Below, piece by piece: positions 1 through 34,945 of a stretch of 34,945 nucleotides of DNA. The translations under genes were made by a program, and so were the position numbers. The DNA comes from Aquihabitans sp. (lineage in GTDB: Bacteria; Actinomycetota; Acidimicrobiia; Acidimicrobiales; Iamiaceae): positions 1 to 34,945 of the forward strand of contig JANXNS010000143.1 in NCBI GenBank assembly GCA_025353965.1, in the 5' to 3' direction. Numbering within the stretch: the stretch's first letter is position 1; each line of letters begins with the position of its first letter. Below the pieces are notes generated by a model, which was not told where the DNA came from, searched no databases, and worked only from the letters and a program-made list of their open reading frames with translations.

Positions 1-1
1 C

Positions 2-484
2 ACGATGGTTCACAAGACCAACGTGCTCACATTTGCCGGCGATCTCTGGCAGCGCACATTTGATGAGGTCTCAGCCGAGTACCCCGCTATCGAGACCGCC
101 TACAACCACGTAGATGCGGCCTGCATCTACTTCGTGCACGACCCCCAGCGCTACGACGTGATCGTCACCGACAATCTCTTTGGCGACATTCTCACTGATC
201 TCGGGGGCGCGGTGTCCGGTGGGATCGGGTTCGCGTCGTCGGGCAACCTGGACCCAACCCGCCAGGCACCATCCATGTTTGAGCCAGTCCACGGATCGGC
301 CCCCGACATTGCGGGCCAGGCCAAAGCCAACCCCATAGCGGCCATCTTGTCCGCCGCCATGATGGTGGAATTTCTCGGCGAAGCCGATGCCGGGGCGCGC
401 ATTCGCGCCGCCTGTGCGGCCACCACAGACCTGGCCGCATCAACCCCCGAGATCGGCGATGCCATCGCCGCCCGTCTTTCTTGA
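2..484 (+). CDS. leuB: 3-isopropylmalate dehydrogenase, C-terminal part (partial)
   Basis: This is the C-terminal part of 3-isopropylmalate dehydrogenase, which oxidatively decarboxylates 3-isopropylmalate in leucine synthesis. The reading frame is open to the left edge, so the true start lies outside the window; the ATG at base 5 is internal (VHKTNVL is a core LeuB segment). Visible family signatures are [17 protein letters not shown], which holds metal-binding aspartates, and the cofactor-side segment [14 protein letters not shown] followed by [14 protein letters not shown]. About 160 of the usual 350 or so residues are present. It lies 69 bases upstream of ilvE on the same strand, in a branched-chain amino acid cluster. 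An isocitrate or tartrate dehydrogenase is possible from the shared fold, but the [10 protein letters not shown] segment and the neighbours favour LeuB. Confidence 0.93.
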
Positions 485-553
485 TCAACCTGCTCGCCGG
501 GTCACATCTACGATCTTGCCCACCACTGCGAACTTCACCTCCAAGGGAACACC

Positions 554-1471
554 ATGCCGATCACGCCGACCGAGAAGATCTGGATGAATGGCGAACTCAT
601 CGCCTGGGACGACGCCAAGATTCACGTCCTCACCCATTCGCTGCACTACGGCATGGGCGTGTTCGAGGGTGTCCGGGCCTACGAGACCGCTCAGGGACCG
701 GCCATTTTCCGCCTCACTGAGCACATGGAACGGCTGCATAACTCGGCCCGGATCTTGCTGATGGATCTGCCGTACACGGTGGAGGAATTGGTGGAAGCAA
801 CCAAGTTGGTGGTGCGTGAGAGCGGGCTGCCAAGTTGCTACATCCGGCCGATCGCGTACTACGGCTATGGCGAAATGGGGCTGAACACGCTGCCCTGTTC
901 GGTCGATGTGGCTATTGCCTGCTGGCCATGGGGCGCCTACCTCGGCGAGGATTCGCTCACCAAGGGGGTGCGGCTCAAGACCTCCTCTTGGACCCGCCAC
1001 GACCACAACACCATGCCGCCGGCATCCAAGACCACCGGCAACTACGTCAACTCGTCGCTGGCCAAGGTGGAAGCGCTCAAGGCGGGCTACGACGAAGCGC
1101 TCATGTTGAACCGCAACGGCCTGGTGAGTGAATGCACTGGCGAGAACATTTTTGTTGCCCGCCACGGCAAGCTCCTGAGCCCGCCGCTGGCCGCCGGCGC
1201 GCTGGAGGGGATCACGCAGAGTTCGGTCATGACCATCGCCCGAGATTTGGGGTTCGTCACCGAACTGGCTGATCTCACCCGGTCCGATGTGTACATCGCC
1301 GACGAAATGTTCTTGTGCGGCACGGCCGCCGAGGTGTCCGCAGTCAACTCGGTGGACGATCGCCCGATCCCATGTCCTGGCCCCATGACCACCGCTATTG
1401 CCACCGAGTACCACAAGGCCATTCGGGGCCAGACGGACCGGTACAAGGACTGGGTCGAGCATGTCTCCTGA
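554..1471 (+). CDS. ilvE: Branched-chain amino acid aminotransferase
   Basis: This is a fold-type IV PLP aminotransferase that transfers the amino group between glutamate and the 2-oxo acids of leucine, isoleucine and valine. The 305-aa length matches the bacterial IlvE family. The N-terminal segment HSLHYGMGVFEGVRAY (about residues 28-43) is typical. The PLP lysine is probably K159 in SKTTGNYVNS, the same position as in Escherichia coli IlvE. SECTGENIF followed by ALEGITQSSVM forms the cofactor phosphate region. The ATG at 554 has an AAGGGA ribosome binding site about six bases upstream. Its last 11 bases overlap the start of cimA, which implies coupled translation. The position between leuB and cimA supports IlvE over the related D-amino acid aminotransferases and aminodeoxychorismate lyase. 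Confidence 0.95.
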   Translation: MPITPTEKIWMNGELIAWDDAKIHVLTHSLHYGMGVFEGVRAYETAQGPAIFRLTEHMERLHNSARILLMDLPYTVEELVEATKLVVRESGLPSCYIRPIAYYGYGEMGLNTLPCSVDVAIACWPWGAYLGEDSLTKGVRLKTSSWTRHDHNTMPPASKTTGNYVNSSLAKVEALKAGYDEALMLNRNGLVSECTGENIFVARHGKLLSPPLAAGALEGITQSSVMTIARDLGFVTELADLTRSDVYIADEMFLCGTAAEVSAVNSVDDRPIPCPGPMTTAIATEYHKAIRGQTDRYKDWVEHVS

Positions 1472-3095
1472 TCAGGAACCAGAACCCGCCAGTGCTGACC
1501 TCATGGCCCCCCGGGATCCCGGTTTGCCGGAGGCGGTGGAGATCTTCGATACAACGTGTCGCGACGGGGCCCAACTCGAGGGCATCTCGCTCACAGTGGA
1601 CGACAAGCTCCGCATTGCCGATGAGCTGGATGAACTCGGCGTGCATTTCATCGAAGGCGGCTGGCCGGGCGCCAATCCCAAGGACATCGAGTTCTTCGAT
1701 CGGGCGGCGCGGGAGCTTCGCTTTGAGCGGTCCACCCTGGTGGCCTTCGGTTCGACGCGCCGGCCCCGAGGCAAGGTGGACGACGATGCCACCCTGCGCA
1801 ATTTGTTGGATGCGGGCACCTCTGCGGTGTGCATCGTAGGTAAGAGTTCCGCCTATCACGTGACCGAAGCGCTGCGGACCACGCTCGACGAGGGCGAGGC
1901 CATGGTGGCCGACTCCGTCGGGTTTCTGGTCGATGCGGGGGTTCGGGTCCTTTTTGACGCCGAACATTTCTTCGACGGTTGGAAGGAAAACCCGGAGTTC
2001 AGTTTGCGGATCCTGGAGGCCGCGACCGAGCAGGGCGTGGAGACGTTGGTGCTCTGCGATACCAACGGCGGCACCCTCCCGCACGAGGTGGAGGCCGTGG
2101 TCCGCGAGATCACCGGGCATTTCCGTGGCGACGTCAAGATTGCCGTCCACCTTCACGACGACACCGGCTGCGGGGTGGCCAACGCGCTGGCGGGCGTACG
2201 GGGGGGAGCCACTCAGGTGCAAGGCACCATGAACGGTTACGGCGAACGAACCGGCAACTGCAATCTCACCACGATCATTCCGAACCTCACCTTGAAGATG
2301 GGGATCCGGACCCTGCCAGAGGGCCGGATGTCCCGGCTCACCTCGGCCTCGCATCGCATCGCGGAGATCGTGAACATGACGCCCGACCCCCACGCGCCCT
2401 ATGTCGGCGCATCGGCGTTTGCCCACAAGGCCGGCCTCCATGTCTCGGCCATCACCCGCCGCAAGGACGCCTACGAACACGTGGATCCGGAGTCGGTCGG
2501 CAATGGCACCCGGTTTGTGGTCTCAGAGATGGCGGGCAAGGCCACGCTGGATCTGAAGGCCAGGGAGATCGGCATAGATCTTGATCCGCCCGCCATCACG
2601 ACGCTCATAGATGAACTCAAGCGGCTTGAGCACGAGGGCTATCACTTCGAAGCGGCCGACGGATCGTTGGAATTGCTCATGCGCCGGGCAACAGGCTGGC
2701 GGCACGAGTACTTCTCGTTGGAGTCCTACCGGGTGATCGTGAGCGAGTCCGATGAGGTCCGCCACGACACGGAGGCCATCGTGAAGTTGCTGGTCGACGG
2801 GGAGCGCATCGGCCGCATCGGCGAAGGCAACGGGCCGGTCAACGCGCTGGACGCGGCGGTGCGGGAGGCCATTGGTTCTCGGTACCCACAGCTGGCACGA
2901 ATTCACCTGACGGACTTCAAGGTTCGTGTGTTGGACACGGCCAAGGGCACGGGCGCAGTCACCCGGGTCCTGATCGACTCCACCAACGGCAAGCGAACCT
3001 GGTCCACCATCGGCGTGAGCGAAAACATCATCCAGGCGGCGTGGCAGGCCTTGGAAGATTCGATCGTCTATGGCCTGCTCCATACCGACGCCTAG
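1461..3095 (+). CDS. cimA: (R)-citramalate synthase
   Basis: This enzyme of the isopropylmalate-synthase superfamily condenses acetyl-CoA with pyruvate to citramalate, opening a threonine-independent route to isoleucine. From the ATG at 1461 it is 544 aa, the usual CimA length. Residues 28-38 (IFDTTCRDGAQ) hold the metal-binding start of the HMGL-like barrel. Further on are LCDTNGGTLPHE, the metal-binding HLHDDTGCGVANA and GTMNGYGERTGNCNL, all typical of CimA. The C-terminal 130 or so residues form the LeuA-type allosteric dimer domain, so feedback control by isoleucine is likely. An in-frame start at 1398 would lie deep inside ilvE, so 1461, overlapping ilvE by 11 bases, is preferred. Homocitrate synthase or LeuA are less likely given length and motifs. 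Confidence 0.93.
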   Translation: MSPDQEPEPASADLMAPRDPGLPEAVEIFDTTCRDGAQLEGISLTVDDKLRIADELDELGVHFIEGGWPGANPKDIEFFDRAARELRFERSTLVAFGSTRRPRGKVDDDATLRNLLDAGTSAVCIVGKSSAYHVTEALRTTLDEGEAMVADSVGFLVDAGVRVLFDAEHFFDGWKENPEFSLRILEAATEQGVETLVLCDTNGGTLPHEVEAVVREITGHFRGDVKIAVHLHDDTGCGVANALAGVRGGATQVQGTMNGYGERTGNCNLTTIIPNLTLKMGIRTLPEGRMSRLTSASHRIAEIVNMTPDPHAPYVGASAFAHKAGLHVSAITRRKDAYEHVDPESVGNGTRFVVSEMAGKATLDLKAREIGIDLDPPAITTLIDELKRLEHEGYHFEAADGSLELLMRRATGWRHEYFSLESYRVIVSESDEVRHDTEAIVKLLVDGERIGRIGEGNGPVNALDAAVREAIGSRYPQLARIHLTDFKVRVLDTAKGTGAVTRVLIDSTNGKRTWSTIGVSENIIQAAWQALEDSIVYGLLHTDA

Positions 3096-3116
3096 GCCCT
3101 CCCTGGAGTGGGCGAG

Positions 3117-3122
3117 TAGCTT
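3117..3122 (+). promoter_or_regulatory. -10 hexamer for the 3131 gene and psd-pssA unit
   Basis: TAGCTT fits the actinobacterial TANNNT -10 pattern and ends eight bases before the ATG at 3131. Transcription would then begin at or next to the start codon, giving a leaderless mRNA. No clear -35 is seen. It marks the start of a transcription unit separate from cimA, which ends 35 bases upstream of the ATG. Confidence 0.5.
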
Positions 3123-3130
3123 GCGGGGCG

Positions 3131-3673
3131 ATGGCCGCGCCGGAATATGTCCCCACCAAGCCCACGGACAAGGTCCGCAGGTACACCTCGCCGCCCCGTT
3201 ACGGCAGCGAGTGGCATGCGGTTCGGCCCGGCGAACTTGTCTCCCAGGGAGGCCAGCCCGATGTGGACGCGGGCCGCATGGGTGCCCCCGGCCCGGATCA
3301 GGGCTATTTGCTGAAGCTGGTCACTTTGCTCCGGACGGAGTTGCAGCTGGCCGATGGTGAGTTGTTGGCCGATGCGGAGGCCGGCGGCGTTGCCATTGCC
3401 TTGAAGCGGGCCTCGTTGTTTGGCCGTGCTCCGGTGATTCACGACCTTCGGGTGGCTTACACGGTGTGGGGGCTGCTCGACCCCAAGGCGCCCGCAGAAC
3501 TGGTGGCCGAGCGCACTGGTCGCTTCGAAGGAATCCGGTTGACCGCCCACCACTATCGCGAACTTCGGGCCGTGGTAGATGCGGTTCCCGCCTCCACGCT
3601 TCGGTTAAGCCCGGAGCAGGTGACAGACGCGGTGGCATCGGACTGGCGTTCCCTGCTCGACCTTCACTCGTGA
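3131..3673 (+). CDS. Conserved-looking protein of unknown function upstream of psd
   Basis: I do not recognise this 180-aa protein. It is soluble-looking, with no signal peptide or membrane segment. The first 60 or so residues are rich in Pro, Gly and charged residues and probably flexible. The rest (about 60-180) reads as mixed helices with regular hydrophobic spacing. The ATG at 3131 is chosen because a TANNNT -10 element ends eight bases before it; an upstream in-frame ATG at 3041 lies inside cimA. Its stop overlaps the GTG start of psd as GTGA, so it is translated together with the phospholipid genes. A role linked to membrane lipid synthesis is only a guess from that position. Confidence 0.75.
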   Translation: MAAPEYVPTKPTDKVRRYTSPPRYGSEWHAVRPGELVSQGGQPDVDAGRMGAPGPDQGYLLKLVTLLRTELQLADGELLADAEAGGVAIALKRASLFGRAPVIHDLRVAYTVWGLLDPKAPAELVAERTGRFEGIRLTAHHYRELRAVVDAVPASTLRLSPEQVTDAVASDWRSLLDLHS

Positions 3674-4338
3674 AGCTCGATCCCGACGGCTTGCCGTTCA
3701 TTGCCCTGGCCTTAGCCCCCTCTGCGGTGGCGGTGGCCAATCGGCGCCCTGGCCTGGCCGCCGCGCTGGGGATACTGCCGGTGGCCATGGCCGCGTTCTT
3801 CCGGGACCCTGAGCGCCAGCCCGATCTGGGTGTGGCCGTGTCAGAGGATGTGGTCTTGTCGCCCGCGGATGGCAAGGTCATGTATGTAGGTCCCGCCGAT
3901 CCACGGGCGACGCCGCCGGGGGAATGGCAGCAAATAGTAATTTTCTTGTCGGTGTCGGACGTCCACATCAACCGGTCGCCCTATGCCGGCATGGTCACCA
4001 GCGTCACCTACCGTCCGGGCAAGTTCTTGGCGGCGTTTACCGAAGCCAGCGGCGCGGAAAATGAGCGCAGCGAGATCACGGTGGTTCGTGACCTCGACGG
4101 CGGTGGCCAGCGGACGGTGGTGTTCCGCCAAATCGTGGGCATGTTGGCCCGTCGGGTGGTCACCCGGGTCGAACCGGGCGATGTGATCGCCAGTGGTGAG
4201 CGGATTGGGCTCATGAAGTTTGGTTCGCGGATGGACGTCTTCCTGCCGCTGGACGCGGCCGTGGCGGTGGCGGAGAAGGATCGGGTTGTGGCCGGAGAAA
4301 CCGTGCTGGCCACCTGGCCCGAGTCGGACCCTTCGTGA
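3670..4338 (+). CDS. psd: Phosphatidylserine decarboxylase proenzyme
   Basis: This enzyme decarboxylates phosphatidylserine to phosphatidylethanolamine at the membrane, using a pyruvoyl group made by self-cleavage. The short 222-aa form matches the small actinobacterial Psd class. An N-terminal hydrophobic stretch (about 10-43) precedes FRDP (44-47). SPADGK (64-69) and SVSDVHINRSP (94-104) are core motifs, and MKFGSRMDVFLP (182-193) holds the cleavage pair G185/S186. Ser186 would become the pyruvoyl group. The GTG at 3670 is preferred because it overlaps the preceding stop as GTGA; an in-frame start at 3466 would lie within the upstream gene. Its own stop overlaps the pssA start in the same way. 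The psd-pssA order also occurs in mycobacteria. Phosphatidylserine is the likely substrate because pssA is next door. Confidence 0.93.
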   Translation: MKLDPDGLPFIALALAPSAVAVANRRPGLAAALGILPVAMAAFFRDPERQPDLGVAVSEDVVLSPADGKVMYVGPADPRATPPGEWQQIVIFLSVSDVHINRSPYAGMVTSVTYRPGKFLAAFTEASGAENERSEITVVRDLDGGGQRTVVFRQIVGMLARRVVTRVEPGDVIASGERIGLMKFGSRMDVFLPLDAAVAVAEKDRVVAGETVLATWPESDPS

Positions 4339-5276
4339 CCACGGATCCCCCCGGCGGTGTCGAGTCCGACGACTGCTTAGAGGTTGCCGAGAATGGTGAC
4401 GGCGAGGGTTCGTCCCGCTTGCGCACCGTCTTCCGCCTGGTTTCGCCGTCCGGCGCCCGGGTGGTTCGCCCGGAGCGGCTCGATGCCCGCAGCCGGGCCA
4501 AGGCCATGTTGCCGAGCCTGTTCACCCTGACCAACATGTTGTGTGGGTTCTCGTCTCTGCGGGCGGCGCAGGACGGCAATTTCCGCCTGGCGGCAGTGCT
4601 CATCGGCGTGTCGGTCGTGTTCGATATTTTCGATGGTGCCGTCGCTCGCGCGGTGGGTGCGATCACTCCATTTGGTCTGCAGTTCGACTCGCTGGCGGAC
4701 CTGATCTCGTTCGGTGTGGCGCCCGCGTTTCTGCTGTACAGCTGGTCGCTCCACGACCTTGGCTCGCTGGGCTGGGTCCTGGCGTGTTTCTGGTTGGCGT
4801 GTGCCGCGTTCCGGCTTGGTCGTTTCAACGTGACCATTGATCCCTTGTCGGACAAGCGGTACTTCATTGGTCTTCCCAGTCCCGGTGGCGCCGGCGTGGT
4901 GCTGGCTTCGGTCTTTGCTTTCGATGGCACCTTCGGCGGCGGAGGTCGCCTGGCGCCGGCGGCTCTTGCGGTTGTGCCCGCGGCCCTGATGGCGTCGTCG
5001 TTTCGGTTTACCTCGTTTCGGTGGTTGGCCTCGCCTCGACGGGACCGGATCTGGGTCACGGTTCTGGTGGTGAGTTCGTTGCTGATCGGGTTCGCATTGG
5101 TGCCGGTGGGCACCTTCCTGGTGATTGCCTATGGCTACGTGGCCTTGGCCCCGCTGGGGGCGATCACCGCACCGTTGCGTCGACGGTGGTTCGGGGCGGG
5201 TTCCGTTGCGCCGCCTCGGCACTACCTCCCGTCGGTGTTCTTCTTGGATGACCGAGACAGCGAACGGAATCTCTGA
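4335..5276 (+). CDS. pssA: CDP-diacylglycerol--serine O-phosphatidyltransferase
   Basis: This integral membrane enzyme joins CDP-diacylglycerol and serine to give phosphatidylserine, the substrate of the Psd encoded just upstream. The complete CDP-alcohol phosphatidyltransferase signature D-x2-D-G-x2-A-R-x8-G-x3-D-x3-D is present, with D97, D100, G101, A104, R105, G114, D118 and D122. The segment FTLTNMLCGF (about 63-72) is typical of PssA. Several membrane helices follow; the first 55 residues are a polar cytoplasmic extension. The GTG start at 4335 overlaps the psd stop by four bases. The final 29 bases overlap the chosen start of the MFS gene. Confidence 0.94.
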   Translation: MTTDPPGGVESDDCLEVAENGDGEGSSRLRTVFRLVSPSGARVVRPERLDARSRAKAMLPSLFTLTNMLCGFSSLRAAQDGNFRLAAVLIGVSVVFDIFDGAVARAVGAITPFGLQFDSLADLISFGVAPAFLLYSWSLHDLGSLGWVLACFWLACAAFRLGRFNVTIDPLSDKRYFIGLPSPGGAGVVLASVFAFDGTFGGGGRLAPAALAVVPAALMASSFRFTSFRWLASPRRDRIWVTVLVVSSLLIGFALVPVGTFLVIAYGYVALAPLGAITAPLRRRWFGAGSVAPPRHYLPSVFFLDDRDSERNL

Positions 5277-6504
5277 GTCCTCACCGCGGTTGGACTCCTT
5301 CGTGACCGTGCCTACTGCGACTGAGCAAACTCGTGCTCGGGAGCGGTTGTTGAGTCCGGCATTTGTGATCATTGTCATCTCGGCCACGGCCTATTTCACG
5401 GCGATGGGCATGCTGCTTCCGGTTCTGCCCCGGTATGTGAAGGACGAGCTGGGAGGAAATGGGTTCGATATCGGGGTGGTCATTGGGGCCTTCGCCGTGT
5501 CCGCGGCCCTCATTCGCCCGCTGGTAGGGCGGCTGGGCGATCGGCTCGGTCGACGGCCCCTGGCCGTGTTTGGCGCAGCGGCGGCTGGTCTTTCGATCGC
5601 GTTCTATGGGGTGGTTCCGGCGCTGGCGGCCTTGGTTGGTTTCCGGCTTCTGACTGGGCTGGGCGAGGCCGGGTTTTTTGTTGGGGCAGCCACCGCGGCG
5701 CAGGATCTGAGCCCGGACGATCGCCGGGGAGAGGCGGCTTCGTTCTTCTCGATCGCCATCTACACCGGTCTGGCCTTCGGCCCCTTCTTGGGCGAGGTGC
5801 TCTACAAATCCGGTGGCGCCAACCGGGTTTGGCTTGCCTCTGCCGGCCTGGCCGGGGTGAGCTCGATCACCGCGTTGTTCATTCCCAAGGAGCTTGGCCG
5901 CCAAGCGCCCGGGACCGAGACAAGCGGGAAGCGGACGTTCCTTCATCCGGCTGCGGTCATGCCCGGTTCGATCCTGTTACTTGGGTTGGTTGGCTTCGCC
6001 GCGTTCAGTTCTTTCCTCTCGATACACCTGGAGAGCTTGGGGATCGACGATGCCGGTCCCTTCTTCCTCGTCTACGGCATTTCAGTTCTGCTGGTTCGCA
6101 TCTTCGGGGCCCGGATCCCGGACAGATTCGGCGCCGTTCGCACAACTACGGTGGCGTTGTCGTGCATCGCCGTCGGAACCGCAACCATTGCCGTGGTTTC
6201 GACCGCGGCCGTGATCTATGCGGCAACCGTGGTGTTTTCGTTTGGCATGGCCTTGTTGTTCCCTGCGCTCTTCGGCCTGGTGATCGAGCAGGCCCCTGAC
6301 AGCGAACGGAGCCACGCGGTGGGCACGTTCTCGCTCTTCTTCGACCTGTCGCAGGGCATTGGGGCACCGCTGCTCGGCGTCTTCGTGACCGTCACCGGAA
6401 CTGACCGCGCCGCCTTTGTCGTCGGTTCGGCGATAGCGCTGGCGGGCATCGTCGTCGCCCGCATTCGGTTGCCCCGAGCAGAGCGATGTTCCCCGGCATG
6501 GTGA
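5248..6504 (+). CDS. Major facilitator superfamily transporter, drug-exporter-like
   Basis: This is a 418-aa proton-coupled transporter of the inner membrane with about twelve hydrophobic segments. The loop between helices 2 and 3 carries the MFS motif A as GRLGDRLGRRPLAVFGA. The helix-5 region has the repeated small residues expected of exporters (LTGLGEAGFFVGAATAAQDL). The ATG at 5248 overlaps pssA by 29 bases. A GTG at 5302 is an alternative that would remove 18 polar residues. It probably belongs to the psd-pssA transcription unit. Its stop lies three bases from the stop of the convergent aminotransferase gene. The substrate cannot be read from the sequence; multidrug or metabolite export is the usual role of this subfamily. 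Confidence 0.88.
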   Translation: MTETANGISESSPRLDSFVTVPTATEQTRARERLLSPAFVIIVISATAYFTAMGMLLPVLPRYVKDELGGNGFDIGVVIGAFAVSAALIRPLVGRLGDRLGRRPLAVFGAAAAGLSIAFYGVVPALAALVGFRLLTGLGEAGFFVGAATAAQDLSPDDRRGEAASFFSIAIYTGLAFGPFLGEVLYKSGGANRVWLASAGLAGVSSITALFIPKELGRQAPGTETSGKRTFLHPAAVMPGSILLLGLVGFAAFSSFLSIHLESLGIDDAGPFFLVYGISVLLVRIFGARIPDRFGAVRTTTVALSCIAVGTATIAVVSTAAVIYAATVVFSFGMALLFPALFGLVIEQAPDSERSHAVGTFSLFFDLSQGIGAPLLGVFVTVTGTDRAAFVVGSAIALAGIVVARIRLPRAERCSPAW

Positions 6505-6507
6505 CCG

Positions 6508-7857
6508 TTAGCGGACGTGGGCGTCGGCCCGGTGTAGGGCATCGTCCACGATGGCTAGGCCGGTGCGGAGGTCTTCCTCGCTGGTCACCAACGGCGGGAC
6601 GATATGGATCCGATTGAAGTGGGCGAAAACCAGCAGGCCCTGCTTCTTGCACGCACCGACTACCTCGGCAACGGGAGCGGCGGCGGGGCCTGAGGCGTTG
6701 AACGGAACGAGCTGCTCGCGGGTTTCCCGATCGCGCACGAGTTCGATGGCCCAGAACAGGCCGAGGCCGCGCACATCGCCAATGGCGGGGTGCTTGATCT
6801 TGAGGTCCTCCAGGGCGGGGCCAACCACCTCCGCACCCAGCCGGGCTGAGCGCTCCACCAACCCCTCTTCCTTGAAGATGTTGATGCTGGCCACGGCGGA
6901 CGCACAGGCCAGTGGGTGGCCGGAGTACGTGAGGCCGCCGGGGTAGGGGCGGTCCTTGAAGGTGTCGGCTACCCGCTGGCTGATGATCACGCCTCCGAGG
7001 GGCACGTAGCCGCTGTTCACGCCCTTGGCGAAGCAGATGAAGTCGGGGGTGACGTCCCAGTGGTTGATGGAGAACCATTCTCCACAGCGTCCGAAGCCAG
7101 CCATGACCTCGTCGGCGATGAGGAGAATGCCGTTCTCATCGCACAGCTCTCGTACGCCGGCCAGGTACCCGGGCGGCGGTACCAAGATGCCGTTGGTGCC
7201 CACGACTGGTTCCAAGATGATGGCGGCGATGGTGCCGGGTCCTTCCACCATGATGGTGTCGGCCAAGTGCTGGAGGGCGCGGGTGGTTTCCTCGGCATCG
7301 CTGGTGGAGTTGAACGCCGAGCGGTAGGGATAGGGCCCCCAGAAGTGCACCACGCCCGGAAGGGCGGGTTCACTGGGCCAGCGGCGCGGGTCGCCGGTGA
7401 GGCTGATCGAGCCGGCGGTTGCCCCGTGGTAGCTGCGATACATGGCCATGACTTTGTGGCGACCGGTATGGAGCTTGGCCATGCGGATGGCGTTCTCGTT
7501 GGCCTCGGCGCCGCCGTTGGTGAAGAACACCATGTTGAGATCCCCGGGGGCGAGGTCGCTGATCAGCCGGGCCGCTTCGCTGGTGGCGGCGTTGGCGTGG
7601 AAGGGGGCAATGGTGGCCAGCTGCCCTGCCTGCTCCTGGATGGCGGCCACCAGCTTGGGGTGTTGGTGGCCGATGTTGACGTTCATGAGTTGGCTGGAGA
7701 AATCGAGGTACCGATTGCCGGCCTCGTCCCAGATCCAGGACCCCTTGCCACCGGCAATGACCATCGGGTCAAGCGCGCCTTGGGCGGACCACGAGTGGAA
7801 TACGTGGGCCCGATCGTTCAGATAGGCATCGGTAGACCGGGGATTGACGGTGCTCAT
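6508..7857 (-). CDS. Class III PLP aminotransferase (omega-aminotransferase, possibly taurine--pyruvate type)
   Basis: This is a 449-aa fold-type I, class III aminotransferase. The PLP phosphate region is FFTNGGAEANENAIRMAK (111-128), the ring-binding aspartate is D249 in IADEVMAGFGRCGEWF, and the Schiff-base lysine is K278 in CFAKGVNSGYVPLGG. The N-terminal VFHSWSAQ (19-26) resembles, from memory, the taurine--pyruvate aminotransferase branch. Beta-alanine or other omega-amino acid substrates are equally possible. The ATG at 7857 is preferred because TACGCT ends six bases upstream, giving a leaderless start; an upstream in-frame start at 8310 would run through the SGNH gene. An SsuD-like sulfonate monooxygenase lies 5 kb away, which weakly fits organosulfur metabolism. 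Confidence 0.92.
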   Translation of the reverse strand: MSTVNPRSTDAYLNDRAHVFHSWSAQGALDPMVIAGGKGSWIWDEAGNRYLDFSSQLMNVNIGHQHPKLVAAIQEQAGQLATIAPFHANAATSEAARLISDLAPGDLNMVFFTNGGAEANENAIRMAKLHTGRHKVMAMYRSYHGATAGSISLTGDPRRWPSEPALPGVVHFWGPYPYRSAFNSTSDAEETTRALQHLADTIMVEGPGTIAAIILEPVVGTNGILVPPPGYLAGVRELCDENGILLIADEVMAGFGRCGEWFSINHWDVTPDFICFAKGVNSGYVPLGGVIISQRVADTFKDRPYPGGLTYSGHPLACASAVASINIFKEEGLVERSARLGAEVVGPALEDLKIKHPAIGDVRGLGLFWAIELVRDRETREQLVPFNASGPAAAPVAEVVGACKKQGLLVFAHFNRIHIVPPLVTSEEDLRTGLAIVDDALHRADAHVR

Positions 7858-7863
7858 GCCCCT

Positions 7864-7869
7864 AGCGTA
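7864..7869 (-). promoter_or_regulatory. -10 hexamer for the class III aminotransferase
   Basis: On the minus strand this reads TACGCT, matching TANNNT, and it ends six bases before the ATG at 7857. The spacing predicts a leaderless transcript and supports that start codon. The same hexamer precedes the aldo/keto reductase gene. Confidence 0.55.
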
Positions 7870-7886
7870 TTCGACACAGGGTGCCC

Positions 7887-7917
7887 GGTACAGAGATGAC
7901 ATTGTTACTGGTACAGA
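7887..7917. repeat. Direct repeat GGTACAGA x2 in the aminotransferase promoter
   Basis: GGTACAGA occurs at 7887-7894 and again at 7910-7917, 23 bases apart, just upstream of the minus-strand -10 hexamer. Roughly two helical turns separate the copies, so a dimeric regulator could bind both. A third copy on the other strand lies at 10653-10660 upstream of the MBOAT gene. The motif is only eight bases long, so chance is possible. Confidence 0.3.
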
Positions 7918-7924
7918 ACGCCGC

Positions 7925-8920
7925 TCACCCGAGTTTGCGTTCAGCGGTGAGCCCGATGATGAGTGGGGCAACGATGCGTCGTGCCCCGGCGATGTTGGGG
8001 TGAACGCCGTCGTCCTCGCGTACCTTGACTTGTCCGCCGGACCCGTCGGGCAGGTAGGCGGCGTAGACGCCGTCCGGCGAAAGTGCCGGGAGCGTATCGA
8101 TGTAGTGCGCCCATGGCCGGGCGGCGATCTCGGTTCGCGCCGCCCGGGCCATCCCCGGTGCGGCCTGCTCGATGTCTCCCCTAGCGGTCTTGGGCAGCCC
8201 GATCCAGTACACGGTTCGGTTGGGGCCCTTCGCGGCGTTGAGCACCTGGGCGACCCGGCGCTGGTACTCCGCCGCCCATTCCGGCGACCCGACCGACACC
8301 CGGCCATCATCAGTGGTCATGTCCTGAGCGTCGTTGCCGCCAAAGCCGACCACGATCACCTCAGGGTTGTAGGCGGCCATATCCTCGCGAATTCGCGCCG
8401 GCCAGTTGAAGCTGTCCGGCCGAGCCAGACCGGTGCTGATTTTCCAGTCTTCGGTGATCTTGATGGGCTTGCCATCCAGCCCCTGGGTGAGAGCGGGGCC
8501 GATCCAGCCCATGAGCGAGTCGCCGGCCACCAATACCCGGACCGGATCTGTGGGCGTGGGCGTGCGGTAACTGGGCGGGGTGGTGGTGGTGGTAGTCGCG
8601 TTGGGAATGGTCGGGGGTGCGGTCACCACGGTTCTGGCGTCGCTCGGGGGTGGGGGCAGCTTGTTGCCCGTTCGCTCGGCGATGAGTTTGCGGGGCCGGT
8701 TCAGGCGTGTGGCATCGCTGATGGCTTTGATGGGGCCGGTGATGTGCAGTGCCCAGGACCGTTGCCAGCCGAACGGTTGGGTGTGCGCGGTGTTGTCGAT
8801 CCGATCGGCGTTGAGGAAGAAGCCGACCACCAACGCCACCAGGATCACCATGATCGCCTGGCCCGCGGGGACCCGTTCGCGCTCCTCGGGTTCTGGGGGG
8901 AAGTTGTGTTCGTCGGTCAT
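7925..8920 (-). CDS. Membrane-anchored SGNH/GDSL hydrolase-family protein (DUF459-like)
   Basis: This 331-aa protein has a short cytoplasmic tail, one membrane helix (about 22-36) and an extracytoplasmic domain. A Pro/Thr-rich linker (about 88-124, with a run of six threonines) separates helix and domain. The SGNH catalytic blocks are visible as VAGDSLMGW (S135), GFGGNDAQD (N197) and DGVHPN (D304, H307). Such domains act as esterases or as O-acetyltransferases in cell-surface sugar modification. It starts four bases after the MBOAT stop. MBOAT plus SGNH pairs are a known arrangement for moving acetyl groups across the membrane, as in alginate and peptidoglycan acetylation systems. The acceptor here is unknown. 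The ATG at 8920 is chosen because an upstream start would extend into the MBOAT gene. Confidence 0.85.
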   Translation of the reverse strand: MTDEHNFPPEPEERERVPAGQAIMVILVALVVGFFLNADRIDNTAHTQPFGWQRSWALHITGPIKAISDATRLNRPRKLIAERTGNKLPPPPSDARTVVTAPPTIPNATTTTTTPPSYRTPTPTDPVRVLVAGDSLMGWIGPALTQGLDGKPIKITEDWKISTGLARPDSFNWPARIREDMAAYNPEVIVVGFGGNDAQDMTTDDGRVSVGSPEWAAEYQRRVAQVLNAAKGPNRTVYWIGLPKTARGDIEQAAPGMARAARTEIAARPWAHYIDTLPALSPDGVYAAYLPDGSGGQVKVREDDGVHPNIAGARRIVAPLIIGLTAERKLG

Positions 8921-8924
8921 GTGA

Positions 8925-10550
8925 TCAGAAAGCGAAGTAGATGAAAGGGGCAACGCCAGCGGGGGCGAGGGAGTTGGTGAGCGCCAGCCAAAAGGCCAGG
9001 ACAACGCCTTGTTTCCAGACCGGCATGCGGGAGAAGTACGCCTGAGCTTTGCCCACCGCCCCCGACGGTACGAACTGGAGGGCGAGGAAGAGCGCAATGG
9101 TGGCCATCACCATGAGGTTCAACCCAGAGCCGGTGCCGAAATGGAACAGGCGAGCCAGCACGGCGCGGGCGTCGGTGACGGTTGGTGAGCGGAAGAACAC
9201 CCATCCGAGGCAGACGACGTGGAAGGTGACCAGGCGGCCGAGCCAGATGCGGGTGGTCGGCGACAACCCAGACAGGTTCCACCGGCCGGGGGTGGTTCGG
9301 TCCTTGAGGATCCGTTCGGCCGCTAGCCATCCACCGTGGAGCGCGCCCCAAACGATGAACGTCCAGGCCGCTCCGTGCCAAAGCCCACCAATCAGCATGG
9401 TCAGGAACAGGTTGACCATGGACCGGTTTGGCCCGAGTTGGTTTCCGCCGAGTGGGATGTAGAGGTAGTCCCGTAGCCAACGCGACAGGGTCATATGCCA
9501 GCGCCGCCAGAAATCTTGCAGTGTGGCGGCGGTGTACGGCGCGTTGAAGTTCTGCGGGAACCGGAAGCCAAGGAGCAGGGCCAGACCAATGGCCATGTCG
9601 GTGTAGCCGGAGAAGTCGCAGTAGATCTGGATCGCGTAGCTGTAGATGCCGAGCAGGGTGTCGAACGACTGGTGGTTTTTGGGGATGCGGAAGACAGGGT
9701 CCACGCTGGCGCTGGCCAGGTAGCTGGATACAACAACCTTCTTGAACAGGCCCACGGCGATCAGCCAGAAGGCCAGGCCACTGTCGACCCGCCGAGAATC
9801 TCGGGGGACCCGCAACTGCGGGAGGAACTCTGAGGCCCGCACGATGGGCCCGGCCACCAGGTGCGGGAAGAAGGAGAGGTAGACGGCGAACTCCAGCAGC
9901 GGAACAGGGCGGAGCTTGCGGCGGTAGGTATCGATCACGTAGCTGAGCGCCTGGAACGTGAAGAACGAGATGCCCACGGGCGGGATGAGCGCCCGGGCCG
10001 GGGGGGCGAAATTGATGCCGAAGGGTTCAAGAATGCTCGATGCACTCTCGGTGAAGAAACCTTTGTATTTGAACCAGCCGAGGACGCCGAGGTTCAGGGC
10101 AACAGCCCCGATGAGCCACGCTCGGCGGATGCTTTGGTCGTCGTGGGTTTCGATGATCTTGGCCAACACCTGGTTGACCACGGTCGACGCCGCCAGCAGG
10201 GCAACGAAGTGCCAGTCGTAGTTGCCGTAGAAGACATAGCTGGCGAAGAGCATGAAGACGTTCCACCGGGTGAGCCCCGTGAGCTCGAACCAGCGCACGA
10301 CCCCCAAGCCGGCCAAGCCGAGCGAGACCAGCCCCAAGATGACCTTGACCGCCGTGGGCCACCCATCGCTCGGGGCCAGCGGGCCGAGTAGGGCGGCGGC
10401 TCCCAGTAGCCCCGCAGGAATGAGCCACGATTGGCCGTGGTCTTCTCTGTGGGCGCGCCGACGGGCACGTCCGGGCAGCGGCATGAGTAGCCAACTCGCC
10501 GGCATAACGATGGCGAAGAAGATCGCGAAACGAATGGTGGGGAAGAGCAC
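8925..10550 (-). CDS. MBOAT-family O-acyltransferase (AlgI-like)
   Basis: This 541-aa polytopic membrane protein belongs to the membrane-bound O-acyltransferase family. It probably hands an acyl group, usually acetyl, to a cell-envelope glycan. Family blocks are PVGISFFTFQALSYVIDTYR (191-210), FFPHLVAGPI (227-236), a segment from QDFWRRWHMTLSRWL (345-359) on to YIPLGGN (364-370), and GGLWHGAAWTF (388-398), where H392 is the presumed catalytic histidine. The GTG at 10550 gives the usual short N-terminus (MLFPTIRFAIFF). It is followed after four bases by the SGNH gene, and the two are probably one operon. The 130 bases upstream (10551-10680) must hold its promoter, but I cannot place it with confidence. 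Confidence 0.9.
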   Translation of the reverse strand: MLFPTIRFAIFFAIVMPASWLLMPLPGRARRRAHREDHGQSWLIPAGLLGAAALLGPLAPSDGWPTAVKVILGLVSLGLAGLGVVRWFELTGLTRWNVFMLFASYVFYGNYDWHFVALLAASTVVNQVLAKIIETHDDQSIRRAWLIGAVALNLGVLGWFKYKGFFTESASSILEPFGINFAPPARALIPPVGISFFTFQALSYVIDTYRRKLRPVPLLEFAVYLSFFPHLVAGPIVRASEFLPQLRVPRDSRRVDSGLAFWLIAVGLFKKVVVSSYLASASVDPVFRIPKNHQSFDTLLGIYSYAIQIYCDFSGYTDMAIGLALLLGFRFPQNFNAPYTAATLQDFWRRWHMTLSRWLRDYLYIPLGGNQLGPNRSMVNLFLTMLIGGLWHGAAWTFIVWGALHGGWLAAERILKDRTTPGRWNLSGLSPTTRIWLGRLVTFHVVCLGWVFFRSPTVTDARAVLARLFHFGTGSGLNLMVMATIALFLALQFVPSGAVGKAQAYFSRMPVWKQGVVLAFWLALTNSLAPAGVAPFIYFAF

Positions 10551-10680
10551 GGGTGGCCGAGGTTCGCCTAGTGGTCGAAGGAGGAAAGGGGAGCGTTCTG
10601 GGCCATCTGGGCCGTTGGGGAGTTTCGCGTAGGTGCCCCCTCAAATGGTGTTTCTGTACCTAGCTGTTTGCTCGCCGAGG

Positions 10681-11781
10681 TCACGCGCTCGGGTCACTCA
10701 GCACCTCGTCCAGGGTCACAACTCGGCCTTCGGCGATCGAGCGCTGGGCGGCGACTCCCATGGCAACTGACCAAAGACCCTCCTCGAGGCCCACGCCCGC
10801 GCCCGTTCCGGACTGGATGGCGGCCAGGAAGTCCAGGTGTTCGAGGTAGCTGGACCCATGGTGGAATCCTTCGTAGGCCACTCGCGAATCAAAGATCTCC
10901 TCCGTCCGGATGCCGCGTCGGCCGTCGGCTCTGGCCCCGATTCGCACGGTTGCTTCCGGCAGGAACGCCTCCACCTTGCCAAGTGGGCCCACCACCGAGA
11001 CCTCTTCTTGGTGTTGGCTGGCCTCGGCAAACATGCAGAGGTCGAGCAAGGCCCGAGCACCGCATTCGTAGTCGACGATCACGAAGGCGTTGTCCAGAAT
11101 GTCTGGCACTTCGCCGTCGTAGGCCTCATGGAGATGGTTCACGTCCTGCGCGCCGGAGGCCAGGACTCGGACCGGACGGTCGTTGGTGACCTGATTCATC
11201 AGGTCGAAGAAGTGGCAGCATTTCTCCACGAGGGTGCCGCCGGTGTTTCGATTGAAACGGTTCCAGTGGCCCACCTTCTCCAGGAACGGGAACCGGTGCT
11301 CACGGATGGCCACCATGGCGGGCCGGCCCACCGCACCCGCCCGCACTTCCTGGAGTAGCCGGGCGATCGGCGGCATGTATCGGTATTCCAGGCCCACCCA
11401 CACAATTCCGGTGCGGCCTCGAGCGGCGGCAATCACCTCCTGGCAGTGGCCAACCGTGGTGCACAGCGGCTTCTCCACCAACACGTGGAGGTCGGTGGCC
11501 AACACGTCGTTCAGGACGGCCTGGTGGGTCATATTGGGCGTGGCGATCACCACGGCATCCACCAGGCCCGATGTGATCAGGTCCTGGTGGTTGGTGAACA
11601 CTTCGAAGTTGCTCTTACCCTCATCGGCTGCCACCGCAAAATCACGGCTGGGGCCATTGGGGTCAGCGATGGCGGTCACCTGAGCGCCAGCAACGTGGTG
11701 CAGGTTCCATAGGTGTTCAACTCCCATCATCCCGGTGCCGATGATTCCGTACCGAATGCTGTCGCTCCTGGTCCCAACCAT
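10681..11781 (-). CDS. Gfo/Idh/MocA-family NAD(P)-dependent oxidoreductase
   Basis: This 366-aa cytoplasmic dehydrogenase probably oxidises or reduces a sugar, inositol or related polyol. The N-terminal Rossmann domain has YGIIGTGMMG (11-20) as the dinucleotide loop, and ATPNMTH plus EKPL (103-106) are typical family motifs. The C-terminal alpha/beta domain carries the family GGTLVEKCCHFFDL region with the likely active-site histidine. The ATG at 11781 is chosen; an upstream start at 11814 would leave almost no room for the divergent aldo/keto reductase promoter. Only 37 bases separate the two divergent start codons, so their promoters overlap. The substrate cannot be inferred. Confidence 0.9.
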   Translation of the reverse strand: MVGTRSDSIRYGIIGTGMMGVEHLWNLHHVAGAQVTAIADPNGPSRDFAVAADEGKSNFEVFTNHQDLITSGLVDAVVIATPNMTHQAVLNDVLATDLHVLVEKPLCTTVGHCQEVIAAARGRTGIVWVGLEYRYMPPIARLLQEVRAGAVGRPAMVAIREHRFPFLEKVGHWNRFNRNTGGTLVEKCCHFFDLMNQVTNDRPVRVLASGAQDVNHLHEAYDGEVPDILDNAFVIVDYECGARALLDLCMFAEASQHQEEVSVVGPLGKVEAFLPEATVRIGARADGRRGIRTEEIFDSRVAYEGFHHGSSYLEHLDFLAAIQSGTGAGVGLEEGLWSVAMGVAAQRSIAEGRVVTLDEVLSDPSA

Positions 11782-11804
11782 GACGCCAGCCTGGCAGAGG
11801 CCGG

Positions 11805-11810
11805 TACGCT
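11805..11810 (+). promoter_or_regulatory. -10 hexamer for the aldo/keto reductase unit
   Basis: TACGCT matches TANNNT and ends eight bases before the GTG at 11819, predicting a leaderless or nearly leaderless mRNA. It sits in the 37-base gap between two divergent genes. Confidence 0.55.
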
Positions 11811-11818
11811 CCACCGCC

Positions 11819-12736
11819 GTGACTGATCAATCAGAGCTGCCATCCCTTGTCGACGCGGGTGCCCGGTTGATCGGGCCGGATCAACCGGTTGGTCCGCTGG
11901 CGTTTGGGTGCTGGCGTTTTGTGGGCACCGACGTTGCCCCGGCGCGGGAGCTGATCGAAACGGCGCTGGATGAGGGCATGGACCTCATCGACACGGCCGA
12001 CATCTACGGGCTCGGGTTCGGTGGGGTTGGCTTTGGCGCGGCGGAGGAGTTGTTGGGCCGGGTGTTGGCCGAAGCCCCAGGGCTGCGCGATCGCATGGTG
12101 CTGGCTACCAAGGGTGGGATTGTCCCGGGCCGTTCGTATGACTCGTCGGCCGCTTACCTGCAGGCTGCGTGCGACGCGTCCCGGCGCCGGCTCGGCGTGG
12201 ACCTGATCGACTTGTACCAGATCCATCGCCCGGATCTTCTGGCCCATCCCGCCGAGACCGCCGAGGCGCTCGATTCCCTGGTGGCCAGTGGGGCCGTGCG
12301 CACCATCGGCGTCTCAAACTTCACCCCCGCCCAGACGGAGGCGTTGGCCGCGCACCTTGAGGCGCCGATCGTCTCGACCCAGCCGGAATTGTCGGCTGTC
12401 CACCTGGCCCCGCTCCTCGATGGCACCGGAGATCTGGCCATGCGAGCGGACCACACCGTGTTGGCCTGGAGCCCGCTGGCCGGTGGCCGCTTGGCGACCG
12501 GTGATGACCTCGATCCGGCTCTGCTGGCCGTGTTGGATCAGTTGGCCGAACGGGAAGGCGTGGATCGAGCGGCGGTGGCCGTGGCGTTCGTGCTGGCCAT
12601 GCCGTTCCGCCCGGTCGCCATCTTGGGCACGCAGTTCCCGGGGCGGTTGCGCACGGCGAGCGCGGCGTTGGACGTTCATCTGGATCGGTCCGATCTGTAC
12701 CGGGTGCTGGCGGCCGCGGGCGTGCCGCTTCCGTGA
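11819..12736 (+). CDS. Aldo/keto reductase
   Basis: This 305-aa NADPH-dependent oxidoreductase has the (beta/alpha)8 barrel of the aldo/keto reductase family. The catalytic tetrad is visible as D58 and Y63 in LIDTADIYG, K98 in LATKGG and H136 in LYQIHRPD. GVSNFTPAQ and a late LGTQFPGRL segment fit the family cofactor region. The GTG at 11819 is preferred because a -10 hexamer lies just upstream; a start at 11735 would overlap the divergent oxidoreductase gene. Its stop overlaps the GTG of the next gene as GTGA. The substrate is unknown; coupling to an SsuD-like monooxygenase suggests it may reduce an aldehyde released by that enzyme. Confidence 0.9.
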   Translation: MTDQSELPSLVDAGARLIGPDQPVGPLAFGCWRFVGTDVAPARELIETALDEGMDLIDTADIYGLGFGGVGFGAAEELLGRVLAEAPGLRDRMVLATKGGIVPGRSYDSSAAYLQAACDASRRRLGVDLIDLYQIHRPDLLAHPAETAEALDSLVASGAVRTIGVSNFTPAQTEALAAHLEAPIVSTQPELSAVHLAPLLDGTGDLAMRADHTVLAWSPLAGGRLATGDDLDPALLAVLDQLAEREGVDRAAVAVAFVLAMPFRPVAILGTQFPGRLRTASAALDVHLDRSDLYRVLAAAGVPLP

Positions 12737-13836
12737 CCGAAGAACGCGGGTTGCCCGAAGTTGCTTGGTTCGGCGCGCTGTGCGACGACGACTACGAGTT
12801 TCTCGGTGTGGCGGACCCGACGCTGGCCGCCAGCTTCGAACACTGCCGAGACATTGCGCTGGCCGCCGAGGCCAGCGGGTTCGATTCGATCCTGTTGCCC
12901 TCGGGGTATTCGCTAGGCATTGATCCCGTGGCGTTTGCCGCAGGGGTCGCCCCGATCCTGGAACGCCTGCAGCCGCTGGTTGCGGTCCGTCTGGGGGAGT
13001 TGTGGGTACCGCAGCTGGCCCGCCAGCTGGCCTCGCTCGATCAGATGTTGGGTGGTCGCCTGCTGGTGAACATCATCTCCAGCGATTTACCAGGCCAGCA
13101 GTTGGCGTCCGAGCCGCGCTATCGCCGCACGCTGGAAATCTTGACGGTGCTGCGTGCCCTCTTGGCGGGCCGGGACGTGTCGTTTCACGGCGAATTCGTG
13201 GACTTGGAGCTGGCCCCACCAAGGATTGCCACTGCCACTGCCTCCTGCCCGCCGTTCTATTTTGGCGGCCTCTCCCCGGCGGCGCGAGAGGTGGCCGCGC
13301 AAGGCGCCGATGTGTATTTGATGTGGCCAGACACGCTGCCGGCGGTGGCCGCCATCGTGAGCGATTTGCAGGCCCGGGCCGCCGCTCACGGACGGACGTT
13401 GCGGTTCGGCTACCGGGTTCACGTGATCGTCCGCGAGACAGAGTCCGAGGCTCGGGAGGCCGCTCGGCGGCTGGTGTCGAGGCTCGACGATGACACCGGC
13501 GCCGCTATCCGGGGACGTTCGCTGGATACGGCATCGGCGGGTGTTGCCCGTCAGGGCGAGCTGCGGGATGGGGCCGATGATGACGGCTATGTGGAGGACA
13601 CCCTTTGGACCGGGATTGGCCGGGGCCGTTCTGGCGCGGGAGCAGCGATCGTGGGCGACCCCGATCAGGTTCGGGGCAAGCTCGACGCCTATCGGGCGTT
13701 GGGGGTCGACTCCTTTATTCTTTCGGGCTATCCGCACCTGGATGAATGCCATCGAGTGGCCCGGCTGGTGCTGGATGACTACCCGCACGCGCCGTTGTAT
13801 GCGAACCGGGCCGTCCATGGGGTGGGACCACGCTGA
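12733..13836 (+). CDS. FMNH2-dependent alkanesulfonate monooxygenase-like protein (luciferase-like family)
   Basis: This 367-aa protein belongs to the bacterial luciferase-like flavin monooxygenases and looks closest to SsuD. SsuD splits alkanesulfonates into aldehyde and sulfite with reduced FMN and oxygen. SsuD-like segments are PFYFGGLSPAAREVAAQGADVY, FGYRVHVIVRETESEA, RLVSRLDDDTG, LWTGIGRGRSGAGAAIVGD and the near-invariant GVDSFILSGYPHLDE. The length is close to SsuD (about 380). The GTG start overlaps the preceding stop by four bases, so it is co-translated with the aldo/keto reductase. No ssuABC importer and no flavin reductase of the SsuE type is seen nearby, so the donor of reduced flavin must be elsewhere. 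Methanesulfonate or dimethylsulfone monooxygenase are related alternatives. Confidence 0.85.
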   Translation: MTEERGLPEVAWFGALCDDDYEFLGVADPTLAASFEHCRDIALAAEASGFDSILLPSGYSLGIDPVAFAAGVAPILERLQPLVAVRLGELWVPQLARQLASLDQMLGGRLLVNIISSDLPGQQLASEPRYRRTLEILTVLRALLAGRDVSFHGEFVDLELAPPRIATATASCPPFYFGGLSPAAREVAAQGADVYLMWPDTLPAVAAIVSDLQARAAAHGRTLRFGYRVHVIVRETESEAREAARRLVSRLDDDTGAAIRGRSLDTASAGVARQGELRDGADDDGYVEDTLWTGIGRGRSGAGAAIVGDPDQVRGKLDAYRALGVDSFILSGYPHLDECHRVARLVLDDYPHAPLYANRAVHGVGPR

Positions 13837-13845
13837 TCGAATTGA

Positions 13846-13851
13846 TACCAT
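13846..13851 (+). promoter_or_regulatory. Candidate -10 hexamer for sufB
   Basis: TACCAT fits TANNNT about 66 bases before the sufB start. Transcription would begin near 13858 and give a leader of about 60 bases. That leader contains a 16-base palindrome and an AGAGGA ribosome binding site (13904-13909). The leader sets sufB apart from the many apparently leaderless genes around it. Confidence 0.35.
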
Positions 13852-13872
13852 CGCCGTAGGAGAAATTCCTGA

Positions 13873-13888
13873 CCGGGTAGGTACCCGG
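13873..13888. promoter_or_regulatory. Perfect palindrome in the sufB leader, candidate operator
   Basis: CCGGGTAGGTACCCGG is a perfect inverted repeat with 7-base arms and a 2-base centre. It lies 29 bases before the sufB ATG and just downstream of a candidate -10 element, a position suited to repression. Actinobacterial suf operons are commonly controlled by an iron-sulfur repressor (SufR or another winged-helix protein). No such regulator gene is in the window, and the site does not match a consensus I can name. Confidence 0.45.
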
Positions 13889-13917
13889 GCACCCGCAACC
13901 ACCAGAGGATCATTGCG

Positions 13918-15315
13918 ATGGCTGTCACCGATCTTGACCTTGGGCGCTACAAGCTCGGCTGGTCCGACGCTGAGGACTACGTCTTCAAGCCCAAGCGAGG
14001 CCTAAACACCGACATCGTCAATGAGATGTCGTGGATGAAGGGCGAGCCGGATTGGATGCTCAAGAACCGCATGAAGAGCCTGGCGGCTTTCGAGCGGCGC
14101 CCCATGCCCAACTGGGGCGGCGACATGTCGGAGATTTTCTTCGACGAGATCTTCTATTACATCAAGCCCACCAAGTCACAGGTCGACGAGTGGGATGACC
14201 TGCCCGATGCCATCAAGGAGACCTACGAGAAGCTGGGGATTCCTGAGGCCGAGCGCAAATATCTGGCTGGTGTCACGGCTCAGTACGAGTCGGAGGTCGT
14301 GTTCCACCGCAACCGTGAAGACCTTGAGCAGATGGGCGTGATCTTCTGCGACATGGACACGGCCCTGCGCGAGCACCCGGAACTGGTCAAGCAGTACTTC
14401 GGCACGATCATCCCGGCCAACGACAATAAGTTCTCCGCGCTCAACACCGCCGTCTGGTCCGGTGGCTCATTCATCTACGTGCCGCCCGGCGTCAAGGTCG
14501 ATATGCCGCTGCAGGCCTACTTCCGCATCAATGCGGAAAATATGGGCCAGTTCGAGCGCACGCTGATCATCGCCGATGAGGGCTCCGAGGTTCACTACAT
14601 CGAGGGTTGCTCAGCCCCCACCTACACGTCGGATTCCTTGCACTCGGCCGTGGTCGAGATCATCGTGAAGCCGTCGGCTCGGGTCACCTACACCACCATC
14701 CAAAATTGGTCGAACAACGTCTTCAACCTGGTCACCAAGCGGGCTCGGGTGGAGGCGGAAGGCCATATGGAATGGATCGACGGCAACATCGGCAGCCGCC
14801 TGACCATGAAGTACCCGGCGGTGTGGCTGGTTGGCCCGAAGGCCTCGGGCGAGGTGCTTTCGGTGGCCTATGCCGGCGCCGGCCAACACCAGGACACGGG
14901 CTCCAAGATGGTGCATGCGGCGCCGGAGACCACCTCCAAGATCGTGTCCAAATCCATCTCCAAGGATGGCGGCCGCACCTCGTATCGTGGGCTCGTCCGG
15001 GTAGAAGACGGCGCCTACGGTTGCAAGAGCCACGTGCAGTGCGACGCGCTGATTTTGGACGATGATTCCACGTCAGACACCTACCCCTACATGGAGATCG
15101 GGGCCCGAGATGCCATCGTGGGCCACGAGGCAACCGTGTCCAAGGTGGCCGACGAGCAGCTCTTCTATCTCATGAGCCGAGGCCTGTCAGAAGATCGGGC
15201 CATGTCCATGGTGGTCAACGGATTCATCGAGCCGGTCACCAAGACCTTGCCCATGGAATATGCCGTTGAGTGGTCACGGCTGATCGAACTGCAGATGGAA
15301 GGCTCCGTCGGCTAG
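13918..15315 (+). CDS. sufB: Fe-S cluster assembly scaffold protein SufB
   Basis: SufB is the scaffold core of the cytoplasmic SufBCD complex that builds iron-sulfur clusters. The 465-aa length and SufB-type segments are clear: the N-terminal [19 protein letters not shown], then [36 protein letters not shown] and KARV-type beta-helix repeats. The C-terminal block [15 protein letters not shown] and [19 protein letters not shown] is also typical. The ATG at 13918 has an AGAGGA site upstream. In many actinobacteria sufB is followed directly by sufD. Here it stands alone, its TAG overlapping the stop of a convergent MOSC gene inside CTAG, and sufD lies 4.2 kb away. Confidence 0.96.
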
Positions 15316-16130
15316 AGCAGTTCCACCGAGTCTCCCGGGCGGGCGGTGCCCGGGGTGACCACGGTGGCGTAGGCCCCCAAGTGGTTGGGTGTCATCGTGT
15401 TCAGCTCGTTCATGGCGGCGAACAGGCCTGGCTCGCGGTCGATCCCGCCGGGCTGGGCGCGTAGTGGCATGGCGCATCTCACCGTGGGGCCGTCCACGTG
15501 TAGGACGACGGAACCGACCTTGATGTCGCGGCCCATCCAGGTGCCTTCCACGAAGGCCTCGCCGGGCACATCCAGCAACAGGTTGGGGCGGAATCGGCGG
15601 ACATCCCAGTTGAGATCTGGCCGGGATGCCGCGCAGCCGGCGAGTGTTGCGGTGGTGATGAGGTGGATGTGGGCCAGATCCAAGAAGGTGTTGGCTGGCA
15701 CCGGGATCTCGTAGTACTCGGACTCGTCGTTGGGTGGATCGAACGTCATCTCAAAGGTGAGCTCGCCCGCTTCGTCCAGCCCGGCCAGGTGGACGGGCTT
15801 ACCGAGCCAGGCGGACAGCGCGTCGTCCGCTCCGGGATCGTCGAGGGCGACCGTTGTGCCATCAGGCAGCGTGATGGCGTCGTCGGTGGCCAGCCCGCTG
15901 AGCAGGGCCGAGGTTCGCTTGGCCGACATGAGGTGCCCGGTCTTGGTGTCCAACAGGGCGTGGGCTCGGTCGCCGGCGACGCCACCAGCGGTGATGGTCA
16001 ACTCGGCGGCTTCGTCGCCCTGGAACGACTTGACCGGGTAGCGCCAACAGCGGGCGACGGTGCCGAGGGGGCCTGCGGGGAGCAAAGCGGAGGCGAAGAC
16101 GTCAGCGGATTGATCAGCGGCCATCACCAT
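15312..16130 (-). CDS. MOSC domain protein
   Basis: This 272-aa protein combines the MOSC N-terminal beta-barrel with the MOSC domain, as in YiiM/YcbX- and mARC-like proteins. These bind molybdenum cofactor or handle activated sulfur and often reduce N-hydroxylated compounds. The N-terminal [10 protein letters not shown] (29-38) is the family hallmark. [10 protein letters not shown] (178-187) and the conserved cysteine C219 in [15 protein letters not shown] form the active-site region. It converges on sufB with a 4-base overlap. A link to iron-sulfur or molybdenum enzymes would be logical but is inferred from position alone. The ATG at 16130 has no clear ribosome site; nearby in-frame ATG at 16124 is an alternative. 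Confidence 0.87.
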
Positions 16131-16308
16131 GGCTACCAGTCGTCGGGCCTTGCAGCTTCGGATGGCCCCTTCCGGTGGAGACGGTGCCGTCGCTGGGAAG
16201 TACGCCTACCTCTATGCGGCTTCCGCACCGGCAAGATCGCCACCGAGTGCGAGGCATCGGCGCCGGGTAGGTTGTTCCACGGCATGAGGTTTAGACGGGG
16301 AGCGGGCA

Positions 16309-16803
16309 ATGACCGAGACGCAGTCGGGCCATGCGCTTACTAAGGCGGGCGCCGTTGGGGTGATCATTGGTGGTGCTTACGGCGTCGTGGTCATGGGCCT
16401 CGGCCTTTGGGGCGCCGCTGAGGAGTCGTATCCGTTGTTCTTCGGATTACGCCTTAGGGGCGATTCGGGCTATCCCTTTCCCGACCCGAACATAGCTGCG
16501 CTCGGCGTGCTCATTGCGGTCCTAGGGGCAACGTTTGCCGCCATTTTCGTGAAGACCGCAACCGGCTCGGCCGCTGCCCGCCGCGCCGCCATCGCCGGTC
16601 TGGCCCTTGTTGTGGTCGGCGCTGGGTGGACCGCTCAAGTGGCGAGCGGTAGCCGGCGATGCGCATTCGAGTCCTACAGCGAGACCAACCACTGCATGTC
16701 GGGAACCGCGGCGACTTTGCGGGACTTCGTGATCCTGGCAGTGCCAGCGTTGGTCGCTCTCGGATGTCTCACGTTTCGTCGTGCCCGACGACGCTCGGAC
16801 TGA
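16309..16803 (+). CDS. Small four-helix membrane protein of unknown function
   Basis: I do not recognise this 164-aa protein. Four hydrophobic segments are visible at about 13-34, 61-81, 92-112 and 138-155. Two cysteines (C118, C129) sit in the loop between helices 3 and 4 and could form a disulfide if the loop faces outward. The C-terminus is basic (RRARRRSD), expected on the cytoplasmic side. A purine-rich stretch (GGGGAGCGGG) just before the ATG at 16309 could serve as ribosome site. It ends 14 bases from the convergent Ddn-like gene. The 178 bases before it (16131-16308) show no convincing gene or signal. Confidence 0.7.
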   Translation: MTETQSGHALTKAGAVGVIIGGAYGVVVMGLGLWGAAEESYPLFFGLRLRGDSGYPFPDPNIAALGVLIAVLGATFAAIFVKTATGSAAARRAAIAGLALVVVGAGWTAQVASGSRRCAFESYSETNHCMSGTAATLRDFVILAVPALVALGCLTFRRARRRSD

Positions 16804-16817
16804 ACGCCGGAAGGGAC

Positions 16818-17267
16818 CTAGGCCTCGACCCGTCGGGCGACTAGCAGCGGGATGACTCGGGTGGTGGCGGCCTGGTACTCGTCGTACGGCGGGTATATCG
16901 CCACCGACCGTTTCCACCAGGTGGCTTTTTCGTCCCCGGCCACTTCGCGAGCGACATAATCGTGTGGCTCGGAGCCGTCCTGGATTACTAAAGCGGTTGG
17001 ATCAGCGATGAGGTTGTAATACCAGGAGGGGTTCGTCGGCATGCCCCCCTGCGAGGCGACCAGTGAATACTCGCCCTCGTGCTCGACGCGCATGAGGGCC
17101 ATCTTGCGGACCTTGCCGCTCTTGTTGCCCAGCGTGGTCAACACGATGATTGGGATTCCGGTGTCCAGCAAGGTGTTGGCCTGTTGACCACCAGATGCCT
17201 CGTAATCGGCGACCTGGTCCCGGACCCAGTCCCACGAACTCGGCTCATACTCTCCATGAATAGGCAT
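16818..17267 (-). CDS. F420H2-dependent nitroreductase/quinone reductase family protein (Ddn-like)
   Basis: This 149-aa split-barrel protein belongs to the deazaflavin (F420)-dependent reductase family that includes mycobacterial Ddn. Family-typical segments are GIPIIVLTTLGNKSGKVRK (37-55), which contacts the cofactor, then VASQGGMPTNPSWYYNL and the later VAGDEKATWWKRSVAIYPPY. Members reduce quinones or nitro compounds with F420H2 and are largely restricted to actinobacteria and a few F420 producers, so the gene also informs the host's identity. The ATG at 17267 has TATTCT ending five bases upstream, a leaderless arrangement. It diverges from a metallo-beta-lactamase-fold gene. The physiological substrate is unknown. 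Confidence 0.9.
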   Translation of the reverse strand: MPIHGEYEPSSWDWVRDQVADYEASGGQQANTLLDTGIPIIVLTTLGNKSGKVRKMALMRVEHEGEYSLVASQGGMPTNPSWYYNLIADPTALVIQDGSEPHDYVAREVAGDEKATWWKRSVAIYPPYDEYQAATTRVIPLLVARRVEA

Positions 17268-17272
17268 ACCGC

Positions 17273-17278
17273 AGAATA
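17273..17278 (-). promoter_or_regulatory. -10 hexamer for the Ddn-like gene
   Basis: On the minus strand this reads TATTCT, a strong match to TANNNT/TATAAT, ending five bases before the ATG at 17267. This supports a leaderless start there. Confidence 0.55.
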
Positions 17279-17288
17279 CGTGGTGGTC

Positions 17289-18016
17289 ATGGAACGCGGG
17301 TGCGAAGATGCCGTCGTGCCTGCTCTCGCCACCGTGCCGCGTATCGACGTGTTGGAACTAGCCCACGTCGACGCCGTCCCCGAGTTTCATCCGGAGTACG
17401 GGACCTTCTCCCCGTTTCCGGTCCACGCGTTCGTCATCCACCACCCTGACGGTCCCCTCCTCGTGGACACTGGGATTGGGTACGGCAACGATTTCATCGA
17501 CTCGCTTTACCCCCACCAATCGCGGTCGATCGTCGCGGAACTGAACCGTTGTGGTGTCGATGAACGCGACGTGCAGCTCATCATCAACAGTCATCTCCAT
17601 TTCGACCACTGCGGGCAGAACCACGCACTGTCATGCCCGGTCGCTGTCCAAGGCGCCGAGCTGGAAGCAGCCCGGGAGCCGGGTTACACCGTCGACGACT
17701 GGGCCACGGTGCCCGAACATCGGTCGCGTGTGCTCAGCGGTGACACCGACATTTGTACTGGCGTGGAAGCGCTCCTGACACCGGGCACACTCCTGGCCAC
17801 CAGGCCGTCGTGGTCACCTCAGCGGACGGGGTCGTCGTGATCGCTGCTCAATGCATCTTTCGTGGCGACGGATGGACGGGCGATCTTGAGACCTCGAATC
17901 TTCACGATGAGGACTGGCGCTCTGAAGCTGCGCAAAGCCTCGCCCGGCTGCGAGCGCTGAATCCCCAGCGGGTATTCCTGTCCCACGACAGCGAGCTGGC
18001 GTTCCCGCCCAGCTAG
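17289..18016 (+). pseudogene. Metallo-beta-lactamase-fold hydrolase (lactonase-like), broken by a one-base frameshift
   Basis: The gene encodes a zinc hydrolase of the AHL-lactonase-like MBL branch, but it is split between two frames. The first part, read from ATG 17289 (alternative 17256), contains LLVDTGIGYGNDF and the zinc motif HLHFDH (102-107, in NSHLHFDHCG). That frame runs through ALLTPG at 17783 and then into nonsense until 17840. A frame shifted by one base continues HTPGHQAVVV, CIFRGDG and FLSHDSE to the TAG at 18016. The normal TPGHTPGH motif is restored if one base is added in the GGG at 17783-17785. A sequencing or assembly error in that run is as likely as a real mutation. No slippery sequence for programmed frameshifting is obvious. 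Its end overlaps coaA. Confidence 0.8.
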
Positions 18017-18936
18017 ATGTGGCGGAGGCGAACTTCGTCTACGTGGTGGTCGGGGCCCTTGCGGAGGATGACGTCGGCCCGTTCTCGGGTGGGCTCGATG
18101 TTGGCGACGAGGTTGCGCTCGTTGACCTCGCGCCAGATGTCCAGGGCGGTGGCCGTTGCCTCCTTGACCGAGAGGTTGGCGAAGCGCTGGAAGTACGAGT
18201 CGGACTGCTGGAATACGGTTTCGCGGAGCGTGTGAAACCGTTCGACGTACCACTGCTGGACATCGGCGGTGTCGGCGTCGACGTAGATGGACAAGTCGAA
18301 AAAGTCCGACACGAACGTTGTTGTGCCCCGGCTGGCCTGGAGCACGTTGAGGCCTTCGACGATCAGAATGTCCGGCTGACGGACCACCACATCGTCCTCC
18401 GGTGGAAGCACGTCGTAGGTGAGGTGGGAGTACGTCGGGGCCCGCACCTCAGACGCACCGGACTTCAGGTCCCGCAGAAATTGGAGAAGGCGGCGGACGT
18501 CGTAGCTCTCGGGAAAGCCCTTGCGCTTGAGGATGCCCCGGCGCTCTAACTCGGCGTTGGGAAAAAGGAACCCATCGGTGGTCACCAGGTCCACCCGCGG
18601 GTGATCGGGCCAACGGGCCAGCAGTGCCTGGAGTACGCGAGAGGTGGTGCTCTTGCCGACGGCCACGCTGCCCGCAACACCGATCACATACGGCACCGGC
18701 GGTTGCTCTCGGCCCAGGAAGGTTTGTGTTGCCTGTTGGCGGGTGCGCACCGCCGTCACGTGGAGGTTCACCAGCCGCGACAGGGGTAGGTAGACCGACT
18801 CCACCTCGTCCAGGTCGAGCGCCTCGTTGAGACCACGAAGCTCGTCCAGGTCGGCCGCGGTAAGGGTCAGCGGCGTCGCCGCTCGGCGGGCGCGCCACTG
18901 GTCTCGTGAGAACGATTCGTAGAGCGCAGCATCCAC
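18013..18936 (-). CDS. coaA: Type I pantothenate kinase
   Basis: CoaA phosphorylates pantothenate with ATP, the first and usually feedback-controlled step of coenzyme A synthesis. The P-loop is [12 protein letters not shown] (86-97 from the chosen start). Further family segments are [36 protein letters not shown] and [12 protein letters not shown]. The GTG at 18936 gives 307 aa, close to the usual 310-316, and has TAGCGT ending eight bases upstream. A longer frame to 19077 would overlap the gene upstream and adds a low-complexity tail, so it is rejected. The stop overlaps that of the frameshifted MBL gene within CTAG. Confidence 0.94.
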
Positions 18937-18944
18937 CGACGAGG

Positions 18945-18950
18945 ACGCTA
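18945..18950 (-). promoter_or_regulatory. -10 hexamer for coaA
   Basis: The minus strand reads TAGCGT (TANNNT), ending eight bases before the GTG at 18936. It is the main reason for choosing that start over upstream alternatives. Confidence 0.45.
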
Positions 18951-19003
18951 CGGAGCCAGGTGCAGGCGCTGCCAACTGAACCGGCCTGGCTCGTTGTGGG
19001 CGG

Positions 19004-19369
19004 TCAGTCTCGGCGCTTGCGCCGGAACAGCTTGGCGAACCGCCCGCCCCGAGCATCGCGGGCCTGCTCGGCCTCAAGCTCAGCCATGATCGAAGGGCCC
19101 GCCGCGTTCACGACGTCCTCGGCGGCATCGAGCAGCGCGGCGATTTCGTCGCCCCGTTCATCCAACCCGGGCGGCTCCGCGGGTGGGGGCGGCGTGACCA
19201 GCGAACCGTGTTTCCAGTTCACGTCGGCCAGCCGAGGCTGGTAGCCCGAGCACTCTGCGGGGCACCGCCACGGGGCCTCCGGAGCGAGATCGAGGTCGCA
19301 CTTTCGTACGGTCTCGCCGTTCCCATAGGTCCGGGATTCGAAGAATTTGCAGTCTTGCCTCATTGGCAC
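19004..19369 (-). CDS. Four-cysteine protein of unknown function, divergent from sufD
   Basis: I do not recognise this 121-aa protein. Its N-terminal third holds four cysteines (C7, C24, C36, C40, spacing C-x16-C-x11-C-x3-C, with [13 protein letters not shown] at the end), which suggests a small zinc or iron-sulfur site. The middle has a proline run, and the C-terminal half is a probable helix rich in Ala, Glu and Asp ending in a basic tail (KLFRRKRRD). The GTG at 19369 is preferred because CATACT lies six bases upstream; the ATG two codons later is possible. It is transcribed away from sufD, with 125 bases between the start codons. A role with the SUF system is only a positional guess. Confidence 0.7.
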
Positions 19370-19375
19370 CGACGC

Positions 19376-19381
19376 AGTATG
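19376..19381 (-). promoter_or_regulatory. Weak -10-like hexamer for the four-cysteine gene
   Basis: The minus strand reads CATACT, a CANNNT variant of the -10 pattern, six bases before GTG 19369. The match is weaker than for neighbouring genes. Confidence 0.3.
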
Positions 19382-19482
19382 CCAGCCCGCCTGTCCCCTG
19401 CGGACGCAGGTCGACGGGCACTCCCTCCGATGGTTAGCCGCCGAAGGAGCCCGGCGCGTTGGGGACGGGAGACGCCCACCGG

Positions 19483-19488
19483 TAGGAT
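19483..19488 (+). promoter_or_regulatory. -10 hexamer for sufD-Rieske-sufC
   Basis: TAGGAT (TANNNT) ends six bases before the TTG at 19495. This predicts a leaderless transcript and shows that sufD has its own promoter, independent of the distant sufB. Confidence 0.5.
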
Positions 19489-19494
19489 CATTTC

Positions 19495-20817
19495 TTGGTC
19501 TTACGGACGGTTCGTACCGCTCCGCCTACAAAGAGGTCCACTGCCCTGAGCTCGTTCACCGCCGAAGCCGCCGCCGCCCTGGCCGGCCCAGAGTGGCTGC
19601 GTGACCGCCGGGTCGCCGCCGCCGAGCGGTTCGCCGCCGCCCATCTCCCAAGCCCAGAGGAGGAGGTGTGGCGATACTCCCGCATCGCCGACCTTGACCT
19701 GGCCGCGTGGACGCCTGCGGTTGGCGGGCCAGCACCCATCGCCCCTGCCGTGGACGACGTCCTCAGCGGCGCCGCGGTCACCGTCACGGTGCTCGACGGC
19801 GTCGCGTCGATCAGCGAACTTCCAGCGGAATGGGTCGCCAAAGGCGTTGTGGTCGCCACGGCCTCCGCCCTCACCGATGCTGCCGCTTCGGGTTTGGGTG
19901 TTGTTGCCGCCGACGGCCCGGACGTCTTTGCCACCCTCAACGATGCGTTCGCACTCGACCCCATCGTGATCTCGGTGCCTCGGGGCGTTCGCCTAGATGC
20001 TCCGATCCTGGTCACCAACCACCTCGCCACCGCTGGCAAAGCGGTCTTTCCTCGCCTCGTTGTTCGCTTAGGTGAAGGCGCGGAGGCAACCGTGGTGGAC
20101 CACGTGTCCTCTGGCCCTGGCGCCGTGCTCTCGGTGCCACTCACCGAACTCGAGGTCGCCCGCGGTGCACGCCTTGGCTACCTCCACATCCAAGAACTCG
20201 GTCAGGACGGCTGGCAGATTGGGTCGCTGGTCGCCCGCATCGATCAGGAGGCGGATCTCAAGGCAGGCCTCGTGGGCCTCGGCGGCGAGTACGCCCGGAT
20301 CCGTACCGACTGCACGCTGGCCGGCCGCGGTTCCAACGGAGACCTGCTCGCCGCGTACTTCGGCGAAGGCCACCAGACACTGGATTTCCGGACGTTCCAA
20401 CACCACGATGCACCCGACACCACGTCGAACTTGTTGTTCAAGGGCGCGGTCGGGGGCCACAGTCGCTCCGTCTACACCGGGCTCATCCGGGTCGACAAGG
20501 AAGCCCGCGGCACCAATGCCTTCCAGACCAACCGCAACGTGAAGTTGTCCGACACGGCGTGGGCGGAGTCCGTACCCAACCTTGAAATCGAAACAAACGA
20601 CGTCCACTGCAGCCACGCATCCACGGTGGGGCCGGTCGATGCCGAACAGCGGTTCTACCTTGAGAGCCGGGGCGTCGCCCCCAAGATGGCGGACCGCCTG
20701 ATCGTGGCCGGCTTCTTCGACGAAGTGGTCCGTGCCCTCCCCGCCGCTGGGGCCATCGCCGCAGTCCGAGACCGCATCACCGCCAAGCTGGATCGCACCG
20801 CCGGAGACCTCCGATGA
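19495..20817 (+). CDS. sufD: Fe-S cluster assembly protein SufD
   Basis: SufD is the second scaffold-type subunit of the SufBCD complex and pairs with SufB. From the TTG at 19495 it is 440 aa, within the family range. The N-terminal helical part (PEEEVWRYSRIADLDLAAW) is followed by the right-handed beta-helix. The C-terminal SufBD signature is seen in HHDAPDTTSNLLFKGAVGG, SVYTGLIRVDKEA, FQTNRNVKLSDTAWAESVPN and EIETNDVHCSHASTVGPVD, including the conserved histidine of DVHCSHA. The start is set by a -10 hexamer six bases upstream; a later in-frame start cannot be excluded because the first 20 residues are not conserved. The stop overlaps the Rieske gene start as ATGA. Confidence 0.94.
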   Translation: MVLRTVRTAPPTKRSTALSSFTAEAAAALAGPEWLRDRRVAAAERFAAAHLPSPEEEVWRYSRIADLDLAAWTPAVGGPAPIAPAVDDVLSGAAVTVTVLDGVASISELPAEWVAKGVVVATASALTDAAASGLGVVAADGPDVFATLNDAFALDPIVISVPRGVRLDAPILVTNHLATAGKAVFPRLVVRLGEGAEATVVDHVSSGPGAVLSVPLTELEVARGARLGYLHIQELGQDGWQIGSLVARIDQEADLKAGLVGLGGEYARIRTDCTLAGRGSNGDLLAAYFGEGHQTLDFRTFQHHDAPDTTSNLLFKGAVGGHSRSVYTGLIRVDKEARGTNAFQTNRNVKLSDTAWAESVPNLEIETNDVHCSHASTVGPVDAEQRFYLESRGVAPKMADRLIVAGFFDEVVRALPAAGAIAAVRDRITAKLDRTAGDLR

Positions 20818-21155
20818 CTGGGATCATCGTTGCTTCCTTCAAAGACCTGCCCGATGGCGGCGCCACCCGCGTAGACGTTGGCGGGCGCCGCCTTTCGGTC
20901 ATCCGTATCGACCAAAGCGTCTATGTCATCGGGGATCGTTGTACCCACGCCGACGTATCGCTCAGCGAGGGCGAAGTTGATGTCGACACCTGCCACATCG
21001 AATGCTGGAAGCACGGCAGTTCGTTCTCGCTCGTCACCGGCGAACCCGATGCGTTCCCGGCCACCCGCCCCGTGCCGGTCTATGAGGCCCACGTGCTGAA
21101 CGGTGATGTCGTGGTCACCCTGCCCGAACCAACCGAAGATGGCGCCAATGTCTGA
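20814..21155 (+). CDS. Rieske [2Fe-2S] ferredoxin-like protein of the suf operon
   Basis: This 113-aa soluble protein carries one Rieske [2Fe-2S] cluster site: C43-T-H45 in DRCTHADVSL and C64-W-K-H67 in ECWKHGSSF. It corresponds to the ferredoxin-type component of non-haem oxygenases. Such a gene commonly sits between sufD and sufC in actinobacterial suf operons, where its exact function is not settled; electron supply for cluster building is one proposal. ATGA overlap with sufD and an 8-base overlap with sufC show tight coupling. An extra cysteine (C60) lies close to the cluster ligands. Confidence 0.93.
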   Translation: MTGIIVASFKDLPDGGATRVDVGGRRLSVIRIDQSVYVIGDRCTHADVSLSEGEVDVDTCHIECWKHGSSFSLVTGEPDAFPATRPVPVYEAHVLNGDVVVTLPEPTEDGANV

Positions 21156-21945
21156 GCTCGTGATCGAAGGCCTGCGGGCCGGTGTCGATGGTAAAGAGAT
21201 CCTCCAGGGGATCGACCTCGTGGTTCGCAGCGGCGAGGTTCACGCCGTGATGGGTCCGAACGGGTCGGGTAAAAGCACCCTGTCGCACGTGATCATGGGC
21301 CGTCCCGGTTACCAAATCACTGGGGGCTCGGTCACCCTCGACGGCGTCGATGTCTTGGCGCTGGACACCTGGGAACGGGCCCAGGCTGGTCTCTTTCTCG
21401 CACTGCAATACCCGACCGAGGTGCCGGGCGTGTCGGTAGAAGCCATGCTGCAAGCGTCGTTCGCCGCTGGTGGACGGGATGCTTCAGAGGTCCCTGCCCT
21501 CGTGGCCGTAGAGGCAGGCCGTATCAACTTCGACGAGCGGTTCCTTGGCCGGGATCTCAACGTGGACCTGTCGGGTGGCGAGAAGAAACGCAACGAGACG
21601 CTCCAGCTCGGTGTGCTCCGCCCCAAGATCGCCATCCTCGACGAGCTGGATTCCGGCCTCGACGTAGACGCCCTCCGCGACTGCTCGCGCCGGGTGGAAC
21701 AAGCGACCAGCGAGACCGGCCTCGGCGTTCTGGCGATCACGCACTACACGCGCTTGCTCCGCGAACTCAAGGTCGACCGGGTCCACATCCTGGTGAAGGG
21801 CCAGATCAAGGCCACCGGCGGGGCCGAACTGGCCGACGAATTGGAGACCGACGGCTACGCCGCCTACGTCGATGACGACCCAGACGCCAAGCCAGTCGAC
21901 GTCTACAAAGACCCCTTCGGCCCAGGCCCCTTCGCCGAGCGCTAG
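21148..21945 (+). CDS. sufC: Fe-S cluster assembly ATPase SufC
   Basis: SufC is the ABC-type ATPase of SufBCD, driving shape changes of the SufB-SufD scaffold during cluster assembly. In the 265-aa protein the Walker A is GPNGSGKS (36-43), the signature LSGGEKKRNE (141-150), and Walker B reads ILDELDSGLD (163-172), the SufC-specific variant; the switch histidine is in ITHYTRLL. The ATG at 21148 gives the expected SufC N-terminus; an in-frame ATG at 21139 adds three residues. It is the last gene of this block. A long palindrome (21968-22018) lies 22 bases after its stop. Confidence 0.96.
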   Translation: MSELVIEGLRAGVDGKEILQGIDLVVRSGEVHAVMGPNGSGKSTLSHVIMGRPGYQITGGSVTLDGVDVLALDTWERAQAGLFLALQYPTEVPGVSVEAMLQASFAAGGRDASEVPALVAVEAGRINFDERFLGRDLNVDLSGGEKKRNETLQLGVLRPKIAILDELDSGLDVDALRDCSRRVEQATSETGLGVLAITHYTRLLRELKVDRVHILVKGQIKATGGAELADELETDGYAAYVDDDPDAKPVDVYKDPFGPGPFAER

Positions 21946-21967
21946 CCCCACCCCCACCGCCGCCGAC

Positions 21968-22018
21968 CGAAGATGTCGCAGTTAGGCAGTCTCTGTCGCC
22001 ATAACTGCGACATCTTCG
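21968..22018. repeat. Palindromic repeat element, copy 1
   Basis: CGAAGATGTCGCAGTTA at 21968-21984 has its exact reverse complement at 22002-22018, a perfect 17-base stem with a 17-base loop. The same arm sequence recurs in copy 2 at 23114-23166 with an unrelated loop. It lies between the convergent ends of sufC and the 22034 gene. No T-run follows on either strand, so it is not a standard intrinsic terminator, though termination cannot be excluded. It may be a REP/MITE-type element or the binding site of a dimeric protein. Confidence 0.85.
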
Positions 22019-22033
22019 TGGGGTTGGGGCCGA

Positions 22034-22474
22034 TCAACCGGGGCTGGCCGACCTTGGGCAGTCAGCGGCCGAGCGCTGATCAAGTGTGCGGACAGCCTGG
22101 CGGAAACTCTTGTCGTCGAGCGGCCGAGTCGAGTGGTCGCGGAGTGCCTTGCGGATCCCGCGCCCCACGAGGAGCGCCTCCGGTCTGACCTCAGTGGGTG
22201 CAGACCGAGCGATGCTGTCGGAATACGTGAGCCGTGAGCCTGCAGCCAAATAGCCAACCTCATCGCTGGTGGGATCGGCCTTGATGGTGGCTCGTAGGCG
22301 GTCCACTGCTGCCGTGGGCCGACTGAACGAGAGGCAGTAGGTGTCCGGAGGCTTGCCCTCGCCTGTAGGTCGTAGGACAAATGCTGCGCTGGCAATGGCC
22401 ATGACGAGCACCACGACGATGGCCAGCCACCACGGTCGGCCGGATGGTTTTGAGGTTGGATCTAGGGAATTCAT
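22034..22474 (-). CDS. Membrane-anchored exported protein of unknown function
   Basis: I do not recognise this 146-aa protein. A single hydrophobic helix at about 14-33, after a short polar start, should anchor it with the C-terminal 110 residues outside the membrane. Two cysteines (C47 and C139) near the ends of the outer domain could form a disulfide. Its start overlaps the stop of the lipoprotein gene upstream (22471-22474), so the two are co-translated. The pair sits between two copies of a palindromic repeat and is visibly less GC-rich than its surroundings, which suggests later acquisition. Confidence 0.65.
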   Translation of the reverse strand: MNSLDPTSKPSGRPWWLAIVVVLVMAIASAAFVLRPTGEGKPPDTYCLSFSRPTAAVDRLRATIKADPTSDEVGYLAAGSRLTYSDSIARSAPTEVRPEALLVGRGIRKALRDHSTRPLDDKSFRQAVRTLDQRSAADCPRSASPG

Positions 22475-23022
22475 GTGGCGTATGACCCCCGCTTGCAGTG
22501 ACTGTCGGCATCGATCCGATAGGTCCAGTTGTAGGCGCCGAATGCCGCATGGTCACCGACGACGCAGCGGTTTGCGTAGTACTGGCCGCCTCGGGTCTTT
22601 GCAATGCCGCCGGATAACACGTCATCTATGGCACCCGCGTAGTCCGCCCACCGGCCCCCCTCGGTGAAATGGTTCCACTCCATGGTGCCACTCGAGGAGA
22701 CATGAATCTTGGTTCGAAGGTAGGTAAGTGAACACCGGCTCCAGGTCTCCCGAGCTTGGCCGTGTTGGCCCTGGCATTGGAGGCGCAGACCGACCAGAGC
22801 AGCGCTCGGCATCTGGTAAATCGTGAATCGGTAGCGGGTGCCGGTGTAGCTCACCTCGATTTGTTTCCCGGAGTGGAACGTGCAGCTTCCGAGCACGACG
22901 GCCAGCAGTATCGCGAGGCCGGCTGTCCGCAGCGGATTTCGTCGGCTAGGTGGCGGGGGTCGCAGGGGGCCAGGTTTCGATGGAGGGTCGATTTTGGCAC
23001 GGGCTACCAACGTTCGGTTCAT
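22471..23022 (-). CDS. Putative lipoprotein of unknown function
   Basis: I do not recognise this 183-aa protein beyond its export signal. A proline-rich basic N-terminus leads to a hydrophobic stretch and a lipobox LGSC (44-47), so Cys47 is probably lipidated and the protein anchored outside the membrane. Four later cysteines (in LQCQG, SRCSLTY, NRCVVGD and SHCKRG) could form two disulfides. The body is rich in Tyr, Thr, Ser and Gly, and looks mainly beta. The ATG at 23022 has a GAGGAAA ribosome site upstream; a longer frame to 23301 would read through the palindrome and the divergent gene. It is followed by the 22034 gene with a 4-base overlap. Confidence 0.7.
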
Positions 23023-23113
23023 GTGGGGGGTTTCCTCAGGTTGTCTGCCTCGACGGGAAGTGTCGAATACACAGAAACGTACTAGTAAGCACGGCAAAGT
23101 GGTAAAAAAGCTT

Positions 23114-23166
23114 CCGAAGATGTCGCAGTTAGGCCGGTATGGAGCGCCTAACTGCGACATCTTCGG
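23114..23166. repeat. Palindromic repeat element, copy 2
   Basis: The arms 23114-23134 and 23146-23166 are perfect 21-base reverse complements around an 11-base loop. They contain the same 17-base core (CGAAGATGTCGCAGTTA) as copy 1, 1.15 kb away. Here the element lies between divergent genes (the lipoprotein gene and phhB), not at gene ends. The right arm ends 22 bases before the phhB start, so it could affect transcription of phhB. Confidence 0.85.
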
Positions 23167-23176
23167 CGGGCTGGGG

Positions 23177-23182
23177 CAGGAT
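23177..23182 (+). promoter_or_regulatory. Weak -10-like hexamer for phhB
   Basis: CAGGAT ends six bases before the ATG at 23189. It differs by one base from the TAGGAT before sufD, which has the same spacing. It lies directly beside palindrome copy 2. Confidence 0.3.
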
Positions 23183-23188
23183 CTGGGT

Positions 23189-23488
23189 ATGGCTGAACCT
23201 GACCTCACTCCGCTCTTGGCTCCTGAGGGGTGGGTGGCGGTGGACGGACGGCTCCACCGGGAGTTTGTGTTCGTCGACTTTGCTGAGGCGTTCGCGTTCA
23301 TGACCCGGGTGGCCGCCGAGGCGGAGCGGCTCGGCCATCACCCGGATTGGTCGAATGCATGGAACACGGTCACAATCGACCTGGTGAGCCACGACAAAGG
23401 TGGCCTGACGGACCGAGATTGCCGGTTGGCCGAAGCGATCAACCAGGTTCAGGACGGCTCTGGAGACGGGAAGACATTCGACAACTAA
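23189..23488 (+). CDS. phhB: 4a-hydroxytetrahydrobiopterin dehydratase (pterin-4-alpha-carbinolamine dehydratase)
   Basis: This 99-aa enzyme dehydrates 4a-hydroxytetrahydropterin, recycling the pterin cofactor of aromatic amino acid hydroxylases; family members without such hydroxylases serve molybdopterin or other pterin roles. The family signature is clear: [11 protein letters not shown] (47-56) with adjacent histidines H50-H51, then W58, H68 and D75. The length is normal. No phenylalanine hydroxylase is in the window, so the partner is unknown. A MOSC-type molybdenum-related gene lies 7 kb upstream. The ATG at 23189 is chosen because the longer frame reads through the palindromic repeat. 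Confidence 0.92.
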
Positions 23489-23591
23489 GGTGACGTGACG
23501 TCCGACACGGTAAAGAATTTGCAGCTACGGTGCAAGGACTTCGCCGCAGGGTCAGTTGACCGGCCGGGTGAACCGATCCACGAGGGAGTCG

Positions 23592-25754
23592 ATGCCGAGC
23601 ATGTCTCGAGCCATGTCAGCTGTTCGGCTCCCGAGCGGGCTTCAACCTCTCGTCCCGTTTGTGCCGGCGATCGCCATCGTCGGCCTGCAACTCGTCGCCT
23701 TCCCCACCAGCGCTGGTGCGTGGTCCCTCGGTGTGATCGTTGGTCTTCTCACTGCCCTGGTGGCCATGGGCATGGCCTTGATCTACCGATCCAATCGGAT
23801 CATCAACTTTGCCCAGGGGGACCTTGGCACGGTGCCGACGGTGCTGGCCGTCGGCATCATCTCGGTGAGTGGGCTGCCCTGGCTGGTCGGGGTGATTGCG
23901 GGGCTGGCCTCTGCCTTAGTGCTGGGGGCCGTCATCGAGATGGTGATCATCCGGCGCTTCTTCCGGGCCCCGCGGCTGCTGCTTACGGTGGCCACCATTG
24001 GCCTCTCGCAGTTGCTCATCGTGTGTGGCCTGCTCCTCCCCAAGCTCTGGCACCTCCAGATTTTTGCCGACAAGCGCATTCCCGATCCGGTGGCTTGGAA
24101 GGTCTCGATTGGTACGCAACTGTTCGGTGGAAGCGAGATCTTGGCGGTCATCGTTGCGCCGATCTTGCTGATTGGCCTGGGACTCTTCCTCCGCGGGAGC
24201 GACCTTGGCGTTGCGTTGCGGGCCAGTGCCGAGCGGTCCGATCGGGCCGCGGTGCTCGGGATCCCGGTCCGTCGATTACAGACCCTGGTGTGGGCCCTTG
24301 CCGCCGTGCTCTCGTTCGTCGGGGTCTTCCTCCACGCCTCGATCTTTGGCGTGGGTGGTGCGGCCGCCCTCAGCCCGCAGGTGCTGGTATTCGCACTTGC
24401 CGCCATGGTGCTCGGCCGGCTGGACCACCTCCCGGCAGTCACGGCGTCGGCTATTGCCCTGCGCGTCCTGGGCCAGGGCATCGACGTCAACAACCCGGGT
24501 TCGCCGGGACGCACCTACGTGATTCTCGCCTTGGTAGTCCTGGCCGTGCTGGTGTTGCGCCGAACCTCGGGGCAGCGCAAGGACGTTGACGGCACCTCGT
24601 CGTGGGCTTCATCGGATGAGATCCGACCGGTCCCGCGCGAACTGGCCGGACTCCTTCCGGTCCGAATCGCTCGGGTGCTCACGCCAATTCTGGTTGTCGC
24701 GACGGCCGCCGCCCTCCCCCTCATCCTTGGCCCCGGGGATTTGGTCCGGGCTCGAACGGTGGTGGCGTTCGCCCTCATTGTTCTCTCGGTTGTGGTGCTC
24801 ACCGGCTGGGCGGGACAGGTGTCCCTCGGGCAAATGTCGTTCGCTGGTGTGGGCGGGGTGGTGGGTGCGGTGGCCACGCAAACCTGGCATTTGGACCTCA
24901 GCTTGGCGATCATCTTGGCCGGCCTTGCCGGTGCTGCAGTGGCGGTGGTGGTCGGTCTGCCGGCGCTGCGGTTGCCGGGCCTGTATCTCTCGGTCACGAC
25001 GCTGGCCTTTGCTCTGGCCTGTTCCAACTTCTTCCTGAACCGGAAGGAACAGACGTGGATCCCTCGTGGCGCGTTGGACGAACGGCTGCTGTTTCGCACG
25101 ATTGATCTCCGGGGCCAGACCGCTCGCTATGAGTTCGTACTCGTGGTGGTGGTGTTGTGCTTCATCGCCGTGGCGGGCATCCGCCGGAGCCGCACCGGCC
25201 GTGCGCTCATTGCGGTCCGGGACAACGAGCGAGCTGCGGCCGCGTTCTCGGTCCCCGTCGTTCGAGCCAAGCTCACCGGGTTCGCGCTTTCGGGCTTCCT
25301 GGCTGCGATAGGCGGGTGCTTGCTGATCCAGGCCAACGGTGCCTACGACGAAGAACTCTTCGTGGCCCAGGAGAGTCTTGGGGTGTTCACCTCGGCGGTG
25401 GTCGGTGGCCTCGGCTCGCTGACGGGCGCGGTGCTGGGAGCGGTGTACCTCAGCGGTGGCCGGTTCTTCCTGCCGGAAAGTTGGCGGCTGCTGCCATCAG
25501 CAATCGGGGTGCTGTTCGTGCTGATGGTGCTTCCCGGCGGTCTCGGCAAACTGGTTTTCCGGGGTCGGGACGCGCTCCTGCGTCGGCTTGCGGTACGGCG
25601 GGGGATCGTGGTGGCCAGCCTCCTAGCTGATGAGGCTGGTGCCGATTTGGCTGTGCCCGATGCGATCAAGGTGGCCATTCCACCGCGTCCCGGGACCGTT
25701 ATCGACGATCCCGCCGAGGCGCCTGAGGCCAAAGCCGTAGGGAGCACTCGATGA
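23592..25754 (+). CDS. Fused LivH-LivM branched-chain-amino-acid-type ABC permease
   Basis: Both membrane subunits of a LivHM-type importer are joined in one 720-aa protein. The N-terminal LivH half (about 20-325) has the family motif IYRSNRIINFAQGD (64-77). A hydrophilic linker of about 30 residues (near 330-360, RKDVDG to EIRPVPREL) leads into the LivM half, with GWAGQVSLGQMSFAGVGG and RRSRTGRALIAVRDNERAAAAF, the ATPase-contact loop. The basic C-terminal tail is about 60 residues. The ATG at 23592 is chosen because GAGGGAG lies a few bases upstream. The 103 bases before it hold a possible TACGGT -10 at 23526. Its stop overlaps the next gene start by four bases. The substrate may be an amino acid, amide, urea-like or hydrophobic acid; the family is broad. 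Confidence 0.92.
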   Translation: MPSMSRAMSAVRLPSGLQPLVPFVPAIAIVGLQLVAFPTSAGAWSLGVIVGLLTALVAMGMALIYRSNRIINFAQGDLGTVPTVLAVGIISVSGLPWLVGVIAGLASALVLGAVIEMVIIRRFFRAPRLLLTVATIGLSQLLIVCGLLLPKLWHLQIFADKRIPDPVAWKVSIGTQLFGGSEILAVIVAPILLIGLGLFLRGSDLGVALRASAERSDRAAVLGIPVRRLQTLVWALAAVLSFVGVFLHASIFGVGGAAALSPQVLVFALAAMVLGRLDHLPAVTASAIALRVLGQGIDVNNPGSPGRTYVILALVVLAVLVLRRTSGQRKDVDGTSSWASSDEIRPVPRELAGLLPVRIARVLTPILVVATAAALPLILGPGDLVRARTVVAFALIVLSVVVLTGWAGQVSLGQMSFAGVGGVVGAVATQTWHLDLSLAIILAGLAGAAVAVVVGLPALRLPGLYLSVTTLAFALACSNFFLNRKEQTWIPRGALDERLLFRTIDLRGQTARYEFVLVVVVLCFIAVAGIRRSRTGRALIAVRDNERAAAAFSVPVVRAKLTGFALSGFLAAIGGCLLIQANGAYDEELFVAQESLGVFTSAVVGGLGSLTGAVLGAVYLSGGRFFLPESWRLLPSAIGVLFVLMVLPGGLGKLVFRGRDALLRRLAVRRGIVVASLLADEAGADLAVPDAIKVAIPPRPGTVIDDPAEAPEAKAVGSTR

Positions 25755-28700
25755 GTACGACGATTGTTGACGACGCACTGGCCGAGCAGCCCGCAGACCC
25801 CACGGGCGACAAGAAGTGGGGTTGGCTGGGGGCGGCTGGCTTGTACCCCTTGGCCATCTTGTTTGGGCTCAACATGGCCGATGAGCTCGACCGGAGCGCC
25901 TATCTGATTTTGCTCCCCGAGATTCGTGATGACTTCGGGCTGAGCAACACCGGGATCCTTTCCATTGTCGCCATCGCCGCTGCCGTGGCGCTGCTCCTGA
26001 CCGTGCCGATTGCCCACATTGCCGACCGTTCGAGCCGGGTCCGGATTGCGCTCATTGGTGCGGCGTTGTGGGGCGCATTTTCACTGGGTACTGGCTTGGC
26101 AGTTACCACGTGGATGTTGCTCACGATGCGTTCCGGGGCTGCCATAGGCCAAGGGGTGGTTTTCCCAACGCACAACAGTCTGTTGGCCGACTATTACCCC
26201 ATCGCCAGCCGCCCCCGGGTGTATTCCATTCACCGGGCCGCCAACAGTATTGGGGTCATCATTGGTCTGTTGGTTGGGGCCGGGTTGGCCCAGGCCTTTG
26301 ACTGGCGGGCACCGTTTCTGGTCTTCGCCATTCCCACCTTTCTACTGGTGATCGCCGGGTCCCGCCTCAAGGATCCAGGTCGTGGCCACTTCGAGCGGGA
26401 AGCGGCCAATCTGGGCGTTGATACCTCGCTTGAAGAGGAACCGCCGTCGTTCGCCGAAGCGATCCGGATGGTTTGGACGATCCGGAGCCTTCGACGGATC
26501 TTCACGGCCCTTCCGTTCTTGGCGGCATCGATTGTCGGCCTCGGATCGTTGGCGTCGCTGCAGTATTCGGAGACGTTCGGGTTGTCCGAAGTTCAGCGGG
26601 CCATGGCCAACGTCCCGGTTCAGCTGTTCGAGCTCTTCGGGGTGTTCGTCGGAGCCAAGCTGACCACCCGGGCGTTCCGAAAGGGGGCGCCAGAGATTTT
26701 CCGGATACTGGCGGCGTCGTCGGTTGTCGCCGCGGTGGCGGCCATTGGGTTTGCGCTTGCCCCCAACGTGGTTTTGGCGGTCGTTGCCCATGCCATGGTT
26801 GCTGGCGCGCTGGTCATCGTCGGCCCCGGGGTCATGGCCTCGCTCTCGCTGGCGATTCCGCCCCGAGCCCGCTCCATGGGTTTCTCGATCGGGGCCTTGT
26901 GGGTCCTTCCCGGGCTTCTCGTCATCCCCTTCGTGGGTTGGGTGGGGGACTCCTGGGGTTTCCGATGGGGCTTGCTGGTGCTGGTCCCGGTGTTCTTGGT
27001 CGGCGGTTTCCTGATCTCCTCGGTGGGGTCGGTCATCGACGACGACATCGCCCAGGTCTGGATGGGAACGGCCACGCGGGCGCAGATGCTTCAGGACCGC
27101 GCCGACGGCAAACTTCCCCTCCTCAGCGTGCGCGGCGTGCAGGTTTCTTACGGGGACGTGCGGGTGCTATTCGGCGTCGACCTCGACGTGGACCAGGGTG
27201 AGGTGATCGCCCTGCTGGGTACCAACGGTGCCGGGAAATCCACCCTGCTCAAGGCCATTGCTGGCGTATCGATTGCGGACCGTGGCGCAGTTGTCTTCGA
27301 CGGACGAGACATCACCCATGCCCCGCCCGAAGAGATCGCGCCGCGTGGCATTGCGCTGGTTCCGGGTGGCCAGGGCGTGTTCCCCGGGCTGTCGGTGGGC
27401 GAGAACCTGCGGGCGGCTGGCTGGCTGCTGCGCCGCCAGGACTCCGTGCGCGCCGCGAGGGTGGAAGAAGCGCTCACGCTGTTCCCCATCCTGCGCCAGC
27501 GTCTGGAGGACCCGGCCGCAGATTTGTCCGGCGGCCAGCAGCAGATGCTGGCCCTCGCCATGGCATTCCTGGCGGAGCCCAAATTGTTGATGATCGACGA
27601 ACTATCGCTCGGGCTAGCGCCCGTAGTGGTCGAGCAGTTGTTGGGGGTGGTGCGGAGCCTCAGGGACCGAGGCACCACCGTGATCCTGGTCGAACAATCG
27701 GTGAACATTGCCCTTACCGTGGCCGACACGGCGTACTTCATGGAGAAGGGCGAGATTCGCTTCCACGGACCCACCGCTGAACTATTGGAGCGGCCCGACG
27801 TGTTGCGTTCTGTGTTCCTTCAAGGCGCAGCCGCCGGGCTGGCCGGCACCGGCTCGACCAGCAACGGCGCCGTGATCCCGGCTGAGGCAAAGGGCCCGGC
27901 GACCGCAGCCAACGCCGAGGTACCTGACCCGCGCTCGGCGGCGCTTGTGGTCGATGCGGCATCGGTGAGTTTTGGCGGTATTCGGGCGGTGAGCGAGGTG
28001 TCGTTCTCCGTTGCCCCGGGCGAAGTCGTCGGGCTTGTCGGGCCCAACGGTGCGGGCAAGACCACCCTGCTGGACATGATCTCGGGCTACCTCGCACCGG
28101 ACTCCGGTCGGATCACGCTTGACGGGTTCGACATCACCAACGCCCGTCCGCATCGGCGGGCTGCAATGGGCCTCGGCCGGAGCTTCCAGGACTCGAGGCT
28201 TTTCCCCTCGCTCACGGTCGAGGAAGTCCTACTGGTCGCCCTTGAACGTTGGCTGGATGTGCGAGACCCGCTCAATGCCGCCTTCCGGCTACCTGCCTTT
28301 GTCGACAGCGAGCACGGCGCCCATCACCGGGTTGACGAGCTCATCGAACTCCTTGGGCTCCAATCCTTCCGTGACAAGTTCGTCGGGGAACTCTCCACCG
28401 GTTCGCGCCGCGTGGTGGACCTTGGCTGCGTCCTGGCGCATGCGCCCACGGTGGTGTTGCTAGACGAGCCGTCGTCCGGCATTGCCCAGCGCGAGGCGGA
28501 GGCGCTCGCACCGTTGCTCTTGCGGATTCGTGATGAGCTTGATGCCAGCCTCGTGGTGATCGAACACGACATGGCCTTGATTTCTTCAATCTCCGACCGT
28601 CTCGTTGCCCTTGATCAAGGCCAATTGATCACCGCCGGCACACCCGCTGAGGTGCTCGCTCATCCGGCGGTCATTGAGTCCTATCTCGGCGGCGACGCTG

Positions 28701-28765
28701 CCGTTATTGGCCGTTCCGGCCCTGCTGAACCCTCTGTCCCTACGCCCTCCAGGACGCAGTCATGA
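25751..28765 (+). CDS. Three-part fusion: MFS transporter + LivF-type ATPase + LivG-type ATPase
   Basis: This 1004-aa protein joins a secondary transporter to the two ATPases of the adjacent importer. Residues about 25-425 form an MFS domain with roughly twelve helices; motif A is seen as AHIADRSSRVR (88-98), and the ELDRSAYLILLPEIRDDFG start resembles spinster-type MFS proteins. A linker leads to a LivF-type ABC domain (about 457-690) with Walker A GTNGAGKS (490-497) and signature LSGGQQQ (592-598). A 40-residue Ala/Gly/Pro-rich linker leads to a LivG-type domain (about 735-985) with Walker A GPNGAGKT (764-771). Its signature is altered to LSTGSRR (881-887), followed by VVLLDEPSSG. The frame is unbroken with no internal stop. 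Four-base overlaps with both neighbours make an operon with the permease and binding protein. What the MFS part carries is unknown. Confidence 0.93.
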   Translation: MSTTIVDDALAEQPADPTGDKKWGWLGAAGLYPLAILFGLNMADELDRSAYLILLPEIRDDFGLSNTGILSIVAIAAAVALLLTVPIAHIADRSSRVRIALIGAALWGAFSLGTGLAVTTWMLLTMRSGAAIGQGVVFPTHNSLLADYYPIASRPRVYSIHRAANSIGVIIGLLVGAGLAQAFDWRAPFLVFAIPTFLLVIAGSRLKDPGRGHFEREAANLGVDTSLEEEPPSFAEAIRMVWTIRSLRRIFTALPFLAASIVGLGSLASLQYSETFGLSEVQRAMANVPVQLFELFGVFVGAKLTTRAFRKGAPEIFRILAASSVVAAVAAIGFALAPNVVLAVVAHAMVAGALVIVGPGVMASLSLAIPPRARSMGFSIGALWVLPGLLVIPFVGWVGDSWGFRWGLLVLVPVFLVGGFLISSVGSVIDDDIAQVWMGTATRAQMLQDRADGKLPLLSVRGVQVSYGDVRVLFGVDLDVDQGEVIALLGTNGAGKSTLLKAIAGVSIADRGAVVFDGRDITHAPPEEIAPRGIALVPGGQGVFPGLSVGENLRAAGWLLRRQDSVRAARVEEALTLFPILRQRLEDPAADLSGGQQQMLALAMAFLAEPKLLMIDELSLGLAPVVVEQLLGVVRSLRDRGTTVILVEQSVNIALTVADTAYFMEKGEIRFHGPTAELLERPDVLRSVFLQGAAAGLAGTGSTSNGAVIPAEAKGPATAANAEVPDPRSAALVVDAASVSFGGIRAVSEVSFSVAPGEVVGLVGPNGAGKTTLLDMISGYLAPDSGRITLDGFDITNARPHRRAAMGLGRSFQDSRLFPSLTVEEVLLVALERWLDVRDPLNAAFRLPAFVDSEHGAHHRVDELIELLGLQSFRDKFVGELSTGSRRVVDLGCVLAHAPTVVLLDEPSSGIAQREAEALAPLLLRIRDELDASLVVIEHDMALISSISDRLVALDQGQLITAGTPAEVLAHPAVIESYLGGDAAVIGRSGPAEPSVPTPSRTQS

Positions 28766-30462
28766 CGCCTCGTACCAACACCCCGCCGCCCCGAGCTTCG
28801 GCGCTCGCCCGGTTCGGACCCCTCGCCGTGATCCTGGCCGCGATAGCGCTTGTCACCGTTGTGGCATCAACGGGGGACGGCGGCGCCGCGCTCACCACGC
28901 ACAAGCCCACCGCCGCGGGAAGCAACAAGGGTGAGCTCCCGATCACGTGGGCAGAAGCCAAGAAGGCGGGCACCACCGCCAAGTTCAAGTGGGGCAAGAA
29001 CTGCGATCAGAAGACGGGCCGGGTGGCCGTGCCCACCAACTACTCGCCCCCGTGTGTGGTAGCTCGCCCTGGGGTAAAGGCCCCCCTGCCCACCCAAGGG
29101 GTGACGGCGACCACCATCACCGTTGTCGCGTACGAGTCCGCCGACGATGACCTCTCGGCCAGCCTGCAAGCGCTGCTTGATCCTGTTGCGGCCCAGCGCG
29201 ATACGCGCACCAAACTCATCGAGCTTCTCGAAGCGCGATACGAGACCTGGGGTCGCAAGATCAAGATCGTGTTCTTCAAGGGCACGGGGTCCGACGAGAC
29301 CTCGTCTCGGGCCGATGCCGTCACGGTGGCCACCGAGATTGGTGCCTTCGCCTCGCTCAGCGGGCCGGGACAGCAGGGGGGCTACGCCGAGGAACTGGCC
29401 AAGCGCGGGGTGCTCTGCTTCGGCTGTGGTCTGGCCTTACCGGACACCTCTTATCAGGACAACGCGCCGTACCTGTGGGGTAGCTCGATGACCCCGGAAC
29501 AGTTCCTACCGATTCTGGGCGACTACGTGATCGGTCGGTTGTTCAAGCGGAAGGCGGAGTTCGCTGGTGACCCCAAGATGCGCTCCAGAGAGCGGGTTAT
29601 GGGCACGGTCAACTTTGAGCAAGATCCGCCCGTCTTCGGTGCGACTACCGCAGATGCCCTCAAGCAGGGCGAGGCCGTCGGATACAAGCCCAAGATAAGT
29701 CTCACGTACCAGCTGGTGATTGCCGAATTGGCCGAGAAATCTCGGGCGATCATCTCCCAGCTCAAGGAGGCTGGCGTCACCACCGTGGTCTTCCTCGGCG
29801 ATCCGATCATGCCCATTTACCTCACCCAAGCCGCTACCGATCAGGACTATTTTCCGGAGTGGGTCATTTCCGGGACCGTGCTTACCGACACGACCGTTTT
29901 TGGCCGTCAGTACGATCAGAAGCAGTGGGCGCACGCCTTCGGCATTTCGCCCTTGCCGGTCCGTCTCCCCCAGAATCAGAGCGAGTCGTGGCGCCTGCAC
30001 CAATGGTTCTACGGCACGCCGCCACAGGCCAAGCTGACCATCGGCGTGCTCTATGAGCCCATCCGGCTACTCATGCTCGGCATCCATCAGGCCGGCCCCA
30101 ACCTGTCCGCCGAGACATTCCGCGACGGCATGTTCGCTTACCCCATCTCTGGTGGTAGCCCCACGAGCCCACAAATTTCATTTGGCGACCACGGCCTCTT
30201 CAAAACTCCGGACTTCTTGACCGTCGACGACATGACCGAGATCTGGTGGGACGCAAAGGCCACGGGCGTGGACGAGCAGACCAAGGAGGGGACCGGGATG
30301 ATGCGCTACATCGACGGCGGGAAGCGCTACAAAATCGGTGAGATTCCCCGGGCCCGAGCCAAGCTGTTCGTCAAGAAAGGGGCCCCGACAATGCTTGAAA
30401 GGCCGCCTGCGGATGAGGCTCCGCCGAACTATCCCTCGCCCGCCAAAGGCGGCGGGGCCTAA
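28762..30462 (+). CDS. Large extracellular substrate-binding protein of a LivJ/LivK-like ABC importer
   Basis: This 566-aa exported protein is the presumed binding component of the importer encoded just upstream, with an ATGA overlap. A hydrophobic segment at about 17-36 works as signal peptide or membrane anchor; there is no lipobox cysteine. Residues 60-110 form a cysteine-containing lead (C81, C98, in GKNCDQKTGRVAVP and SPPCVVARPG). The periplasmic-binding fold starts at GVTATTITVVAYES (113 on), the type I pattern of amino-acid-receptor-like proteins. C219 and C222 (VLCFGCG) form a second close pair. It is about 200 residues longer than classical LivK. Its end overlaps the convergent lon gene by four bases. 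The ligand is not predictable by eye. Confidence 0.88.
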   Translation: MTPRTNTPPPRASALARFGPLAVILAAIALVTVVASTGDGGAALTTHKPTAAGSNKGELPITWAEAKKAGTTAKFKWGKNCDQKTGRVAVPTNYSPPCVVARPGVKAPLPTQGVTATTITVVAYESADDDLSASLQALLDPVAAQRDTRTKLIELLEARYETWGRKIKIVFFKGTGSDETSSRADAVTVATEIGAFASLSGPGQQGGYAEELAKRGVLCFGCGLALPDTSYQDNAPYLWGSSMTPEQFLPILGDYVIGRLFKRKAEFAGDPKMRSRERVMGTVNFEQDPPVFGATTADALKQGEAVGYKPKISLTYQLVIAELAEKSRAIISQLKEAGVTTVVFLGDPIMPIYLTQAATDQDYFPEWVISGTVLTDTTVFGRQYDQKQWAHAFGISPLPVRLPQNQSESWRLHQWFYGTPPQAKLTIGVLYEPIRLLMLGIHQAGPNLSAETFRDGMFAYPISGGSPTSPQISFGDHGLFKTPDFLTVDDMTEIWWDAKATGVDEQTKEGTGMMRYIDGGKRYKIGEIPRARAKLFVKKGAPTMLERPPADEAPPNYPSPAKGGGA

Positions 30463-32864
30463 GCGGCCAGCTCCGTTACCGCTGGTTCTTCCAGGGCCCA
30501 GCCAATGACCTGGGCCACATCGCTGGCTAAGTGAATGGTGAGGTCCTGGCGAACCGCATCCGGCAGATCGTCTAGGTCTGCCTCATTGCGAGCCGGAATG
30601 ATGATCTCGGTAAGGCCCAGCCGGTGGGCGGCCAGAAGCTTCTGCTTGACGCCGCCGATCGGCAGCACCCGCCCCTGCAGCGTGACTTCGCCGGTCATGG
30701 CCAGGTTGGCCTTGACCGGGCGGCCGGTGAACAAGCTCACCAACGCGGTGGTCATGGTGATCCCGGCGGAAGGGCCGTCCTTGGGCACGGCCCCAGCGGG
30801 GAAGTGGACGTGCACGCTGCGTCGATCAGCTCCAGCCGGGATGGCCAGGGCATCGCGATGGGAGCGGACGTAGGAGAGGGCAATGCGGGCCGACTCCTTC
30901 ATCACGTCTCCCAGTTGACCGGTGACGGTGAGGCCCGACTGCTCGGATTCACCATCATCGGCGGGAAGCGCGGTGACCTCGACAAACAGCACGTCGCCGC
31001 CGGCGCCGGTGACGGCAAGGCCAGTGGCCACGCCGGGGACCGAAACACGATCGGCAATGTCGGTGTCATGGAACCGCGCCCGGCCCAGAAGGTCAGGCAC
31101 GGTTTCGGGACTGATGACCACGGGGTCGCCGGGCTCGACGCCCACCTTGGTAGCCACCTTGCGCAGCACCTTGGCCAACGCCCGCTCCAGTGACCGCACC
31201 CCGGCCTCACGGGTGTAGCTGCCAATAATGGTCCGAAGGGCATCGTCGGAGACGGCGACTTCGTCGGCGCCTAGGCCGGCCCGTTCCAGCTGACGTAGCA
31301 GCAGGTGATCGCGGGCAATGGCGACTTTCTCGTCCTCGGTGTAGCCGTCAAGGCTCACGATCTCCATGCGATCAAGCAGGGGGCCAGGGATGGTGTCGAG
31401 CTGGTTGGCCGTGGCAATGAAGATGACGTCTGAGAGGTCCAGATCGACCTCGAGGTAGTGGTCCCGGAAGGCGTGGTTTTGGGCCGGATCGAGTACTTCG
31501 AGCAGTGCCGCCGACGGATCGCCGCGGTAGTCGTTGCCCACCTTGTCGATCTCGTCCAGCAGGACGACCGGGTTCATGGTTCCGGCTTCGGTCATGGCCC
31601 GAACCAGCCGCCCAGGCTGGGCCCCCACATAGGTGCGGCGATGGCCCCGGATCTCTGCTTCGTCTCGGACGCCACCCAGGGCGACCCGCACGAAGGACCG
31701 GCCCAGCGCCCGGGCGACAGACTCGCCGAGGCTGGTCTTGCCCACTCCGGGAGGTCCGACAAGGGTGAGGATGGTGCTGTTGCGCTGCCGGCCACGAGGG
31801 CCAGTCGGGCTGGCGGGGTCGGTGTCGTTCTTGTCGGCCGGGTCGTTGATGCCGCGGTCTGCCCGCAGCTTGCGGACGGCCAGTTCCTCAACGATGCGAT
31901 CCTTGACCTCTTCCAGACCCTTGTGGTCCGCGTCGAGGACGGAGCGGGCGTGAACCAGATCGAGCTGGTCCGCCGATCGCTCACCCCAGGGAATCTCGAG
32001 CACCGTGTCCAGCCAGGTGCGAATCCACCCGTGCTCCGGCGACTGCTCACCGGTCCGTTCGAGCTTGTCTATGTCTCGCTCGACGGCCGTGCGGACCGCG
32101 CCGGGCAGGTCTCGCTCGGCGGCCTTGGCTCGGTAGGCATCGGGGCCGTCATCGCCGTCCTCGGCGCCTTCGCCGAGTTCTTTGCGGATGGCGGCCAATT
32201 GTTGGCGGAGGATGAACTCGCGCTGGTTCTTCTCCATGCCTTCACTGACCTCGGTGCGGATCCGTGCGGTCAGCTCCAGCTCGGCCAGGGCCTCTTTGAC
32301 CCACCCCAGAACCTTCTCGACTCGTTCGGTCACATCGATCGTCTCGAGAAGCTCGATCTTGCGGTCCAGGCCGAGGTCTGGCCACCAGCCAGCCGCGTCG
32401 GCCAAGGCGTCGGGCTCGTCCAGGCCGCCTAGTACCTCGACGAGGCGCCGGCCACCGAGTTCCTCGAACAGAATCTTGAAGGCGGCCCGCAGTTCGGTGG
32501 CCCGCTCGCGGGCCAGGTCGGTCACTTCGGGGTGGACCGGCTCAGCTTCCAGCCACAGCACGCTGCCCGTGCCGGCAACGCCAGCCCGGAGCAGGGCCCG
32601 GTGGTGCGCACGTACCACGAGAGCAGGCACGCCGGACGGGAGGGTGCCTCGCGACTCAATGGAGGCGACGGTGCCCACATTGGCATGGCGGTCGTCCAAG
32701 CGGGGGACGAGCAGAAGGCGGCCATCCTCGCCCGCAGCGGCCACGGCTTCTTTGGCATCATCGGTTTCCAAGGCAATGGTGAGGACCATTCCTGGGAGGA
32801 CTACGCCGCTGGTGAGCGGCAAGACCGGCAAGGTGAGTGTGGTGTCAGTAGGGGAGTTGGTCAC
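30459..32864 (-). CDS. lon: ATP-dependent Lon protease
   Basis: Lon is a cytoplasmic hexameric protease that degrades damaged and selected regulatory proteins. The 801-aa protein has the N-terminal substrate-binding domain, a coiled-coil region (about 190-250), an AAA+ module with Walker A GPPGVGKT (370-377) and the C-terminal protease domain. The Ser-Lys dyad is S699 in PKDGPSAGIT and K742 in GGVKQK, with the 43-residue spacing of Escherichia coli Lon. The GTG at 32864 follows a strong GAGGAG ribosome site by five bases. That site lies in a small hairpin, and a HAIR-like element lies about 50 bases further upstream. Both suggest heat control; in Streptomyces lon belongs to the HspR regulon. 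Confidence 0.96.
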   Translation of the reverse strand: MTNSPTDTTLTLPVLPLTSGVVLPGMVLTIALETDDAKEAVAAAGEDGRLLLVPRLDDRHANVGTVASIESRGTLPSGVPALVVRAHHRALLRAGVAGTGSVLWLEAEPVHPEVTDLARERATELRAAFKILFEELGGRRLVEVLGGLDEPDALADAAGWWPDLGLDRKIELLETIDVTERVEKVLGWVKEALAELELTARIRTEVSEGMEKNQREFILRQQLAAIRKELGEGAEDGDDGPDAYRAKAAERDLPGAVRTAVERDIDKLERTGEQSPEHGWIRTWLDTVLEIPWGERSADQLDLVHARSVLDADHKGLEEVKDRIVEELAVRKLRADRGINDPADKNDTDPASPTGPRGRQRNSTILTLVGPPGVGKTSLGESVARALGRSFVRVALGGVRDEAEIRGHRRTYVGAQPGRLVRAMTEAGTMNPVVLLDEIDKVGNDYRGDPSAALLEVLDPAQNHAFRDHYLEVDLDLSDVIFIATANQLDTIPGPLLDRMEIVSLDGYTEDEKVAIARDHLLLRQLERAGLGADEVAVSDDALRTIIGSYTREAGVRSLERALAKVLRKVATKVGVEPGDPVVISPETVPDLLGRARFHDTDIADRVSVPGVATGLAVTGAGGDVLFVEVTALPADDGESEQSGLTVTGQLGDVMKESARIALSYVRSHRDALAIPAGADRRSVHVHFPAGAVPKDGPSAGITMTTALVSLFTGRPVKANLAMTGEVTLQGRVLPIGGVKQKLLAAHRLGLTEIIIPARNEADLDDLPDAVRQDLTIHLASDVAQVIGWALEEPAVTELAA

Positions 32865-32869
32865 AAGGT

Positions 32870-32882
32870 CTCCTCGGAGGAG
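32870..32882 (-). promoter_or_regulatory. lon ribosome binding site inside a short hairpin
   Basis: In the lon mRNA the sequence CUCCU-CCG-AGGAG forms a 5-base stem with a 3-base loop that covers the Shine-Dalgarno GAGGAG, five bases before the GTG. A second UCCUCC stretch further upstream offers an alternative partner. The stem is short, so it could open with temperature or with ribosome binding. Confidence 0.4.
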
Positions 32883-32914
32883 TAGTGGAGGACTAACACA
32901 ACGATGCCAACAAA

Positions 32915-32935
32915 GTTGCTATTCCCCTACTCAAG
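32915..32935 (-). promoter_or_regulatory. HAIR-like site upstream of lon (candidate HspR operator)
   Basis: The HspR-binding HAIR consensus is CTTGAGT-N7-ACTCAAG. Here one half is perfect (ACTCAAG, 32929-32935) and the other, GTTGCTA (32915-32921), keeps TTG at exactly the right spacing, 10 of 14 positions in all. Flanking CAAA and TTTG extend the symmetry. A HAIR site upstream of lon is known in Streptomyces, but no HspR gene is in this window. Confidence 0.35.
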
Positions 32936-33058
32936 TTTGGAAAAAGTTGACCATTTGAGTCGACGTTCTCTCGCTGAGGGTGTAATACCATCCCTGACCA
33001 GGTTGTTCTCGTCTCTTCCCAAGCCTCAAGTTCCAGTCGAGGGTGAGACTTTTCCGCC

Positions 33059-33559
33059 TTAGCTGGCTTCGGTTGCCTCTTCTATGCCTTGGAGCAGCGT
33101 GTTCCAGGCGAGGGTGGCGCATTTGATGCGCACCGGGAACTTGACCACGCCGCGGAGTGCTTCCAGATCCCCGAGCTTTACGCCCGCATCGGCCTGGGCT
33201 TCCGCTTCTGCTGCTTCGGCATCGAGCTCGGCTTCGGTGTCGAGCGACGACTCGTGAAGCGACATCATGCCCTTGAAGGCGCGGGTGAGGGCCTTGACCT
33301 CGACGATGGTCTTGTCCCTGACCGCAGCCGACATCATCGATGCGGACGACTGGCTGATCGAGCAGCCCGTCCCACCAATACGGATATCGGTCACCGTGTT
33401 GGTGTCGTCGATGTCCAGGTAGACCACGATCTCGTCGCCACACAGCGGGTTGAAACCCTCCGTCCGGGTGGCCGGGGGTGACGCCAGCTCTCCCCGGTTC
33501 CGGGGGGAGCGGTAATGGTCGAGGATGATCTCGCGGTAGAGATCCTCGAGTCCTGGCAT
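33059..33559 (-). CDS. sufU: SUF system zinc-dependent sulfurtransferase SufU
   Basis: SufU accepts sulfur from the cysteine desulfurase SufS, using a zinc site. The 166-aa protein has the IscU-like ligands C40 and D42 in PLCGDEI, C66 in GTGCSISQSSASMM and C147 in RIKCATLAW. Compared with Bacillus subtilis SufU it carries an extra acidic, alanine-rich stretch at about 107-126 before LGDLEAL. The ATG at 33559 has GAGG upstream. It follows sufS after 46 bases on the same strand and is likely co-transcribed with it. Zinc-ligand spacing and the 18-odd residue gap after C66 favour SufU over IscU. Confidence 0.94.
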   Translation of the reverse strand: MPGLEDLYREIILDHYRSPRNRGELASPPATRTEGFNPLCGDEIVVYLDIDDTNTVTDIRIGGTGCSISQSSASMMSAAVRDKTIVEVKALTRAFKGMMSLHESSLDTEAELDAEAAEAEAQADAGVKLGDLEALRGVVKFPVRIKCATLAWNTLLQGIEEATEAS

Positions 33560-33605
33560 AGGTGAGCCTCGCTGTGTGGTTCGGGATGGCTGAACGCCGG
33601 CGCGA

Positions 33606-34862
33606 TCAGAACGAGAAGAAGTCTGCCGCTTCGGCGAGGGCGTCGGCCAACGCATCGACATCGTCGGTATCGTTATAGATGTAGAACGAGGCCCTGGCGG
33701 TTGCGCCTACGCCGAGCACCTTCATAAGGGGCTTGGCGCAATGGTGGCCGGGGCGCACGCAAACGGCGTGCTGGTCAAGGACTTGCGAGAGGTCGTGGGG
33801 GTGGATGCCCTCCATGGCGAGCGAGAGAACGCCGCCCCGGCTGTGGGCGCCTGCCGGACCGTGGATGGTGAGTTGCTCGCCAAACCGTTCGGTGAGCGCG
33901 TGGAGCGCGTAGGCGGTGAGGCTGATCTCGTGTTCGCGAATAGCGTCCATGCCCAGGGCATCCAGGTAGTCCACCGCCGCGTGAAGGCCAATGATTTCCG
34001 CCACAGGCGGGGTGCCGGCCTCGAACTTGGCGGGCAGGTCTGCCGGCACGAAACCGTCGAGCGTGACGTTGAGGATCATGCCGCCGCCCCCCAGGAACGG
34101 GGGCATGGCTTCCAGGAGGGCCTCGCGGCCCCACAGAACGCCGACTCCCGTGGGCCCAAGCATCTTGTGGCCCGAGAACGCCGCAAAATCCACGCCTAGG
34201 GCGACCAAATCGGTGGCTTGGTGGGGAACGGACTGGCAGGCGTCTAGGCAAACCAAGGCGCCAGCGGCATGGGCTCTGGCCGTGAGTTCGGCCACTGGAG
34301 TGAGCGTGCCCGTTACGTTGGACATAGCGGTGAGCGCCAGGATCTTGACGCCATCCAGCAGGACATCCAGGTTTGTGAGATCTAGCTGGGCATCTGCCGT
34401 GAGGGGAATCCAGCGAATCTCAAAGCCCTTCTCGGCTTGGAGTTGGAACCACGGAACAATGTTGGCGTGGTGCTCTAGCTGGGTGAGCAAGACCACATCT
34501 CCAGGGCCCAGGTTGCTCCCGCCCCACGACCGAGCCACCAGGTTGAGTGATTCGGTGGCGTTCTTGGAGAACAGCACCTCAGTCTCCGGGCTCGGGGCAC
34601 CAATGAACTGGCCGAGACGAATCCGTGATGCCTCCAGCGCGTTGGTTGCTGCTTCTGCGATTTCGTAGACGCCGCGGTGGACGTTGGCGTTGATGGTCTC
34701 GTAGTAGGTGGTCATGGCATCGATGACGACCTGGGGCTTCTGCGACGACGCCGCCGAATCGAGGTAGTGGATGGGCCCGCCTTCCAACACCCGCTGAAGG
34801 AGCGGGAAGTCGGCCTTGACCTTGGCGACGTCGAACGTGCGGGTGGCCTGCACGGTGCTCAT
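33606..34862 (-). CDS. sufS: Cysteine desulfurase SufS
   Basis: SufS removes sulfur from cysteine as an enzyme-bound persulfide for iron-sulfur cluster building and passes it to SufU. In the 418-aa protein the PLP lysine is K233 in AFSGHKMLGPTGVG, the PLP-facing region is TQLEHHANIVPW, and the persulfide cysteine is C375 in VRPGHHCAKPLM, in the RxGHHCA form of group II desulfurases. The ATG at 34862 gives the usual N-terminus; it overlaps the stop of an upstream gene as ATGA. An in-frame ATG at 34883 is unlikely because it lies inside that gene. The sufS-sufU pair is 11.7 kb from sufC and on the opposite strand. Confidence 0.95.
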   Translation of the reverse strand: MSTVQATRTFDVAKVKADFPLLQRVLEGGPIHYLDSAASSQKPQVVIDAMTTYYETINANVHRGVYEIAEAATNALEASRIRLGQFIGAPSPETEVLFSKNATESLNLVARSWGGSNLGPGDVVLLTQLEHHANIVPWFQLQAEKGFEIRWIPLTADAQLDLTNLDVLLDGVKILALTAMSNVTGTLTPVAELTARAHAAGALVCLDACQSVPHQATDLVALGVDFAAFSGHKMLGPTGVGVLWGREALLEAMPPFLGGGGMILNVTLDGFVPADLPAKFEAGTPPVAEIIGLHAAVDYLDALGMDAIREHEISLTAYALHALTERFGEQLTIHGPAGAHSRGGVLSLAMEGIHPHDLSQVLDQHAVCVRPGHHCAKPLMKVLGVGATARASFYIYNDTDDVDALADALAEAADFFSF

Positions 34863-34945
34863 GCGTCTACCGGCGTTCTCCACGATTCGTAGCCGTCGGC
34901 TTCTAGCCGGGCCACAATTTCCATACCGCCTGATTCCACGATGCG
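34859..34945 (-). CDS. C-terminal end of an unidentified protein, coupled to sufS (partial)
   Basis: An open frame enters from the right edge on the minus strand and encodes 28 residues before a TGA. The segment contains GGMEIVARLEADGYESW and ends in RTPVDA. The stop overlaps the sufS ATG as ATGA, the coupling pattern used throughout this window, so it is probably the end of a real gene in the sufS operon. Too little is present to name a family. Confidence 0.5.
   Translation of the reverse strand, partial: RIVESGGMEIVARLEADGYESWRTPVDA

Follow-up and report, generated by a model that had tools for sequence, protein, structure and literature searches.

Dispersed hairpin elements of Aquihabitans and their association with a gene for an AbiEi-type winged helix fused to a nuclease

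Among the described systems closest to the locus analysed here are the REP/REPIN sequences with their RAYT (TnpA-REP) enzymes and the AbiE type IV toxin-antitoxin system. REP sequences have stems of 5-13 or 8-9 bp and are defined by a GTAG or CGTC tag (PMC3733652), and inverted REPs lie on either side of RAYT genes (PMC2817692). The AbiEi antitoxin binds the inverted repeat TGTTGCTTTTA-N27-TAAAAGCAACA in its own promoter (PMC3985639) and also binds at the oriT of an ICE (PMC11062541). The element examined in this work has a stem of 17 bp, and the AbiEi_4-DUF559 genes associated with it and with similar hairpins are mostly flanked by direct copies. In the element, TGTCGCAGTTA-N17-TAACTGCGACA resembles the AbiEi operator in layout, with 8 of 11 arm positions alike, a likeness that is only suggestive because other hairpin families have different arms.

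The window, the whole stretch of 34,945 nt that was analysed, belongs to the Aquihabitans genome G000 (3.18 Mb, a fragmented assembly of 264 contigs) and contains two perfect long palindromes with a common 17-base core, located where the original prediction had placed them (Table 1). Allowing up to 3 mismatches, the 17-mer arm occurs 4 times in the window, whereas shuffled sequences average 0.06 and never exceed 1, and the two palindromes are thus far above chance. The loops had been described as unrelated, which is too simple: once the copies are aligned in register, each spacer measures exactly 17 nt, because the extra pairs of copy 2 fall inside the spacer. Relative to the family spacer AGGCGAAATGCACTGCT, copy 1 (in its minus-strand reading) has 6 of 17 positions changed and copy 2 has 8 of 17. 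The family model scored copy 1 at 81.6 bits on the minus strand versus 61.2 on the plus strand, and copy 2 at 74.3 bits on the plus versus 53.7 on the minus strand; C-rich and G-rich flanks could lengthen the stem of copy 1.

Table 1 Elements and neighbouring genes in the window.
Feature	Position	Strand	Remarks
sufC, Fe-S assembly ATPase	21148..21945	+	stop codon 22 nt ahead of element copy 1
Element copy 1	21968..22018	-	arm 17 / spacer 17 / arm 17; 17-bp arms at 21968-21984/22002-22018; model match 21956-22030
Orphan ORF P0001, membrane-anchored, 146 aa	22034..22474	-	between window elements
Orphan ORF P0002, lipoprotein-like, 183 aa	22471..23022	-	between window elements
Element copy 2	23115..23165	+	register as copy 1; perfect palindrome 23114-23166 with 21-bp arms at 23114-23134/23146-23166; model match 23103-23177
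Pterin-4a-carbinolamine dehydratase	23189..23488	+	PF01329, 4.2e-28; adjoins sufC in congener G005

As the original prediction stated, copy 1 lies between gene ends and copy 2 between divergent starts, and neither copy is followed by a T-run. A Pfam search returned zero families over the cut-off for either orphan ORF, and an Rfam search of the window gave zero matches to known RNAs. In congener G005 the sufC and dehydratase genes abut, whereas in G000 a 1.2-kb stretch with the two orphan ORFs and an element at each end separates them. This stretch is an insertion or deletion difference, of which the elements need not be the cause; the proposal of a cassette framed by the palindromes was borne out as regards an insertion relative to G005, with no sign that the palindromes moved the segment. 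A comparable arrangement was observed elsewhere in G000 (C4:2118-2732, L071), where a lipoprotein-like ORF on the minus strand (2183-2668) fills the gap between two elements.

Across G000 the 17-mer yielded 79 matches with up to 2 mismatches (reversed control, 0), nearly all in inverted pairs with arm starts 34 nt apart. The element comprises 51 bases, CGAAGWTGTCGYAGTTA, a 17-nt spacer and TAACTGCGACAWCTTCG, the spacer being exactly 17 nt in all copies but one, where it is 16. The spacer is directional (consensus NGNCGAAATGCACTGCY) and the element is therefore oriented. Conservation is strong in the arms and at some spacer positions, the left flank being merely C-rich and the right flank merely G-rich. 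A covariance model detected 49 elements in G000 (98 two-strand matches), well beyond the two window copies, about 50-51 in congener G003, a few of them duplicated via contig ends, about 5 in congener G001, and none in the other nine of the eleven congeners compared with G000 or in twelve further family members. With a strict pattern, matches among 397 genomes of the order were confined to G000, G003 and a single hairpin in G012. In G003 the core TGTCGCAGTT and the spacing are retained, whereas the spacer differs and the outer arm reads CGAAC. Three copies are common to G000 and G003, where they stand at orthologous gene ends; part of the family was therefore inherited rather than newly inserted. 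On sequence grounds, both window palindromes belong to a REP-like hairpin family that is dispersed in the genome and restricted to the genus, and the REP-like half of the earlier REP/MITE-like reading stands, with its ~49 dispersed copies, mainly at gene ends, and further copies in two congeners.

Some observations on these surveys deserve mention. The two ends of G003 contig C1 apparently repeat each other over about 51 kb (offset about 4,887,352), probably because a circular overlap was left uncut, and the element counts are therefore slightly inflated. The sole match in the genome-contig search, a 41-bp perfect palindrome with the same 11-nt arm between a dehydrogenase and a TetR-like gene of a Pseudonocardia MAG (L108:2959-3000), is probably an operator and a coincidence. 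Zero matches were found in the viral contigs searched, and a virus origin of the element was dismissed.

The position of the copies relative to genes was far from uniform. Copies are mostly intergenic, many starting no more than about 30 nt from a stop codon, and the 42 copies of clear context in G000 comprised 20 between convergent, 19 between tandem and 3 between divergent genes (G003, with 73.5% GC and poor gene calls, was left out of this analysis). Convergent pairs made up 31 of 223 element-free neighbours in the same stretches, a significant difference from the 20 of 42 (p=3.7e-6). Some copies (C164, C235 and C132; L095, L105 and L091) extend over the end of a called reading frame and supply the codons for its final residues (e.g. 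...EVVAVKQCISS), as if the element replaced the gene end. Orientation was tied neither to transcription, the element strand being random in tandem pairs (10 same vs 9 opposite), nor to replication, as judged by GC skew (27 vs 21). The convergent and 3'-end placement, together with a very stable fold to which the flanks add ~13.6 further pairs on average, would suit bidirectional transcription terminators or mRNA 3'-end hairpins that share their sequence by chance, but we regard this explanation as very improbable: the T-run that marks intrinsic terminators is absent and the 3' flank is G-rich, one window copy sits between divergent starts, the arms are conserved far beyond the needs of pairing, strand is random in tandem pairs, and the association with a nuclease gene, described below, would be left unexplained.

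Columns 18 and 58 hold A or T on each side independently and without pairing, a pattern suggestive of two half-sites more than of an obligatory base pair. In 18 copies a left-arm T faces a right-arm G, the mirror change being seen in none, and the fold is stabler on the spacer-consensus strand in 41 copies versus 6, which are not independent because of shared ancestry. Within G000, compensatory changes in the arms did not exceed those in shuffles, so age and selection are inseparable there; covariation across genomes is present, arises from few independent changes and also fits symmetric half-sites. An RNA hairpin maintained by compensatory changes was rejected on these grounds.

A comparison of element neighbourhoods in G000 and G003 revealed one gene in common with elements on both sides. 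It encodes an AbiEi_4-DUF559 protein, is the only such gene of G000, lies outside the window on contig C194, and has a G003 homolog 69-70% identical and likewise flanked by the element. Its neighbours on C194, the one place checked for an AbiEii toxin gene, are genes for a ligase and a response regulator, and the surroundings of the G000 element copies revealed no further linked enzyme. G001 contains element copies, its only detected homolog being distant (32%). In the genus, 24 of 30 AbiEi_4-DUF559 genes had a word of at least 13 nt common to both flanks, some of which may be of tandem rather than gene-flanking origin, versus 29 of 391 mechanically chosen control ORFs of similar length (longest common word, 350 nt upstream vs downstream; Mann-Whitney p = 1.5e-14). 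This control is conservative because its ORFs come partly from regions picked for elements. The association between gene and element is, at the level of sequence, well supported.

The protein joins a winged-helix part, for DNA binding, to a nuclease of the EDxHD/Vsr-like type. An alignment of 36 proteins left D237, E248 and H255 as the sole invariant residues, E206 and D264 being nearly so; these residues fit an EDxHD/Vsr-like active site, the motif assignment being our own reading. Profile searches matched the nuclease domain to 3hrl and 3r3p, the latter being the homing endonuclease I-Bth0305I, and in a structure model of mean pLDDT 93.2 the N-terminal part matched AbiEi (6y8q) and the C-terminal domain matched 3r3p.

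We consider it probable, with moderate confidence, that the element is a REP-like repeat with a cognate nuclease gene whose product recognises and spreads it. The winged helix would bind the two arms as half-sites, the nuclease would cut or nick at or near the element, and repair would then establish copies of the short element, and on rare occasions of the gene as well, at further intergenic sites, a spread resembling that assumed for homing endonucleases and RAYTs and their cognate DNA. Tolerated copies would be those downstream of stop codons, where a hairpin may do little harm. The earlier suggestion of sites for a dimeric DNA-binding protein may be partly right, the apparent cognate gene coding for an AbiEi-type winged helix that is fused to a nuclease. 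Alternatively, the elements might simply be binding sites of a solitary AbiEi-type protein acting as a regulator or marker, with a nuclease domain serving another purpose and copies arising by ordinary duplication and gene conversion. The two binding habits of AbiEi cited above and the half-site-like variation of the arms, as at columns 18 and 58, speak for this possibility, which we nevertheless find unlikely in view of the invariant active site across 36 divergent proteins, the location of copies mostly behind genes instead of at promoters, and the spacer consensus common to copies within a genome, as copying predicts.

The arrangement of the flanking copies, direct at 17 loci and inverted at 6 (p=0.03), bears on a further alternative, namely that the hairpins are spread by another, unknown enzyme and that the nuclease gene is a passenger, found between two direct copies because it homes into existing elements. 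Besides the direct flanks, the lack of target-site duplications and the existence of hairpin families in genomes without a cognate gene found there (family C of G004) speak for a passenger; against it stand the dearth of any other linked enzyme at the G000 copies and the pattern of shared element words, which were common to 3 of 12 gene pairs at ≥55% identity, 5 of 583 other pairs and 0 of 32 pairs of same-genome paralogs. Since relatives share element words and same-genome paralogs do not, specific recognition is implied, and the passenger explanation seems to us distinctly unlikely. No clean empty site was found for either the element or the AbiEi_4-DUF559 gene. This result counts against spread by the nuclease itself, as do the lack of target-site duplications, the copies in G001 with its distant homolog, the arms of G000 with their dearth of compensatory change, the three copies inherited at orthologous gene ends, and the phylum loci, described next, that show no clear flanking repeat.

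Solitary AbiEi_4-DUF559 genes were present in 29 of 119 sampled genomes of the phylum, and among 29 loci across the phylum the excess of flanking repeats over same-locus controls persisted (p = 2.4e-4), roughly half of these loci being without a clear flanking repeat. Paralogs carry different hairpin families. For two genomes of one contig each, a hairpin was read from the flanks of one gene only and then sought genome-wide. In G418, from another family of the class and with one such gene, the arm CTTCGGGTGATTAGTGTCGC gave 23 matches at 17 places (≤3 mismatches; reversed control, 0), and in G474, from another family of the phylum and with ten such genes, the arm GATTTCGGTGTAGTTAGT gave 23 matches at 16 places (≤2 mismatches; reversed control, 0), the places including gene-adjacent copies in both cases. 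A plasmid search with the G474 hairpin gave zero matches. Sampling of G004 (400 kb) and G003 (366 kb) uncovered additional hairpin families, some of them tandem at roughly 72-73 bp. Several of these families flank AbiEi_4-DUF559 paralogs, of which G004 and G006 have two each, the others being in G003, G005 and G008. The second family of G003 contig C1, CGAACTTGTGGGCC-24-GGCCCACAAGTTCG, is often tandem at 73 bp (e.g. L133:7203, L217:11592, L225:18624, L227:207) and also lies on the flanks of the AbiEi_4-DUF559 gene at 2168546. G004 has three further families (L193, L202, L210, L200, L204, L206), of which A and B flank its two AbiEi_4-DUF559 genes; for C (TGGCGTAG) none was found in G004, the apparent cognate gene being in G006 and G009 instead. 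These data indicate that the pairing of gene and hairpin recurs across the phylum with different hairpin sequences.

The pairing may represent a new kind of self-spreading DNA. A broader proposition, which we regard as evenly balanced, is that such pairs form a class of mobile DNA spanning the phylum, whose nuclease, of EDxHD type and equipped with an AbiEi winged helix, would recognise its own hairpin family via half-site arms and spread the hairpin by cut-and-repair, at times together with its own gene. This class would be a second and independently evolved answer to REP-RAYT, and many orphan AbiEi/DUF559 annotations would then denote mobility enzymes rather than antitoxins. Our search of the open-access literature, with subscription journals outside its scope, returned no paper tying DUF559 or solitary AbiEi genes to dispersed palindromes and no role for solitary AbiEi_4-DUF559 genes. 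Cognate dispersed hairpins would provide these genes, common in the phylum, with a testable function, and would make the spread of transposase-less REP-like repeats directly testable. They would also point to a second enzyme class for REP-like repeats, one that might supply site-specific nucleases whose targets are readable.

Among known systems, MITEs are likewise small and non-coding with inverted ends, but the element has no target-site duplication of ≥5 nt at any copy, on which ground the MITE part of the earlier reading falls, and no parent insertion sequence with such ends was seen. Integron attC sites were set aside by reasoning, given the dispersed single copies, the lack of cassette arrays and the unfit end motifs. 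AbiE shares the N-terminal winged helix, the AbiEi-like fold and an inverted-repeat operator of similar layout; however, the protein corresponds only in its N-terminal part to the solved AbiEi, whose operator lies in its own promoter whereas the element is dispersed genome-wide. The C-terminal domain matches EDxHD homing endonucleases (I-Bth0305I) in sequence and fold, with the difference that the gene is outside any intron or intein, is fused to an AbiEi-like part and is associated with dispersed hairpins. A RAYT-type partner, as originally suggested, was discarded: Y1 (HUH) transposases of RAYT type (PF01797) were found in 0 of 12 genus genomes while positive controls matched, so this is not a REP-RAYT system, and neither a GTAG or CGTC tag nor another fixed tetranucleotide appears in the columns flanking the stem. 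With an enzyme of unrelated fold, no tag and flanking copies that are mostly direct, the pair is therefore not to be filed as a member of REP-RAYT, which it nonetheless resembles in its short, dispersed extragenic palindromes with genome-specific variants, in a cognate enzyme gene flanked by the repeat, and in different paralogs having different repeats.
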